Source: Microbulbifer agarilyticus
Lineage (GTDB): Bacteria > Pseudomonadota > Gammaproteobacteria > Pseudomonadales > Cellvibrionaceae
Assembly: GCF_001999945.1 (NCBI RefSeq)
Contig: NZ_CP019650.1
Span: 682,001-746,000 of the forward strand
DNA length: 64,000 nt
Reading direction: 5' to 3'
Shown in pieces: positions 1-64,000 of the stretch; the first letter of the stretch is position 1; every line of letters starts with the position of its first letter. The notes beneath the pieces are model-generated. The model had not been told where the DNA came from. It did no database searches and saw nothing but the letters and a program-made list of their open reading frames with translations. The position numbers and the translations under genes are program-made.

Positions 1-1
1 A

Positions 2-1027
2 GGCATCATGACTGGGCAGCTGGAGCCCGCGGTGCGTAACCAGTTACAGCGCTTGGTGAACGATGCGCAAGAACAGGACTTGGCCGTACGAGCTGCCGCA
101 CAAAAAGCGCTAGACAAAATATCCGAGCGTATAGAATTCTTTGGCCAGTTAGAGCAGCTATTCTTTGGCCTAAGCCTGGGGTCGGTACTGCTGTTGGCAG
201 CCATTGGCCTCGCCATCACATTTGGCGTAATGGGTGTGATTAATATGGCCCATGGCGAAATGATCATGCTGGGGGCCTACACCACGTATGTTATCCAGCA
301 GCTATTCCCAGGGGCCATTGCATACTCACTTTTGATTGCTGTACCTGCGGCGTTCCTGGTTTCCGGCAGTGTGGGAGTGCTGATCGAGCGAGGTGTTATT
401 CGCCACTTACAGGGGCGCCCGTTAGAAACGCTCCTCGCTACTTTCGGTATCAGTCTGATACTGCAGCAGGCTGTGCGCAGTATCTTTTCGCCACTCAATA
501 TGCAGGTGGTCACGCCAAACTGGATGAGCGGCTCGCTGGTGATTAATCCAGTTTTTTCGGTTACCTATAACCGCTTGTATATATTGCTCTTTGCGCTGGC
601 GATCTTTGCCGCCCTGGTCGTTGTACTGAAAAAGTCCTCGCTTGGCTTGAATGTACGTGCCGTATCGCAAAACCGCGATATGGCCAAGGCGATGGGTGTG
701 CGCACCGAGATGGTAGATGCCATGACTTTTGGTCTTGGCTCCGGTATTGCCGGTGTGGCTGGGGTTGCCTTGTCACAGCTGACCAATGTTGGGCCAAACC
801 TGGGCCAGTCTTACATTATTGATTCTTTTATGGTGGTGGTCTTCGGCGGGGTCGGGAACCTGTTGGGTACGCTGGTGGGAGGCTTTTCCCTTGGCGTAGC
901 AAATAAATTCCTTGAGCCCTCCATGGGTGCGGTACTGGCGAATATTATTGTACTTGTTGGCTTGATCCTGTTTATCCAGAAGCGACCGAAAGGGTTGTTT
1001 CCACAGCGCGGGAGGGCAGCGGAATGA
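2..1027 (+). CDS. urtB: Urea ABC transporter permease UrtB (5' truncated)
   Basis: Inner-membrane permease of the high-affinity urea ABC importer, paired with UrtC. The frame is open to the left edge, so the true start lies outside the window; 339 residues are visible from an internal ATG at 8. The visible start is a helical soluble stretch rich in Q, A and K, as in the long N-terminal extension of UrtB. It is followed by about eight hydrophobic segments and the permease core VINMAHGEMIMLGAY. That core is shared with LivH-type branched-chain amino acid permeases, but the N-terminal extension and the four-gene order with urtC, urtD and urtE support urea. The 3' end overlaps urtC by 4 nt (ATGA). 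Confidence 0.9.
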   Translation, partial: GIMTGQLEPAVRNQLQRLVNDAQEQDLAVRAAAQKALDKISERIEFFGQLEQLFFGLSLGSVLLLAAIGLAITFGVMGVINMAHGEMIMLGAYTTYVIQQLFPGAIAYSLLIAVPAAFLVSGSVGVLIERGVIRHLQGRPLETLLATFGISLILQQAVRSIFSPLNMQVVTPNWMSGSLVINPVFSVTYNRLYILLFALAIFAALVVVLKKSSLGLNVRAVSQNRDMAKAMGVRTEMVDAMTFGLGSGIAGVAGVALSQLTNVGPNLGQSYIIDSFMVVVFGGVGNLLGTLVGGFSLGVANKFLEPSMGAVLANIIVLVGLILFIQKRPKGLFPQRGRAAE

Positions 1028-2220
1028 ATGTGCTCAATAGCCTCGCGCAGGCGTCGTACCGTCTTTTGGCTGCAATGCGTCAACCGGGGCGCGGTACCTC
1101 CTGGTTGGTGGGGATACTACTGGTGGTGACGCTGGCAATGTCTGCAGCGAACCTCCTGTTGCCGGCCGACTCTCCCTTTTATGTGAGTACCTACACCATT
1201 ACGTTGATGGGCAAATATCTCTGTTTCGCCATGTTGGCGATGGCGGTGGATATTGTCTGGGGCTACTGCGGAATACTGAGTCTTGGCCATGGGGCTTTTT
1301 TTGCGCTCGGCGGCTATGGCATGGGTATGTACCTGATGCGTCAAATCGGTGATCGCGGTGTGTATGGAAATCCGAATCTGCCAGACTTTATGGTATTTCT
1401 GAATTGGCAAGAACTCCCCTGGTATTGGTTCGGTATGGACCAGTTCTGGTTCGCCATATTTATGGCACTGCTGGTGCCTGGAACTCTGGCCTTTGTATTT
1501 GGTTGGTTGGCATTTCGCTCGCGGGTAACAGGTGTTTACCTTTCGATTATGACACAGGCACTGACCTACGCTCTCATGCTCGCATTTTTTCGCAATGAGA
1601 TGGGGTTTGGCGGTAACAACGGACTGACAGACTTCAAAGATATTCTTGGTTTTGATCTGCAGGCAGATGCCACTCGTGTAGCCTTGCTTCTAGTTACAAC
1701 TTTTTTTGTGGTAGTTACCTTCTTGGTGAGCCGTACAATCGTGCAGTCGCGTCTGGGGCGGGTGATCGTCGCGGTAAGGGATGCGGAGGCCCGTACACGT
1801 TTCCTCGGCTATCGTACCGAGCATTACAAGGTATGGCTGTTTGTGTACTCGGCATTGATTGCTGCAGTAGCCGGTATGCTTTATGTGCCGCAGGTCGGCA
1901 TTATCAATCCGGGGGAGTTTTCCCCACTCAATTCCATTGAAGTGGTGGTGTGGGTAGCTGTTGGCGGCCGCGGTACATTGTACGGTGCCATTGTCGGCGC
2001 GTTACTGGTGAATTACGCAAAAACGCGTTTTACCGCACTTATGCCAGATGCCTGGTTATTCGCACTCGGCGCTTTGTTTGTCATCGTGACCGTTTACCTG
2101 CCGCGTGGTTTAGCTGGCTTGTTCGGGCGTGTAATTGAGCTGGTACATCGTCGACCAGGCAGAGGCAAAGAGCAAACAACCAGAGATGATGGATTATCAG
2201 TAGCGGAGGTGGGCGCGTGA
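1024..2220 (+). CDS. urtC: Urea ABC transporter permease UrtC
   Basis: Second membrane subunit of the urea importer, 398 aa, LivM-like. Several transmembrane helices are visible, with the motif YCGILSLGHGAFFALGGY near residue 80 and a long extracytoplasmic loop (NPNLPDFMVFLNWQELPWYW) typical of UrtC rather than LivM. The C-terminal tail (RRPGRGKEQTTR) is basic and cytoplasmic. The gene starts inside the end of urtB (ATGA overlap) and its stop overlaps the GTG start of urtD, so the four genes look translationally coupled. The UrtA substrate-binding gene would lie upstream of the window. Confidence 0.92.
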   Translation: MNVLNSLAQASYRLLAAMRQPGRGTSWLVGILLVVTLAMSAANLLLPADSPFYVSTYTITLMGKYLCFAMLAMAVDIVWGYCGILSLGHGAFFALGGYGMGMYLMRQIGDRGVYGNPNLPDFMVFLNWQELPWYWFGMDQFWFAIFMALLVPGTLAFVFGWLAFRSRVTGVYLSIMTQALTYALMLAFFRNEMGFGGNNGLTDFKDILGFDLQADATRVALLLVTTFFVVVTFLVSRTIVQSRLGRVIVAVRDAEARTRFLGYRTEHYKVWLFVYSALIAAVAGMLYVPQVGIINPGEFSPLNSIEVVVWVAVGGRGTLYGAIVGALLVNYAKTRFTALMPDAWLFALGALFVIVTVYLPRGLAGLFGRVIELVHRRPGRGKEQTTRDDGLSVAEVGA

Positions 2221-3062
2221 ATCCAATCAATCACTTTGCCGGACAAGCGCGTGAACTGATGCGCAGGGATACTACCTGGCCGTTTCTTGTGACGCGTCGG
2301 CGGCCAGTAGATGTATCAAAGAATATTATTCTGTACCTCGAAGAGTTGAATGTGAGCTTTGATGGGTTCAAGGCGCTCAATAATTTAAACCTCTATGTAA
2401 ATGATGGTGAGTTGCGCTGCCTGATTGGAGCCAATGGCGCCGGCAAGACCACCCTGATGGATGTGATTACCGGTAAAACAGCCTGCGATAGCGGCAGCGC
2501 GTGGTTTGGGCAAAACATCGATTTGCTAGCGCACGACGAGGCAGAAATTGCCGGGCTCGGGATCGGGCGCAAGTTCCAAAAGCCCACGGTGTTCGAGGCA
2601 CATACCGTATTCGATAACTTGGAGCTGTCGCTTAAGGGGTACAGGGGCGTCTGGCGGGCATTGACCGCGAGGCTCTCAGGCAGGGAGCGAGATCGCATTG
2701 AAGAAGTGCTATCGGTGATCGGTCTGGAGGATGCCCGCTACCAGCTGGCCGGCGCACTGTCCCACGGACAAAAGCAGTGGCTGGAAATCGGCATGCTGCT
2801 GGCCGCTGAGCCCAGGTTATTACTGGTGGATGAACCGGTTGCCGGTATGACCGCGGAGGAAACCGAGCGCACCGCAGAGCTACTGACGTCGTTAGCAGGT
2901 AAGCACACAGTTATAGTGGTGGAGCACGATATGGAGTTTGTGCGCAGCATTGCGCGAACTGTGACGGTATTGCACCAGGGGTCAGTGCTGGCAGAAGGCA
3001 CCATGGATCAAGTGCAGAACAACCGAGATGTGATTGAGGTGTACCTGGGGGAAGACGCGTGA
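2217..3062 (+). CDS. urtD: Urea ABC transporter ATP-binding protein UrtD
   Basis: ATPase subunit of the urea importer (281 aa). Walker A is GANGAGKTT at residues 71-79; the signature region is LSHGQKQWLEIG and Walker B LLLVDEPVAGM. The phrase VSFDGFKALNNLNLYVNDGELRCLIGANGAGKTT matches the UrtD/LivG type. There is a roughly 40-residue N-terminal extension before the ABC core. The start is GTG at 2217, overlapping the urtC stop as GTGA, and its own stop overlaps the GTG of urtE in the same way. Confidence 0.92.
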   Translation: MNPINHFAGQARELMRRDTTWPFLVTRRRPVDVSKNIILYLEELNVSFDGFKALNNLNLYVNDGELRCLIGANGAGKTTLMDVITGKTACDSGSAWFGQNIDLLAHDEAEIAGLGIGRKFQKPTVFEAHTVFDNLELSLKGYRGVWRALTARLSGRERDRIEEVLSVIGLEDARYQLAGALSHGQKQWLEIGMLLAAEPRLLLVDEPVAGMTAEETERTAELLTSLAGKHTVIVVEHDMEFVRSIARTVTVLHQGSVLAEGTMDQVQNNRDVIEVYLGEDA

Positions 3063-3754
3063 TTCGTATTGAGAAATTGAATCAAAAATATGGTGGTACC
3101 CAGATTCTGTGGGACCTGGATCTGAATATCGAAAAAGGCTCCTGCACCTGCATTATGGGACGAAACGGTGCGGGCAAGACGACTCTGCTGAAATGTCTTA
3201 TGGGATTGTTACCTGCGAGCAGTGGACAGATTCTTTTTGATGGAAAACCCATCCAGCAAGTGGCCGCGCAGCAGCGCGCCAAGATCGGTATCGGCTATGT
3301 GCCGCAAGGGCGGGATATCTTTCCCTTGCTCACTGTGGAGGAAAACTTGCAAATTGGGCTTCCTGCCCGCAGGGACGGGTTGAGGAAAATACCTGAGCGG
3401 GTATTTGAGCTGTTTCCGGTGCTTAAGGAAATGCTACAGCGGCGCGGAGGTGATTTATCCGGCGGACAACAGCAACAACTGGCCATTGCCCGCGCACTGG
3501 TGATTGACCCAAAGGTGCTGATTCTGGATGAGCCCAATGAGGGCATTCAGCCGAATATTGTGCGGCAAATCGGCGATGTGGTAACGCAGCTTAACCAGGA
3601 GGATGGTTTGACGGTAATTCTGGTGGAGCAGAAGCTGGGTTTTGCCCGCAGGGTAGGGCGGGAGTTCCGCTTGATGCAGAAAGGCGCGGTGATGGCGGCA
3701 GACAAAATGTCCAACCTGAATGACGAGTTAATTCGTCAGTACCTGGCCGTATAA
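3059..3754 (+). CDS. urtE: Urea ABC transporter ATP-binding protein UrtE
   Basis: Second ATPase of the urea importer, LivF-like, 231 aa. Walker A GRNGAGKTT is at about residues 34-42, the signature is LSGGQQQQ, and Walker B is VLILDEPNEGIQ; the unusual EGIQPNIV after Walker B is typical of the UrtE/LivF group. The GTG start overlaps the urtD stop. It is the last gene of the operon; the 51-bp gap to the convergent MOSC gene shows no clear terminator hairpin. Confidence 0.92.
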   Translation: MIRIEKLNQKYGGTQILWDLDLNIEKGSCTCIMGRNGAGKTTLLKCLMGLLPASSGQILFDGKPIQQVAAQQRAKIGIGYVPQGRDIFPLLTVEENLQIGLPARRDGLRKIPERVFELFPVLKEMLQRRGGDLSGGQQQQLAIARALVIDPKVLILDEPNEGIQPNIVRQIGDVVTQLNQEDGLTVILVEQKLGFARRVGREFRLMQKGAVMAADKMSNLNDELIRQYLAV

Positions 3755-3805
3755 GGCCGTTGTCGAACCTGCTGTACAGATAGATCGCTAAAGTGACTGT
3801 GGTAG

Positions 3806-4615
3806 TCAGCGTACTTCGACCTTGTCGCCTGTGCAAAGCACGGTGTGTAGTTTATCGGCCGATGCTGGCGCTAGATTCATGCCAAAATAAATTTGCCCAT
3901 CTTCCCACCTTCGGTACTTTGCCAATGTTTTCAGAGGCTCTTTTTGCGCGCGACCGGTGAGCGGGTTTAGTCCGGGGATCGCACAGCGGGCGCAGGGGTG
4001 GGTGCAGTCGAATTCGATGGGGCCGTCAGCAGTGTGCACTATTAACGTTTTCCAGCGATCCTCTGCGAAAGGATCGCAATCGCTTACGACAAGGTTAGGG
4101 CGAAAACGGAGCATGGATACCGGCTCTTCGAGGCGGTTATTCAGATCGTCCAGCGATGCCTGACTGATGACCAGTAGCGGCGCGCCATCAGCGAAGCCGA
4201 CCTGGCGGTCTGCGCGGGGCGCTTTCAGTGGACGGCGGAACTCTTCTCCCATTGCGACGAGGCGCACGCTGGTATGCAGTTGCTCGCTCAGCCATTGAGC
4301 CGCTCTATCGCCTGCGTCGCGGGCAGTAACATTGTCATGCCAAACGCGTACTTCTCTCAATTCGGCTTTGCTGTCAGGTTGTTGGACCTGCAGTGAATCA
4401 CCCTGTGGATTTTCCAGAAGTACCCCACTGTCGATTGCGGTGGCCTTCAGCTGAGCCATATCGCGCAGTCGTCGCTGGGTTACAAATTGGTTTTCTTCAT
4501 CCACCAGCATCCAGCGTCGATCGTCTATGGCGCCAAATTCGTCTAGCGGTAAAGTATTGCTTTTATGCCCCTGCAGGGATTTTACCGGGAAATGGTAAAG
4601 CTCAGAAATTTCCAA
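3806..4615 (-). CDS. MOSC domain protein (YcbX-like)
   Basis: About 269 aa: an N-terminal MOSC-associated beta-barrel (ELYHFPVKSLQG, with GAIDDRRWMLVDE) followed by a C-terminal MOSC domain. The MOSC domain ends with the conserved cysteine region CTHPCARCAIPGLNPLTG, where the cysteine is expected to bind a molybdenum-cofactor sulfur. Family members such as YcbX act in molybdenum-dependent reduction of N-hydroxylated compounds, probably with a reductase partner; none is adjacent here. I prefer the TTG at 4615 because GGAG lies six bases upstream and the protein then begins directly at the conserved domain. A TTG at 4630 is the alternative. Confidence 0.8.
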   Translation of the reverse strand: MEISELYHFPVKSLQGHKSNTLPLDEFGAIDDRRWMLVDEENQFVTQRRLRDMAQLKATAIDSGVLLENPQGDSLQVQQPDSKAELREVRVWHDNVTARDAGDRAAQWLSEQLHTSVRLVAMGEEFRRPLKAPRADRQVGFADGAPLLVISQASLDDLNNRLEEPVSMLRFRPNLVVSDCDPFAEDRWKTLIVHTADGPIEFDCTHPCARCAIPGLNPLTGRAQKEPLKTLAKYRRWEDGQIYFGMNLAPASADKLHTVLCTGDKVEVR

Positions 4616-4740
4616 CTGCGACTCCTGCAACGTATTTTTACTGGCAAGTTGCTAAGGATATCGATAACCAGGCCAATGCAAAAGCGCTCACCGCACATAC
4701 ATCATGGCAGCGAGCGCGGGCGCTATATCTATTGGTCGGC

Positions 4741-7700
4741 TTACCACTTCTTATGGAAGCCGATACGCGCCTCAAAGGCGTCTACCTCCCCGGAATCGAT
4801 ATCCGTTGTGTAGTCAATAATACCGAATAGACTGGTGGTGCCACTGAAGTCTGACGTGAGCCCGATACCGGTTTCCAACACCGTCTGGCCTCGTTCGACA
4901 AAAATGGGTGTCGTATTAAACCAGACCGCGTCTGAACCATTGTCTTCATACCAAACGTTTAATTTAAAGTAGGGCCGCCAGGTACTGTTGTTGCGTTTGA
5001 TATCCGCAATAAATCGCCCACCGACCCGTGCGGTAAAGGCATCTACATCGTCGTAGGTTATCGACGAGAAAATGTCTCGGGTATTCCTGGTGCGCTGATG
5101 TTGCCAGATGATTTGTGCCTGGGGTTCGAGGTACCAGGTTCCGTCCAATGGTATGGGTACACCCGCCTCCACCGATGCGAGCAGTTCATCACCGTCGATG
5201 TCGGTGTTGATGTTCAGGTTGGAGCGCCCTTCACCGTCGAAGCCGGCGTACATAATGACGCTATCTACGTAGGCGCCTCCCGCCCAGTGGTGTGTCCAGT
5301 AGCCGCCAATGTTGTATTGGTCGAGGTCAATCTTGCCGGTGGCGACATTCTCTTCACCGAGCGCGAAGCCACGGGTATCTCCATGGGCACCGCCTGTGCC
5401 GAGCATTATCCCGAAAATATCTTTTTGACCGTTCGCATGAGTTTGTCCGTAAAGCGGTAAGCCTACCTGCAGCCCCCAGAGAGTACCGTCAAAGTCGGGG
5501 TTCACCAGCCCCCCGAAGGATTGCTGCATGCTGTTGCCAAAGGCGCGCACCCATACGCCACTCAGGCCGTTGTTGCGCTTGGACCACGCCTGTTCGCCTT
5601 CCCTTTCGTGGAAAGTACCGAGGGATTCCCGCCCCAAAGCACGGCTGACGGATGGGAGCACGATATCAACCCCGACCTCGGGACGAATCAGGGGGATGTT
5701 GCCCCCACTGGAGCTACTGCTAGATGAGGAGCTGCTTGAGCTCGAAGAGCTGCTGCCACTGGAGCTGGAAGAACCTGACGAGCTGGAAGAGCTACTACCG
5801 CTAGATGTAGAAGAGCCTGACGAGCTGGATGAGCTACTGCCGCTGGATGTGGATGAACCCGATGAGCTGGAAGAGCTCGATGAACTGGAAGAGCTCGATG
5901 AACTGGAAGAGCTCGATGAACTGGAGGAGCTCGATGAACTGGAGGAGCTCGACGAACTGGAGGAGCTCGACGAACTTGAAGAGCTCGATGAACTGGAGGA
6001 GCTCGAAGAACTGGAGGAGCTCGACGAACTGGAGGAGCTCGACGAACTTGAAGAGCTCGACGAACTTGAAGAGCTCGATGAACTCGATGAACTGGAGGAG
6101 CTCGATGAGCTGGAGGAGCTCGATGAACTTGAAGAGCTCGACGAACTGGAGGAACTCGATGAACTTGAAGAGCTCGACGAACTGGACGAACTGGACGAAC
6201 TGGAGGAACTCGATGAACTTGAAGAGCTCGATGAACTTGAAGAGCTCGACGAACTGGAGGAACTCGATGAACTTGAAGAGCTCGACGAACTGGAGGAGCT
6301 CGATGAACTAGAGGAGCTCGATGAACTTGAAGAACTCGATGAACTTGAAGAACTCGATGAACTAGAGGAGCTCGACGAACTTGAAGAACTCGATGAACTT
6401 GAAGAACTCGACGAACTGGAGGAACTCGATGAACTTGAAGAACTTGAAGAACTTGAAGAACTCGATGAGCTAGAGGAGCTCGACGAACTTGAAGAACTCG
6501 ACGAACTGGAGGAACTCGATGAACTTGAGGAACTCGATGAACTTGAGGAGCTGGAAGAGCTTGACGGTAAACTCGAACGCAAATACCAGTTGTCTTCCGT
6601 GCCCGGTGAGACTCCACCTCGGAACAGGAAATATTCGTAGGGGCCCGCAGCGACTCGATTCGCCCGTGTTAAGGCATTCCGTGCACTCGTGCCAATGACG
6701 ACTTCTTTGACCAGAATACCGTCACCAGTGGTGAGCGCGCCGGGACCATTTGTATTGTTGACAAACAGCCTGGTTCTGCCGGTGGCATTTCCAGTAGTAC
6801 GAAGATAGTCAGACGGTGAACCATCGCTACCAAGGAAGGTGTCCAGTGATATGCTGCCGCTTATGCCGATGTAATTGCCCGTTAACGTAAGAACGTCAGT
6901 GGGGCTATTGTTTCCGGTAAAGTCAATTAAACCAGAGTTGGTAAGTGTCGCGACATTACCGGCGACTGCGGGACTAATATTCCGACTCCCGCGGTTGACG
7001 AAAAGGGTCGAGCTCCCGTCGATAAACAGTCTGCCCGTTAACGTACCCGAGTCCCCAAGTGTTAAGTCACTATTCATGGTGAGCTCGGAGCCGGTCAATA
7101 GGCGGATGTCTTCCCAATTGAGCAGTCGGTCTGGGCGGGTTCCGACGGTACCCTCCCAATCTAGTTGGTCTGTACCGAAACCTCCGCTGAATCGATTGGC
7201 CATTAAATTGTTGTCGGTCAAGCCAATAAAGCGCGCAACATCATTGCCATCCTCCATATCTAGCGTACGAATAATACCGCCACTCCAGGTCAGCATGTCA
7301 TTGCCGCTGCCAGCCAGAAAGTTGGATAGTTCGCCGTCGAGCACCGTCGCCTGATCGCGCCCGCTTTCCTGATCAACGGTGTTGGTAAAGCCGCCCTCCA
7401 TTAGAAATATGTCGTCTCCGGAGCCTTGCTCCACCACGCTATTGATACGTGCGCCGTTGCGGTTGATCACCGTGTCATCCCCGCTGCCCAGAGAGACCGA
7501 CTGCCCCTGGATAATACCGCCGTTATCGACCAGGGTTTCCACGTTGCCGTTGATGCGTATTCCGCCATTAATGGTGGCGTTTGGGTCGTTGAAAATGTTC
7601 AGGTTGCCGGTGCCGCTGGCCTCGATACCCTGGTTGACGGTTGCCCGGTTGGTGAAATCCGCCAGTCCATTGTTGATGAATTCGACGCTACTGAGGATGC

Positions 7701-7977
7701 CCTGATTATCGATAATCAGGTTGTCGATTTGCCGGGCCTCCAATGGACCGTTGAATGTGGCTCCGGAGAGGATATTGATAGTGAGCTCGTTGAGCTGCCG
7801 GACAGAAAAGTCGCTGGTAGCGCCGGTACAAACCACGGTGTCACCGGAGTTTGGAGAATCGGGTTGGCAGTCTGCGGATGCCTTTATCGGAAGCAGGCTT
7901 GCAATGATCCCCACGGCGAGCGATGCAAGGCAGAGATATAGTCGGGAAGCGGCGCGACGATTTTCTACAAAATCCAT
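4741..7977 (-). CDS. Autotransporter with giant poly-serine linker
   Basis: Type V secreted protein, about 1078 aa. A Sec signal peptide (MDFVENRRAASRLYLCLASL...ASA) is followed by a beta-helix-like passenger with GSGDD-type repeats (GSGDDTVINRNG, GSGDDIFLMEGG, GSGNDMLTWSGG). The passenger ends in PYEYFLFRGGVSPGTEDNWY, a typical pertactin-type junction. Residues 472-757 are an almost pure serine tract: 278 of 286 residues, the rest six Gly and two Thr. The last ~270 residues are an outer-membrane beta-barrel ending in FHKKW, an aromatic C-terminus as expected. The passenger contains no recognisable enzyme. I chose the ATG at 7977 because the signal peptide follows it directly; in-frame starts at 8034 and 8055 would only lengthen a basic leader. 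The gene stands alone between a MOSC gene and a divergent diguanylate cyclase. Confidence 0.88.
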   Translation of the reverse strand: MDFVENRRAASRLYLCLASLAVGIIASLLPIKASADCQPDSPNSGDTVVCTGATSDFSVRQLNELTINILSGATFNGPLEARQIDNLIIDNQGILSSVEFINNGLADFTNRATVNQGIEASGTGNLNIFNDPNATINGGIRINGNVETLVDNGGIIQGQSVSLGSGDDTVINRNGARINSVVEQGSGDDIFLMEGGFTNTVDQESGRDQATVLDGELSNFLAGSGNDMLTWSGGIIRTLDMEDGNDVARFIGLTDNNLMANRFSGGFGTDQLDWEGTVGTRPDRLLNWEDIRLLTGSELTMNSDLTLGDSGTLTGRLFIDGSSTLFVNRGSRNISPAVAGNVATLTNSGLIDFTGNNSPTDVLTLTGNYIGISGSISLDTFLGSDGSPSDYLRTTGNATGRTRLFVNNTNGPGALTTGDGILVKEVVIGTSARNALTRANRVAAGPYEYFLFRGGVSPGTEDNWYLRSSLPSSSSSSSSSSSSSSSSSSSSSSSSSSSSSSSSSSSSSSSSSSSSSSSSSSSSSSSSSSSSSSSSSSSSSSSSSSSSSSSSSSSSSSSSSSSSSSSSSSSSSSSSSSSSSSSSSSSSSSSSSSSSSSSSSSSSSSSSSSSSSSSSSSSSSSSSSSSSSSSSSSSSSSSSSSSSSSSSSSSSSSSSSSSSSSSSSSSSSSSSSSSSSSSSSSSSSSSSSSSSSSSSSSSSSSSSSSSGSSTSSGSSSSSSSGSSTSSGSSSSSSSGSSSSSGSSSSSSSSSSSSSSSSGGNIPLIRPEVGVDIVLPSVSRALGRESLGTFHEREGEQAWSKRNNGLSGVWVRAFGNSMQQSFGGLVNPDFDGTLWGLQVGLPLYGQTHANGQKDIFGIMLGTGGAHGDTRGFALGEENVATGKIDLDQYNIGGYWTHHWAGGAYVDSVIMYAGFDGEGRSNLNINTDIDGDELLASVEAGVPIPLDGTWYLEPQAQIIWQHQRTRNTRDIFSSITYDDVDAFTARVGGRFIADIKRNNSTWRPYFKLNVWYEDNGSDAVWFNTTPIFVERGQTVLETGIGLTSDFSGTTSLFGIIDYTTDIDSGEVDAFEARIGFHKKW
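5707..6564 (-). repeat. Serine-codon minisatellite, 18-nt period
   Basis: This 858-bp tract encodes the serine linker of the autotransporter. The common unit is 18 nt (six serines), read on the minus strand as mixed TCC, AGT, TCA, TCG and AGC codons. Copies vary by single synonymous changes, so the array has drifted while the serine sequence was kept. The end nearest the barrel (about 5707-5870) is less regular and contains the six Gly and two Thr codons. Such arrays expand and contract by slippage or recombination, so the assembled copy number may be unreliable. Confidence 0.9.
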
Positions 7978-8178
7978 AGTATTCCAGGCGTCCGTTTTAC
8001 TTATTTTTCCGCCATTCCGTTGTGTGTTCTGCATGCGGCGGTTCCGCAAACACATTATTTGAGTCGAGAATGGGGACTGTGGCAGTCTAGTTGAGGGCGG
8101 TGGCTTGGCCTGGTATGCAGGAGGATTGTGGTAACATCGTGCGTCATAAAAATATGGGAAAGTTGGGGGCGCGGCGCG

Positions 8179-9894
8179 ATGGTCATCGCCAGGTGGATTT
8201 GGGTGTTGATGCTGGTTTGCTTGTCTCAGGGCGCCTGGGCAGCACCCCTCGTGGTGGAGCAGGGGCTAGCCCCGCAAAGTCTCAATTCACACCTGCGTAT
8301 TTTGCGGGATGAAAGTGGCAGTCTCGGCATCCAGGACATCCTCAGCGCAGAAAGCCACGCATGGATGAGGTTAGCGGAGGGGGATGAGGCTAACTTCGGA
8401 TTCACCTCGGCGGCCTATTGGGTAGCAGTGAGCTTGCGCAACCCGACCTCGGAGCCGGTCGAACTGGTGATTCGGCAGGACTACCCGCTTATTGACCTTT
8501 TGGATTTCTGGCAGCCCGGCGGCGACGGCGGCTGGCAGCACATTGCCACCGGTGATCTTCGTCCTTTTCATTCACGCCCATTGAACCTGCGGGACTTTGT
8601 TTTCCCGGTCACGCTGGCGCCACACTCTGCACAAACGTTTTACCTCCGATATCAGACTTCTGGGTCTATGAATGTCGGATTAAGCGCTAGCAGTAAGACA
8701 TCATTTCTTCCGAAGTTGGCCTATGAGCAAGTTTTACTTGGTGTCTACTACGGTGGCTTTCTTGTATTGGTGATTTACAACCTGTTCCTGTTCCTGGCAG
8801 TGCGGGATAAGGCTTACGCGTATTACATGGGCTACGCGGTCTGCTATGGGCTTTATTTTGGTGTCCACAATGGTGTTTCCTTTCAGTATTTGTGGCCGGG
8901 TAACCCGTGGCTTGCGAATCAGAGCCTGGTGTTTTTGCTCGGGCTAACCCTGATCTTCGGCACTCAGTTCGTTCGTACTATCTGCTCTGGCGAGCGGTTT
9001 GCTCCGCGCACCGACCACGTTGCGCGATGGCTTATGTACCTACTGATTCCGTTAACCGCAATCTCACCGTTTGTCAGCTATGGCCCGATGGTGTTGAGCC
9101 TGGCGGTGCTGACCCTGGTGCTCACTATTCTCTTTATGGTGATGGGTATTATCAGTGTCCTGCGTGGCTCGATTCCTTCGCGCTATTTTCTCGTTGGGTG
9201 GTCCGCACTGCTGGTCTGTGTGGTTATCTACATGCTGAAAACGTTCGGTTTGGTTCCACACAACGGCTTTACCCACAACGCCTTCCAGGTCGGTGCATTG
9301 ATCGAGATGGTGTTGTTGTCGCTCGCGCTCGGTGCCAGGGTCGGGGAGATCCAGCGTCATGGCTATACGGACCAGTTAACGGGCCTTTTCAATCGTCGCT
9401 ATTTTGACGAGCAGTTACCCCGGGAGTTTGATCTCGCTGCGCGCAACGGGACGCCCTTGTCCCTATTGATCCTCGATCTTGACCATTTCAAGGAGGTAAA
9501 CGATCGTCTGGGCCACGCTCGTGGGGACGCTGCCTTGTGTGCGGTGGGGCAGTTAGTGAAGCGACAGGTTCGCAAGCCGGTACTGGCGTGTCGCTATGGA
9601 GGAGAGGAATTCGCTATTTTACTGCCCAGAACAGGGCACAAAGAGGCACTGGTAGTGGCTGAGCGACTGGTGCGATTGGTGGCGAAGCAGGAGTTGGATG
9701 ATATTTCCCTCACCGTTAGTATTGGCCTGGCTACCTCCGAGCAGGAGAACTATGCGTCTTCAGTTCAGTTGTTTGAAGAGGCAGATATTGCGCTCTACGG
9801 GGCAAAGCAGGCTGGCCGCAACCGGGTAGCGTGTGCGCCATATCAGGATATTCCCGGCGAAACTAAAAGCGAGGCGATTGGCACCTTGCAGTAA
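8179..9894 (+). CDS. 7TMR-DISM diguanylate cyclase (GGDEF)
   Basis: Membrane c-di-GMP synthase, about 571 aa. A signal peptide (MVIARWIWVLMLVCLSQGAWA) precedes a periplasmic 7TMR-DISMED2-type sensor (about 25-170), then seven transmembrane helices and a C-terminal GGDEF domain. The active-site loop is GGEEF (CRYGGEEFAILLPRTG), with the metal-binding stretch LLILDLDHFKEVND intact, so it should be catalytic. No RxxD inhibitory site is visible five residues before GGEEF. I prefer ATG 8179 because the signal peptide begins there; the GTG at 8128 sits only three bases after a GGAGG and would add 17 residues. It is divergent from the autotransporter gene, so a link to surface attachment is possible but unproven. 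Confidence 0.88.
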   Translation: MVIARWIWVLMLVCLSQGAWAAPLVVEQGLAPQSLNSHLRILRDESGSLGIQDILSAESHAWMRLAEGDEANFGFTSAAYWVAVSLRNPTSEPVELVIRQDYPLIDLLDFWQPGGDGGWQHIATGDLRPFHSRPLNLRDFVFPVTLAPHSAQTFYLRYQTSGSMNVGLSASSKTSFLPKLAYEQVLLGVYYGGFLVLVIYNLFLFLAVRDKAYAYYMGYAVCYGLYFGVHNGVSFQYLWPGNPWLANQSLVFLLGLTLIFGTQFVRTICSGERFAPRTDHVARWLMYLLIPLTAISPFVSYGPMVLSLAVLTLVLTILFMVMGIISVLRGSIPSRYFLVGWSALLVCVVIYMLKTFGLVPHNGFTHNAFQVGALIEMVLLSLALGARVGEIQRHGYTDQLTGLFNRRYFDEQLPREFDLAARNGTPLSLLILDLDHFKEVNDRLGHARGDAALCAVGQLVKRQVRKPVLACRYGGEEFAILLPRTGHKEALVVAERLVRLVAKQELDDISLTVSIGLATSEQENYASSVQLFEEADIALYGAKQAGRNRVACAPYQDIPGETKSEAIGTLQ

Positions 9895-9957
9895 TCCTGC
9901 AGGTGAGTCCGCAGGTTTCAGGGGGCCGCGCAACGTGTCTGTATGTCAGGGTGCGGC

Positions 9958-10479
9958 TTAACGTTTCTTTTGCAGTAAGAGACTGTCCTGAATGGGGTTG
10001 AATTTATCGGCGGCACTGATAAGCGTACCCGCGGTTAACGCCGCTACGCCGTATACCTCGACTTTCTTGCCCAGGTCCCCGCGTACTTTTTGTACCAGTA
10101 AATCGAAATCACCATCCCCGGATACCAGGATAACGGTGTCGACATCAGGGCTGTAGTCCAGTACATCAATGGTTATCCCTACATCCCAATCGCCTTTGGC
10201 TGAGCCGTCGGAGCGCTGAATATAGGGCTTTAGTTTAACTTCGAACCCGATTGCTCTGAGTATGTTCTGGAACTCTCGCTGCTTCTGATCGCCTCGATCT
10301 ATGCCGTAGGCGAAAGCAGTTACTACTTGCCGATTGTGCGTCACATGTGACCAGAATGCGTTGTAGTCAAAGTTATTGTTAAATGCGTGTTTCACGGTGT
10401 AATACACATTTTGTACGTCGACAAAAATTGCGATTTTTTCCACAGGGTTTCTAACTCTCCTCTCGAGTTTATTTTCCAC
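9958..10479 (-). CDS. NYN/PIN-like (LabA/DUF88) protein
   Basis: About 173 aa, cytoplasmic. The NYN-domain acidic motifs are all present: IAIFVDVQNVYYT near the N-terminus, KGDWDVGITIDVL in the middle, and TVILVSGDGDFDLLVQ towards the end. These aspartates form a PIN-like nuclease metal site; the family is thought to cleave RNA, but no substrate is known for this subgroup. The apparent start is GTG at 10479 without a good ribosome binding site. A GTG at 10443 just before the conserved domain (VEKIAIFVDV) has GGAG 13 bases upstream, so the start is uncertain. The next gene on the same strand is the histidine kinase, only 24 bp away. Confidence 0.82.
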   Translation of the reverse strand: MENKLERRVRNPVEKIAIFVDVQNVYYTVKHAFNNNFDYNAFWSHVTHNRQVVTAFAYGIDRGDQKQREFQNILRAIGFEVKLKPYIQRSDGSAKGDWDVGITIDVLDYSPDVDTVILVSGDGDFDLLVQKVRGDLGKKVEVYGVAALTAGTLISAADKFNPIQDSLLLQKKR

Positions 10480-10503
10480 AAGTGTATTGCGTTATTCTGG
10501 GTA

Positions 10504-12339
10504 TCACTTCAAACACTTACGGATCGATTGTACCAGCTGCGGAAGGGCGATCGGCTTGGTGATGTATTCGTTCATGCCCGCGGCCAGCGCATCATCCCGC
10601 TGGTCACTGAATGCAGCCGCGGAAAGCCCGATTACCGGGATATCCTTAAGTCTGGGGTGCTGACGGACCTGAAGTGTGGCTTGGATACCATCCAGTCCCG
10701 GAAGCTGGATATCCATAAAGATCAGGTCGGGTTGGATTTTCTTTGCGAGGTCAATTCCCTCGTGTCCGTTGGCGGTAAACGTCGCATGGAGTTTAAGGTC
10801 TTCGCAGAAAGCGTGCATCAGCGCCTGATTCATGGGGTTGTCCTCGAAAATGAGTACTCGCTTTCCTGAAAATTCAAAATTGGAAGCTGTGTACTCCTGC
10901 TCGAGTGGCGGGGTTACTTGTCCGTATTGCAGGGGCAAGTATATTTGAAAACATGCACCGCAAGTCGTATCGGAACATTTCAGCTCAATCTTTCCTCCGA
11001 GTAGCTCGACCAGGCTGCGGGTAATTGGCAGTCCAAGCCCTGTGCCTCTGGATTGGCCTCTCTGTGACTTGTCTACCTGTTCAAAAGGCTCGAAAATAAT
11101 GTCCTGCTGTTCCGCAGTTATCCCAATTCCCTCATCAATGACTTCGATTTGAATATGTTTCTCTGCGATATTTATAAGGTCCAAGCGTATTTCGCCATTG
11201 TCTGGCGAAAACTTGATGGCATTGCCCATCAGGTTGATAAGAATCTGCGACAGCTTGCCGCGATCACTGCGGATAAATTCCGGTAGCGAAGTATCAATCG
11301 AGCTTTGGATGTGTAGGTTTTTTTGGGTGGCCTGAGGCTCACAAGAAACGAGAATACAATTAATAAGGTTAGGTAAGGAAAAGTCTTCCTCAATAATCTC
11401 AACTTTTCCAGCTTCGATTCGGGAGATATCCAATACATCGTTGACCAACTCGGCAAGTCGTTGCCCGCTAATTGATATTTTCCCAAGAATATCGGTGAAT
11501 TCCTTTGGCAGGTTAATGCTGTCGCTTCGACCTTGCAGTATCTGGCTAAAACCGACAATTGCATTGAGCGGGGTACGAATCTCGTGGCTCATATTGGTGA
11601 GGAATTGGGTCTTGGAACGGCTGTAAAATTCAGCCGTTTCTTTTGCCTCAACCAGGTCTTTTTCCAGTGCCTTGCGCTCGGATATATCCAGTATGACGCC
11701 AATCAGGCCACCAAGCCTTCCGTCCTGTAATTCATAAGCAGCCTTGTTAAAGATGACATCGTGTAAGGTGCCGTCTGCATAAACTACCTGTGACTCATAA
11801 GTTTGATGACCCCGCTGCTGCATGAGTTCCAGGTCTTTTTCGTGATAGACCTTGGCTTGCGGTCCCGGCGAAACACCGTATACGGAATGGCCCACAATTT
11901 CTTCGCGAGGCTTGCCCAGGAAGGCTTCAAATGCGCGATTGCAGCCCGTATATATTCCTTCGCTGTCTTTGTAGAAAATCGGTGCGGGAATGGAGTCAAC
12001 CAGGATTTGGAGGAATTCCAGCTGGTCGGAAAGTTGGCGTTGCGTAATTTCACGTTCTTGTAGCTCTCGTTGGCTTTGTTCGTTGAGCTTTTCCTGTTGA
12101 ATTAGTAGCTTTGCCAAGCGATCGCTAAGGCGCCGTTGCCGGCGCAATTGCATATGCCACACCACGCCAAGCAAGGTGGCCGCGAGAACGACTCTGGCGA
12201 TAGACGTCAGAAGCGATGTGTTTTCTGGGCCCCAGTTCACGATCAGCCATTCGTAGCTGCCAAGACATACCAGAACACCAACTACGGCAGGCAGCATTTG
12301 AAACCCGGATGATAATTTGACGCCTGTATTGTTTTCCAT
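10504..12339 (-). CDS. Hybrid sensor histidine kinase (PAS-HisKA-HATPase-REC)
   Basis: Membrane two-component kinase, 611 aa. Two N-terminal helices (about 14-62) with a short periplasmic loop precede a coiled coil, a PAS domain (about 105-220), and a HisKA domain with phospho-acceptor His252 in SHEIRTPLNA. The HATPase domain has an N box (NLMGNAIKFSPDNG), G1 (DEGIGI) and G2 (RGTGLGLPI). The C-terminal receiver starts near 494 with phospho-Asp543 in IFMDIQLPGLDG and a conserved KP. There is no Hpt domain and no adjacent response regulator, so phosphotransfer must use a partner elsewhere. The signal sensed is unknown; the PAS domain shows no obvious heme or flavin motif. Confidence 0.88.
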   Translation of the reverse strand: MENNTGVKLSSGFQMLPAVVGVLVCLGSYEWLIVNWGPENTSLLTSIARVVLAATLLGVVWHMQLRRQRRLSDRLAKLLIQQEKLNEQSQRELQEREITQRQLSDQLEFLQILVDSIPAPIFYKDSEGIYTGCNRAFEAFLGKPREEIVGHSVYGVSPGPQAKVYHEKDLELMQQRGHQTYESQVVYADGTLHDVIFNKAAYELQDGRLGGLIGVILDISERKALEKDLVEAKETAEFYSRSKTQFLTNMSHEIRTPLNAIVGFSQILQGRSDSINLPKEFTDILGKISISGQRLAELVNDVLDISRIEAGKVEIIEEDFSLPNLINCILVSCEPQATQKNLHIQSSIDTSLPEFIRSDRGKLSQILINLMGNAIKFSPDNGEIRLDLINIAEKHIQIEVIDEGIGITAEQQDIIFEPFEQVDKSQRGQSRGTGLGLPITRSLVELLGGKIELKCSDTTCGACFQIYLPLQYGQVTPPLEQEYTASNFEFSGKRVLIFEDNPMNQALMHAFCEDLKLHATFTANGHEGIDLAKKIQPDLIFMDIQLPGLDGIQATLQVRQHPRLKDIPVIGLSAAAFSDQRDDALAAGMNEYITKPIALPQLVQSIRKCLK

Positions 12340-12716
12340 GGCAGGACTTTATTGTTATGAGTTATTGGTCACGATACTGAAATGCATCGCGAGCGGCAAT
12401 ACGTCACACTTTTTGGTTGACTCCGCGCCCAATTCTGGGGCGTTTCCTTCTCTCTTACGGTTCTGTAGATTTTCATTCCGCTAACTTACCGCTGACGAAG
12501 AGGTCTGTTTTTTCGCTGCCACTGTTTACTTGGTGGTAAATTGAGTATGGATAGGGTTGCTGCTCTCTCCACCCAAATGGGGCGAGGGAATATTTGAAAA
12601 CTGAGAGGTATGCGAGCGCAAGACGGTGAAGTGATGGTTGATAATGCGCACTACTTGAAAGTGCTTGTGTACAAGCACTAGGCAGCAACGTTATTTGCTA
12701 GGTAGGGGCGCAGAAG
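12340..12716. other. Gene-free spacer with 8-bp hairpin
   Basis: No convincing gene lies between the divergent kinase and acyltransferase genes. The only clear structure is a perfect inverted repeat at 12660-12679 (AGTGCTTG, loop TGTA, CAAGCACT), 38 bp before the acyltransferase start. It has no T-tract and could be an operator or a leader hairpin. A 71-codon minus-strand frame at 12473-12688 has no recognisable features. Confidence 0.4.
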
Positions 12717-14720
12717 GTGCAATTGACTTACAGGCCGGATATCGATGGTTTGCGGACCATAGCTGTGATATCTGTTGTTATCTATCATGCAGAGATTATG
12801 TTGTTCGGAGGTAAGCTGCTTCCCGGCGGGTATTTGGGCGTTGATATATTCTTTGTAATTTCCGGCTATTTGATTACTTCCCTTATGCTCAAGGAGCTGG
12901 GAAGTACAGGGTCTATTTCAATTTCCGATTTTTATGCACGCAGGGCGAGAAGGCTGTTGCCTGCATTGTTCGTAGTGCTGGCTTTTTGCATTCCCGTCGC
13001 CTGGTATCTGTTGCTATCGGACAATCTGGTTGATTTTGTCAGCTCGCTCGTATCATCTTTGCTGTTTGGTTCCAATATTTATTGGAACTATAGCCTGCAG
13101 GCATACGGTGCCGAGTCGGCGCTACTTAAGCCGTTGATGCACACCTGGTCCCTGGCAGTTGAAGAACAGTACTACCTTATCTTCCCAATGCTGATGATAT
13201 TGTTGTATCGGTATTGTAAAGGCTGGATTCTGCATTTCTTTATCGTTTCAATCGTTGCGAGCCTCTGTTTTGCCGAATGGATGAGCGCCAGAGATGCGTC
13301 GTTTTCCTTCTATATGCTGCCGAGTCGAATTTGGGAATTATTTGCCGGTGCTCTTGTTGCCTATTTGATTTCACGTAACTTGATCGATAGGGATAGGATA
13401 CCGTTTTACACGGTGTTCCCTTACGTCGGTATCTTGCTGATTGCCTATTCTTTGGCTCGTATCAGTTTTTCATCTGCTCACCCTGGGTTTGTCACGCTGA
13501 TACCGGTGCTTGGTGCAGTAATGGTAATTGCGTTTCCGGATGGTCAAAACCCTGTTACGCGATTGCTGTCGACTAGAGGTTTTGTGGGAGTAGGGCTTAT
13601 TTCTTATTCCCTGTATCTCTGGCATTACCCGATATTTGCCTTTTTGCGCATATCCAATAGCTTTGAAACTATTGCAGTAAAGCTGTGTTCTATTGCCGTT
13701 GTGTTTCTGCTCGCTTATGTCACTTATCGCTGGGTAGAAAAACCCTTCCGCAAACCGGGGCTGGTAGCCCTGCGGCGGACAAATAGATTGGCGGTATCGT
13801 TCGTTATTGTATTTGTCTCGTTCTCTGTGGTGGTGGTGAAGAATGACGGATTTGACACACGCCTGCCGGATATAGTGAAGGCAGCACAGGTAGAAGCGAA
13901 TCTTTGCGAAGACAGGCTTTATTGCGCATTCAATGAGGGTGGGGACAAGGCACTTTATTTGCTGGGGGATTCACATATGATGCCTCTCGAAAGCTCTTTG
14001 TTGGACTATTCAAGAAGCAATAATGTGAACTTCCACGTGCTAACCCAATCTGGCTGCATGTACGTGCCGAATATGGATCGCGTGCGTAAAGAAAATGGAG
14101 AAGTCACGCGCTGTACTTCAGCCATTCAGGAGCGCCGGCGAGAAACCCTGTTGTCGGGAGAGCCGGGTGTTGTAGTGGTTGGAGGCCGGTTGCCCCTTAT
14201 TCTCTCTGAGGACCGTTTTGACAACCAAGAGGGGAAGTATGAGGGCGAAATGAACGATGTGATGCAATATCCATCTGAGGCTTTGGGAACGCGAAAAGAA
14301 CGCAGTGCGGCCATTAGCCGAGAGTATACTGCGGCCTTGCTTGAACTCGCCGAATATGGCCACCAGGTTGTCCTGCTGTACCCGGTCCCTGAGGTGGGCT
14401 GGCATGTATCAAAACAGCTCAAAATCAAGCTGTCAGGGAAAACCGAAGAGGAGATGAGGACAGAGCTGACCACAAACCCGATCTCTACCAGCTACGCAGT
14501 GTTTCAGGAAAGGGTTCAGGCGAGCGCACGTTTATTGGATGGTGTTCAGCACGAAAACATCGTGCGGGTCTATCCACACAAGCTGTTTTGCAATACTTCA
14601 ATGCCGGGTCGGTGTATCACGCACGATGTTGAGCAATCCTTTTATCGGGATGATGACCATTTGAGTCTAATAGGTGCAGCCATGTTGAATGCGGAGATTT
14701 TACAGGCAGCGAATATCTGA
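12717..14720 (+). CDS. Acyltransferase-3 / SGNH O-acetylase (OafA-like)
   Basis: Integral-membrane O-acyltransferase of 667 aa, probably acetylating a surface polysaccharide or lipopolysaccharide. The N-terminal half is an acyltransferase-3 domain with about ten helices. Its hallmarks are YRPDIDGLRTIAVISVVIYH, GGYLGVDIFFVISGYLIT, YARRARRLLPAL and the HTWSLAVEEQYY motif. The C-terminal ~280 residues form an SGNH-type domain with block I LLGDSHMMPL and a closing DDDHLS carrying the Asp-His pair. The start is GTG at 12717. No glycosyltransferase neighbours are present, so the substrate glycan is unknown. A strong terminator follows at 14767-14798. Confidence 0.88.
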   Translation: MQLTYRPDIDGLRTIAVISVVIYHAEIMLFGGKLLPGGYLGVDIFFVISGYLITSLMLKELGSTGSISISDFYARRARRLLPALFVVLAFCIPVAWYLLLSDNLVDFVSSLVSSLLFGSNIYWNYSLQAYGAESALLKPLMHTWSLAVEEQYYLIFPMLMILLYRYCKGWILHFFIVSIVASLCFAEWMSARDASFSFYMLPSRIWELFAGALVAYLISRNLIDRDRIPFYTVFPYVGILLIAYSLARISFSSAHPGFVTLIPVLGAVMVIAFPDGQNPVTRLLSTRGFVGVGLISYSLYLWHYPIFAFLRISNSFETIAVKLCSIAVVFLLAYVTYRWVEKPFRKPGLVALRRTNRLAVSFVIVFVSFSVVVVKNDGFDTRLPDIVKAAQVEANLCEDRLYCAFNEGGDKALYLLGDSHMMPLESSLLDYSRSNNVNFHVLTQSGCMYVPNMDRVRKENGEVTRCTSAIQERRRETLLSGEPGVVVVGGRLPLILSEDRFDNQEGKYEGEMNDVMQYPSEALGTRKERSAAISREYTAALLELAEYGHQVVLLYPVPEVGWHVSKQLKIKLSGKTEEEMRTELTTNPISTSYAVFQERVQASARLLDGVQHENIVRVYPHKLFCNTSMPGRCITHDVEQSFYRDDDHLSLIGAAMLNAEILQAANI

Positions 14721-14766
14721 TTTCTCGATACCGCGGCGTTTTAGGTTTTAGCTGTTTTCGAAGCGC

Positions 14767-14798
14767 AAAAAAGCCAGCCCAAGTGGGCTGGCTTTTTT
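14767..14798. terminator. Rho-independent terminator after acyltransferase
   Basis: Stem AGCCAGCCC / GGGCTGGCT with loop AAGT, flanked by A and T runs, so it can work on either strand. The stem is nearly the same as the terminator at 17733-17764. Confidence 0.9.
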
Positions 14799-17252
<2,454 letters not shown>

Positions 17253-17270
17253 GGTTCACTGGAAAGCGGA

Positions 17271-17298
17271 AGAGGGCGGCCATTGGCCGCCCTCTTTA
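17271..17298 (+). terminator. Rho-independent terminator after katG
   Basis: Strong 12-bp inverted repeat (AGAGGGCGGCCA / TGGCCGCCCTCT) followed by TTATT, 18 bp after the katG stop. Confidence 0.88.
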
Positions 17299-17399
17299 TT
17301 GGGTGACTATTCGACTGGTATTAGAGTTTCAGTAAGCGCGAATATGACTACGCTTATAGAGCATGGCACCGAATGGGCTCGAATAGAGGAGCGTGATCA

Positions 17400-17636
17400 G
17401 TGACTGATCCAAAGCGAGCATCCGACAGCCCATATGCCGTAGAAGTGACGGTGGGAGAGCGCTATTTCTGGTGTGTCTGTGGAAAAAGTGAGAGCCAGCC
17501 CTTCTGTGATGGGTCCCACAAGGGCAGTGACTTTAGCCCGGTAAAATACGAAGCAACCGAAAACAAAAAAGTGTTTTTCTGCGGCTGTAAGCAGACAGGC
17601 ACGCCACCGTTATGCGATGGAAGTCATAAAACCTGA
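17400..17636 (+). CDS. Twin-CDGSH iron-sulfur protein
   Basis: A 78-aa cytoplasmic protein built of two CDGSH-type modules. The first has CVCGKSESQPFCDGSH and the second CGCKQTGTPPLCDGSH. Each C-x-C...CDGSH set can bind one [2Fe-2S] cluster through three Cys and one His. It has no membrane anchor, unlike mitoNEET. Small bacterial relatives are linked to iron, redox or NO handling, but none has a firm role. The start is GTG at 17400 with AGAGGAG eight bases upstream. Confidence 0.9.
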   Translation: MTDPKRASDSPYAVEVTVGERYFWCVCGKSESQPFCDGSHKGSDFSPVKYEATENKKVFFCGCKQTGTPPLCDGSHKT

Positions 17637-17732
17637 GGGATAGTGTCTTCTATGCGACGCAGGCAACTGCAGGGGCCGCTTCGGCCCGCCGTTGTACATC
17701 GTTTACTTCGTATAGCGATGAATCGCGCAATT

Positions 17733-17764
17733 AAAAAAGCCAGCCCCTTGGGGCTGGCTTTTTT
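17733..17764. terminator. Bidirectional terminator between CDGSH gene and ettA
   Basis: AAAAAAGCCAGCCCC, loop TT, GGGGCTGGCTTTTTT. It serves the CDGSH gene on the plus strand and the convergent ettA on the minus strand. Confidence 0.93.
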
Positions 17765-17795
17765 ACTCGGTCAGAAGATCAAGTCCCGAAAGTGA

Positions 17796-19460
17796 TCAGG
17801 TCTTGAGCTTCTTGTACTGCATCCGGTGCGGGGTGGCATTTTCACCGTTGCGAGCCACGAAGTCTTCGTGGTACTCGGTGTAGTTACCCTCAAAGAACAC
17901 CACGTTGCTATCGCCTTCGTAAGCCAGAATGTGGGTAGCCACACGGTCGAGGAACCAGCGATCGTGCGAGATCACCATGGCACAGCCCGGGAAGCTCAGC
18001 AGGGCTTCTTCCAGTGCGCGCAGGGTTTCGATGTCGAGGTCGTTGGACGGTTCGTCCAGTAGCAGTACATTGGCACCTTGCTTCAGGGTGTAGGCCAGGT
18101 GCAGGCGGCCGCGCTCACCACCGGAGAGTTCGCCAACACGTTTTTGCTGGTCACTGCCCTTGAAGTTGAAGCGGCCAATGTAATTGCGCGAGCCCACTTC
18201 GTAGTTGTTGATTTTGAGCATGTCGTGTCCGTCGGACACGGCCTCCCATACGGTCTTGCTGTCGTCTAGGTTCTCACGACTCTGGTCCACACTGGCGATC
18301 TGGACGGTTTCACCGATTTTGATTTCACCGGAGTCCGGTTGCTCGGTGCCGTTGATCATGCGGAACAGGGTGGACTTACCGGCGCCGTTACCGCCGACGA
18401 TACCTACGATGGCACCCTTGGGTACACGGAACGACAGGTCGTCGATCAGTGCGCGATCACCAAACCCTTTATTTACGTTTTTCAGCTCAATCACACTGTC
18501 ACCGAGGCGCTCACCCGGTGGAATGTAGATTTCGTTGGTTTCGTTACGGGACTGGAATTCCTGTGACTGCATTTCTTCCAGGCGGGACAAACGGGCCTTG
18601 TTTTTGGACTGGCGGCCTTTGGGGTTCTGGCGGGCCCATTCCAGTTCCTTCTGCATCGCCTTGGCGCGGGCCTGCTCGCCTTTCTGTTCCTGCTCCAGAC
18701 GCTTCTCTTTCTGTTCCAGCCAGGTGGTGTAGTTACCTTCCCAGGGAATACCGTGGCCGCGGTCCAGTTCCAGAATCCAGCCGGCTACGTTGTCGAGGAA
18801 GTAGCGGTCGTGGGTAATGGCTACCACGGTGCCTTCGAAGTCGTGCAGGAAGCGCTCGAGCCAGAATACGGATTCCGCATCCAGGTGGTTGGTGGGTTCG
18901 TCCAGCAGCAGCATGTCCGGGCGGGACAGCAGCAGGCGGCACAGGGCTACACGGCGCTTCTCACCGCCGGACAGTTTGGTGACATCCGCATCCCACGGCG
19001 GCAGGCGCAGGGCATCGGCGGCAACTTCCAAGCGGTGTTCCAGATTGTGGGCATCCCAGGCTTGGATTACATCTTCAAATTGCTGCTGCTTCTTGGCCAG
19101 GGCGTCGAAGTCGGCGTCCGGCTCGGCGTAGTCGACGTAGACCTGCTCGAGGCCCGCGAGGGCGTCGATGGCTTCACGTACACCGTCTTCGACATTGCCG
19201 CGTACGTCCTTCTCTGGGTCCAGCTGCGGCTCCTGAGGCAGGTAGCCCACCTTGATGCCGGGCATGGCGCGGGCTTCACCGTTATAGTCCTGATCGACAC
19301 CGGCCATGATGCGCAGCAGGGTGGACTTACCGGCACCGTTCAGGCCCAGTACGCCGATTTTGGCGCCAGGGAAGAAGGACAGGGAAATATCTTTCAGAAT
19401 CTCGCGCTTGGGCGGAACAACCTTGCCCACGCGGTTCATTGTGTATACGTATTCAGCCAT
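17796..19460 (-). CDS. ettA: Energy-dependent translational throttle EttA (ABC-F)
   Basis: ABC-F ATPase of 554 aa that binds the ribosomal E site and gates the first elongation steps according to ADP/ATP level. It has two ABC domains: Walker A GLNGAGKST and GGNGAGKST, signatures LSGGEKRR and LSGGERGR, Walker B LLLDEPTNHLD and LLLDEPSNDLD. The arm and linker between them (QNPKGRQSKNKARLSRLEEM) is the EttA type. There is no membrane domain. The start at 19460 (MAEYVYTMNRVGKVVPPKRE) gives the usual length; a longer frame reaches 19574 but adds nonconserved residues. Confidence 0.94.
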   Translation of the reverse strand: MAEYVYTMNRVGKVVPPKREILKDISLSFFPGAKIGVLGLNGAGKSTLLRIMAGVDQDYNGEARAMPGIKVGYLPQEPQLDPEKDVRGNVEDGVREAIDALAGLEQVYVDYAEPDADFDALAKKQQQFEDVIQAWDAHNLEHRLEVAADALRLPPWDADVTKLSGGEKRRVALCRLLLSRPDMLLLDEPTNHLDAESVFWLERFLHDFEGTVVAITHDRYFLDNVAGWILELDRGHGIPWEGNYTTWLEQKEKRLEQEQKGEQARAKAMQKELEWARQNPKGRQSKNKARLSRLEEMQSQEFQSRNETNEIYIPPGERLGDSVIELKNVNKGFGDRALIDDLSFRVPKGAIVGIVGGNGAGKSTLFRMINGTEQPDSGEIKIGETVQIASVDQSRENLDDSKTVWEAVSDGHDMLKINNYEVGSRNYIGRFNFKGSDQQKRVGELSGGERGRLHLAYTLKQGANVLLLDEPSNDLDIETLRALEEALLSFPGCAMVISHDRWFLDRVATHILAYEGDSNVVFFEGNYTEYHEDFVARNGENATPHRMQYKKLKT

Positions 19461-19639
19461 TAGAGCTCTAATCCAGTCGGTCAGAATTTGCGCGCAAGTT
19501 ATCAGGTTGGTGGGAAACTTCAACCTGTGGTTTCCCGATATCGGCACCTTCGCGTCAGGCATTTTGGAAGGCACAAGTAATGCCTCTCAGGCACCATCTA
19601 TGGTTAACTTTGCCCCAAATAACACAACCGGGAACCAGT

Positions 19640-20743
19640 ATGACCCAGGAACACCCCGTTATCGTTGAGCGCCAGGGTGCGCTCGGCAAATTGACGCTGA
19701 ATCTTCCCCAGGCGCTCAACGCCCTCAACCTTGAGATGATCGACCTGATCGCCGAACAGCTGGACGCATGGGAGCAGGACGACACCCTGGCCTGTATCTG
19801 GATCGAGGGGGCCGGGGAAAAGGCGCTGTGCGCCGGCGGTGATGTGGTGGCACTGCACCGGGAATCGGGCAGTTATGGGGAGCAGGGTGCGGGCCAGTTT
19901 GTTCAGGACTTCTTCACCCGCGAATACCGTTTGGACTACCGCATTCACACCTACCCCAAACCCATCGTGGTGTGGGGAAGCGGCATCGTGATGGGCGGCG
20001 GTATCGGCATTATGAGTGGCGCCAGCCATCGTATCGTCACCGAAACCACACGCATGGCGATGCCGGAAATCACCATTGGTTTGTTCCCGGATGTGGGCGG
20101 CAGCTGGTTTCTCAATCGTATGCCGGGGCGCACCGGTTTGTTTCTGGGGCTTACCGGAGCCCAGTTCAACGGCACTGATGCGATTTACTGTGGCATGGCC
20201 GATCGTCTGTTACCCAGCGAAAGTAAAGACGCATTACTGAATGGTCTAGCGGCAGTGGAGTTTTCCGAGGATATCGACCAGAACCATGTATTGGTGAGCA
20301 AGCAGGTACAGTCCCTTGAAATGGCGAATGCCGAGCAGCCGGATTCCAACCTGCGCACCCACTACGATGCGATTCAGGAGCTGACCGACGGCGCAACGCT
20401 GCCGGATGTCTATGCGGACATCGCCGCCTATAGTGGCGATGACAAATGGCTGCAGCGTGCCTCGGCCACCATGCAGGCAGGCTGCCCACTTACGGCCTGG
20501 ATTGTGTGGGAGCAGCTGCGCCGCGGCCGCCATATGTCGCTAGCGGAAGTGCTGCGCATGGAGCTAGCGCTGGCCGTGAATATGTGTCGTAACGGCCAGG
20601 TGAAGGAAGGGGTGCGGGCACTGCTGATCGATAAGGATCGCCAGCCGCAATGGCAGCCGGCGACACTCGCAGAGGTTACCCGCGAAGATATCGAGCACTG
20701 CTTTGCAGCGCCCTGGGAACAAAGCCCGCTGGCAGATCTGTAG
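19640..20743 (+). CDS. 3-hydroxyisobutyryl-CoA hydrolase-like (crotonase fold)
   Basis: Cytosolic crotonase-superfamily protein of 367 aa. It has the oxyanion-hole motifs EKALCAGGDVVALH and GIVMGGGIGIMSGASHRI, plus GLFPDVGGSWFLNRMPG with the acidic catalytic residue region. The length and the C-terminal extension after residue 250 match 3-hydroxyisobutyryl-CoA hydrolase of valine degradation rather than a ~260-aa enoyl-CoA hydratase. The next enzyme of that pathway, 3-hydroxyisobutyrate dehydrogenase, is encoded 3 kb away at 23677, which supports the call. The start ATG 19640 is the first giving the conserved N-terminus. Confidence 0.83.
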   Translation: MTQEHPVIVERQGALGKLTLNLPQALNALNLEMIDLIAEQLDAWEQDDTLACIWIEGAGEKALCAGGDVVALHRESGSYGEQGAGQFVQDFFTREYRLDYRIHTYPKPIVVWGSGIVMGGGIGIMSGASHRIVTETTRMAMPEITIGLFPDVGGSWFLNRMPGRTGLFLGLTGAQFNGTDAIYCGMADRLLPSESKDALLNGLAAVEFSEDIDQNHVLVSKQVQSLEMANAEQPDSNLRTHYDAIQELTDGATLPDVYADIAAYSGDDKWLQRASATMQAGCPLTAWIVWEQLRRGRHMSLAEVLRMELALAVNMCRNGQVKEGVRALLIDKDRQPQWQPATLAEVTREDIEHCFAAPWEQSPLADL

Positions 20744-20780
20744 CGGGCCTGTCCTGTGGGTTTGTGTGGTGGGTTAGGAT

Positions 20781-23318
20781 TTAGTCGCGGTAGAGCACCG
20801 TCACGGAGGTGCCTTCAGCCACTACTGAACCTGAGACCACACGCCCGTTACCTGCGGCCGGATCCGACTTCTCCATTGCTACCTTCCATTCGCCAGCAGG
20901 CAGGCTGTGGGTGTAATTATCGGCGCTGTTATAGATCACGAGTATTTCACTCCAGCTATCTCCCACTGCAGCTCCGTTAATGTGATTGACCATCACCCCG
21001 TAGCGCGGGCGGTTACTGGTCACGTGCTGGTTAACCGCGTCCCAGGTGGTCAGGCGGAACGCGGGGTGCGCACGGCGCAGCGCGATCACATCGCGGTAGT
21101 AGTCGTACACATCGGCGTTGTCGATCTTCCAGTTCCAGTAGTACTGGTTGATGGCATCCGGCGATTGGTAGCTGTTGTGGTCTTCCTGTTTGTCGCGCAT
21201 CAGTTCCACACCGCCGTGCAGGAATGGAATGCCCTGGCTGGTGAGTACGATACCGTTGGCAAACATCTGGATACGTCGCAGGTAGCCGCTATCGCGGCTG
21301 ACACCGTTCAGGTCGGCCCACTGCAGGATCTTGTCGCGCAGGCTCAGGTTATCGTGGGCGGATACATAATTGATGCTCTGCTCCGGGTCCATGGCGAACA
21401 TCGGGTCCCATAAATCAATGTTGGTGTTGGCATTGTTGCTATAGCGCAACGCGCCGCGGCTGCCGACTTCAATGCGCCAAGTGTCCGGATTGTTGTTAAA
21501 CGCATAGCAGTCCCCGGGGTTACAGCCACCGTTATCGTTCTGACCTTTGATCGCCTCGCGGAATTTGGGGTTGAACACACCCACGCGCGCCTCATGAATA
21601 CGGCCGATAGTGCCGAGGCGTACCCGCTCCAGCTCGCGCGGATCGGAAGCGTAACCGTTCCAGGGTTCGCCGTAGATCAGCAGGTTTCTGTCGGGGAAGG
21701 TGGCGTTCAGGTGCGTGCCCCATTCTTCCACTTCGTCGTAATCGAAAATCCCGATCAGGTCGAAGCGGAAGCCATCGATGTTGTACTCCTCCACCCAGTA
21801 CTCGAGTGAGTCGCGAATCATGCGACTCACCATCGGCACATTGGCATCGATACTGTTGCCGGTACCGGACAGGTCCGTCGGGGTGTAGTAGCTGGTGGAA
21901 ATGGGTTCGAACATTTCTTTGGCGTAGGTGTGGTTGTACACCACATCCATAATCACGCGGATGCCGGCCTTGTGGAATTCATCCACCATCTGCTTGAACT
22001 CGCGCACGCGGTTCTCGTAGTCGAACGGCGTCAGCGAATAGCGTTCTTCCGGGATGCTGTAGTTGCGCGGATCGTAGCCCCAGTTGTAGCAGCTGTTGTC
22101 GGTCACATCCGGGCAGGAACCGAAATCATAGGAAGGCAATAACTGTACATGGGTTACGCCCAATTCCTTCAGGTGATCGATGCCGGTGGCGACGCCGTTG
22201 TAGGTGGTACCACTTTCTACCATGCCGAGGAACTTGCCGCGTTTGTTACTGCTTACACCGGACTCTGACGCGATAGTGAAATCGCGTACATGTACTTCGT
22301 AAATAATCGCGTCTTCGCGGGCGTTCATGACCGGACGTGCAGACCAGCCGCCGGGTAGATCGGTACTGTCCAGATCCATCACGATGTTGTTATTGGTGTT
22401 GGGTTCCACCATGCGGCCGTAGGGGTCGCGCACGGAATTACCGTTCACCACAAAGTAATAGGGCTTGAGTTTCCAGTCGCCGCTGACGGCAACCGAATAT
22501 ACGTCGGTCAGGTCGTTACTGTCCGGGGCCTTGTCCATCGGGTAACTTTGGCCGTCGAGTACCAGCTGCACATCACTGTGATCCGGGGACCAGAGTGAGA
22601 AGCGGGTTTCGGCTGCGTTGTAGACTGCGCCGAGGGTCTGTACCTCTCCGCCACAATTGTTGCTACACGCGACGCTTTCCAAGGTGTAAGTCAGGCTGGC
22701 GTCGTTGACCGTAAGCAGATATTCACCGGTGACCCCGGTAAAGATATCGGCGCCGGTCTGCTCGAGCGTGCCGTCTGCGCCGTTGTCTCCATAGTTCCGG
22801 CTCCAGTCACCGTTTACGTCGAGCTTGAAGCGCTGGTTTGCCTGGCCATCGAAATTGACCTGCACCTGCCAGGTGTTGTCGTCGACCAGCGTTAGCTCAG
22901 AGGTACCCCAGCCATTGGGGGTGCCGCGGAAGAACAGGCTGGGCAGGTTGCTCTGGAAACCACCGGGGGTGTCATCGCAACTGGCAACTTCCGCGACCTG
23001 TATTGATGTGCTGTCGCTATAGAAGGTGATTGTGTAGCTCTGGCCTGCCGCCACACCGTAATCGGATGTCGGGTAGTTTTCTTGCCAGTCACCGTAGCGG
23101 TCTACCTTGAATCGCGGTCCGCCATTGGCATCGCCGGAGGCGAAGCTCTGGCAGGTTTCAAACTGGTTGCTGCTTACGGCCGTCATGGCATCGGCAGACC
23201 AACCGTTGGGGGTGCCACGAAAATACCATTCTGCGGAAGCTTGCGCGGAGAAGAGGGTGATAAACAGACAGGAGAGTACCGGCAGTCGGGTTCGACCACC
23301 ACAAATGGGTTTGATCAT
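20781..23318 (-). CDS. Secreted type I pullulanase (GH13)
   Basis: Exported starch-debranching enzyme, 845 aa. A signal peptide (to about residue 29, ...SAQASA) is followed by two ~100-residue modules that both begin FRGTPNGW, probably starch-binding. Next come a CBM48-like early-set domain (about 230-335) and a GH13 barrel. Catalytic regions are visible: YNWGYDPRNY (pullulanase consensus), VIMDVVYNHT, GFRFDLIGIFD (nucleophile Asp), LLIYGEPWNGY (acid Glu) and NYVSAHDN. The C-terminal beta domain ends at TSVTVLYRD. It hydrolyses alpha-1,6 links of pullulan or limit dextrins outside the inner membrane. It is a single gene read against its neighbours. Confidence 0.92.
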   Translation of the reverse strand: MIKPICGGRTRLPVLSCLFITLFSAQASAEWYFRGTPNGWSADAMTAVSSNQFETCQSFASGDANGGPRFKVDRYGDWQENYPTSDYGVAAGQSYTITFYSDSTSIQVAEVASCDDTPGGFQSNLPSLFFRGTPNGWGTSELTLVDDNTWQVQVNFDGQANQRFKLDVNGDWSRNYGDNGADGTLEQTGADIFTGVTGEYLLTVNDASLTYTLESVACSNNCGGEVQTLGAVYNAAETRFSLWSPDHSDVQLVLDGQSYPMDKAPDSNDLTDVYSVAVSGDWKLKPYYFVVNGNSVRDPYGRMVEPNTNNNIVMDLDSTDLPGGWSARPVMNAREDAIIYEVHVRDFTIASESGVSSNKRGKFLGMVESGTTYNGVATGIDHLKELGVTHVQLLPSYDFGSCPDVTDNSCYNWGYDPRNYSIPEERYSLTPFDYENRVREFKQMVDEFHKAGIRVIMDVVYNHTYAKEMFEPISTSYYTPTDLSGTGNSIDANVPMVSRMIRDSLEYWVEEYNIDGFRFDLIGIFDYDEVEEWGTHLNATFPDRNLLIYGEPWNGYASDPRELERVRLGTIGRIHEARVGVFNPKFREAIKGQNDNGGCNPGDCYAFNNNPDTWRIEVGSRGALRYSNNANTNIDLWDPMFAMDPEQSINYVSAHDNLSLRDKILQWADLNGVSRDSGYLRRIQMFANGIVLTSQGIPFLHGGVELMRDKQEDHNSYQSPDAINQYYWNWKIDNADVYDYYRDVIALRRAHPAFRLTTWDAVNQHVTSNRPRYGVMVNHINGAAVGDSWSEILVIYNSADNYTHSLPAGEWKVAMEKSDPAAGNGRVVSGSVVAEGTSVTVLYRD

Positions 23319-23365
23319 CGCTGTGTACCGTTATTATTTTGTTGGAATTGTTCGTCGAATTTCGT

Positions 23366-23394
23366 GACACATATATGACGCATATATGACACAG
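23366..23394. promoter_or_regulatory. 11-bp direct repeats upstream of pullulanase
   Basis: GACACATATAT, GACGCATATAT and GACACAG follow one another without spacing, 48-76 bp before the pullulanase start. An 11-bp step is one helical turn, as expected for a regulator that binds one DNA face repeatedly. It could be the control site of the pullulanase gene; the regulator is unknown. Confidence 0.4.
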
Positions 23395-23597
23395 CAGGGG
23401 CTTCGATCGGCCTTTACCGCAGCGTCCAGATTAGTGCTGGGGCACAACGGGGGACATCCCCCTAGACAGGGGCGTAGTGCTAAAGGCCAATGGAAATGCG
23501 GAGCCGCTTGGTTTTCTGTGTAGAGAAGGTGAATTTGCAGGCGACCCCGCGTATCTTTGCAAGTAATTAACCTGACTTTTTCCGTGCGAAGGTCACG

Positions 23598-23614
23598 CTT
23601 TCGCCTGGCGAAAG
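23598..23614. promoter_or_regulatory. 17-bp palindrome upstream of mmsB
   Basis: CTTTCGCC, T, GGCGAAAG is a perfect dyad 63-79 bp before the dehydrogenase start. The single-base centre suggests a protein operator more than an RNA hairpin. Nearby, 23449-23462 also holds GGGGG/CCCCC. The rest of the 357-bp spacer shows nothing else. Confidence 0.35.
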
Positions 23615-23676
23615 GGCAGTAATGGATAAAGCAAAAATAATGAAAAAGGATGTATGCGGATGAAGGACATATGCGA

Positions 23677-24576
23677 ATGAAAAAAGTAGCGTTTATTGGT
23701 CTCGGCAATATGGGTGGCCCCATGGCGGCGAACCTGGTCAAAGCGGGTTATAGCGTAACTGCGTTTGACCTGTCCCAAACGATATTGGAGAGCGCTGTCA
23801 CCAACGGTTGTGTCAAAGCCGATAGCGCGCTGGCGGCAATTGAACATGCCGATGTCGTGGTGTCCATGCTGCCCAGTGGCGAAGCGGTGCGGGCGTTGTA
23901 TCTCGGTGTGCATGGCTTGATTCAGGCCATGCGCCCGGAAGTGCTACTTATCGACTGCTCCACCATTGCCGCCAACGACGCGCGTCAGGTTATTGCCGCT
24001 GCAGGTGAAAGGGGAATTGCTGCGGTGGACGCACCGGTATCTGGCGGTACTGCCGCAGCTGCGGCCGGCACGTTGTCGTTTATGTGTGGCGGGGAGGAAG
24101 CGGCCATAGCATCTGCCCGCCCGATACTTGAGGCCATGGGGGCGAATATATTTCACGCGGGCCCTGCCGGCAGCGGGCAGGTGGCAAAAATCTGCAACAA
24201 CATGCTACTGGCGATCCATATGATCGGTACCGCCGAAGCGCTACAACTGGGGGTGGACAACGGTCTCGATCCCGCGGTGCTTTCCGAGATCATGTGCGCG
24301 AGTTCCGGCGGCAACTGGTCTCTGGAAAAGTACAATCCGTATCCCGGAGTGATGCAGGGGGTACCGGCGAGCCATGAATATACCGGCGGTTTTTCGGTCG
24401 CACTAATGTTGAAGGATCTGGGTCTCGCCATGGATACCGCAGCGGGGAGTGCCTCATCCACGCCGCTGGGCGCGCTGGCAAAAAACCTCTATCAGCTGCA
24501 TGGCGGGGATGCGGTCAACAGCGCGCTGGACTTCTCTTCTATTCAAAATTTGTTCCGGCGCCCGGTGGGTGACTGA
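23677..24576 (+). CDS. mmsB: 3-hydroxyisobutyrate dehydrogenase
   Basis: NAD-dependent enzyme of valine catabolism, 299 aa, oxidising 3-hydroxyisobutyrate to methylmalonate semialdehyde. The Rossmann motif VAFIGLGNMGGPMAANL starts at residue 4. The substrate motif DAPVSGGTAAAAAGTLSFMCGG and catalytic Lys region GSGQVAKICNNMLLAI are intact. I chose ATG 23677 because GAAGGA lies nine bases upstream; ATGs at 23650 and 23671 are worse spaced. The 3-hydroxyisobutyryl-CoA hydrolase gene is nearby but not in the same operon. Confidence 0.9.
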   Translation: MKKVAFIGLGNMGGPMAANLVKAGYSVTAFDLSQTILESAVTNGCVKADSALAAIEHADVVVSMLPSGEAVRALYLGVHGLIQAMRPEVLLIDCSTIAANDARQVIAAAGERGIAAVDAPVSGGTAAAAAGTLSFMCGGEEAAIASARPILEAMGANIFHAGPAGSGQVAKICNNMLLAIHMIGTAEALQLGVDNGLDPAVLSEIMCASSGGNWSLEKYNPYPGVMQGVPASHEYTGGFSVALMLKDLGLAMDTAAGSASSTPLGALAKNLYQLHGGDAVNSALDFSSIQNLFRRPVGD

Positions 24577-24594
24577 GAGCAAAGCTCCCGGCGC

Positions 24595-24608
24595 TTGATC
24601 TAGGTCAA
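24595..24608. promoter_or_regulatory. FNR/Anr box upstream of hemN
   Basis: TTGATCTAGGTCAA matches the FNR/Anr consensus TTGAT-N4-ATCAA at 9 of 10 positions. Its centre is 80 bp before the hemN start, compatible with an activated promoter at -41.5 and a ~40-nt leader. The anr gene itself follows hemN. Confidence 0.8.
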
Positions 24609-24681
24609 TTGTCGGGGGCAGACCGGGGGGTACGCTGCCTGACATTCCACCGCGCAAGTCAGGATCAGAGGTACCCCTCAG

Positions 24682-26127
24682 ATGGTCAACCATGTCGATG
24701 CCGCTGTTAGCGAAGGCCGTATTCCCCACGCCCGTGAGCAACTCTTGTCGGCGGAGTTACTGTCACGATACGCGGGCCCATGTCCGCGCTATACCTCCTA
24801 CCCCACCGCCGACCGCTTTGTTGCCTTGGAAGGGGGGAAGCAAGGCGGCGGGCGAGATGATGGCGAGATACAGCCGTGGCAGGCGCTGAAAGACGTAGAA
24901 ACGCTGTCGCTTTACGTACACATCCCATTTTGCCGCTCTCTCTGTTACTTCTGCGCCTGTAACAAGGTAATTACCCAGCAGTATGGGTTGGCATCGCATT
25001 ATCTGGAGAATGTCCTAAAAGAGGCGCAGTGGTACCGCGATCGGGTAGCTCGCGCGCCAGTGGTACAGCTGCATCTGGGCGGGGGTACGCCTACCTTCCT
25101 TAACGATGGCGACCTGCGCCGGTTAGTGGAGGGACTCGGAGACATCTTCGACCTGCGTACGGATGACGATGTCGAATACAGCATCGAGGCAGACCCGCGC
25201 ACGCTGGGAATTGAAACGCTGGATACCCTGCGTGAACTCGGGTTTAACCGCCTGAGCCTGGGTATTCAGGACTTCAACCCGGACGTACAACGCGCGATTA
25301 ACCGGGTATGCAGTGTGGAGCAGGTGCGTGAGCTGACTGAAAATGCGCGCGCCAAGGGCTTTGGGTCTATCTCCTATGACCTGATCTATGGCCTGCCCGG
25401 GCAGGATGTGGCGAGCCTGGAGAAGACTGTGGATGCGGTGCTCGACCTGGCGCCCGACCGCATTGCGCTATATCACTACGCGCACCTGCCGGAGCGCTTC
25501 AAGTCCCAGCGCCTGATCGATTCTGACCTGATGCCCGCGCCCTCCGAAAAAATTGCCATGCAGCTGGCGGCAACTCGCCGGCTCACAGAAGCCGGTTATG
25601 TATTCCTCGGTATGGACCATTTTGCGCGCCCGGAGGATGCACTCTCGCAGGCGGCAGCAGAGGGGCGCCTCGCACGCAATTTCCAGGGGTATACGCTGAT
25701 GCCTGCGGATGCGTTGGTGGGGCTCGGGGCCTCGGCGATCAGCTACAGCAAGGATGGCTACTGGCAGAACCAGCACAGTCTAAAGCAGTATGCCGCGGCT
25801 ATTAGTGAGCGCGGTGAGGCGATCTCGCGCGGCTGGCAGCTGTCCGATGACGACCGCCTGCGCCAGTGGCTGATCATGGAATTGATGTGCCACCTGAGTA
25901 TCGACAAACGCGAGATTGAGCAACGTACCGGGCTGCCGTTCGCAGCCGGTTTTGGTGCAGAGCTCGCCCGTCTACAGCCGATGTTTGACGACGGTTTACT
26001 GGGGCAGACGAAGGGTGACCTTTTCGTCACCGAGCGTGGGCGCTGGTTCCTGCGCAATGCGGCCGCCGCGTTTGATTCCTATCTGCATAGTACCGAGACG
26101 GCTGCGCGCTATTCGCGGGTGCTTTAG
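24682..26127 (+). CDS. hemN: Oxygen-independent coproporphyrinogen III oxidase
   Basis: Radical SAM enzyme of anaerobic heme synthesis, 481 aa, decarboxylating coproporphyrinogen III to protoporphyrinogen IX. The 4Fe-4S cysteines are C84, C88 and C91 in HIPFCRSLCYFCAC, with the family hallmark PRYTSYPTADRF just before and GGGTPTFL after. The length and C-terminal HemN domain match true HemN rather than HemW or HutW. A good FNR/Anr box lies upstream. It is followed, 68 bp later, by the Anr regulator gene. Confidence 0.95.
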   Translation: MVNHVDAAVSEGRIPHAREQLLSAELLSRYAGPCPRYTSYPTADRFVALEGGKQGGGRDDGEIQPWQALKDVETLSLYVHIPFCRSLCYFCACNKVITQQYGLASHYLENVLKEAQWYRDRVARAPVVQLHLGGGTPTFLNDGDLRRLVEGLGDIFDLRTDDDVEYSIEADPRTLGIETLDTLRELGFNRLSLGIQDFNPDVQRAINRVCSVEQVRELTENARAKGFGSISYDLIYGLPGQDVASLEKTVDAVLDLAPDRIALYHYAHLPERFKSQRLIDSDLMPAPSEKIAMQLAATRRLTEAGYVFLGMDHFARPEDALSQAAAEGRLARNFQGYTLMPADALVGLGASAISYSKDGYWQNQHSLKQYAAAISERGEAISRGWQLSDDDRLRQWLIMELMCHLSIDKREIEQRTGLPFAAGFGAELARLQPMFDDGLLGQTKGDLFVTERGRWFLRNAAAAFDSYLHSTETAARYSRVL

Positions 26128-26195
26128 GGGCGGTGAATGGATACAATTCAAACAACGACATGGATCAAACACGCGTTTGGTGAACCGGTAGTCCG

Positions 26196-26921
26196 ATGAA
26201 AAAAACTTCTCCTGCTGTTAGCTGTAGCAATTGCTCCGTACGCCGATTATGTCTGCCGGTGGGTTTAAGCGATGGCGATATTGAGCGCCTGGAACAGGTC
26301 ACCCGCAAGAAGAAAGTCGTGCGCGCTGGTGAAACGCTGTTCCGTGCCGGCGACCCCTTCGACAGCCTGTACGCGATCCGTTCCGGCAGCTTCAAGTCAG
26401 CGGTGATTGGTGCCGATGGCGATACCCAGGTTACGCATTTTGCTTTGCCCGGTGAGCTGCTCGGTTTGGATGCCTACAGTGGTGGCATGCACCCGGGGTA
26501 TGCCGAGGCACTCGAGGAAAGCAGCGTGTGTGTACTGCCGTTTACGCAACTGGAAGGGCTCGCTCAGCAAGTGCCGGCTTTGCAGAAGCAGATCTACAGT
26601 ATTTTTTCTGAAGAATTAAAACAGGAAAATGAAGCGCTGTTACTGTTGGGTAAACGCTCGGCGGACAGTCGCCTGGCAGCATTGCTGGTGAACATCTCCA
26701 GTCGATATTCGCGTCGTGGTTACTCCGCCAGTGATTTTGTACTTTCCATGCAGCGGATTGATATCGCAAACTATCTGGGTCTTACTGCCGAGACCGTGAG
26801 CCGCCTGCTTTCCCGCTTCCAAAAGCAGGAATTGATTCGTGTGCAAGGGCGCTCCGTCACCATTCTGGATCCTATTGCCCTCAGTGAATTGGCGGGCACC
26901 CATTGCAGTTACGAAAACTGA
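26196..26921 (+). CDS. anr: FNR-family oxygen-sensing regulator (Anr)
   Basis: Transcription regulator of 241 aa controlling the shift to low oxygen. The cluster cysteines are C10, C13, C19 (CSNCSVRRLC) and C112, as in FNR. A cyclic-nucleotide-type sensor fold, a long dimer helix and a C-terminal helix-turn-helix follow. The recognition helix carries E199, S202 and R203 (LTAETVSRLLSRF), the FNR set that reads TTGAT half sites. This agrees with the FNR boxes at 24595 and 27574. Only a half site (ATCAA, 26164-26168) lies near its own start. Confidence 0.93.
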   Translation: MKKTSPAVSCSNCSVRRLCLPVGLSDGDIERLEQVTRKKKVVRAGETLFRAGDPFDSLYAIRSGSFKSAVIGADGDTQVTHFALPGELLGLDAYSGGMHPGYAEALEESSVCVLPFTQLEGLAQQVPALQKQIYSIFSEELKQENEALLLLGKRSADSRLAALLVNISSRYSRRGYSASDFVLSMQRIDIANYLGLTAETVSRLLSRFQKQELIRVQGRSVTILDPIALSELAGTHCSYEN

Positions 26922-26936
26922 TTCTTCGAATCGCTT

Positions 26937-27509
26937 TTATGCGGTTGTCTCCAATGGCACAGAGTTGGCTACATCTTTGTAAACTGCCTGGTAGAGTCGC
27001 TTCACTCCAGCGTTAAAGTGCGCGCTCTGACGCTGGTGAATTTTTTCCTGAATGCAGTCCCAATCTTCCGGTGTTAGCAGATCTGCCACCAGCGGCAGCA
27101 AGATTTCGTTCTCCCGCTGCATATGTTTTCGTTGCAGCACAATATATTCCTGCGCTGAATTGAATAGCTGCTCCCTTTCTACCGCCGCGTCATTTGCCAC
27201 CGCATAAAATAGCTGACCCATCTTGCGGGTCGAATCTGCGATCTGATTGTGCTCACGCAGGGTTTTGTTGATCACGTCGCGCACATCCACTGATTTCCCC
27301 AGCAGTTGCTCAAAGACCAGATCTTCGATTGGGTGATGCCACTGGTCCGGGTAGACAGAAAAGTAGTCGAGAGCCTCCAGAATAAGTGGCAGGGTGGCGG
27401 GGTCTCTATCCTGCTTGCCGAGTTGCTCCAGTAAGCCCTCAAATGCATCGAGTAATTGCTGCATCTGTTTGTGATCGCAGCAGAGCTGTTGGTAGATCTT
27501 GTGCATCAT
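26937..27509 (-). CDS. Hemerythrin-like HHE domain protein
   Basis: Cytoplasmic four-helix protein, about 190 aa. Diiron-type ligands are visible: H in CCDHKQM, HHPIED with the Glu following, LREHN, and QRKHMQRENEILLP. Such proteins bind O2 or NO or repair iron centres (compare YtfE/DnrN). A perfect FNR/Anr box lies 65-78 bp upstream, so it is probably induced at low oxygen. The ATG pair at 27509/27506 follows GGAG; a frame to 27539 is open but unlikely. Confidence 0.85.
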   Translation of the reverse strand: MMHKIYQQLCCDHKQMQQLLDAFEGLLEQLGKQDRDPATLPLILEALDYFSVYPDQWHHPIEDLVFEQLLGKSVDVRDVINKTLREHNQIADSTRKMGQLFYAVANDAAVEREQLFNSAQEYIVLQRKHMQRENEILLPLVADLLTPEDWDCIQEKIHQRQSAHFNAGVKRLYQAVYKDVANSVPLETTA

Positions 27510-27573
27510 GCATCTCCATAGCGCATGCCGTAGTTCCAATGGAGCTATTGTTGCCCGCTACGGAAAATAGGAT

Positions 27574-27587
27574 TTGATATGGATCAA
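27574..27587. promoter_or_regulatory. Perfect FNR/Anr box upstream of hemerythrin gene
   Basis: TTGATATGGATCAA is a 10 of 10 match to TTGAT-N4-ATCAA. Its centre lies about 71 bp before the start at 27509. An activating position of -41.5 would give a leader of about 30 nt. Confidence 0.88.
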
Positions 27588-27693
27588 GTTGATGTGCGGT
27601 GGTGGAGGGGTTTGGAGAAGGTTGGATGGGGTAGTGCGCCGCGGAAAGCCCGGAGCGCACTGTTTTGAGTGTTTTTTCGCCAGTTCCGGATGC

Positions 27694-28092
27694 TTAGAAA
27701 TGATAATCCCGCAGTTCAATTTCTTGCCAATCGTACACTAGGCGTGAACCGTTTGCGGTCAGCAGGCTGACCTTATCGGCCTCCAGGCAGTCGGACCAGT
27801 CCACCTGATTGGGGGCTACTGCACCTGCGTCGCCACCCAACTGAGAATCTTCCCAGGCTTGGTGACAATAGCTGGGGATTTCACCCTGAATGACCAGCTG
27901 ATGACCGAGGTAGCGCTCGTAATTCAGTTGCGGCATGGCATTGAGGTGGTAGCGCGCGTTGGGCCCTTGCAGGTAAAACTTACCATTTTGTTCCACGAGG
28001 GTACCGGTGGCGGTCAGGGGTTGCTGCGCCGGGTTAGCGACGCAGGCGGTGAGGAAAGCAAGGGGAAGCAGAAAGCCTAAGCGAGAAGTCAT
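27694..28092 (-). CDS. Small lipoprotein of unknown function
   Basis: A 132-aa protein with a lipoprotein signal: MTSRLGFLLPLAFLTAC, the lipobox being LTAC. The mature part is mostly beta (TATGTLVEQNGKFYLQGPNARYHL) with two further cysteines (SYC, SDC) that could form a disulfide in the periplasm. I do not recognise a family. AAAGAG upstream supports the ATG at 28092 over a longer frame. It follows hutZ on the same strand but with a 75-bp gap, so a link with heme uptake is only positional. Confidence 0.7.
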   Translation of the reverse strand: MTSRLGFLLPLAFLTACVANPAQQPLTATGTLVEQNGKFYLQGPNARYHLNAMPQLNYERYLGHQLVIQGEIPSYCHQAWEDSQLGGDAGAVAPNQVDWSDCLEADKVSLLTANGSRLVYDWQEIELRDYHF

Positions 28093-28167
28093 AATTATTG
28101 CTCTTTGGTTATTTGTTACCAAAGTAGCAAGTGACGATTGCAATAGCGTTGCAGTTTCGTTTCAGTC

Positions 28168-28713
28168 TCAGGCTGCGTCGCTTTTCTTCTCTTTGTGGCC
28201 ATCTTTCAGATGCAGGGCAACCTGCTTTTCTAGGCCTTCCAGAGCGTAGGCGCGGCCAAAACCTTTTACGTAACGTCCGGCACTGGGCTTCAACTCGAAC
28301 AGGTTGAAGTCTTCCAGGTCTTTCAGGTGATCCATTACCGGACCGAATTTTTCGCGCAGCTGCTCGATGCGGTTTTGGAAAGCTTCGCCACCGCGCTCGA
28401 TCATGCTCGCAGCTACGTTGAAGGTGACACGCAAACGGGCGAAGGCCTGTTTGGTGTCGGCTTCGTCCGCATTGAAAATGACGGATGCCTTGCTGTTCGT
28501 TTTCAGGTTTGCGGCATGCTCGGACAGGTCGGACACGTACAGGTAGAAGTTGCCATCGGCGGCGAGGAAAGGAGCGGTGCTCGCGTGCGGTTGGCCATCT
28601 TCTGCCAGACTCGCGAGATTCAGCAGTTTGCGGGTGGCAATAAAGTCGCGTACTTCGGCTACCAGATCAGCGCCATCGTCGGTTTTGGGTACTTGGTTAT
28701 TTTGTTCGGTCAT
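28168..28713 (-). CDS. hutZ: Heme utilization protein HutZ (split-barrel)
   Basis: Cytoplasmic 181-aa protein of the pyridoxamine-phosphate-oxidase-like split-barrel fold, HugZ/HutZ group. These bind heme and take part in its breakdown to release iron. The core reads LLNLASLAEDGQPHASTAPFL, with NFYLYVSDLSEHAANL and FELKPSAGRYVKGFGRAY near the C-terminus. The histidine-rich tail region (HLKDGHKEKK) is typical of the heme-binding end. Its neighbours hutX (22 bp upstream) and the heme receptor give the context. Confidence 0.88.
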   Translation of the reverse strand: MTEQNNQVPKTDDGADLVAEVRDFIATRKLLNLASLAEDGQPHASTAPFLAADGNFYLYVSDLSEHAANLKTNSKASVIFNADEADTKQAFARLRVTFNVAASMIERGGEAFQNRIEQLREKFGPVMDHLKDLEDFNLFELKPSAGRYVKGFGRAYALEGLEKQVALHLKDGHKEKKSDAA

Positions 28714-28735
28714 ATCCGTATCTCCCCTGAGAAAG

Positions 28736-29236
28736 TTAAGCGCTGACGCTTGCCAGCTGCTTCAATTGTTTGAATCGTTCTACCTGTTCCGGGATCAGCT
28801 TGCGTTCGGCGTCGCGGCCCAGAAACACTTTAAATACGCAGTTACCGCTGGGGGCCAAAAACACCATGGAGTGGCTTTCAGCGCCGCGGTGCGGTTTGCT
28901 GACAAACGCAATCTCCACGATGCCATCTACCAGCAAATGGCCGTGGAAGGGATTCTTGTGGTGCATAAAGTTGTAGTAGCCATGGGCAAAACTGCCCTTG
29001 GGGAATTCACCCTTGAACTCGAATACCGATCCTTCGTTTTGCACAATCGCGGTCACCTTGCCCCAACTGGGCAATTCTCCGATCAGGCTCCACACATCTT
29101 CACTACCAGCCAGTGAAGCCATTTCCTGAGGAAGGTAGGCAATGATTTCCCGCACGCTGGTTTCGAGTTTCTTCGCCATTTGCTCCAAAGTGAATCCAGC
29201 TTCACTAGCGAGCAGTTCTTGTACCTTATCCTGCAT
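28736..29236 (-). CDS. hutX: Heme carrier HutX
   Basis: Cytosolic 166-aa heme carrier of the HutX/ChuX fold, which hands heme to HutZ. Visible landmarks are WGKVTAIVQNEGSVFEFKGEFP, GYYNFMHHKNPFHGHLLVDGI and FVSKPHRGAESHSMVFL. The family's conserved histidines are present. The ATG at 29236 gives the family N-terminus (MQDKVQELLAS). Its upstream spacer holds the twin hairpins at 29284-29457. Its stop is 22 bp from hutZ, so the two are one transcription unit. Confidence 0.88.
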   Translation of the reverse strand: MQDKVQELLASEAGFTLEQMAKKLETSVREIIAYLPQEMASLAGSEDVWSLIGELPSWGKVTAIVQNEGSVFEFKGEFPKGSFAHGYYNFMHHKNPFHGHLLVDGIVEIAFVSKPHRGAESHSMVFLAPSGNCVFKVFLGRDAERKLIPEQVERFKQLKQLASVSA

Positions 29237-29283
29237 AAATAACACCAAAAGTATCTCGTAATTACTGAACTAGCCGAAGCTGG

Positions 29284-29457
29284 GGTGGCCATTGCGCAAA
29301 CGATTGCCGACAGGTTGTTTGCGCAATGGCCACCGCAGATTCGGCGGGCTACAAAGTCCCGGGCTTCTGGGCTTCGAGGGCCGCGACCTCCGCGGGTGAT
29401 AACTTGTCAAACAACCTGTCGGCAATCGTTTGTCAAGTTATCACCCGCGGAGGTCGC
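29284..29457. repeat. Twin hairpins with a shared inverted core
   Basis: The first hairpin has a perfect 18-bp stem (29284-29301 with 29317-29334) and a 15-nt loop. The second has a 30-bp stem with one mismatch (29383-29412 with 29428-29457) and a 15-nt loop. The two stems are unrelated in sequence, but the loops are exact reverse complements. Counting inner stem bases, a 25-bp core (29297-29321 and 29408-29432) occurs in both, in opposite orientation. No T-tract follows, so it is not a standard terminator. It lies between the heme receptor gene and hutX. Confidence 0.9.
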
Positions 29458-29492
29458 TCGTTCGTGCTGGCCCTAGGCTTTAAAGTTGTAGA

Positions 29493-31565
29493 TTAGAAGC
29501 GATAGCTTGCGGATAGCTTAATGTTGCGGCCCGGCATATACAGTTCCTGGAAGGCTACCCGGTATTCTTCGTCGGTCAGGTTATCCATAGCGAGGCCCAG
29601 TTTGAGACCATTCAGGCTTCCGGTGGCTGGCTCCCAGGTGACGTAAGCGTCGGTCAGGTTGTACTTGCCAAACTCGCGGGTCTCTTCCTCTGGCAATTGT
29701 TCCTGCGCAGAAATGAACGTTGTACGGAAGCCCGCCTTCAGGTCGCGCTGCAGGAAGTAGTGGCCCACATCCAATACCACTTTGTCCGCAGGGATGTTGC
29801 TCAGGTAGCTATCGTCGGACAGGTCTTTACCGGAGGTCTGGCCGTAGTTCAGGCCCAGCTCAAGATCGCTTACCAGGTAGTTAGCGCCCAGTTCGAAACC
29901 CTTCAGTTCAGCCTTGTCGACGTTCAGGTAGGTGGTGTTCATCGGGAAGCCGAACATGAAGTGCGGGTTGATCACTACCTGCTCGATGAAATTGTCCACT
30001 TTGTTGCGGAACACAGCGGTGCTGACGGTCAGTTGATCTTCACTGGTGGCGAGACCACTGAACGACATGTCGGCACGCAGCTCGACGTTCTTGGCTTCTT
30101 CCGCTTCTAGATCCGGGTTTGGAATGAAGGTGTTGGCAAGGAAGCCCAGACCAGCAAAGCTGAAATCGCCATAGGAGAAGTGGGTGCCCTGAGTGTACAT
30201 CTCTTCAACACCAGGTGCGCGGAAGGCTGAGGCGTAGCTTGCGCTCAGGGACAGCCATTCGGTTGCCTTCACCTCTGCAGACAGGGACGGAGATACCGCA
30301 CTGTCGTCACGAGCGGAATCCGCCAGCTGCTGGCTTTTCGCTTCAAAGCGATCGTAGCGAACGCCCGGTGTCAGGGTAAAGATTTCGCCGAAGGTGAAGG
30401 CGGCCTGGGCATAAACACCCATTACGTCGGTGTCCGCATTCATGTTTTCTGGGCGATTGTCGCCGTCACGTACGGTGGTCACGTCGTCCTGGTACCAATC
30501 CAAGCCGTATACCCATTGCGCACCGAAACCTTCGGTAGCATTGTTGATGGCGATACCGGTGGTGGTTACTTCGGTGTTGTCGTTCTGACCCAAAGTACCC
30601 AGGGAAGAGTCACCCTGGGTCGGGCGGAACTCTTCAAACTGGGTGTCGTTTTGGTAAACGGTGAACCTGGAGGTGTGTTTGCCTTCCAGCGCCTGTACCC
30701 AGTAGTTAGCGGTAACGTTCTGGTCGGTAATGTCGCGCTCAACCAGCGGAGAGCTAGTGCCAACATTTGCGTTCGGATTGGATGGTACTGCTTCATCACG
30801 GTTGTTGTGACGGAAGGAGATGTCGACACGCTGGTTGTCGCTGATTTTGAAGCCGCCTCGGGCCAGCAGCGCGGTGTTCTCGCCGGCACTGTCTGCCAGC
30901 TCTTCACCGCCACCGATCTCCACGTTGTCGTTTTCGGATACGGAAGCATTTACCAGATAGTCAAAGTCACCGGACAGGCCATAGGCGGCAACCGTGGTTT
31001 CGTTAGAGTTGCCGTTGGTGCCGAGCTCTTCTTTCACATAGCCACCGAAGGTGTCGTCACCGCTTAGCAGGTCGGACGCGCTTTTGGTGGACATCGCGAC
31101 AACGCCGCCAATTGCGCCGGAGCCCCACAGGCTGGAGGCCGGGCCCTTTTTCACTTCTACCTGCTTCAACAGTTCCGGGTCCAGCTGGTAAGTGCCGCGG
31201 TGACCGGAATTGAAGTTCTGGCGTGCGCCGTCAATGGTCTGCAGGACACGGGTTTCAGACAGGCCGCGAATATTGGGCGATTGGTTGGAGTAGCGCGGGC
31301 CACCGACCACTTCGATATTAGGCTCGTACTTGAGCGCTTGTGCAATGGACTCGGGCTGTTGCTCTTCCAGCTGAGCGCGCTCAACCACAACGATGCTCTC
31401 GTCTTTTTCCTTGGCTGCCGGGTTGCGATCGGCAGCAACCAGCACTTCACCAAATTGGATTACCGGCTGACCTGAAGTGTTTTCCTGCGCCACCGCGGTA
31501 CTTGCGCTTAAGGCCAGAACGGCCGCGGTGAGAGGGTGGATGCGAAGTGATTTGATGTGACCCAT
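29493..31565 (-). CDS. hutA: TonB-dependent heme/hemoprotein receptor
   Basis: Outer-membrane heme receptor of about 690 aa. After the signal peptide (ending STAVA) come a TonB-box-like region (GEVLVAADRN), a plug domain (about 45-160) and a 22-strand barrel ending in ASYRF. The FRAP motif (AFRAPGVEEMY) and NPDL motif (NPDLEAEE) flank a histidine-containing loop, the signature of heme receptors. The start ATG 31565 has AAGGGG seven bases upstream; ATG 31571 is too close to it. It is divergent from tonB across a Fur-like site, with hutX and hutZ downstream. Confidence 0.92.
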   Translation of the reverse strand: MGHIKSLRIHPLTAAVLALSASTAVAQENTSGQPVIQFGEVLVAADRNPAAKEKDESIVVVERAQLEEQQPESIAQALKYEPNIEVVGGPRYSNQSPNIRGLSETRVLQTIDGARQNFNSGHRGTYQLDPELLKQVEVKKGPASSLWGSGAIGGVVAMSTKSASDLLSGDDTFGGYVKEELGTNGNSNETTVAAYGLSGDFDYLVNASVSENDNVEIGGGEELADSAGENTALLARGGFKISDNQRVDISFRHNNRDEAVPSNPNANVGTSSPLVERDITDQNVTANYWVQALEGKHTSRFTVYQNDTQFEEFRPTQGDSSLGTLGQNDNTEVTTTGIAINNATEGFGAQWVYGLDWYQDDVTTVRDGDNRPENMNADTDVMGVYAQAAFTFGEIFTLTPGVRYDRFEAKSQQLADSARDDSAVSPSLSAEVKATEWLSLSASYASAFRAPGVEEMYTQGTHFSYGDFSFAGLGFLANTFIPNPDLEAEEAKNVELRADMSFSGLATSEDQLTVSTAVFRNKVDNFIEQVVINPHFMFGFPMNTTYLNVDKAELKGFELGANYLVSDLELGLNYGQTSGKDLSDDSYLSNIPADKVVLDVGHYFLQRDLKAGFRTTFISAQEQLPEEETREFGKYNLTDAYVTWEPATGSLNGLKLGLAMDNLTDEEYRVAFQELYMPGRNIKLSASYRF

Positions 31566-31692
31566 GAACATGCCCCTTGTATTTGACGTTCCCTGATAAC
31601 TGCTACCGAGTGCTGTGCCGTAGGCGCTGTCCCCAAAATTCATTGGCTCGGTAAGTACGAATGCCGCGCATGGTAGTTGATGAAAGCATGAT

Positions 31693-31713
31693 TGTAAATG
31701 CGAACGATTTACA
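31693..31713. promoter_or_regulatory. Fur-like operator between receptor and tonB
   Basis: A palindrome TGTAAAT-N7-ATTTACA lies in the 208-bp divergent spacer. The best alignment to the 19-bp Fur consensus gives about 12 matches. The position suits repression of both the receptor (minus) and the tonB-exbBD-hutBCD operon (plus). Confidence 0.65.
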
Positions 31714-31773
31714 TTTGATTAAACAGTCCCAAGTTGCTAACCTGCGCTGCAGTTACTGAGAGGGCGGAGAAAA

Positions 31774-32460
31774 GTGAAACAGCGCCTGCTGATTATGGTG
31801 TCCTGCTCGTTTGCCCTGCATGCATGGCTGCTGTGGGCTGCGCCCGCCGTTGATGTGGATCAGGCACCCTCAGGTACCACGGCGCTAAAGCTTGGCCAGC
31901 TCAAGCTCGCTGCTGCCCCGGCAGCACCGCAAGCGGTAGAGGCGCCAGTACCGGTAAAGCCCGAGTCGGCAAAACCGGTGGCGGCTAAACCAGAACCTGT
32001 AAAACCTGAGCCGGTTGCCAAGCCCAAGCCAGTGAAAAAGCCTGCGCCGCCAAAGCCCACAACCAAACCGGCGCAGAAAAAGGCCGAGCCGATAGTTGCA
32101 CAACCTCAGGTTGCAGCGGAAACGAAACCGCAGGATGAGGCGAGCGCCCCGAAAAGCACGCAACAGAGCGTGAGCGATGAGCCGGTATTGATTGAGCGCC
32201 CGGCTTTCGCCAGCCCACCCGGTGCCCCGGTTTATCCAGAGCTGGCACGCAAACGCCGACAACAGGGAACGGTGGTAGTGGAGGTACAGCTGGATCAGGC
32301 TGGTGCCCAGGTGGTGCGTCGCTTACTGAAATCCTCCGGTGTGGACAGTCTGGACGAAGCGGCACTGAAAGCCGTTGCCGGATGGAATTTTCTTCCTTAT
32401 CGGGAGGGCGGCCGCGCGCGTGTTTCCCGTGTTCAGCTGCCAATACGGTTTGCTCTCTAA
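31774..32460 (+). CDS. tonB: Energy transducer TonB
   Basis: Inner-membrane-anchored periplasmic protein, 228 aa, passing proton-motive energy to outer-membrane receptors. One N-terminal helix (LLIMVSCSFALHAWLLWA, including the conserved His) is followed by a long Pro/Lys-rich spacer with KPEPVKPEP repeats. The C-terminal TonB domain (PVYPELARKRRQQGTVVVEV, SSGVDSLDEAALKAV) is complete. The start is GTG at 31774 after GGAG. It is the first gene of a six-gene operon for heme uptake. Confidence 0.93.
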   Translation: MKQRLLIMVSCSFALHAWLLWAAPAVDVDQAPSGTTALKLGQLKLAAAPAAPQAVEAPVPVKPESAKPVAAKPEPVKPEPVAKPKPVKKPAPPKPTTKPAQKKAEPIVAQPQVAAETKPQDEASAPKSTQQSVSDEPVLIERPAFASPPGAPVYPELARKRRQQGTVVVEVQLDQAGAQVVRRLLKSSGVDSLDEAALKAVAGWNFLPYREGGRARVSRVQLPIRFAL

Positions 32461-32549
32461 AGGCATGCCAATTGTGAGAATTACTCTAGAAATCACTTGT
32501 GAAAAAACACTGGTAAATAAACCGGTCCACGGAAATTTTTGAGATCGAA

Positions 32550-33239
32550 ATGTTCGAGCACCTCTCCCTAGCGGATTTTTTTATTCAGCTCGGCCTTATG
32601 GGTTGGCCCTTGCTTGTGGTGTCTGCACTGGCTTTGGCGCTTCTCGGGGAGCGCCTGTGGTTTTTGCTGAGCACCGGTCACCGAGGGATTAGTGGTTCTT
32701 TTAAACGTTTGCAGTGTTCCGATGAGAGTGGCCTCGACCGACTCGCGCTGGAATGCGAAACAGAACGGGCGCTGGCGAGCCAGGCAATCGCTCTGTTGTT
32801 GCAGCACCGCAAGGTGGAAAAAAGCCAGCGGGAAGAGATCGCCGCAGTTTGGCTGCAGGATCAACGTCGCCGCTTGCACAGCGGACTTCGCCTGTTAATG
32901 GTGATTGGCATTATCAGTCCCCTGATGGGGCTACTCGGTACTGTGCTCGGGCTGATCGGAATGTTTGCCGGCCTTTCCGGCAGTAGCGAACCGGTGACGC
33001 CTGCGCTACTGGCCGACGGTCTGGGTATGGCTCTTAGTACAACGGCCGCTGGCCTCATCGTCGCGCTGCCGGCTATTGCCGGCGCACACCTGCTAGCCAT
33101 CTGGAGCGACCGGGTGGTGGCGGACCTCGAGCATTTGTTTAACCGCGGTAACCTGTGGCTCGAAGGACTGGACCCGTGTTGTAAAACTCCGGAAGCCTGC
33201 GTGCGCGATGTGGTGAATATTGCGGAGCCGGCCTTGTGA
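32550..33239 (+). CDS. exbB: ExbB proton channel subunit
   Basis: Inner-membrane partner of TonB, 229 aa, MotA/TolQ/ExbB family. Three helices are visible (about 13-35, 105-130 and 150-180). The conserved segments are LRLLMVIGIISPLMGLLGTVLGLIGMF and ALSTTAAGLIVALPAI. The stop overlaps the GTG of exbD (GTGA). Confidence 0.92.
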   Translation: MFEHLSLADFFIQLGLMGWPLLVVSALALALLGERLWFLLSTGHRGISGSFKRLQCSDESGLDRLALECETERALASQAIALLLQHRKVEKSQREEIAAVWLQDQRRRLHSGLRLLMVIGIISPLMGLLGTVLGLIGMFAGLSGSSEPVTPALLADGLGMALSTTAAGLIVALPAIAGAHLLAIWSDRVVADLEHLFNRGNLWLEGLDPCCKTPEACVRDVVNIAEPAL

Positions 33240-33676
33240 TTCGTGTCAGTCCGGAAAGCTCCCGGCAGTTTTCCATGGCCAATTTGGCACCTGACCTGAC
33301 GCCGCTGCTGGATATTATTTTTATTGTTTTAGTGTTTTTACTGCTGACCGCAAATATGCGACTGGCATCGCTGCCAATGGATTTGCCGGCCAGCGAACAC
33401 GCCGCTGCCACCATGCCTACGCACCCACTAACGATTTCACTCTCCAATGATGGCCCCGAACTCTGGGGTATTGATGGCGAGGGTTTCCGCACACAAGCGG
33501 AATTCGAGCGGTCGTTGATGACGTTGTTGGCTGCAGAGTCGGATCGCCCCGTTGCGCTGGCTTCCGACCGCAATGTTCCGGTGCAGCGGATGCTGGATCT
33601 GTTTGCGCTACTGCAGAAGCAGGGCGTGGAAGTGGCTGAGATTGCCTTGCAGCCACATACGGCGAGTGCGCCGTAA
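33236..33676 (+). CDS. exbD: ExbD proton channel subunit
   Basis: A 146-aa TolR/ExbD protein. A single N-terminal helix (PDLTPLLDIIFIVLVFLLLTANM) carries the conserved membrane Asp needed for proton flow. A periplasmic domain follows, with SDRNVPVQRMLDLFALLQKQG. GTG start overlapping exbB. Confidence 0.92.
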   Translation: MIRVSPESSRQFSMANLAPDLTPLLDIIFIVLVFLLLTANMRLASLPMDLPASEHAAATMPTHPLTISLSNDGPELWGIDGEGFRTQAEFERSLMTLLAAESDRPVALASDRNVPVQRMLDLFALLQKQGVEVAEIALQPHTASAP

Positions 33677-33727
33677 ATGCTCGCCTCGATAAACGATTAA
33701 TAAGATTTTTTCGACTGGATTTGCACT

Positions 33728-34609
33728 ATGAATTTTCCGAAACCTTGTAATTGGAGATGGAAATGGAAGCGCTCACTCTCCCGTTTGTTCGGAGCTTCCG
33801 CACTGATGCTCGTCAGCAGTGTTGCCCTGGCGGTGCCGGAGAGAGTGATCAGCGCGGGACACTCCATTACCGAGCTGGTGCTTGCATTGGGTGGCGGTGA
33901 CAGTCTCATCGCAGTGGATTCCTCAACGCGTCTGCCCGCAGATTTTCGTGCGCTACCAGTGGTTGGTTACTACCGGCATCTGCCGGCCGAGGGCCTGCTG
34001 GCACAGAACCCACAATTGTTGGTGGGGGGCAATCATATGGGGCCAGCAAACACGCTGACACTGCTGGAAAACTCCGGCGTGGAAATCGTGCAATTGCCCG
34101 AGGCGGAGAGTGGCGAACAACTATTGGAAAATATCCAGCGACTGGGAGAGGTCCTAGGTAAGCCCATAGAGGCGGTGAAGCAAAGCGTCGAGGAACAATT
34201 GGCTTCTCTGGCACGTGCGCGCGCGGCGCTGTCGCAACCGCCGCGCATCTTATTTGTGCGCGCGCAGAGTGGCCGTGGCCTAAAGGCAGCTGGGGTTGGT
34301 ACCAGTCCGGACAGCCTGATTCGGCTGGCTGGCGGTGTGAACGTGGTGACATTTGACGGTTACAAGCAGTTGTCCGACGAAGCACTGGTTGAACTGCGCC
34401 CGGACTGGATCCTGTTTTCCGATGATCAGGCGGAGCAGTTGCGCGATGGTGCTGAATTGCTGGTGTGGCAACCGCTGCTCAAGCTTACCCCGGCAGGAAA
34501 GCGAGCTGCATTTTTCGCGGTGGATGGCTATGCATTACTAGGTGGTCTGGGGCTGGCTAGCCTGCGTGAGGCCAAAAAGTTGAACGATAAGATTTCCGTA
34601 GACCGGTAA
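33728..34609 (+). CDS. hutB: Heme ABC transporter periplasmic binding protein
   Basis: Periplasmic heme carrier of the HutB/HmuT type, 293 aa. A signal peptide (to about residue 36, ...VSSVALA) precedes RVISAGHSITELVLALGGGDSLIAVD, the family start. The conserved heme-site motif VVGYYRHLPAEGLLAQNPQLLVGGNHMGP is present. It delivers heme to the HutC-HutD pump encoded next. It follows exbD by 51 bp. Confidence 0.9.
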   Translation: MNFPKPCNWRWKWKRSLSRLFGASALMLVSSVALAVPERVISAGHSITELVLALGGGDSLIAVDSSTRLPADFRALPVVGYYRHLPAEGLLAQNPQLLVGGNHMGPANTLTLLENSGVEIVQLPEAESGEQLLENIQRLGEVLGKPIEAVKQSVEEQLASLARARAALSQPPRILFVRAQSGRGLKAAGVGTSPDSLIRLAGGVNVVTFDGYKQLSDEALVELRPDWILFSDDQAEQLRDGAELLVWQPLLKLTPAGKRAAFFAVDGYALLGGLGLASLREAKKLNDKISVDR

Positions 34610-34745
34610 GGTTGCTCCGGAGCGAGCGCAAGCCTGTTGTAAGGCCCGGGATAAGGCCTGATGGAAGGCTTGATAGAAGGTATAGTGGCGGTGCATCGGG
34701 CAGCGTCCCTGTGCGCGAAGATGATCGAATTGAGGTATCCGTCCT

Positions 34746-35813
34746 GTGGAGTTTCGCCTGAGTGATAAAAGCCTGCTGCCAGTGCTGACCGCACTGCTGT
34801 TGCTGGGGAGTGGCCTCTCTCTAGCGGTGGGCGCTATGCATATTACCTGGCAAGACGTGGTAGCAGGATTGCTGCACTGGAGCTGGCCGGGTGCTCTGGA
34901 TCTGGATGTGCCGGACCAGTACGCCCTGGTGCTCGGTGAAATCCGTCTGCCGAGATTGCTGCTTGGCCTGATCGTGGGCGGCACTCTGGGCATGTGTGGT
35001 GCGGTGTTGCAGGGCATGTTCCGCAACCCGCTGGCGGAGCCCGGCATTATCGGAGTTTCCTCGGGCGCCGCGGTCGGCGCGGGCACTGTGCTGGTATTTG
35101 GCAGTGTGCTCGCCGGTACTCTCGGTGCCTGGATGGGCACTTTGTTTGAACAGGTGCAGTGGTTCCTGTTACCGGCTTTTGCCAGCGCGGGTGCAATCCT
35201 GGCTACCTGGCTGGTGTATGTCCTGGGTGACCGCGGGCGCTCGGTGGTAATGATGCTACTGGCCGGTATTGCGGTTTCGGCCCTGGCTGGGGCGGTGCTC
35301 GGTATGTTCGCCTACGTGGCGACCGATACTGCGCTGCGAGACATGACCATGTGGCAGCTGGGCTCCTTGGCGGGGGCTACTTGGACCTCGGTGCTGGTCA
35401 CTGGGTGTATTTTTATTGCCAGTAGCGTCCTGCTTTGGCTTCGAGCTGGCGACCTCAACGCCCTGTTGCTGGGGGAGTCTGAAGCCCGCCACCTGGGGGT
35501 GGATGTGCTCGGCCTGAAACGCCAGATCATTGTGCTAAATGGCATCGCCGTGGGCGCCGTGGTTTCGGTATCCGGGATTATCGGGTTTGTAGGCTTAGTA
35601 GTTCCGCATATCGTGCGCCTGCTGCGTGGACCGGACCACCGCTTTCTGATTCCCTACAGCGCACTGCTCGGTGGCTTGTTGCTGACTGTGGCAGATACCA
35701 TTGCACGCAGTGTGTTTGCGCCGGCTGAATTACCGGTGGGAATCCTCACCGCCATTATCGGGGCGCCGTTCTTCCTGTTCCTGCTGTGGCAGCAGCGTCG
35801 CCAGATCTTTTAA
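34746..35813 (+). CDS. hutC: Heme ABC transporter permease (FecCD family)
   Basis: Inner-membrane permease, 355 aa, with about nine or ten helices. FecCD/BtuC landmarks are LPRLLLGLIVGGTLGMCGAVLQGMFRNPLAEPGIIGVSSGAAVGAG, and GIIGFVGLVVPHIVRLL near the C-terminus. The start is GTG at 34746, after a 136-bp gap from hutB without an evident terminator. Confidence 0.92.
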   Translation: MEFRLSDKSLLPVLTALLLLGSGLSLAVGAMHITWQDVVAGLLHWSWPGALDLDVPDQYALVLGEIRLPRLLLGLIVGGTLGMCGAVLQGMFRNPLAEPGIIGVSSGAAVGAGTVLVFGSVLAGTLGAWMGTLFEQVQWFLLPAFASAGAILATWLVYVLGDRGRSVVMMLLAGIAVSALAGAVLGMFAYVATDTALRDMTMWQLGSLAGATWTSVLVTGCIFIASSVLLWLRAGDLNALLLGESEARHLGVDVLGLKRQIIVLNGIAVGAVVSVSGIIGFVGLVVPHIVRLLRGPDHRFLIPYSALLGGLLLTVADTIARSVFAPAELPVGILTAIIGAPFFLFLLWQQRRQIF

Positions 35814-35828
35814 GGGGGAGGAATCACC

Positions 35829-36611
35829 GTGTTATTAGAAATCTCTGATCTTTCGATTCGTTACCCGCGCGCAGAATCGCCGCTGCTGGAACATATCTCC
35901 CTGAGCTTTCACTGCGGCGAAGTGACCGCGCTGCTTGGCCCCAATGGCTGTGGCAAGACGTCACTGTTACGCGCAATCAGCGGGGAGCTGGATTACGCCG
36001 GACATATTCAGCTGCTCGGCCGCCCTCAGGCAGACTGGTACCGTTCTCAAACCGCACGCAGGTCTTTGGCACGCCGCTACGGTTTGCTGGCGCAGCACTC
36101 CAATCTGAATTTTGCCTTTACCTGCCGCGAAGTTGTGCAGCTCGGCCTTGGGCCCGGCAGTCTGTCGCGTGCCGAGCAGGAAACCCGCATCCAGCACTAT
36201 ATGCAGTGTGCCGACGTGTGGCATTTGCGCGACCGCCTGTTTCCCAGCCTGTCTGGCGGGGAGAAGCAGCGGGTGCAGCTGGCCCGCGTACTGTCGCAGC
36301 TCAGCCTCGCCGACCCCGGCGATGAAAAGATCCTACTGCTGGACGAACCCACCTCCGCCCTCGATCTCAAGCACCAGCACGAAGTGCTGGCACTGGCCCG
36401 GGAAGTGGCCGACGAGAAGACCGCGGTGATCGCAGTGCTCCACGACCTCAACCTCGCCGCCCGCTATGCCGATCGCATGGTGATGCTGGCACAAGGTCGT
36501 ATCCAGGCCGACGGTACTCCCGCTGACCTGCTGCAGCCAGCATTGATCGAGCAGGTGTATGGCTATCGTGGCCAGCTGGTGGATGTGGCTGGCTACAGCG
36601 CGCTGCTGTAA
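35829..36611 (+). CDS. hutD: Heme ABC transporter ATP-binding protein
   Basis: Cytoplasmic ATPase for heme import (HutD/HmuV type), 260 aa. Walker A is GPNGCGKTS, signature LSGGEKQR, Walker B ILLLDEPTSALD, and the switch His is in VLHDLNLAARY. A strong ribosome binding site (AGGGGGAGGAA) precedes the GTG at 35829. It closes the tonB-exbB-exbD-hutB-hutC-hutD operon. Confidence 0.92.
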   Translation: MLLEISDLSIRYPRAESPLLEHISLSFHCGEVTALLGPNGCGKTSLLRAISGELDYAGHIQLLGRPQADWYRSQTARRSLARRYGLLAQHSNLNFAFTCREVVQLGLGPGSLSRAEQETRIQHYMQCADVWHLRDRLFPSLSGGEKQRVQLARVLSQLSLADPGDEKILLLDEPTSALDLKHQHEVLALAREVADEKTAVIAVLHDLNLAARYADRMVMLAQGRIQADGTPADLLQPALIEQVYGYRGQLVDVAGYSALL

Positions 36612-36846
36612 CCCGCGAAGCCAGAATTGGACGTTAGAGAGGCCGGCTTGCGTGCTCTCTTATTGTCTGCTTGAGCAAAACTGCGGCCCGAATTGAAATT
36701 GTTTCATGTGCACCCTTTGCGCTGCAGCGCCTCCCTTGGTGTACAATGCGCCGCTTTCTGGGGGCGGGCCGGTCATAACGGGTCGGTATTTGCCCTTGTC
36801 GAGATTATGCTTGCGCGATTCGCGCCTTATCATCCGAGGGAATACC

Positions 36847-38112
36847 ATGTTTGATAAATCAGTCACCCTTTCTTCATACGACCCGGATGTGTGGTCTGCC
36901 ATCCAGGACGAAGACCGCCGCCAGGAAGAGCACATCGAGCTGATCGCCTCGGAGAACTACACCAGCCCGCAGGTGATGGAAGCTCAGGGCACCAGCCTGA
37001 CCAACAAGTACGCCGAAGGTTACCCGGGCAAGCGTTACTACGGTGGCTGTGAGTACGTCGACAAGGTAGAAGCCCTGGCTATTGAACGCGCTAAAGAGCT
37101 GTTCGGAGCCGACTATGCCAACGTGCAGCCGCACTCCGGTTCCCAGGCCAACGCCGCGGTATACCAGGCACTGTGTGCCCCGGGCGACACCGTGCTGGGT
37201 ATGAGCCTGGCCCACGGTGGTCACCTGACCCACGGCGCCAAAGTGAACTTCTCCGGCAAGATCTACAACGCGGTGCAGTACGGCCTGAACGCCGAATCCG
37301 GTGAAGTGGATTACGACGAAGTTGAGCGCCTGGCGCTGGAGCACAAGCCGAAGATGATCGTTGCCGGCTTCTCCGCCTACAGCCGCATCATGGATTGGGC
37401 GCGTTTCCGTGAAATCGCCGACAAGGTAGGTGCCTACCTGATGGTCGACATGGCGCACGTTGCCGGTCTGGTTGCCGCGGGCGTATACCCGTCCCCGGTT
37501 CCTCACGCAGACGTGGTGACCTCCACCACCCACAAAACCCTGCGCGGACCGCGTGGCGGCATCATCATTGCCAAGGCCAATGAAGAGATCGAGAAGAAGC
37601 TGAACAGCGCGGTATTCCCGGGCGGCCAGGGCGGCCCGCTGATGCACGTGATCGCGGCCAAAGCGGTTTCCTTCAAGGAAGCCATGAGTCCCGAGTACAA
37701 GGACTACCAGCAGAAAGTTGTTGAGAACGCGCGCGCGATGGCAGAGACCTTCCTCGACCGCGGTATCAATATTGTTTCCGGCGGTACCGACGACCACCTG
37801 ATGCTGGTGGACCTGATTGGCAAGGAGTACACCGGTAAGGATGCAGACGAAGCCCTGGGCAACGCCAACATCACCGTAAACAAGAACGCGGTACCAAACG
37901 ACCCGCGCTCCCCGTTCATCACCAGCGGCCTGCGCGTTGGCACCCCGGCCATCACCACCCGCGGTTTCGGCGTGGAAGAGACCAAGCAGCTCACCAACTG
38001 GATCTGTGACGTACTGGACGCGCTGGAGAAGGGCGATGCAGACGCAACCATCGCCGAGGTGAAAGCGAAGGTGCTCAATATTTGTGCGAAATTCCCGGTC
38101 TACAAAGACTGA
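36847..38112 (+). CDS. glyA: Serine hydroxymethyltransferase
   Basis: PLP enzyme of 421 aa interconverting serine and glycine while loading tetrahydrofolate. The PLP lysine is K230 in [14 protein letters not shown]; the N-terminal motif [12 protein letters not shown] and [13 protein letters not shown] are typical. ATG 36847 follows GAGGG by six bases; the frame is open further upstream but those residues are not conserved. A possible -10 (TACAAT) is at 36742-36747. Confidence 0.96.
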
Positions 38113-38130
38113 AGCTAAGCACTTCTGTAT

Positions 38131-38160
38131 CAAAAAGGCTCCTTTAGAGGGGCCTTTTTT
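38131..38160 (+). terminator. Rho-independent terminator after glyA
   Basis: AAAAAGGCTCC / GGGGCCTTTTTT stem (one G-T pair) with a TTTAGA-like loop, 18 bp after the glyA stop. Confidence 0.88.
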
Positions 38161-38467
38161 CTTTGTGTTGCAATTAAGTTAAAAAATCATCTCGCTGGAC
38201 TGTAAAACAGACTGCTGATTCTGTTTTAATACGCGCCCTCAAAACCGAAGTGAACTTCGGGTCTGTATTTTGGCACCCGTCGGCGCGGTATTTGCTTAGG
38301 GTTTTTGGCGGCATCAGGGAAGTGTTGCTGACTTAACGGTCTGTGTAAGTGACCGAAACTTTCGGGTCCGAGCGGTTTCAGGATTCGAGGCTTTGCTGGT
38401 TAGGCGGGAGTGCCGCGGCAAAGCGCTGAAGCCACCGCGCAGCATGGCTGCGGAACGAGAGTAAAGC
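38161..38467 (+). promoter_or_regulatory. Structured leader before potF-like gene
   Basis: Over 300 bp without a gene. Three inverted repeats are visible: CCGAAG/CTTCGG at 38245-38260, a GACC-GAAA/TTTC-GGTC type hairpin at 38351-38369, and CCGC..CAGC/GCTGCGG just before the start at 38468. It could be a long regulated 5' leader. I cannot match it to a known riboswitch class. Confidence 0.35.
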
Positions 38468-39565
38468 ATGCGTCCAGTTTCCAATTTGTTGGTCATCCTG
38501 ACCGCCGTTTTTGCCTTCAGTGTGAGTGTCCAGGCGCGTGAGCTGCACGTCGCCAACTGGTCGGAATATATCGCCGAGGACACCCTTACCGACTTCGAAG
38601 CCGCTACCGGTATCAAGGTCCACTATTACGAGTTTGACGATATCGAAGAGCTCGAGGAGCTCTGGCTGAATGAAGGCCGCAGTTTCGATGTGATCGTGCC
38701 GGGCTCCGACAATATTCCCAAGTACATTGCCGCAGGGCAGCTGCAAAAACTCGATCGCAACCGTATCGATAATTGGTCCCAGAACGACCCTAAATTTATG
38801 CAGCGTCTGGATCAGTTTGATCCGGGCAATCAGTACGCATTCCCCTATCTCTGGGGCACGGTCGGCATTGGCTATAACGTACAAGCTGTACAAAAAGCTT
38901 TCGGCGGTTATTTGCCGGAGGATAGCTGGGACCTGCTGTTTGACCCTGAATCTCTTGGCAAACTGCACCACTGCAACGCCACCCTGATGCGTTCACCGGA
39001 AGAAATTTTCGACGTTGCGCTCAAGTATTTGGAGAAAGACCCTAACTCCATGCGTGTTGCCCACCAGTACATGGTGGCTAATTTGCTGTCTAAGGTGCGC
39101 CTGCATATCAACGATTTTGACTCCGGTGAATATGTCGAAGAGTTGGCCAGTGGTGAGCGCTGTATTGCCCACGCCTGGAGTGGCGATGTTCTCGTCGCTC
39201 AGGAAATGGCCGCAGAGGCCGGTAAAGACTTTGAGATCCGCTATGTGATGCCGAAAGAGGGGTTTCCGCTGTGGATTGATGTGCTGTCTATCCCCACCGA
39301 TGCGCGGAATGTGGATGCGGCTTATCAGTTCCTCAACTATTTGATGCAGCCTAGTGTCATTGCCAATATCAGCAACGAAACCCAGTACGCGAATGCGAAT
39401 GTGGCGGCTCAGGATCTGGTGGATCCGGCGCTACTGAATAACCCTGCGGTGTATCCACGCGCGCAGGAATTGGAGCGTACCTGGATTCCAACTGCGACTA
39501 AGTCCCGTGTGCTCGCCCTGCGTCACAAGCTCTGGCAGCGCATTATTGAGCGTGAAAGCCTCTAA
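38468..39565 (+). CDS. Polyamine-type ABC substrate-binding protein (PotF/PotD-like)
   Basis: Periplasmic binding protein of 365 aa. The signal peptide (to about residue 23, ...VSVQA) leads into LHVANWSEYIAEDTLTDFEAATGIKVHYYEFDD, the canonical PotF start. The binding-site phrases FDVIVPGSDNIPKYIAAGQLQ, PYLWGTVGIGYN and IAHAWSGDVLVA are conserved. Family members bind putrescine or spermidine. No potG, potH or potI gene follows; the next gene is a Zur-like regulator, so this is an orphan receptor. Confidence 0.87.
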   Translation: MRPVSNLLVILTAVFAFSVSVQARELHVANWSEYIAEDTLTDFEAATGIKVHYYEFDDIEELEELWLNEGRSFDVIVPGSDNIPKYIAAGQLQKLDRNRIDNWSQNDPKFMQRLDQFDPGNQYAFPYLWGTVGIGYNVQAVQKAFGGYLPEDSWDLLFDPESLGKLHHCNATLMRSPEEIFDVALKYLEKDPNSMRVAHQYMVANLLSKVRLHINDFDSGEYVEELASGERCIAHAWSGDVLVAQEMAAEAGKDFEIRYVMPKEGFPLWIDVLSIPTDARNVDAAYQFLNYLMQPSVIANISNETQYANANVAAQDLVDPALLNNPAVYPRAQELERTWIPTATKSRVLALRHKLWQRIIERESL

Positions 39566-39668
39566 CTGAGGACCTCAGACTCCTTAGGCGGTCATGTAGG
39601 CGGGGTGGCGATTTTAGACCGAATGTCAGAGGTGCTAGAATCGTTGGCCTTGCAGAATGGAGCCTCGA

Positions 39669-40127
39669 ATGAAGCAGACTCAGGTTAATCAGGTCATGCA
39701 GCGTGCCAGCGAGCGCTGCAGTGAAAATGGCGTGCGTTTTACCGAAAAACGCCAAAGTATCCTGAGGCTATTGCTGAAGTCGCCCGCTCCGCTTTCCGCT
39801 TACGAAATTGTCGACCTCTACCGGGAAGAGACCGGCGAGACAATCCAGGGGATGTCGGTCTACCGGATGCTGGACTTTCTGGTGGAGAACGCCCTGGCGC
39901 ACAAGCTGGTTTCCGCCAACAAATTTGTCGCCTGTTCCCATATCGCCTGTCACCATGACCACGAAACGCCGCAGTTTTTGATTTGTGAAAACTGTGGTGC
40001 GGTGAAGGAAATTGCGGTTAAAAGTGAAGTGGTAAAGACCTTGCGCAAGGGGGCCGCCGATGCCGGGTGGCAATTGCTGAGCCCGGCACTGGAGTTGCCC
40101 TGTCTTTGCGATCAGTGTGCTGCCTAG
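39669..40127 (+). CDS. zur: Fur-family regulator, probably Zur
   Basis: Metal-dependent repressor, about 152 aa. An N-terminal winged helix (VRFTEKRQSILRLLLKSPAPLSAYEIVDLY) is followed by a dimer domain with HIACHHDHETPQFLICENCGAVKEI and a terminal CLCDQC. The two CxxC pairs form the structural zinc site. HHDHE fits Fur-family metal ligands. Zur is preferred over Fur because of the closing CDQC and the spacing, but no znu genes are nearby to prove it. ATG 39669 has GGAG six bases upstream. Confidence 0.82.
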   Translation: MKQTQVNQVMQRASERCSENGVRFTEKRQSILRLLLKSPAPLSAYEIVDLYREETGETIQGMSVYRMLDFLVENALAHKLVSANKFVACSHIACHHDHETPQFLICENCGAVKEIAVKSEVVKTLRKGAADAGWQLLSPALELPCLCDQCAA

Positions 40128-40263
40128 CAGAACCTATCTCTGACCCCTGTCAATTTCTTTATCCAGAACCCGGCTCTGCACGTGCCCCTCGTTGGGCCCG
40201 AATAGCGGGGAAATAGCACTTATGTGTTAAACTGCGGCCCACTTTTTCGAGGGCCCTCTCCCC

Positions 40264-40758
40264 ATGCACTGTCCCTTCTGCAGCGCAGATGAAACCAAAG
40301 TCGTAGATTCCCGCCTGGTTGCCGATGGTGACCAGGTACGCCGCCGTCGTGAGTGCCTGCAGTGCCACGAGCGCTTTACCACCTTTGAGACTGCCGAGCT
40401 GCTCCTGCCGCGGGTAGTGAAGCAAAACGGCCATCGCGAGCCCTTCAATGAAGACAAGCTGCGTGCCGGTATCCAGCGCGCGGTAGAAAAGCGTCCGGTG
40501 AGCACCGAGCGGGTAGAAGCTGCGGTCGCCCAGATCAAGCACTCCCTGCAGGCCACCGGCGAGCGCGAGTTGCCCGCCCGGCATATCGGCGAACTGGTGA
40601 TGGAGCAGCTGCGGGAGTTGGATCAGGTGGCTTTCGTGCGGTTTGCCTCCGTATATCGTCGTTTTGAGGATGTCAGCGATTTCAGTGACGAGATTGAGCG
40701 CCTGAACACGCCTCACGAGAACCTGCCCCACGAGAAGTCACCAGGGGAGGTCAAGTAA
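40264..40758 (+). CDS. nrdR: Transcriptional repressor NrdR
   Basis: ATP-cone regulator of ribonucleotide reductase genes, 164 aa. It has a zinc ribbon ([32 protein letters not shown]) and an ATP-cone (about 49-139). A perfect palindrome GAGGGCCCTC lies at 40249-40258, just before the ATG. Its stop overlaps the ribD start by one base (TAATG), so it heads the riboflavin operon, a common gammaproteobacterial arrangement. Confidence 0.95.
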
Positions 40759-41891
40759 TGGCCTTTAGCCCCAGAGAGTTGATGGCCCGCGCTGTTCAAT
40801 TGGCGGAGCGCGGCCTCTACACCACCATGCCCAACCCCCGAGTTGGCTGTGTCATCGCGGATGCTGACGGCAGTATTGTCGGTGAGGGCTGGCACAAGCG
40901 TGCCGGCGAGCCCCATGCAGAAATCGAAGCGCTGCGGGATGCCGGTGAGCAGGCGCGCGGCAAAATCGCCTATGTCACCCTGGAACCATGCAGTCATACC
41001 GGTAAAACCGGCCCCTGCGCCGATGCCCTGATCGCCGCTGGCGTGGCCAAGGTGGTATTCGGTATGGAAGACCCCAACCCCAGTGTCAGTGGCAACGGGT
41101 TACAAAAACTGCGCGATGCGGGCATTGAAGTGGAAGGCCCATTGCTGGAAGAATCCTGCCGGGCGCTGAACCCCGGGTTCATCAAGCGCATGACCCTCGG
41201 ATTGCCCCTGGTGCGCAGCAAGTCTGCCATGAGCATCGATGGCCGCACCGCCATGGCCAGTGGCGAGTCAAAATGGGTTACCGGCCCGGCGGCGCGAGCG
41301 GATGTGCAGGCGCTGCGTGCTCGTAGCTGTGCGGTGGTCACCGGTGTGGATACGGTGCGTTACGACAACCCGAATATGAATGTGCGCCCGGAAGAGATGG
41401 CGCTGTCGGCGGAGCTGGCCGCAGCTTCCGCAGAGAAGCAGCCACTGCGGGTCATCGTCGATAGCCAGCTGCGCACCCCCGCCAAGGCCTTTATTTTGCA
41501 GGGGGATGCCCCCACATTGGTGGTCACAACCGATGCTGCGGAGCCTGAGCGCCGCGCGCGCCTGGAGAAGGCCGGTGCCGAGGTACTGGTGCTGCCTGCC
41601 GATAAAGAAGGCCGAGTGCATCTGGGTGAATTATTGCAAGAGCTCGCCCGGCGCGAGTGCAACGAGGTGCTGGTCGAGAGTGGCGCGACCCTCTCTGGCG
41701 CCTTTATGTACCAGGGTCATGTGGACGAAATCATCGTCTACATGGCGCCCAAGATACTTGGCTCCAGCGCCCGGCCGCTGTTTGAGCTGCCAATCGAGCG
41801 TATGGGCTCCATGCTGCCCATCACCATTACCGATATGCGGGCGGTTGGTCACGACTGGCGGATTACCGCGACCACCGATATCGAGCGCTAA
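40758..41891 (+). CDS. ribD: Bifunctional riboflavin deaminase/reductase RibD
   Basis: Cytosolic enzyme of 377 aa for the second and third steps of riboflavin synthesis. The N-terminal deaminase domain has the zinc motif HAEIEAL and PCSHTGKTGPCADAL. The C-terminal reductase domain has SKSAMSIDGRTAMASGESKWVTG. It is translationally coupled to nrdR. Confidence 0.95.
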   Translation: MAFSPRELMARAVQLAERGLYTTMPNPRVGCVIADADGSIVGEGWHKRAGEPHAEIEALRDAGEQARGKIAYVTLEPCSHTGKTGPCADALIAAGVAKVVFGMEDPNPSVSGNGLQKLRDAGIEVEGPLLEESCRALNPGFIKRMTLGLPLVRSKSAMSIDGRTAMASGESKWVTGPAARADVQALRARSCAVVTGVDTVRYDNPNMNVRPEEMALSAELAAASAEKQPLRVIVDSQLRTPAKAFILQGDAPTLVVTTDAAEPERRARLEKAGAEVLVLPADKEGRVHLGELLQELARRECNEVLVESGATLSGAFMYQGHVDEIIVYMAPKILGSSARPLFELPIERMGSMLPITITDMRAVGHDWRITATTDIER

Positions 41892-41934
41892 CCGCCGGTA
41901 TGGGTTAGCAACAGGTAGTTAAAAGGTAACTGAA

Positions 41935-42597
41935 TTGTTTACTGGAATCGTTGAAGCCGTAGGTGAGATCGTTGCCCTTCAGCCGAAGGACGGGGACCTG
42001 CGCCTGCGCGTAAAGACCGGCAAGCTTGACCTGTCTGACGTCAAGCTGGGTGACAGTATCGCCACTAACGGCGTTTGCCTGACCGTGGTCGACCTGCCTG
42101 GCGATGGCTACTGGGCCGATGTGTCCGCAGAAACCCTCGCCGTCGCCACCCTGCAGGATTGGAAACTCGGCGACAAGGTGAACCTGGAAAAGGCACTCAC
42201 GCCACAGACCCGCCTCGGTGGGCATATGGTGAGCGGCCACGTTGATGGCATTGGTGAAGTAGTCTGGCGCAAGCCCGCTGCCCGCGCCGAGCAGTTCCGC
42301 CTGCGCGCACCGGCAGAGTTGGCCAAATACATTGCCCACAAGGGTTCAATCACCATCGATGGCACCAGCCTCACCGTAAACGCGGTGGATGGTGCGGAGT
42401 TCGAGCTCACCATCGTGCCGCACACCATCGCGGAAACGGTGATTGGCGGTTATCAGGCTGGCACCAAGGTGAACCTGGAGGTCGACCTGATTGCGCGTTA
42501 TCTGGAGCGGCTACTCTTGGGGGATGCCGCGGCCGAGCCGAAGAGCGACGGACTGACCATGGAATTTCTCGCCCAGCATGGCTTTTACAAGGCCTGA
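41935..42597 (+). CDS. ribE: Riboflavin synthase alpha chain
   Basis: Enzyme of 220 aa that dismutates 6,7-dimethyl-8-ribityllumazine to riboflavin. It has the two lumazine-binding repeats, the first starting MFTGIVEAVGEI and the second GHMVSGHVDGIGEV. The start is a TTG at 41935, supported by AAAGG eight bases upstream and by the conserved MFTG N-terminus. Confidence 0.95.
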   Translation: MFTGIVEAVGEIVALQPKDGDLRLRVKTGKLDLSDVKLGDSIATNGVCLTVVDLPGDGYWADVSAETLAVATLQDWKLGDKVNLEKALTPQTRLGGHMVSGHVDGIGEVVWRKPAARAEQFRLRAPAELAKYIAHKGSITIDGTSLTVNAVDGAEFELTIVPHTIAETVIGGYQAGTKVNLEVDLIARYLERLLLGDAAAEPKSDGLTMEFLAQHGFYKA

Positions 42598-42655
42598 AGC
42601 GAAAAGACATAAATGTACGGGTCCCTAAGGCACCGACGACAATATTGAGAGAGTT

Positions 42656-43771
42656 ATGGAACTGAATAGCGTTGAAGAACTGATCGACGATATCCGTCAG
42701 GGCAAAATGGTTATCCTGATGGACGACGAAGATCGCGAGAACGAGGGTGACCTCGTCATCGCCGCCGAACAGGTGCGCCCGGAAGACGTCAACTTTATGG
42801 CCACCCACGCCCGCGGCCTGATCTGCCTGACCTTGACCGGCGACCGCTGTGAGCAGCTCGACCTGCCGCTGATGTCCCGTGACAATGGCGCCCAGTTCAG
42901 CACCAACTTCACCGTCTCTATCGAAGCTGCCGAAGGCGTTACCACCGGTATCTCCGCCGCCGACCGCGCCCGCACCATCCGCGCAGCCGTTGCCCGCAAC
43001 GCCAAGCCGTCCGATATCGTGCAGCCGGGCCACATCTTCCCGATCAAGGCCCAGCCCGGTGGTGTACTGAGCCGCGCCGGCCACACCGAAGCCGGTTGTG
43101 ATCTGGCTCGCCTGGCCGGTTTCGAGCCCGCTGCCGCCATCGTCGAGATCATGAACGAAGACGGCACCATGGCCCGCCGCCCGGACTTGGAAAAATTCGC
43201 CAAGCAGCACAATCTCAAGATTGGCACCATCGCCGACCTGATTAACTACCGCGCCCTTAATGAAAAAACCGTTGAGTGCGTGAACGAGCGTCGTGTACAC
43301 ACCGAGTTCGGTGAATTCAAGCTGCGCACTTACCTCGACAAAGCGCGCCGCGAACGCCACTTCGCCTTCAGCCTCGGTGACTTCAATCCGGAAGAACCGA
43401 CCCTGGTGCGTGTACATGTGGCCAGTACCCTGCGCGATGTATTTAGCCTGCGCCGCGGTGACGAAAAGTACGAACCCTGGACGTTCCGCAGTGCGCTGAA
43501 AAAGGTCAAGGAAGAGGGCAAGGGTGTCGTGGTGGTGATTTGCCACAACGAAACCACCGATGAGATTGAAGAGAGCATCGACTGGTTGATCAGCGGCAAG
43601 CAACAGCGCCCGAGCCAGGATCTGGTGTACAAGCAGGTAGGTACCGGCTCGCAAATTTTGCGCGATCTGAAAGTGCGCAAAATGCGTTTGATGAGTGCGC
43701 CGTTCAAGTTCAGCGCAATTTCCGGTTTTGACCTGGAAGTTGAAGAGTACCTGAACGCGGAAGAAATTTAG
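42656..43771 (+). CDS. ribBA: DHBP synthase with degenerate GTP cyclohydrolase II domain
   Basis: A 371-aa RibBA-shaped protein. The N-terminal domain is an intact 3,4-dihydroxy-2-butanone-4-phosphate synthase (DDEDRENEGDLVIAAE, GHTEAGCDLARLAG), supplying the four-carbon unit of riboflavin. The C-terminal half keeps the GTP cyclohydrolase II frame but lacks the zinc cysteines: the stretch RVHVASTLRDVFSLRRGDE replaces the [15 protein letters not shown] seen in the separate RibA at 47133. So only RibB activity is expected. It is followed by a small hairpin and a structured repeat before ribH. Confidence 0.92.
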   Translation: MELNSVEELIDDIRQGKMVILMDDEDRENEGDLVIAAEQVRPEDVNFMATHARGLICLTLTGDRCEQLDLPLMSRDNGAQFSTNFTVSIEAAEGVTTGISAADRARTIRAAVARNAKPSDIVQPGHIFPIKAQPGGVLSRAGHTEAGCDLARLAGFEPAAAIVEIMNEDGTMARRPDLEKFAKQHNLKIGTIADLINYRALNEKTVECVNERRVHTEFGEFKLRTYLDKARRERHFAFSLGDFNPEEPTLVRVHVASTLRDVFSLRRGDEKYEPWTFRSALKKVKEEGKGVVVVICHNETTDEIEESIDWLISGKQQRPSQDLVYKQVGTGSQILRDLKVRKMRLMSAPFKFSAISGFDLEVEEYLNAEEI

Positions 43772-43778
43772 GAAAACA

Positions 43779-43802
43779 TGGGGTGTAAGACCCCGTATTT
43801 TT
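43779..43802 (+). terminator. Weak terminator/attenuator hairpin after ribBA
   Basis: GGGGT, loop GTAAG, ACCCC then GTATTTTT, immediately after the ribBA stop. The short stem suggests partial termination within the rib operon. Confidence 0.55.
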
Positions 43803-43807
43803 GAATC

Positions 43808-43929
43808 GAAGGCGGAGGGCCGGGTATAAGTTTTCAGGAGCGTCGCAAACAGGAAGTTTGCGCCGCAGCGCCCAGGGATGGGTTCACAGCGGTCCTGAAA
43901 ACTTATACCCGGTGCTCCGCCGCCACTGC
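43808..43929 (+). repeat. Structured 122-bp intergenic element, copy A
   Basis: Closing stem of 7 bp (43811-43817 with 43915-43921), a small internal loop, then 20 perfect bp (43820-43839 with 43893-43912). Inside are an 11-bp hairpin (43840-43850 with 43856-43866, loop AGGAA), a CCCA-GGGA-TGGG hairpin and the tail ACAGCGG. It shares its core and ends with copies B and C but not the middle of its long stem. It sits between ribBA and ribH in the sense orientation, so it would be part of the rib transcript. Confidence 0.93.
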
Positions 43930-43986
43930 TCTAGGGCCAAAGAGATACCAAGGGCTCAAAGTGGAAAACAGAAACGGAAAGAGACC

Positions 43987-44457
43987 ATGAGCAAGATCAA
44001 AGTTATCGAAGGGGATTTCGTAGGCAGCACCGGTAAGTACGCACTGCTGGTGAGCCGCTGGAACAGCTTCGTTGTGGAGAGCCTGAAAGACGGCGCGCTG
44101 GACACCCTGCGTCGCAAAGGCATCAAAGAAGAAGACATCACCATTTACTACGCCCCGGGTGCTTTCGAATTCCCGCTGGCCGCGCAAAAAATTGCCCAGA
44201 GCAAAAAATTTGACGCCGTCATTGCACTGGGTGCAGTGATCCGCGGCGGCACCCCGCACTTCGAATACGTAGCTGGTGAATGTACCAAAGGCCTGGCCCA
44301 GGTATCCATGGATACCGGCATCCCTGTGACCTTCGGTGTCCTCACCGTAGACTCTATCGAGCAGGCCATCGAACGCTCCGGCACCAAAGCCGGCAACAAA
44401 GGCTGTGAAGCCGCGGAAACCGCCCTCGAAATGGTTTCCCTGCTGGGCAAAATCTAA
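43987..44457 (+). CDS. ribH: Lumazine synthase
   Basis: Forms 6,7-dimethyl-8-ribityllumazine, 156 aa. Motifs include [41 protein letters not shown] and PVTFGVLT. The start at 43987 follows GGAAAGAG. A longer frame from 43801 runs through repeat copy A and is not real coding sequence. Confidence 0.95.
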
Positions 44458-44473
44458 ACCGGACTGAATTGAA

Positions 44474-44914
44474 ATGACCGTAACCGCATCTGCCCGCCGC
44501 AAGGCTCGCCACTACGCCATGCAGGCCCTGTATCAGTGGCAAATGGCTGGCTCTAACCTGAATGCCATCGAAGCCGAGTTTCGTACCGACAACGATATGA
44601 GCAAAACCGACGTGCCGTACTTTCACGAGTTGCTGCACGGCGTGGCGAAAAATCTCGACGAGGTTGAAGGTATCTACACCGAATACCTGGATCGCGACGT
44701 CGAAGAGCTCGACCCGGTGTCTCGCGCGCTGCTGCGCATGTCCACCTTCGAGCTGAAAAACCGTATCGACGTCCCCTATAAAGTCGTGATCAACGAAGCC
44801 GTTGCGCTGGCGAAAAAGTTCGGCCCTACCGATGCCTTCAAGTTTATTAACGGCATTCTCGACAAGGTTGCAGTGAAAGAGCGCAGCGTCGAAGTAAAAG
44901 CCGACAAAGGCTAA
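44474..44914 (+). CDS. nusB: Transcription antitermination factor NusB
   Basis: All-helical RNA-binding protein, 146 aa, acting with NusE in antitermination of rRNA operons. The N-terminus ([18 protein letters not shown]) and the segment [34 protein letters not shown] are diagnostic. It lies 16 bp after ribH, the usual position. Confidence 0.96.
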
Positions 44915-44921
44915 ACCGCGC

Positions 44922-45901
44922 ATGCCTGGCCCCGGTGAATTTGAACTGATTCGGGAGTACTTTTCCTCTCGCTTTCAAACCGAGGGCCAGTCCAATTCTG
45001 GGGGCAGGGTTATGCCAACCAGGGTGTAGAACTGGGCATTGGCGACGACTGCGCGCTGCTGAATCCACCCACCGGTAAAACGCTCGCCACCAGTGTCGAT
45101 ACCCTGGTGGCGGATGTGCACTTTCCTGCAAACGCCGACCCCTATCGTATTGCCAGCCGCGCGCTGCGTGTCAACCTTTCGGATCTCGCGGCGATGAATG
45201 CGGACCCCCTGTGGTTTACGCTTGCGCTGACGTTGCCCGAGAGCAATCCCGACTGGTTAGAACCGTTCGCGCGCGGGCTTGCTGAGACCGCCCACCTGCA
45301 TGGCATAACGCTGATCGGTGGTGATACAACCAAGGGGCCGCTGTCGATCACGATTCAAGTCACCGGTGCCTGTGATGCGCCACTAAGGCGCGATGGCGCG
45401 AGTGCTGGCGATCACATTTTTGTTTCCAACACACTGGGTGCCGGCGCCGCCGCATTGCCCATTGTGCTGGGTGATATCGAAGGCAGTGCGGAACAGCAAC
45501 AGCAAACCGAGGCGGCCTATTATTTCCCGGAGCCGCAATTCGCGGTGGCCCGAGCCATTGGCAAATATGCCAGTGCCGCACTGGATATTTCTGACGGCCT
45601 GCTCGGGGATCTCGCGCATATCTGTGAGGCCAGTGATCTCGGTGCCGAGCTGGATGTGGAGCGTTTGCCGATAGCGCCACTGGCACAGAGTGTAAAAGGC
45701 GAGGGCGCCCTGGAAACCGCGCTTACCGGCGGTGATGATTACCAGCTCTGTTTTACTGTCCCCGAGCAGCATTTGCATGCATTGGGGGAGCTGCAGTTAC
45801 CGATTGCGGCCATCGGTCGTATGACTGCGGAAAGCGGCGTGCGGTGTCGATTACACGGGGTCGACTGGCAGCCGAGCGGCACCAGCTTCCGACACTTTTA
45901 A
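44922..45901 (+). pseudogene. thiL: Thiamine-monophosphate kinase with apparent frameshift
   Basis: ThiL phosphorylates thiamine phosphate to thiamine diphosphate. The N-terminus begins at ATG 44922 (MPGPGEFELIREYFSSRF) but that frame stops at 45028. The rest (GVELGIGDDCALL, SVDTLVADVHF, VNLSDLAAMNADP, GGDTTKGPLSI) continues in another frame to 45901. Adding one G to the run of five at 45000-45004 would join the two parts without loss. It is either a one-base deletion, a sequencing indel or phase variation. Starting at the internal GTG 45107 would lose the GIGDD metal-binding motif, so such a product is unlikely to work. The position between nusB and pgpA is standard. Confidence 0.85.
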
Positions 45902-45922
45902 GCGGTGGAGAATAACAACAGC

Positions 45923-46447
45923 ATGAGCACCAACTCGACAACGAATTCAGGTCCCACCCCGAAGCCCACGCCAACCATGGCCGAGCTTTTGCGCAGCCCG
46001 GTGCTGTTTCTCGCGTTTGGCTTTGGTTCTGGTTTAGCCAAAAAGGCGCCGGGAACTTTCGGGACTCTCGCGGCGGTACCTCTCTGGTACGGACTGCAGT
46101 TTCTGTCGCCGCTGGCCTATCTGGCGGTTCTTGTTATCACCTTTGTCGTGGGTTGCTACCTGTGCGGTGCCGCGTCCAAGAAGCTCGGTGTGCACGACCA
46201 CGGCGGCATCGTGTGGGACGAATTTGTCGGCTACTGGCTCACCATGTTTATGGCCCCGGTGGGCTGGCTGTGGGCCCTGTACGGATTTGTCCTGTTTAGA
46301 ATTTTCGATATCGCCAAGCCCCCGCCCATCGGCTGGGCTGACCGCCGTGTGCACGGTGGTCTGGGGATCATGCTGGACGATATACTGGCAGGAATTTACG
46401 CCGCGCTGGTGTTGCAGGGCACGGCTTATCTGATTCACACACTCTGA
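45923..46447 (+). CDS. pgpA: Phosphatidylglycerophosphatase A
   Basis: Inner-membrane enzyme of about 174 aa removing phosphate from phosphatidylglycerol phosphate. Family motifs are FGFGSGLAKKAPGTFGTLAAVPL and IVWDEFVGYWLTM, followed by FRIFDIAKPPPIGWADRRV and GGLGIMLDDILAG. Three or four helices are present. ATG 45923 is preferred; a GTG at 45905 would add six residues. Confidence 0.93.
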   Translation: MSTNSTTNSGPTPKPTPTMAELLRSPVLFLAFGFGSGLAKKAPGTFGTLAAVPLWYGLQFLSPLAYLAVLVITFVVGCYLCGAASKKLGVHDHGGIVWDEFVGYWLTMFMAPVGWLWALYGFVLFRIFDIAKPPPIGWADRRVHGGLGIMLDDILAGIYAALVLQGTAYLIHTL

Positions 46448-46453
46448 GGCCGG

Positions 46454-47101
46454 ATGCCCATGAAGCTGCGCGGTTTATTCATACTCGCTGTCACGCTGTT
46501 AGTGCCAGCCATTGCCAGTGCACAGGAAGTGCGTTTGCAGGCCATTTTCGGCAGCAGTGCCATGTTTGAGGTGGACGGCAAGCAGCGCCTGCTGAAGTCC
46601 GGTAAAACCTCACCTGAGGGCGTGACACTGGTGTCGGTAACCAATGACCATGCACTGGTGCGTATTGATGGGCGCGAACAGAAGTTGACCCTGGCGGCGC
46701 CGGTAGCGGCAAATTATGCCAAGGCCGAGCGTGCTGAAGTACGCCTGAATCCGGACAGCCGCGGCCATTACAGCACCACTGCGTGGATAAATGGGCGCCG
46801 TGTGAATGTGATGGTGGATACTGGAGCCACGAGTATTGCGTTTAATTACCCCACGGCCAAAAGCCTGGGGCTGGACCTGTCGCGGGCAAGGCCCATGACG
46901 GTCTCTACCGCCAGCGGCGTCGAAAAAGCGTACAGGCTGCAGCTGGCGAGTGTCACCATCGGTGGTATCACGGTACACAACGTGGAGGCTACCGTACTGG
47001 GTAGTGATTTCCCCACTGTGACACTGCTGGGCAATAGTTTTTTGAGTCGTGTGGACATGCAGCAGCAGGATGGACTGTTACTGCTGCGCGCGCGCAATTG
47101 A
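46454..47101 (+). CDS. Retropepsin-like aspartic protease
   Basis: A 215-aa exported protein. After a signal peptide (ending AIASAQ) comes a small beta region, then a single retropepsin-type domain with the active-site motif [12 protein letters not shown] and a later [10 protein letters not shown]. Single-domain members act as dimers. It belongs to the clan AA family seen in many proteobacteria, function mostly unknown. It lies 6 bp after pgpA and just before ribA, so it is co-transcribed. Confidence 0.85.
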
Positions 47102-47132
47102 TGACGATTTTGATGGATCGCGAGGTATCAGC

Positions 47133-47741
47133 TTGACCATTCGCTATGTGGAATCTTCCAAACTGCCAACGTCTTGGGGCATGTTTGAGATGCACGGTTT
47201 CGAGGAAGTGGAGAACGGCAAGGAACACGTTGTTCTGAGCATGGGAGATCTCGACACAGATGCGCCGGTGCTGGCTCGTATCCACTCCGAGTGCCTGACT
47301 GGGGATGCGCTGTTCTCCCTGCGCTGTGACTGCGGCGCGCAGTTGCAATATGCATTGCATCGCATTGCCACCGAGGGCCGCGGTGCGGTGTTTTACTTGC
47401 GTCAGGAAGGGCGCGGCATCGGTCTGTTGAATAAGATCCGCGCGTACCACCTGCAGGACGCGGGCGCCGATACCGTAGAGGCGAATGAACAGCTTGGCTT
47501 CGGCGCAGATATACGGGATTACTCGATCCTGAAACCGATGATCGATCACCTGGGTATCAAGTCGATTCGCCTGATGACAAACAACCCGCGCAAAGTAAAA
47601 GCACTGCAGGATCTCGGTGTACAAGTGGCCGAGCGACTGCCCCATCAGTCCGGTCGCAATCCGCACAACCTTAATTACCTTTCTACCAAGAAAGGCAAGC
47701 TGGGGCACCTGTTCGACGGCGATGAAAACCCTGACAAGTGA
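47133..47741 (+). CDS. ribA: GTP cyclohydrolase II
   Basis: First committed enzyme of riboflavin synthesis, 202 aa. The zinc cysteines are intact in [21 protein letters not shown], as are [16 protein letters not shown] and the TNNPRKV loop. The start is TTG at 47133 with GAGG seven bases upstream; the upstream frame into the protease gene is not conserved. It supplies the activity missing from the RibBA protein. Confidence 0.94.
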
Positions 47742-47791
47742 TTGCTCTCGCTGACCTGCCGATGGAAGTAGCTGACTGCGAGCGGTTTTCG

Positions 47792-47820
47792 TTGTCACAA
47801 ACCTTTCATAAAAGCGTCAT
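47792..47820 (+). promoter_or_regulatory. Pho box, three 7-bp units at 11-bp spacing
   Basis: TTGTCAC, CTTTCAT and GCGTCAT begin at 47792, 47803 and 47814, separated by AAAC and AAAA. This is the arrangement of PhoB half sites (consensus CTGTCAT, 11-bp repeat). No protein gene starts within 300 bp downstream; the likely target is the candidate RNA below. Confidence 0.7.
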
Positions 47821-47854
47821 GTAAAGGAAACGGGAAAACGCCAATCTATAGGCG

Positions 47855-48025
47855 AGCAAGATACTGATTCTGCAAAAAGCTCAGGAAGAGCAAGCGAAGT
47901 ACTTTAGGACTGCGGAATCGCCAGTGGTGTCTATACTCGTAGTTATCTGATCGCTGAAGGTCGAGAAAGGTGATGTACCGTCAGCGCTAGGATATAGAAA
48001 GCCGGCTTTTGCCGGCTTTCGTTCG
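47855..48025 (+). ncRNA. Candidate phosphate-regulated small RNA
   Basis: About 170 bp lie between a TATA-containing -10-like region (near 47845-47850) and a GC-rich hairpin at 47998-48019, with no open frame of note. A short hairpin GCTC-AGGAA-GAGC is at 47879-47891, and other GGA triplets occur near 47910-47920 and 47990. The -10-like sequence is 26 bp after the last Pho unit, longer than in classical Pho promoters, so the start site is uncertain. Transcription is inferred only. Confidence 0.45.
47998..48025 (+). terminator. Hairpin terminator of the candidate sRNA
   Basis: AAAGCCGGC, loop TTTT, GCCGGCTTT, then CGTTCGTT. The U-tract is interrupted, so strength is moderate. Confidence 0.65.
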
Positions 48026-48101
48026 TTCTGTCCCTAGGAAAATATTTCTGCCGCCAACGTTACAATTTTGGCGCGTAAACGGGCCTGTTTATCCGCGGTT
48101 A

Positions 48102-48244
48102 TTGCAGTCGCGCTGCAAGGCTGTTAAGTTGTACGAAATTTCACCAGTGGAGAATGGTTCATGAGTGTATCCAGTTTCCGCCGGGCCAGCTGCGACTGAC
48201 GTTTCCGTTTTCAGTCTCTCTGCCCGGCAAGTCCTATTGCCGGG
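48102..48244 (+). promoter_or_regulatory. Leader upstream of rsgA with mini-ORF and hairpin
   Basis: A possible promoter (TTGCAG, 16 bp, TTAAGT) overlaps an inverted repeat TTGCAG-N5-CTGCAA at 48102-48118. A 12-codon frame with a good ribosome site (GGAG at 48149) starts at 48161 and stops at 48199. A hairpin CCCGGCAA/TTGCCGGG follows at 48223-48244 with TTT after it. This resembles an attenuator layout, but nothing else supports it. Between 48245 and 48376 I see nothing. Confidence 0.3.
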
Positions 48245-48376
48245 TTTCGTCTATTCCATCGAAACCCCAACTGATCGTGCCCAGACATTGTGTTCTGTGG
48301 CCAAATCATCCGTGCCCGCAGCCTTTCCCAAAGTGAGGAAAAGTCATGTGGCGGGCACCCCTGAGGGTTTAGGACA

Positions 48377-49504
48377 TTGAGTAAATCCCTGATTTCACGT
48401 CGCCCAACTTTTCGACGTGGCGCCTCCGCAGCGGGCGCAAAAACACCTTTGAATAGCGTATCTCCACTCAAGCAACTCGGCTGGAAACCATTTTTTCAGC
48501 AACAGCTGAGTCTGGATGAGTTAAACGACTGCCAGCCGGTAAAGGTCATGGCGGTGCACCGCAGCCAGATCGAAGTATCCGGCGAGTCGGGAGAGGAGAG
48601 CGTATTGGTCAGTGGCGCCCTGTTCGAGGATGCCGCAGAGCGCCCTACCGTGGGCGACTGGCTGCTGCTGGCACGCGAGAGCCGCAAGCCTGTACGCCGG
48701 CTGGAGCGCAGCAGTCTGTTCAAGCGCATGGCACCGGGTGCCAAGCAGGTTCAGCTGATCGCCGCCAATGTGGATAACGTGCTGATCGTTTCCTCCTGTA
48801 ACCAGGACTTCAACCTGTCGCGGGTGGAGCGCTATCTGGCACTGGTGAAGGAAGCGGGTTGTCGCGCCTGTCTGGTATTGACCAAGGCTGACCTGGACGA
48901 GAATCATGCGCCGTTTCACGATGCGCTCAAGGGGCACCGCGATCTGCCAGTCGTATTGGTGAATGCCCTTGACACAGAAAGCGTAGCGCCATTGCGGGAT
49001 TATTGCCGCAGTGGCGAAACACTGGCGTTGCTTGGCTCGTCCGGTGTGGGTAAGTCCACCTTGCTGAATAGCCTTGCGGGAACCGAATTAGCCGCAACCG
49101 GCGGTATTCGTGAAGACGACAGCAAGGGGCGCCATACCACCCGTCATCGTGCGCTTTATCCGATTGTGGATGGAGGTCTGATTCTAGATAGTCCGGGTAT
49201 GCGGGAGCTGGCGCTCGCGGATATTCGTGAGGGGTTGGAGGCAACTTTTGCGGACATCTCGGCGTTGTCGGAGAAGTGTCGTTTCGCGGATTGTGTCCAC
49301 GAGTCAGAGCCCGGCTGTGCTGTGCAAGCGGCAATCGAGGCCGGTGAGCTGGATGAGCGTCGCCTGCACAACTGGCGCAAACTGGAAAGGGAAGTGGCGC
49401 GCAACAGCAAAACACTGGCGGAGTCGCGTGCCTCAGACCGCTCGTTGAGTCAGCTGTACCGTTCGGTGCAAAACCATGCACGGGCTAATAAAAACCGCAC
49501 GTGA
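48377..49504 (+). CDS. rsgA: Ribosome small subunit GTPase RsgA
   Basis: Circularly permuted GTPase, 375 aa, that helps mature 30S subunits. Domains are an OB fold (about 50-120), a permuted G domain (NVDNVLIVSS, LVLTKADL, GSSGVGKSTLLN, DSPGMREL) and a C-terminal zinc knuckle (CRFADCVHESEPGCAV). The start is TTG at 48377 with GAGGG nine bases upstream. An intrinsic terminator follows. Confidence 0.92.
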   Translation: MSKSLISRRPTFRRGASAAGAKTPLNSVSPLKQLGWKPFFQQQLSLDELNDCQPVKVMAVHRSQIEVSGESGEESVLVSGALFEDAAERPTVGDWLLLARESRKPVRRLERSSLFKRMAPGAKQVQLIAANVDNVLIVSSCNQDFNLSRVERYLALVKEAGCRACLVLTKADLDENHAPFHDALKGHRDLPVVLVNALDTESVAPLRDYCRSGETLALLGSSGVGKSTLLNSLAGTELAATGGIREDDSKGRHTTRHRALYPIVDGGLILDSPGMRELALADIREGLEATFADISALSEKCRFADCVHESEPGCAVQAAIEAGELDERRLHNWRKLEREVARNSKTLAESRASDRSLSQLYRSVQNHARANKNRT

Positions 49505-49530
49505 TTTGGCACTCAATTTTGACCGCCATT

Positions 49531-49559
49531 AAAAAGGGCCGCGTTTGCGGCCCTTTTTT
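49531..49559. terminator. Bidirectional terminator between rsgA and DUF885 gene
   Basis: AAAAAGGGCCGC, loop GTTT, GCGGCCCTTTTTT. It serves both convergent genes. Confidence 0.93.
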
Positions 49560-49569
49560 GTCTGAGAAA

Positions 49570-51453
49570 TTAGTTAAGTGCTGCCTGCCCCGCCGAATCA
49601 TCTGCAGGGGCGGTCCGACTCAGGCTGCCCCCTTGAGATTCGATCCAGCGGTTCATGCGCGCCTCAAGTAAATTGAGCGGCAATGCACCGGCGCCCAACA
49701 ACGCGTCGTGGAAATACCGAATATCAAAGTTATTGCCGAGGGCTTCTTCCGAGCGGGCGCGGATTTCCAGAATCTTCAGCTGTCCAACCTTGTAGGCCAG
49801 TGCCTGGCCCGGCCACACCAGGTAGCGGTCGATTTCCACTACCACATCATGCTCCGGCTTGGCGCTGTTATTCATGAAATAGCGAATGGCTTCGTCACGG
49901 CTCCAGCCCAGCTGATGCATACCGGTATCCACCACCAAGCGCACCGCGCGCCACATATCGTAGGTCAGTGCACCAAACTCGCTGTAAGGGTCCTGGTACA
50001 GGCCCAGATCATAGCCGAGGCTTTCGGAGTAGAGTCCCCAGCCTTCCACGTAACCGGTGTACATCTTGGTGCGACGCAGTGGGTGAATATCCTGCTGCTC
50101 CTGGGCCAGTGCAATTTGCAGATGATGCCCGGGGACGGCTTCGTGCACGGTCAGGGCTTCCATTTCCCAGATGGGACGGCTTTTCAAGTTGTAGGTATTG
50201 GCAAAGAACACCCCGGCACGCCCGGTTTCCATCGACCCCGGCTGGTAGTAAGCGGTGGTCTGGGATTTCTCCGAGTACTCGGGGATTCGCTTGATACCGT
50301 AGGGCAATCTTGGCAGCGTGCGGAACAGCGCGGGAATTTCGCCATCAATACGCTTGGCAATATCCCGGTACTGCTTCAGCAGGTCTTCACGACTCTGGTG
50401 ATAAAACTGCGGGTCGTTGCGCAGGAAATCGGTGAACGCTTTGAAGTCGCCGTCGAAGCCGGTCTTTTCAATAATCGCATCCATCTGTGCGCGAATACGG
50501 CGCACCTCTTCGAGGCCGATCTGGTGAATCTCTTCCGGGCTCAGGTCCGTGGTGGTCTGCTTGCGCACCTTGTGCGCATACCAGCGGATACCGTCGGCGT
50601 TTTTGGTGAACGCGGTTTCGGTGCTCGCCTGCGGGATGTATTCCCGCTCCACAAATTCGGCGAGGCGCTGCCAGTTTGGCACCAGTGACTTGCGGTAAAT
50701 ATTATGTGCCCGTGCACGCAGTCTATTCTTGCGCGCCTCGGCAATGCTCGCAGGAATGTTATTAAATGCCTTGAGCAGTGGGCTCTGTGCCGGGTCTTGC
50801 GGAATCAGTGCGCGAATCTGGCCGGGCAGGTCACGCAGGGTGATTTGTGGCGGTGTCAGTTTCTGCTCAAGCCCAAGCTCCATCAGAATCTTGGTCTGCT
50901 CGATCAAGCCCGGCAGTTTGTCGAGGCGCGCGAGTATATCTTCATAGTCCGCAGCGGTGCGCTTGGGCATCGCGTTCAAGACTGCCGGCACACTGCGCTG
51001 GATGCCGCTCATGTGGTTGATAGGTAGCAGGTGCTCGGGAAACTGGTAGCCGCGTACATCCAACAACAGGTCTTGGTACAGCAGCTGGTAATCGAGCCGT
51101 TCGCTATCGCTGAGCTTGTCTTCGTTTAGCTGGCGACTGGTGGCGAGCAGTTTGCGTGTCTGGTCTTTGCGGCGCTCGATACTCTTCAGGGATTGATCGG
51201 TCCAGTCACGCTCTACGCCGGGGTAGCCTTGGTAGGTGGCATTTTCTGGATAGCTTTCCATGATCCAGCGGTAGCGAAGATCCTGCAGGGCGCTCAACTT
51301 TTCACTGGCACCAGTTTTCGGCAGCGCCTTCATGGCTTTGTCGAAGTCACGTTGCTCCATAGCCTGTGAGTTTGCACTGGCAAGTATTATGGCGGCCGAT
51401 AGTGTTACGAACTTAGGCTTTAAGATATTTTTGAATGCTTGGCGTAAGGACAT
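49570..51453 (-). CDS. DUF885 metallopeptidase-like exported protein
   Basis: A 627-aa protein of the DUF885 family. A signal sequence (FVTLSAAIILASANSQA) suggests export to the periplasm. The zinc-peptidase-like motif HEAVPGHHLQ occurs around residue 435, followed by EGWGLYSE and a C-terminal PGQALAYKVGQLKI, all family hallmarks. The substrate is unknown. It lies downstream of dxs on the same strand, but two structured repeats fill the 400-bp gap. Confidence 0.87.
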   Translation of the reverse strand: MSLRQAFKNILKPKFVTLSAAIILASANSQAMEQRDFDKAMKALPKTGASEKLSALQDLRYRWIMESYPENATYQGYPGVERDWTDQSLKSIERRKDQTRKLLATSRQLNEDKLSDSERLDYQLLYQDLLLDVRGYQFPEHLLPINHMSGIQRSVPAVLNAMPKRTAADYEDILARLDKLPGLIEQTKILMELGLEQKLTPPQITLRDLPGQIRALIPQDPAQSPLLKAFNNIPASIAEARKNRLRARAHNIYRKSLVPNWQRLAEFVEREYIPQASTETAFTKNADGIRWYAHKVRKQTTTDLSPEEIHQIGLEEVRRIRAQMDAIIEKTGFDGDFKAFTDFLRNDPQFYHQSREDLLKQYRDIAKRIDGEIPALFRTLPRLPYGIKRIPEYSEKSQTTAYYQPGSMETGRAGVFFANTYNLKSRPIWEMEALTVHEAVPGHHLQIALAQEQQDIHPLRRTKMYTGYVEGWGLYSESLGYDLGLYQDPYSEFGALTYDMWRAVRLVVDTGMHQLGWSRDEAIRYFMNNSAKPEHDVVVEIDRYLVWPGQALAYKVGQLKILEIRARSEEALGNNFDIRYFHDALLGAGALPLNLLEARMNRWIESQGGSLSRTAPADDSAGQAALN

Positions 51454-51522
51454 TGTACTGCCTGTCTCTTATTGTCTTTGATGTGTTCCGCGCGGTAGCT
51501 ACAGCGCGAAAATATAAGAAGT

Positions 51523-51645
51523 TAAGGCGGGGTGCAGAGCAACTCTTTTCGGAAGCGTCGGCGACAGGGACGTCGCCGACGCAGCTTACAGGGATGTATG
51601 TACAGCGGTTCCGAAAAGAGTTGCTCTGTGGCCCGGCGCCACTGC
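51523..51645 (+). repeat. Structured intergenic element, copy B
   Basis: Perfect 20-bp closing stem (51535-51554 with 51609-51628). Inside are an 11-bp perfect hairpin GCGTCGGCGAC / GTCGCCGACGC (51555-51565 with 51572-51582, loop AGGGAC), a TACA-GGGA-TGTA hairpin and the tail ACAGCGG. The ends AAGGCGG and CGCCACTGC match copy A, but the stem sequences do not. It is antisense to the flanking genes. Confidence 0.92.
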
Positions 51646-51685
51646 GGTCATGTTCGGAGCTCTTAATTGGAGCTTTGTTTGACGC

Positions 51686-51807
51686 GTAGTGGCGGCCGAG
51701 AATCGGGTGCGGATTTTCAGGACCGCTGTAAACCCATCCCTGGGCGCTTCGGCGCAAACATCCTGTTTGCGACGATCCTGAAAATCCGCACCCGACCCTC
51801 AGCCTTC
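51686..51807 (-). repeat. Structured intergenic element, copy C
   Basis: Read on the minus strand it matches copy A: 49 of 53 core positions are identical. The closing stem is again 20 perfect bp (51703-51722 with 51776-51795), but its middle five pairs and its first pair differ from copy A. The inner hairpin is closed by T-A instead of G-C. It lies 40 bp from copy B, in the opposite orientation. It is in sense with dxs and the DUF885 gene. The flanking spacer (51454-51522, 51808-51853) holds nothing else recognisable. Confidence 0.93.
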
Positions 51808-51853
51808 GTTTTAAAGTTCTCTGCTTCGTTAGCGGTCAATGTTGTTGTAACTT

Positions 51854-53785
51854 TTAAATCGCAGCAGCCTGGCCGTTTGACTGCGCCTGATGCATCTGGT
51901 TCTGGCGTTCGCGAATTTGTTCTTCGATACCTTTGGCGTCGAGGCCAATTTCTTTGAGCAGTTTCGGGTGCTTGCCGTGCTCAATAATTTTATCGGGCAA
52001 GCCCAGCTGCAGAAGCGGTACCGGGATGATGCGTTGATTCAGGTATTCCGATACTGCACTGCCGGCACCGCCAGCGATGGTGTTTTCTTCCAGCGTGACC
52101 AGCAAATCGTGGCTGTCCGCCAGCCGGTCGATCAACTCTTCGTCCAGCGGTTTTACCCAGCGCATATCTACCAGAGTCGCACCGAGTTTTTCTGCCGCTT
52201 CACGGGCCGGCGCCAACAACGTACCGAAACTCAGGATCGCTACATTGCTGCCTTCCTGAACAACGCGCCCTTTGCCAACAGGCAGAGCGGTCATGTCTTT
52301 TTCGATCTCGATGCCGGGGCCGGTACCGCGCGGGTAGCGCACGGCGGATGGGCCATTGTGCTGATAGGCGGTGTAGAGCAGCTGGCGGCACTCATTCTCG
52401 TCAGACGGCGCTGCGATGACCAGATTTGGCAGGCAGCGCATAAAGGTTAGGTCAAAGCTACCCGCATGGGTCGGGCCGTCTTCACCGACGAGGCCGGCGC
52501 GATCGATGGCAAAGGTCACGTCCAGGTCCTGGATCGCCACGTCGTGCACCATTTGGTCGTAACCGCGCTGCAGGAAGGTCGAGTAGATCGCCACCACCGG
52601 CTTCTGCTCTTCACAGGCGAGACCGGCGGCCAGGGTGACAGCGTGTTGCTCGGCAATGGCAACATCGTGGTAGCGCTCAGGGAAGCGCTCGGCAAATTCC
52701 ACCATGCCGGAGCCTTCACACATAGCGGGGGTGATACCCACCAGCTTGTCGTCCTGCTCGGCCATATCACACAGCCACTGGCCGAAGATATCCTGGTACT
52801 TGGGACCTTTCTTCTTGGCGGTTGCGGCCGCTTCGGGCGACACCGCTACCTGCACCTTGGGCTCCGGTTCGAGCTTGTTCAGCGCGTGGTAACCCACCGG
52901 GTCTTCTTCCGCGGGGCCAAAGCCCTTGCCCTTGGTAGTGACTACGTGCAGCAGTTGCGGCCCTGGTTGATTGCGCAGGTTACGCAGGGTGTGCACTAGG
53001 TCCTGCATGTTGTGGCCGTCCAGCGGGCCCACATAGTTAAAGCCCAGCTCCTCAAACAGCGTGCCGGGCGTAATCATGCCCTTTACGTGTTCTTCGGTAC
53101 GGCGTGCCAGCTGCCATGCCTTGGGGATAGCAGACAGGATCTTGCGGCTGCCCTCGCGCATGTTCAGGTACGTCTTGCTGGCGAGAATACGCGCGAAGTA
53201 GGTGGCGAGACCGCCCACGTTCTTGGAGATCGACATGCGGTTGTCATTCAGCACCACAAGCATGTCTTTGCCGGTGTGTGCGGCGTGGTTCAGCGCTTCA
53301 AATGCCATACCCGCGGTCATGGCGCCATCGCCAATCACGGCGACAACCTTGCGCTCATCCGGGGAGCCCAGCGCCATACCCAGTGCGGCACTGATGGAGG
53401 TACTGGAGTGCCCGACACCGAAGGTGTCGTAGGGGCTTTCGCTGCGCTTGGGGAAGCCGGACAGGCCGCCCTGCTGACGCATGCTGAGCATCTGCTCACG
53501 GCGGCCGGTGAGAATCTTGTGTGGATAAGTCTGATGGCCCACATCCCACACCACCCGGTCTTCCGGGGTGTTGTAGATGTAGTGCAGGGCGATGGTGAGC
53601 TCGACCACGCCGAGACCGGCACCAAAGTGGCCGCCAGTCTGGCCTACACAGTAGAGTAGGTATTCACGTAATTCCGTTGCCAGTTCTGGCAGCTGTTTTT
53701 CCGACAGGGCGCGCAGCTGGGCTGGCTCGTCAATCTGGTCGAGCAGCGGAGTCTGCGGGCGTTGGCGGGGGATCTCGTCGAACAT
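51854..53785 (-). CDS. dxs: 1-deoxy-D-xylulose-5-phosphate synthase
   Basis: Thiamine-diphosphate enzyme, 643 aa, first step of the MEP isoprenoid pathway. The N-terminal domain has [45 protein letters not shown]. The cofactor motif is [17 protein letters not shown]...NDNRMSIS, and the transketolase middle and C-terminal domains are intact. The start at 53785 has AGGA eight bases upstream. Upstream lies the Mrp operon rather than the usual ispA. Confidence 0.95.
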
Positions 53786-53983
53786 CAAGGGTCCTGAATC
53801 GGGCAGCCCCAGGCGCCGCATGCTTCCGTGAAGACGAAACGGCGGCCTAAGGTATCAATTGCAACTGATATAAGAAGGGAATTGTATGCCCCTCGCGGGG
53901 AGATTGCATCCTGCGCGGCGCACGGCTCCCCGGTCAATCGTCACTTCACAATTCCACAGAGCCCTCAAGACCCCTGTAGCGCC

Positions 53984-55687
53984 TTACATCCATCCCAGTA
54001 CCAGGTAGATACCCAGCAACAGCACCACACCGGCCACCATGCTGCCGGTAAGCCAGTTGCGGGCCATGATGCCATCGGCGCGGTGGTGGCTGGCTACCCC
54101 TTCCACCAGTCGTGCCACACCGCCAACCGCGGCATTGCGCAGGCGGTTGTCCAGAGCGAATAGGCAGTTGAACAGGCCGCGCATGGCATCCGGTACCAGC
54201 CGGCGGTAAACCCACTCCACATCCAGGTTCACCGATGGCAGCTCCGGCGGATACAGGTGGCGCAGGTTCAGCCATACGAACGCGAGTGCGGAGAAGAACA
54301 GCAGCTGCAGCTGGGTCAGCACGTGGGTGACATCGTAAGGGGTGTACGAAATCTCGTAAGGCAGCAGGTTATATAGCGCCTGTGGGTAAATACCGATGAT
54401 CAGGCACAGCGCCGCCGCGATACTCATGGCAATCAACATATTCACCGGAGGCTCGCGCGCCGGCAGCTTGGCGTCGTGAGCGAAGAAGGCGAAGTAGGGG
54501 ATCTTGATGCCCGCGTGGTGGAACACGCCCGCGGATGCGAACAGCAGGATAAGCCAAACCCAGTCGTAGCCGTTCTTGATTGCCGCACTCATCACCATGG
54601 ATTTACTGACGAAACCGCTGAACAGGGGGAAGGCGGAGATGGAGGCAGCACCGATGATGCACAGCACCGTGGTTTTGGGCATCTTCTTGTAGAGGCCGCC
54701 CAGTTCCGAGCCGTTGATCTTGCCGGTGACATGCAGCACCGCGCCCATGGACATAAACAGCAGTCCCTTGAAGATCACGTCATTAAACGCGTGGGCCACG
54801 GCGCCATTGATGGCGAGTGAGGTGCCGATACCAATGCCCACTACCATAAAGCCCAGCTGGTTAATCAGGCTGTAGGCCAGTACCCGGCGCAGGTCGTTTT
54901 CGATCACCGCATAGAAAATTGGGAAGCAGGCCATGGTAGCGCCGATGTAAACCAGTAACTCGGTGCCGGGGTAGGCCCGTGCCAGTGCATACACCGCCAC
55001 CTTGGTGGTGAACGCGCTCAGGAACACGGTACCGGTGGGGGTCGATTCCGGGTAGGCGTCGGTAAGCCAGTTGTGGAAAAACGGGAAGGCGCACTTGATG
55101 CCGAACGCGAGGAAGATCATCCAGCTGTAGGCGCTGCCATCGAGCCCGATCTGGCCAAATTCGAGGGTGCCGTGAGTCTGGCCGTAAAAGATGATTCCGC
55201 CGAGTAGCAGCAACCCGGAAAGGATGTGCAGGGTGAAGTAGCGCAGCCCCGCCACATAGGCGCGGCCACTGCGGCGCGCCCACACCAGGAATACCGAGGT
55301 CAGCGCCAGCAGTTCCCAGAAAATAAACAAGGTCAGCAGGTCGCCGGCAAACACCGCCCCGAGGGCACTGCCCGCATAGAGCATGCTGGCCACCTGTTGC
55401 AGGGTGTCGCGTATATGTAGGGCATAGATTACCGAGATGAGTGCGGCAATATGGAACAGGTAACCAAACAGCAGGCTCAGCTTATCGGCTTTAAACAGCA
55501 GTAAATTGAAATCGAGGATGGCGTAGTGGCCAAATTCAATACCTGCTCCGCCGGCGCCCAGCAGCCACAAATTGGCGAGGCCAAGTACAGGAACCGCAAT
55601 AAACAGCAGTGCCCGCATCCAACCGCGCAGAAACAGCCCGAGCGCAGCAGCGATAAAGAACGGAATAAACGGGGCAATTTCAAACAC
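53984..55687 (-). CDS. Mrp antiporter subunit, MnhD/NuoL-like (third copy)
   Basis: Multi-helix membrane protein, 567 aa, of the proton-conducting antiporter family (MrpD, NuoL, NuoM, NuoN). The key glutamate is in LTLFIFWELLALTSVF and the key lysines in GIKCAFPFFHNWLTDAYPESTPTGTVFLSAFTTKVAVYAL. It carries an extra C-terminal region after residue 470 with one last helix. It starts with GTG overlapping the 112-aa gene by 8 nt. It is the last gene of the operon and the most divergent of the three D-like subunits. Confidence 0.88.
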   Translation of the reverse strand: MFEIAPFIPFFIAAALGLFLRGWMRALLFIAVPVLGLANLWLLGAGGAGIEFGHYAILDFNLLLFKADKLSLLFGYLFHIAALISVIYALHIRDTLQQVASMLYAGSALGAVFAGDLLTLFIFWELLALTSVFLVWARRSGRAYVAGLRYFTLHILSGLLLLGGIIFYGQTHGTLEFGQIGLDGSAYSWMIFLAFGIKCAFPFFHNWLTDAYPESTPTGTVFLSAFTTKVAVYALARAYPGTELLVYIGATMACFPIFYAVIENDLRRVLAYSLINQLGFMVVGIGIGTSLAINGAVAHAFNDVIFKGLLFMSMGAVLHVTGKINGSELGGLYKKMPKTTVLCIIGAASISAFPLFSGFVSKSMVMSAAIKNGYDWVWLILLFASAGVFHHAGIKIPYFAFFAHDAKLPAREPPVNMLIAMSIAAALCLIIGIYPQALYNLLPYEISYTPYDVTHVLTQLQLLFFSALAFVWLNLRHLYPPELPSVNLDVEWVYRRLVPDAMRGLFNCLFALDNRLRNAAVGGVARLVEGVASHHRADGIMARNWLTGSMVAGVVLLLGIYLVLGWM

Positions 55688-56018
55688 GCTGATGCCCTCC
55701 GCTCACAGGGGTGTTGCTGTCTTCATGTGATGGCGTATCACCGTCATCGCTGTTGAAGTCGGTCAGCTCCCGCTTGTCGTAATAGTCTTCCGGGCGCATC
55801 AGGAAGGTACGCATCCATTTTGCTGCAAATACCAGAATCACACAGCCCACAAAACCGTAGATGGGATAGAAGCCGGGGAGGCCCTCAAAGCGGAACTCTG
55901 TGTGACGATGCACGACAAAATCCGCCGCAAACAGTAGGGCACAGATAACGTAGAACACCCGCAGCATATTGCGGATGTTGTTTGGATTGTCGAAGAAATC
56001 CTGTTTTTCACCACTCAT
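55680..56018 (-). CDS. Small two-helix membrane protein in Mrp operon
   Basis: A 112-aa protein with two predicted helices (VFYVICALLFAADFVV and IYGFVGCVILVFAAKWM) and a charged, acidic C-terminal tail (DFNSDDGDTPSHEDSN). I do not recognise a family. It lies between two D-like antiporter genes with overlaps or a 1-bp gap on both sides, so it is probably an accessory subunit of that complex. Confidence 0.75.
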   Translation of the reverse strand: MSGEKQDFFDNPNNIRNMLRVFYVICALLFAADFVVHRHTEFRFEGLPGFYPIYGFVGCVILVFAAKWMRTFLMRPEDYYDKRELTDFNSDDGDTPSHEDSNTPVSGGHQRV

Positions 56019-56019
56019 A

Positions 56020-57504
56020 TCAGATTCCGGCTTTGATTAGCTGATAGAACGCATCGGGGAACAGCAGCAAGTAAATACAGCCCGTCGCAGTGATACCGAG
56101 GGCGATCAGGGAGGGCAAAGGGGCCTCCTTGATGACGCTCGTTGCAGTTGCGTCAGGACCACCAGTGACGTCTGCGTCCTGTTCACTACGGGAGAAAAAT
56201 GCGCGCAGCGGGATTGGTAACAGATAGGCGATGCTGAGCAGCGAGCTGATCATCAGTAGACCCATCAAAATCCATTGCTGCGCTTCAAAAGTACCCAGCA
56301 TCAGATACCACTTGCTCCAGGTACCGCCGGTGGGCGGGATTCCGATAATGCACAGGCTGGCTACCAAGAACGCGGTCATGGTTACCGGCATCTGCCGACC
56401 CAGTCCGCGCAGCTGGTGTACTTCGGTTTTGTGTGCGGCCACCAGGATGGCGCCCGCGCAGAAGAACAGAGTGATCTTGCCAAAGGCGTGCATCACGATA
56501 TGCAGTGCACTGCCGGTCATACCCGCACTGGTGGCGAGCAGGGCGCCCAGAGTGATGTAACCCAGCTGGCTAACGGTGGAATAGGCCAGGCGCTTTTTCA
56601 GGTTTTGCTGGCGCAGGGCAATGATGGACGCGAGCAGGATGGAAATGCCGGCTAGATACAGCAGCCACTCGGTGGCCGGTATTGCCTGCAGTGTATCGAG
56701 CCCAAAAATCAGCAGGCAGATTTTCAGCAGCACAAACACACCAGCTTTCACCACGGCCACTGCGTGCAACAGCGCACTTACCGGTGTCGGCGCCACCATG
56801 GCCGCGGGGAGCCAGCGGTGGAAAGGCATGATGGCCGCCTTGCCGACGCCAAAGACAAATAGCCCCAACAGCACAGACAGCAGTGTAAGCGAAGTACCCG
56901 GTGAGAAAATGCCGCCTTCTTTAAACGAAAGCGTGCCAGCCAGCAGCCAGGTAGTGATGATGGCCAGCAGGAAGAAACCAACCGAGGTACCCAGCAGAAT
57001 ACCCAGATAAACACGTCCCCCGGCACGAGCCTTGTCGGTACCCGCATGGGTGACCAGCGGATAGGTACACAGGGTCAATACTTCGTAGAAAATAAACAGG
57101 GTGAACAGGTTTTCCGCGAAGGCGATACCCATCACCGCGCCGATGGAAACCGCAAACAGGCCAAAAAAACGTGCCTGATTTTTTTCGCCGTGCCCACGCA
57201 TATAACCGATGGCATAGAGGGTGGTGATGATCCACAGGAAACTCGCCACCAGTGCGAACATCAGGCCAAGAGGCTCTACGCGGAAAGACAGTGCCAGTCC
57301 GGGCAGAATATCCAGCCAGTAGGCCCCAATCACCTGGCCGTCGAGCATCGGCTGATACAGCTGGGTGACGGTGAAAAACAGGGTGCTTGCGGCAATTAAT
57401 GAAATCGCTTCGCGCACATTTTCCCAGCGGGCGGTGAGTTGAATACCCACCAATGCCAGTACCGGGATGAGCAGGGTCAATTGCAGAAGGTTGGATGTAC
57501 TCAT
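56020..57504 (-). CDS. Mrp antiporter subunit, MnhD-like (second copy)
   Basis: A 494-aa membrane subunit with about 14 helices. The glutamate is in LFIFYEVLTLCTYPLVTHAG; the histidine/lysine stretch is GKAAIMPFHRWLPAAMVAPTPVSALLHAVAVVKAGVFVLLK. This is closer to the NuoM/MrpA type (HAVAVVKAG) than the first copy. ATG start overlapping the stop of the first copy (4 nt). Confidence 0.9.
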   Translation of the reverse strand: MSTSNLLQLTLLIPVLALVGIQLTARWENVREAISLIAASTLFFTVTQLYQPMLDGQVIGAYWLDILPGLALSFRVEPLGLMFALVASFLWIITTLYAIGYMRGHGEKNQARFFGLFAVSIGAVMGIAFAENLFTLFIFYEVLTLCTYPLVTHAGTDKARAGGRVYLGILLGTSVGFFLLAIITTWLLAGTLSFKEGGIFSPGTSLTLLSVLLGLFVFGVGKAAIMPFHRWLPAAMVAPTPVSALLHAVAVVKAGVFVLLKICLLIFGLDTLQAIPATEWLLYLAGISILLASIIALRQQNLKKRLAYSTVSQLGYITLGALLATSAGMTGSALHIVMHAFGKITLFFCAGAILVAAHKTEVHQLRGLGRQMPVTMTAFLVASLCIIGIPPTGGTWSKWYLMLGTFEAQQWILMGLLMISSLLSIAYLLPIPLRAFFSRSEQDADVTGGPDATATSVIKEAPLPSLIALGITATGCIYLLLFPDAFYQLIKAGI

Positions 57505-58988
57505 TGCGCGCTACCTCCCAGCAGGAATTGCGAGGCTGCAGCACTCACTTCAACCGGCAGGCGGGTGTCGATGCCGAAATAGATATTTGCCGCAATTAAC
57601 AGCCAGGCAGGAAGCAGAATACCCAGCGGTGCTTCCCGTTTTGCAGCCGCACCGGTGTCAGTTTGCGGGGCCTGAAAATAGGCCGCTTCTACCAGCTTCC
57701 AGATATAGGCCACCGCCAGGAGCGAGCCGAGTATTACGAGTACCGCTACCCCCCAGAATTGCTGTTCGATGGCTGCGGCAATCAGGTACCACTTACTGAC
57801 AAAACCGACGGTCAGTGGCATGCCGATCAGGCTGATACCACCGACCACGATGGCGGCCATGGTCCAGGGCATGGTGCGTCCGAGACCGCGGAAGTGTTCG
57901 ATGCGGCAGCCGCCGATTTGATAAACCAGCCCCGCCAGGGCCAGGAACAGGCCGCCTTTCATCAACGCGTGGTTAAACAGGTGCAACAGCGTGGCCTGCA
58001 GCGCTGTTGCTGTGCCAATACCGATACCTACAACCATGTAGCCGATCTGCGCCACGCTGGAAAACGCCAGCATACGTTTGATATTGGCCTGATAGATAGC
58101 GACGATGGATGCGGCAAATACCCCCACCAGACCGAGCCCAATCAGCACTGAATCCAGTGGCAGGTGCGACAGCGAAAAGTCGACCCCGAATACGGTAAAG
58201 GTAAAGCGCAGTAACAGATAGAGCGCGACCTTGGTGGCGGTTGCGGCGAGAAATGCGGTAACGATAGAAGGCGCACAGCTGTAGGCGTTCGGCAGCCACA
58301 GGTGCAGCGGGAACAGCGCCAGCTTCAGGCAGATACCCACAAAAATAAACGCAAAGGCGGCGAGCACCGTGGTGGATTCACTGAGTGGCGGAATACGCGC
58401 AGCCAGGTCCGCCATATTCAGGGTGCCGGTCATCATGTACAGGAAGCCAATACCGATCAGGATAAAGGTGGCCCCGATGGTCCCCATGATCAGGTATTGG
58501 AATGCCGCCCACAACGCGCGCCGGTCTTTGCCCAACGCGATTAATGCATACGTAGACAGGGAAGAAATTTCCAAGAAAACGAATACGTTAAATGCATCGC
58601 CCGTAGCCACAATACCGAGCAGACCGGCAAAACACAGCAGGTACAGTGCGTAAAAGACGGTTTGCTTTGTGGGTTCCAGTTCCTTTTGCACACTGGTATG
58701 GGCTGCACTCAACACCACACTACTGAGTGCGGTGACAATAAACAACACCCAGGCATTCAGCAGGTCAATACGGTATTCGATACCCCACGGGGCTTTCCAG
58801 CCACCCAGTTCGTAGGTGATCGGGCCAGTGGCATACACCTGTTGCAGCAGCAACACGCTTACCACCAGTGCCGCAATACTGACGGCCAGGGTAAACAGCC
58901 ACACCAGTGTGGCCTTGCGAATCAACAGGCAGGACGGTGCCGCCATCAGCGGCAGGATTACCTGCAAAATAGGAAGATGTGCCAGCAT
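57501..58988 (-). CDS. mnhD: Mrp antiporter subunit MnhD (first copy)
   Basis: A 495-aa membrane subunit. The glutamate is in VFVFLEISSLSTYALIALG, the lysines in LKLALFPLHLWLPNAYSCAPSIVTAFLAATATKVALYLL, and a further conserved part is QANIKRMLAFSSVAQIGYM. It directly follows mnhC, as in standard Mrp operons, so this is the classical MrpD. Confidence 0.92.
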   Translation of the reverse strand: MLAHLPILQVILPLMAAPSCLLIRKATLVWLFTLAVSIAALVVSVLLLQQVYATGPITYELGGWKAPWGIEYRIDLLNAWVLFIVTALSSVVLSAAHTSVQKELEPTKQTVFYALYLLCFAGLLGIVATGDAFNVFVFLEISSLSTYALIALGKDRRALWAAFQYLIMGTIGATFILIGIGFLYMMTGTLNMADLAARIPPLSESTTVLAAFAFIFVGICLKLALFPLHLWLPNAYSCAPSIVTAFLAATATKVALYLLLRFTFTVFGVDFSLSHLPLDSVLIGLGLVGVFAASIVAIYQANIKRMLAFSSVAQIGYMVVGIGIGTATALQATLLHLFNHALMKGGLFLALAGLVYQIGGCRIEHFRGLGRTMPWTMAAIVVGGISLIGMPLTVGFVSKWYLIAAAIEQQFWGVAVLVILGSLLAVAYIWKLVEAAYFQAPQTDTGAAAKREAPLGILLPAWLLIAANIYFGIDTRLPVEVSAAASQFLLGGSAQ

Positions 58989-58991
58989 GGC

Positions 58992-59396
58992 TTACTTCTC
59001 CTTACCGGCTGGAGCTTGAGACGTGACTTCGGCCGAGGCCTGTTCCTGCAGCGCTTCCGCAGCCTGAATATCCCGTTCTTCGATGGAACCGTAGGCGCGC
59101 TTGATGCGAATGGTGAGCGCCAGCGCCAATGCCGTGGTAGCAATCCCCACAACAATGGCGGTGAGAATCAATACATGGGGCAGCGGGTTCGAGTAGAGGG
59201 TTTCGCCTTCACTCAGAATCGGCGCGCCGCCGCCATCCACCTTGCCCACACTGATGTAAAAAATAAAAACCGAGGTCTGGAAAATGTTCAGGCCAATGAT
59301 CTTCTTCACCAGGTTGCCCTGGGCGATGACCATATACAGGCCGATCATCATCAGTGCGATAACGATCCAGTAGTTGTAGTGCGATGCCAGTAACAC
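58992..59396 (-). CDS. mnhC: Mrp antiporter subunit MnhC
   Basis: NuoK-like three-helix subunit, 134 aa. Landmarks are GLYMVIAQGNLVKKIIGLNIFQTSVFIFYI and HVLILTAIVVGIATTALALAL. The C-terminal tail is long and polar. GTG start, 1 bp after the preceding gene. Confidence 0.9.
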   Translation of the reverse strand: MLLASHYNYWIVIALMMIGLYMVIAQGNLVKKIIGLNIFQTSVFIFYISVGKVDGGGAPILSEGETLYSNPLPHVLILTAIVVGIATTALALALTIRIKRAYGSIEERDIQAAEALQEQASAEVTSQAPAGKEK

Positions 59397-59397
59397 C

Positions 59398-60489
59398 TTA
59401 TCCGGCCCCCTGTTCCTGAGTTTGCAAAGAGGGCAGCGCAGAGTTGGCTTGCCCTTCTGGCGTGTTGCCTGTTGTTGGCAGGATACCCTTTGCGGAAAGT
59501 TCTGTTTCGCGACCGCGCAGCTGTGCGGTAAACAAATAGGAAATCATGATCATTACCGCGGCCACGGTAATACCGACGCCCAACTCGATCGCGATAATAC
59601 CGATGTGTTGTCCAGTCACCGCGTCGCCTGCCAGCGCGCTGTAATCCAGAAAGTTTTTGCCGTTGGCCAGGCTCAGTAAGCCGGTACAGCCGAACACCAA
59701 AACACCAACTGCCGACAGTAGTTGGACCAGTCCGTGGCTTGCGACCTTGCGCACTGCATCCAGTCCAAATACCAAGCCGTAAAGAATAAAGCCGACGGCG
59801 AAGATCACTCCGGCCTGGAAACCTCCACCGGGGCCGTATTCACCATGAAATTGCACGTAGAGTGCGTACAGCATGATGGGAGCGATCAGTACCTTGGCCA
59901 CCACGCGCAGCACGATATCCCGCGACTGCTGTTGTACCAGGGAATGCCCGGGAGCCTGCTGTGGCGCGGGTGCACTGCCCATCAGCAGTGACAACACTCC
60001 GAGCCCGGCGGTAAAGATCACCACGACTTCACCAAACGTATCGAAGCCACGGTAGCTGGCAAGCACCGAGGTCACGATGTTGGGGATACCAATTTCTTCC
60101 TGAGAACCCTGAATGTAGTGCGGGGCCACGTGCGCCTGTGCCGGCGCATTCGCATCGCCGAAAGAGGGCATGTCGACGGTGGCGGTAATTAACAGCGCGC
60201 CCACAGTGACGACCAGCGCGACGGCCAGACGTGCGCGGTCGCGGTCGGCGCGCTGGTAGCGTCCGCACAGGGCCAGGGTCAGTACAATCAGTAGCGGGGA
60301 TATGCCCGCACCCACCGCGGCTTCGGTAAAGGCGACGTCCACCGCACCCATGGTCATGAAGAAGCCCGCAGATAACAGACCGTAAATGCCCGCGAGCATC
60401 GCCGCAGCAAACAGGTCCTTGATCCAGGCAATAGAAACGGCGGTCACTAGTAGTAGCGCCAATAATGCGATATCCAGCAACAGGTCCAT
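59398..60489 (-). CDS. mnhB: Mrp antiporter fusion: DUF4040 plus MnhB
   Basis: A 363-aa fusion. Residues 1-90 match the DUF4040 region otherwise found at the end of MrpA (AAMLAGIYGLLSAGFFMTMGAVDVAFTEAAVGAGISPLLIVLTL). About residues 205-340 are MnhB (FHGEYGPGGGFQAGVIFAVGFILYGL). In archaeal Mbh-type operons these are separate genes in the same order. ATG 60489 has AGGGGGA eight bases upstream; a TTG one codon earlier is less likely. Confidence 0.88.
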   Translation of the reverse strand: MDLLLDIALLALLLVTAVSIAWIKDLFAAAMLAGIYGLLSAGFFMTMGAVDVAFTEAAVGAGISPLLIVLTLALCGRYQRADRDRARLAVALVVTVGALLITATVDMPSFGDANAPAQAHVAPHYIQGSQEEIGIPNIVTSVLASYRGFDTFGEVVVIFTAGLGVLSLLMGSAPAPQQAPGHSLVQQQSRDIVLRVVAKVLIAPIMLYALYVQFHGEYGPGGGFQAGVIFAVGFILYGLVFGLDAVRKVASHGLVQLLSAVGVLVFGCTGLLSLANGKNFLDYSALAGDAVTGQHIGIIAIELGVGITVAAVMIMISYLFTAQLRGRETELSAKGILPTTGNTPEGQANSALPSLQTQEQGAG

Positions 60490-60532
60490 CAATATTTCCC
60501 CCTGGCTGCTTTATGTATTTTTTTCATTGATC

Positions 60533-60925
60533 TTAAGTGCCCTCGGCGGTTTCCATCTTGGAAACCGGTGCGCTTGCTTGTGCTACCGGGCGGGGTTCCT
60601 CTGCGGGGTGTTTCTCCACAGGAGTGTGCGTCAGGCGCAGAGCGCAGAGCTGAGCGGAGCGCGCCAACGCATGACTGGCCGTGGGGCTGGTGAAGAAAAT
60701 AAACAGCATGATCAGTGCCAGCTTGAACAGCGCCAGACTCCAGCCGGCAGTGAGCATCAGGCCAGCGATGATCAGAATGGTTGCGAGAGTGTCGGTAACA
60801 CCCGCCGCATGCATGCGCGAATAAAAATCGGGGAAGCGCAGCAGGCCGATAGCGCCAGTCAGCATAAAAAAACAGCCGAGAAAAAGTAGCAGGCCGCTTG
60901 CATAGTCAAGTAACAAATCAATCAC
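60533..60925 (-). CDS. mnhG: Mrp antiporter subunit MnhG
   Basis: A 130-aa subunit with three helices (LFLGCFFMLTGAIGLLRFPDFYSRMHAAGVTDTLATILIIAGL). The C-terminal 45 residues are a polar extension. GTG start overlapping mnhF. Confidence 0.9.
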   Translation of the reverse strand: MIDLLLDYASGLLLFLGCFFMLTGAIGLLRFPDFYSRMHAAGVTDTLATILIIAGLMLTAGWSLALFKLALIMLFIFFTSPTASHALARSAQLCALRLTHTPVEKHPAEEPRPVAQASAPVSKMETAEGT

Positions 60926-61214
60926 TTGCTAACTCCTCTGAAGCGTTCTGGGTACCGGTCTGGTTTCTGTTGCGAAATTCAAAATAACGCAGAACCCCGA
61001 TCACACTAACAAAGTTGATCAGTGCATAGACCAGCGCAATATCCAGAAACTCTGGCTTGCCGAGGGTAAAGCAGATAACGGCGATCAGCAGTACGGTTTT
61101 TGTTCCAAACATATTCACCGCGAGAATGCGGTCGTGAATAGACGGGCCCTTGATTGCGCGGACTAATGCCAGAGACATCACCACGAGCAGGGCAATCAGA
61201 GTTGCATTCAACAT
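60918..61214 (-). CDS. mnhF: Mrp antiporter subunit MnhF
   Basis: A 98-aa subunit with three helices; the conserved segment is KGPSIHDRILAVNMFGTKTVLLIAVICFTLGKPEFLDIALVYALINF. It overlaps mnhE upstream by 7 nt and mnhG downstream by 8 nt. Confidence 0.9.
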   Translation of the reverse strand: MLNATLIALLVVMSLALVRAIKGPSIHDRILAVNMFGTKTVLLIAVICFTLGKPEFLDIALVYALINFVSVIGVLRYFEFRNRNQTGTQNASEELASD

Positions 61215-61735
61215 TCGTTCTTCTGCCCTGTGGTAGTGCTTGAACCTGAATTTTTTTCTGTCAGTGCGAGGATTTGGTTTTCCATGTCTCCCTGCTTGAG
61301 CTCATCTAGCCCGCTGCGAGTCAGGGCGTGGATGAGCACCGAGTCGTCATCCACATCGATGGCCACGGTACCGGGGGTCAGGGTGATTGAGTTGGCATAG
61401 AGGACCTTGCCAAGATCTGTATTTAGTTTGGTGGGAATACGTTCGCTGCAAGGCGAAATCGTTTCATTGCGTGAAAACAAACCTCCCCATACGCAAGCCA
61501 CTACTTCCAGATTGCTGGCAACGATTTTTCGCCACAGCCACAGGTAATAGCCCGGTAGGGTAGCCCACAGCTCAAGCGGCAGGGATTCCCCATCCACGAC
61601 TTTCATGCGCCGGGCAATCAGGATCACGAAAACAACGGAGATGAGTCCGAAGGAGAGTAGTAGTGGCGTGTACAGGCCGGAGTTGGTAAGCCAGATAAAC
61701 GCGAGAACGGCAAAAAGACAAAAGGTGTAACGCAT
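61208..61735 (-). CDS. mnhE: Mrp antiporter subunit MnhE
   Basis: First gene of the operon, 175 aa. Two or three N-terminal helices, then the family region YANSITLTPGTVAIDVDDDSVLIHAL. No good ribosome binding site is seen. The promoter must lie within the 75-bp gap or in the upstream gene. Confidence 0.9.
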   Translation of the reverse strand: MRYTFCLFAVLAFIWLTNSGLYTPLLLSFGLISVVFVILIARRMKVVDGESLPLELWATLPGYYLWLWRKIVASNLEVVACVWGGLFSRNETISPCSERIPTKLNTDLGKVLYANSITLTPGTVAIDVDDDSVLIHALTRSGLDELKQGDMENQILALTEKNSGSSTTTGQKNEC

Positions 61736-61810
61736 GAATGATTTATTACAGGATCTTTATAAATACCTTTGCGGTAGCTGCCGGCTGAGAAGCGTGGCAG
61801 CGAAACCGGT

Positions 61811-62263
61811 TCAGGGGTTAAGTACATCTTTGCAGCGATAGTGATTTTCCAAAACCGACAGCATTGCGGATTCTGCCGTTGCATCTTCTGCAAACGGCTG
61901 GGGTATTTCTGCCACCTTGGTAATTAGAGTATCGAGGCTTGCGCTGGACGGCAGGCAGTAACGGCTGCTGAGGCGTTGTTCCGCTTCATCGGAAAGTCGA
62001 CTGGCACGGGTTTTAATGGCCCGGGCCACAAATTCGGAGGGGCGCTCTTCTGCGGCAACAATATCTTTGCTCGCAGACAGATAACCATGGATAAACGCGC
62101 GGCAGCTGGTCGCGTGCGCGCTTTCCTGATCGGCTTTGTAGGCCTTACATGCTTCTATCAGCTTCGTTGCCGTTAGAGATTCAGCTAGTACATCGTTTGT
62201 CAGGCCAATTGTCAATGCGACAACGACCATCGGGACAATTACTGTGCGCTGTTTACGCTTCAT
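61811..62263 (-). CDS. Exported Rap1a/Tai-like small protein
   Basis: A 150-aa protein with a Sec signal (ending NDVLA). The mature part holds LIEACKAY, SCRAFIHGYLSA, SSRYCLPSSASLDTLI and a final HYRCKDVLNP: four cysteines able to form two disulfides. This pattern resembles the Rap1a/Tai fold of type VI immunity proteins, but no effector or T6SS gene is nearby. ATG 62263 has AAAGG eight bases upstream. Family assignment is tentative. Confidence 0.6.
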   Translation of the reverse strand: MKRKQRTVIVPMVVVALTIGLTNDVLAESLTATKLIEACKAYKADQESAHATSCRAFIHGYLSASKDIVAAEERPSEFVARAIKTRASRLSDEAEQRLSSRYCLPSSASLDTLITKVAEIPQPFAEDATAESAMLSVLENHYRCKDVLNP

Positions 62264-62272
62264 ACTCGTCAC

Positions 62273-62763
62273 CTTTTATTCTTATCTATATGCGCAGGTC
62301 TGTGCTGGTGAGGGCTCCGGTCCTTCTTGTTCTTTCACTTGTTCACTAAGGAGCGCTCTAGCTTACCTGCGGCGGCTACTAAATCTTGCAGAGTTTTTGA
62401 CTCTCGTCAAATGTGCACAAGTGTCAAAAGGGTTGATGTTTTTGGTTGTCGCTTACGGTTTTCGTGTTTTGGAGCCCGGCTTTATTGCTCAGGAGTGCGG
62501 TCAGTGTGCAATGTTTCACAAGTTTTAAGTGAAAATCATCCACGCGCACTACCGCCAGTCGAGGGCGAGCGCTGGGGTGTTTGAGAGGGTAGATGGTGCA
62601 ATCTAGAGGGGGCTGGCCGCGAACCGGTAGAGAGGATCGGTCACGGCACATCGTACGGGAGTTGGCGCCTCCAGCCTCTTTTGGTCAGGCCGCCCCCGGT
62701 CTGTTGAATCGAGTCGACGACCGGGGGGCGACTAAGAGGACTGTAAGAAGATTAGTAAGAGGC
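62273..62763. other. 490-bp spacer with Anr-like dyad and GC hairpin
   Basis: No gene is recognisable. TTTGAC-N4-GTCAAA at 62396-62411 resembles an Anr site (8 of 10 to TTGAT-N4-ATCAA) and lies about 140 bp upstream of the Rap1a-like gene. A GC-rich inverted repeat (62691-62701 with 62719-62730, one bulge) is just beyond ispA but has no U-tract. A 75-codon plus-strand frame at 62593-62820 looks noncoding. Confidence 0.4.
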
Positions 62764-63702
62764 TCAGTAGTCTCTATTGACGATGTAATCCGCCAGTTGT
62801 TGCAGAACACTGAAATTTAGGCTGCCTGCCTGAGGAGAGAGTTCCTGCAAAGCCTGATGGGCTTCCCTATGCAACTCTTTCGCCTTTGCCTTGGCGCCTT
62901 CCAGTCCCAGCAGGGAAACATAAGTGGGTTTGTTGCGGGCCGCATCGGCACCCTGGGTTTTCCCCAGCGTCTCGGTGTTCGCGGTCACATCCAGAATGTC
63001 ATCCTGCACCTGAAATGCCAGGCCAATGGCTTCGGCATAGCGGGTGATCGCCATCAGTTGCGCCTCGTCGGCACCGCCGATCAAGGCACCGATGCGGGCA
63101 CTGGCAATGATCAGAGCACCGGTCTTAAGGCGGTGCATATGCTTGAGCTGCTCCAGTGTCAGCGATTGGTCCACCGCGGCGAGGTCGATGGCCTGGCCGG
63201 CCACCATGCCACGGGCACCGGAGGCCTGGGCCAGCTCGGCAATCAGTTGCACTTTGAGACCCGCCGCCAGCGGGGCAGCGGCGAGCAACTCGAAAGCCTG
63301 GCACTGCAGGGCATCACCGGCGAGGATCGCGGTGGCCTCGTCAAACTGAATATGGCAGGTCGGGCGGCCGCGGCGCAAGGCGTCGTCGTCCATCGCCGGC
63401 AGATCGTCGTGGACCAGGGAGTAGGCGTGTATGCATTCCAGTGCTGCAGCGGCGGCATGGCAGTTAGCTGCACAGGCCTCACCGCCGAGGGCGAGTGCCG
63501 AGGCATAAACCAGCGCAGGGCGCAGGCGCTTACCGGGGCCCAGGGCCGCGTATTGCATGGCGGCGAACAGGGCTTCGGCCCTGCTCTCATCGGCCAGAGC
63601 GGTCTTCAGGGTCTGTTCGACCTGGAGGCTTGAGGACTGCAGGAAGGCTTTCAGTTTGGCGGGCATCGGCGCCGGAGTGGAAATGGGGGCAGGGCTACTC
63701 AC
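62764..63702 (-). CDS. ispA: Farnesyl diphosphate synthase
   Basis: Cytosolic trans-prenyltransferase of 312 aa. Both aspartate-rich motifs are present: DDLPAMDDDALRRGRPT and FQVQDDILD; GMVAGQAIDL lies between. It makes C15 diphosphate from IPP and DMAPP. The start is GTG at 63702, 12 bp after xseB; an in-frame ATG at 63666 lacks a ribosome site. Confidence 0.94.
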   Translation of the reverse strand: MSSPAPISTPAPMPAKLKAFLQSSSLQVEQTLKTALADESRAEALFAAMQYAALGPGKRLRPALVYASALALGGEACAANCHAAAAALECIHAYSLVHDDLPAMDDDALRRGRPTCHIQFDEATAILAGDALQCQAFELLAAAPLAAGLKVQLIAELAQASGARGMVAGQAIDLAAVDQSLTLEQLKHMHRLKTGALIIASARIGALIGGADEAQLMAITRYAEAIGLAFQVQDDILDVTANTETLGKTQGADAARNKPTYVSLLGLEGAKAKAKELHREAHQALQELSPQAGSLNFSVLQQLADYIVNRDY

Positions 63703-63714
63703 TTACTTGCTCAC

Positions 63715-63972
63715 TTATTCCGGCTCTCCGGGGCGTTGGTCAGCGGCATCAAACGGCAGTTCCTGTACCTGGCCGTTCTCTTCCATCAGTATTTTGACCT
63801 TCTGTTCGGCGCTGGCCAGCTTTTGCTGGCATTCGCGGGTGAGCTTCACCCCGCGTTCAAAATCCGCCAGGGCCTCGTCCAGTGGCAAATCGCCGCTTTC
63901 CAGGCGCTCCACCAGCTGTTCCAGTTCTTCCAGTGCACTCTCGAAAGTAGCGGCTTTCTTTTTTGCGGCCAT
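63715..63972 (-). CDS. xseB: Exodeoxyribonuclease VII small subunit
   Basis: An 85-aa helical-hairpin protein: [35 protein letters not shown] is the family signature. It partners XseA (not in the window) in degrading single-stranded DNA. It is followed directly by ispA, the usual order. Confidence 0.95.
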
Positions 63973-64000
63973 GGCGAATTCTCTGATAGGACTTGCAAGT

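Follow-up and report, generated by a model that had tools for sequence, protein, structure and literature searches.

The three elements A, B and C, which were noticed in the window (the whole stretch of 64,000 nucleotides of Microbulbifer agarilyticus DNA that was analysed, contig NZ_CP019650.1, positions 682,001 to 746,000), raise the question of why their stems remain paired while the stem sequence changes, and for which partner such a structure might be kept. All three exist as given in a preliminary description made from the letters of the window, with common ends and loops, an ACAGCGG tail and alternative inner hairpins. The features are as follows:

43778..43796, plus strand: terminator-like hairpin with T-run, directly upstream of copy A and outside the core (consensus scan)
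43808..43929, plus strand: copy A, between ribB and ribH and on the strand of those genes (names read from the ORFs)
43844..43862, plus strand: hairpin 1 of copy A, CGCAAAC-AGGAA-GTTTGCG, with a loop of 5 bases including GGA
43871..43882, plus strand: hairpin 2 of copy A, CCC-AGGGAT-GGG, with an ANGGAX hexaloop
49570-51453, minus strand: neighbouring ORF of copy B, DUF885-like (read from the ORF)
51523..51645, plus strand: copy B, antisense to both neighbouring genes, which lie on the opposite strand
51555..51582, plus strand: hairpin 1 of copy B, GCGTCGGCGAC-AGGGAC-GTCGCCGACGC, with an ANGGAX hexaloop
51587..51598, plus strand: hairpin 2 of copy B, TAC-AGGGAT-GTA, with the hexaloop AGGGAT
51686..51807, minus strand: copy C, inverted and tail to tail with B, on the strand of both neighbouring genes
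51733..51744, minus strand: hairpin 2 of copy C, CCC-AGGGAT-GGG, with an ANGGAX hexaloop
51753..51771, minus strand: hairpin 1 of copy C, CGCAAAC-AGGAT-GTTTGCG, with a loop of 5 bases including GGA
51854-53821, minus strand: neighbouring ORF of copy B, dxs-like (read from the ORF)

In the predicted fold, each of the three copies forms a single long stem with two inner hairpins, and the MFE z-scores were -9.3, -9.2 and -10.0 for A, B and C, respectively, with none of 200 shuffles folding equally well. The core unit of about 122 bp has a branched tip and paired arms of about 31 bp on average, so that the stem length of 20 bp given previously had to be corrected. Counted along the element, the GGA motifs of all three copies fall at 45/46 and 69/70, corresponding to a spacing of 24 nt.

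Searches for further copies in this genome and in relatives, the lack of which would have refuted the preliminary description, yielded 72 copies of the hairpin repeat in M. agarilyticus and many in other genomes. Copy A with flanks as BLAST query (E up to 10) gave 56 match rows in the M. agarilyticus genome and the covariance model R1 (E up to 1) gave 104, from which 31 opposite-strand rows of listed copies and one row at E 0.34 were subtracted to arrive at the 72 copies. Within the order, 93 of 293 genomes matched the family, and within the class, Gammaproteobacteria, 71 of 369 did; a BLAST search of E. coli genomes with the distant copy L088 gave no match.

Throughout these copies, the long stem is nearly perfect, its sequence being free and its pairing kept, and the stems vary while both inner loops keep the pattern C-A(N)GGA(X)-G. 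A set of 52 copies, drawn from 34 genomes by a model already containing GGA, had the three GGA positions conserved in 52/52/52 copies for loop 1 and in 52/51/52 for loop 2, with the preceding A present in 49 and 52 copies, respectively, and N variable. The hairpin-stem columns reached 0.3-0.75 bits, with the exception of the closing C-G pairs and of one U after hairpin 2. As a control, 116 stretches were picked solely by the 25-mer of hairpin 2: GGA was found in an upstream loop with at least 5 closing pairs in 80 of them, and the other 36 were without a GGA loop closed by 5 pairs. Among the other triplets in this control, GGG (44), TGG (26) and AGG (4) were largely other frames of AGGGA/AUGGA loops, and every remaining triplet was counted 0 or 1 times. 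At least two central GGA are present in 68 of the 72 own copies. An invariant AGC linker joins the two small hairpins, and a conserved tail of the type YACRGCG follows.

The proposal that a secondary structure is under selection had been staked on covariation persisting in a larger alignment, and strong covariation was indeed found. Compensatory double changes occurred at 32 of 44 pairs in 31 own copies. A sequence-only alignment contained 216 double-change cells compared to 49.5 in shuffles, and 0 of 500 shuffles reached the observed value; the structure tested was itself predicted from that alignment and thereby favoured over slid versions. CM-fitted alignments, which are biased in favour of the structure, gave covariation as well. 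In addition, G-U pairs in the arms far outnumbered A-C mismatches, with 132 versus 12 in the 72 own copies, 126 versus 4 in 70 copies of genome G032, 11 versus 0 in 33 copies taken from 29 further genomes and 28 versus 5 at 28 loci across four other genomes. A MAFFT alignment of 142 copies, whose consensus was poor, still gave 76 versus 17 for the own copies. This excess indicates that the constraint acts on a single strand, in all likelihood at the level of RNA, and since it was also seen in the 23 own copies that are antisense to both neighbours (46 versus 4), read-through mRNA alone cannot account for it.

As a global regulator, CsrA/RsmA controls metabolism, biofilm and lifestyle, and a small number of dedicated sRNAs are usually described as its counterweight. 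We lean towards reading A, B and C as members of a class-wide YPAL superfamily of dispersed hairpins that, as RNA, would be bound by this protein. In its sequence, the loop motif is that of the published high-affinity CsrA/RsmE loop, and it is present twice, 24 nt apart. The CsrA-type motif is described as an ANGGAX hexaloop on a stem (PMC4005645), and the repeats carry such A(N)GGA(X) loops on stems. Dimer bridging is described for site spacings of 10-63 nt, with an optimum above 18 nt (PMC7652899), a range that includes the 24 nt of A, B and C. Hairpin 2 of copy B together with the preceding T agrees with the SELEX consensus RUACARGGAUGU of the same source at 11 of 12 positions. Several features speak against CsrA: the elements show no sense bias relative to their neighbours; scans near A, B and C revealed no promoter-like consensus; the SELEX ligands mostly have four or fewer stem pairs (PMC7652899), whereas the 7-11 pairs of hairpin 1 in A, B and C make it anything but a short, rather unstable stem; in A and C this hairpin is without the N of ANGGAX, whose absence is said to lower affinity (PMC4005645); and the arms are mostly Watson-Crick.

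With regard to the gene itself, csrA was present in 66 of the 71 class genomes with elements and in 246 of the 298 without (Fisher p 0.028) and, among genomes at least 90% complete, in 58 of 59 and 221 of 255, respectively (p 0.0097), phylogeny being ignored in both comparisons; the association is weak. An absence of csrA from the M. agarilyticus genome was rejected as an artefact because the gene extends into masked sequence, and the same artefact may apply to the four Microbulbifer genomes without a csrA match. In Pseudomonas putida, a pull-down with three Rsm proteins is reported to have given intergenic targets, one of them termed a long palindromic region (PMC7937890). If CsrA/RsmA is the partner, the plus-sense transcript of one unit would form a two-site landing pad for one dimer, with the long stem keeping the two loops together and resisting decay. 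The some 70 copies in the genome would then act as dispersed binding sites near gene ends that either titrate CsrA or alter the fate of the carrier transcript.

We regard it as unlikely that the repeats are instead non-autonomous mobile palindromes (MITE-like), whose plus-strand hairpin, as ssDNA or RNA, would be the substrate of a mobilising protein reading the GGA loops and whose structure would be selected for mobility with no host role. Such mobility would agree with multicopy and intergenic repeats without sense bias, with match rows ranging from 0 to 62 or more per genome within one genus (opposite-strand rows counted), and with the ten close pairs (gaps under 80 bases) among the own copies, all of which are inverted. 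Some relatives lack the element at the site, such sites being too diverged to define element ends or a target duplication (TA or other), and YPAL/RU-2 has been described as MITE-like (PMC2759123). On the other hand, G032 carries an element at the corresponding site for 61 of the 72 own copies, and no own copy is more than 0.892 identical to its nearest paralogue in the genome, so that nothing points to recent spread; recent copying was rejected on the basis of this identity. Moreover, two exact core patterns gave 0 matches in viral contigs both times, and BLAST searches with one query each, C together with the B tail against plasmids and A against phages, gave no match.

The gene context was assessed for the 72 own copies using masked elements and a crude ORF caller. 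Both neighbours were in the sense of the element in 25 cases and both antisense in 23, on the basis of which we rejected the idea that the elements generally belong to the 3' UTRs of mRNAs in sense orientation. An orientation difference between two subfamilies was not significant (p 0.21) in an unmasked count with false ORFs through the elements. Copies between convergent genes (18) exceeded those between divergent genes (6), and the 84 stop codons that face a copy, as predicted by the crude ORF caller, lie a median of 39 bases away from it. This arrangement is what would be expected if the long stem closed gene 3' ends from either side, as a transcription-end or mRNA-stabilising hairpin with another partner for the GGA loops, an explanation that we consider distinctly improbable. 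In its favour, six of the 14 relatives shown for the orthologous site of copy 2516038 have plain terminator-like hairpins, besides two whose short stems lack the tip and two with elements (all by eye). Furthermore, YPAL targets reportedly overlap terminators. However, when the surroundings of A, B and C were scanned for consensus sites, no terminator-like site was found at B and C, the sole one being upstream of A, and a symmetric stem would leave the invariant GGA loops, the AGC, the tail and the one-strand G-U excess unexplained.

Cores at fixed sites are often replaced in blocks. Between two close species, 31 orthologous cores were nearly identical and 30 differed, mostly with both arms changed together; double versus single changes amounted to 179 versus 86 in the 30 diverged pairs compared to 5 versus 36 in the 31 similar ones. 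The orthologue of A in genome G028 (L122) has mismatched arms that, by eye, resemble the arms of two different relatives. These differing cores and this orthologue lend partial support to the earlier suggestion that the arms are re-copied. Under the CsrA/RsmA reading, cores would be renewed in place and blockwise, probably when they recombine with other alleles or copies, both arms changing at once, and arm correction may act as supplier of stem variation. That hairpin-templated correction of one arm onto the other is the origin of the covariation, with no selection on structure, is very improbable in spite of the blockwise change of both arms, since such correction should on its own treat G-U and A-C equally and does not hold loops invariant across genera.

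If tens of repeats per genome carry paired CsrA loops, there would be a large hidden pool of CsrA sites in many genera. As a tentative proposal, these class-wide repeats would constitute a distributed chromosomal CsrA reservoir, or else CsrA would serve repeat upkeep, and turnover of copy number and loop type between species would re-wire the Csr network with csrA unchanged. The CsrA reading also makes it testable why pairing persists while the stem sequence changes.

At the gathering threshold, no Rfam family was obtained for the whole window, and Skipping-rope RNA was absent from the Rfam matches of the window and of the loci searched. RF02770 Ysr224 (Yersinia sRNA 224) matched one of nine loci searched, on the complementary strand of L088 and with 25.2 bits compared to a gathering threshold of 70, and the repeats were not assigned to it. 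ERIC sequences are intergenic palindromic repeats, too. REP/BIME elements are likewise intergenic palindromes, and REPs are often in alternating orientation, but REP units are described as 20-40 bp long with a tag at one end (PMC3733652), compared to about 122 bp with a branched tip here. The repeats resemble CsrB/RsmY/RsmZ in having GGA in the loops of hairpins and in being predicted CsrA ligands. CsrB/RsmY/RsmZ are dedicated antagonist sRNA genes with several GGA sites in short-hairpin loops, whereas the present repeats are dispersed and bear two sites on a long stem; a promoter and terminator of their own, as in the CsrB/RsmY type, were not found in the consensus scans of A, B and C.

The initial view that no named family has this layout was wrong, as YPAL/RU-2 of Yersinia has the same core. 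YPAL, the Yersinia palindromic sequences, reportedly go back to De Gregorio et al. 2006. Judged by alignment, YPAL/RU-2 is the closest named relative, linked via a Pectobacterium copy (L347) that is 92% identical to RU-2 over 79 nt and is found by model R2 at E 3.4e-14; the direct alignment scores of RU-2 were 43 to copy B and 16 and 18 to A and C. RU-2 consists of a 168-bp repeat, differing in length from the core unit here, and no similarity was seen outside the core. Within the core, it has two hairpins with the loops AAGGAU and AUGGAU, an AGC linker, a UUUACGGCG tail and a long stem (PMC2759123, Table 1b), and the present repeats share with the YPAL superfamily the two hairpins, the AGC linker and the ACRGCG tail as well as the nature of long, multicopy, intergenic palindromes. 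The passages on YPAL/RU-2 in PMC2759123 treat it as a mobile, MITE-like DNA repeat and do not mention CsrA. If the CsrA/RsmA reading is true, it would provide a function for a repeat family described in Yersinia as mobile DNA.

In the stretch, the preliminary description had claimed three copies of a hairpin repeat of about 122 bp, and all three are present and fold as it said (gene names are read from open reading frames):

43808-43929, + strand: copy A, intergenic between ribB and ribH
51523-51645, + strand: copy B, forming an inverted pair with C in the gap that separates a dxs-like gene from a DUF885-like one
51686-51807, - strand: copy C, the other member of this pair

With copy A as the query, BLAST returned 56 match rows in the source genome, which is one contig. 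A covariance model built from 31 copies (30 BLAST loci plus B), R1, gave 104 rows on this genome, from which 31 opposite-strand rows and one row at E 0.34 were removed. Among the 72 copies kept, none beyond A, B and C lies within the window. By eye, two subfamilies can be distinguished by the tails ACAGCGG and ACGGCGTGTC, into which these copies split 49 and 23 on a rough pattern. A 13-14-base insert of the GGGGGCGCCTAGCC type was seen in the tip tail of L012, L026, L027, L117 and other copies, in both subfamilies, and its presence at the same site differs between sister species. In some copies of the source genome, flanks weakly shared by eye, TTACGAAGTA-like before and CAGAGCTCC-like after, suggest a unit longer than 122 bp.

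In A2, an alignment by sequence alone, pairing was found in 97.7% of cells and double changes at 32 of the 44 pairs, with 216 double-change cells compared to 49.5 in shuffles and only 19-41 when the partner was slid by 1-3 columns. Alignments fitted with a covariance model, which are biased towards structure, agree on the covariation; in one of them, A5 (52 copies from 34 genomes), further pair types, one of five measures, were not above shuffles (471 of 500 as high). Since these A5 copies were picked by a model that contains the loops of the tip, two hairpins joined by an AGC linker, we made a control of 116 stretches (113 of at least 120 loci) chosen by the hairpin-2 25-mer only. An upstream loop with GGA closed by at least 5 pairs was present in 80 of the 116 and absent in 36; triplets other than frames of the same loops scored 0 or 1. 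In A5 itself, every copy has GGA in loop 1, and in loop 2 its bases are kept in 52, 51 and 52 of 52; it is preceded by an A in 49 and 52 of 52, respectively, with a variable N. The loops are closed by a C-G pair, the remaining stem columns are information-poor, and conservation extends to the AGC linker (52, 52 and 51 of 52) and to a YACRGCG-type tail. At least two central GGA occur in 68 of the 72 copies of the source genome. The elements conserve both structure and loops.

As a strand test to tell RNA from DNA, the 5' arm was aligned to the complemented 3' arm, scoring G-U and A-C equally. The arms in the source genome contained 132 G-U versus 12 A-C, a G-U count to which two frequently G-U pairs (A2 columns 11-124 and 12-123) contribute; the 23 copies with an antisense gene on both sides had 46 versus 4. 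The counts were 126 versus 4 in the relative G032, 11 versus 0 for 33 copies from 29 other genomes, and 28 versus 5 for 28 loci in four other genomes. The excess strongly suggests that the elements act at the RNA level; selection may instead act on the plus strand as single-stranded DNA. For a DNA cruciform, selection is predicted to be symmetric.

G032, which encodes a RibH identical to the window's, has positional counterparts for 61 of the 72 copies, with a bimodal core identity. Among the 31 orthologue pairs at 0.93 or above, double changes of a base pair numbered 5 and single ones 36; the 30 below showed 179 double, 5 double without pairing and 86 single. The counterpart of A is unchanged in the stem, but its tip differs by two substitutions and carries 13 inserted bases; in the orthologue of A in G028 the 5' arm resembles by eye that of G325 and the 3' arm that of G031. 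On this evidence we read the changes as block exchange of cores, via recombination or templated copying. Both 150-nt flanks are at least 0.80 identical in ten diverged pairs; where the flanks diverged too, a longer stretch may have been replaced.

Neighbouring genes, called with a crude ORF caller on masked elements, were oriented relative to the element as ++ (25), -- (23), +- (18) and -+ (6), and facing gene ends lie a median of 39 bases from the copies. At the site of copy 2516038, outside the window, 14 of 23 matched relatives were compared by eye: six had plain terminator-like hairpins, two had elements, four had other sequence, and G032 and G020 had short stems without a tip. Orientations, distances and this site together indicate that the family occupies terminator positions without sense preference. 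All ten close pairs in the R1 list (gap below 80 bases) are inverted. L267 and L268, by eye short tipless stems with outer-arm-like sequence, are perhaps collapsed elements. The ribB-ribH gap of other species (L132, L139, L145, L146) seems by eye to hold other palindrome-like repeats, as if it were a repeat hot spot.

R1 matched 39 of 58 genomes in the relatives' set, source genome included. At the level of the order, 42 of 118 genera contained a matching genome, with 93 of the 293 genomes matched in total. Within the genus, 35 of 37 genomes had at least one row and 23 had at least 24, counting opposite-strand rows and with 62 as the number scored. R2, a model from 60 copies, matched 71 of 369 genomes (64 of 272 genera) of the class and 32 of a phylum sample of 398 genomes that includes class members, the 32 all belonging to the class. 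The exact core 25-mer occurs in at least 120 stretches of named genomes, the genera among the matches listed including Microbulbifer, Marinobacter, Halomonas, Saccharospirillum, Pectobacterium, Rheinheimera, Zobellella, Sedimenticola and Thiofilum; viral contigs gave zero exact matches.

Presence of csrA leans weakly in the expected direction, with 66 of 71 element-bearing versus 246 of 298 element-free class genomes, uncorrected for phylogeny. Within the genus, G003, G004, G008, G009, G013, G029 and G036 have 1-10 element rows, 4-18 CsrA homologues and, by eye, one ribB-ribH spacer type in common; most other genomes have one homologue. G006 is an exception (47 rows, 9 homologues), and G007, G010, G018, G025, G030 and G034 combine few rows with no additional CsrA.

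The core is the same as that of the Yersinia palindromic repeats YPAL/RU-2, of which the elements are relatives as judged by this core; linked through a Pectobacterium copy, both form one superfamily. Our literature search found no paper naming YPAL together with CsrA. A pull-down with RsmA, RsmE and RsmI of P. putida is reported to have recovered intergenic regions around ISPpu8, one of these targets being termed a long palindromic region (PMC7937890). The ANGGAX hexaloop on a stem is described as the high-affinity CsrA/RsmE motif (PMC4005645); the element loops have this form and come near the SELEX consensus for CsrA, RUACARGGAUGU, and the 24-nt spacing of the GGA sites fits bridging by a CsrA dimer as described in the review PMC7652899. 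The SELEX hairpins there mostly have at most 4 pairs, whereas hairpin 1 of the elements has more. According to PMC4005645, affinity drops when N is missing, and hairpin 1 of A and C lacks it. We infer that the elements would bind CsrA and, judged by their loops, they resemble CsrA-site RNA in their mode of action.
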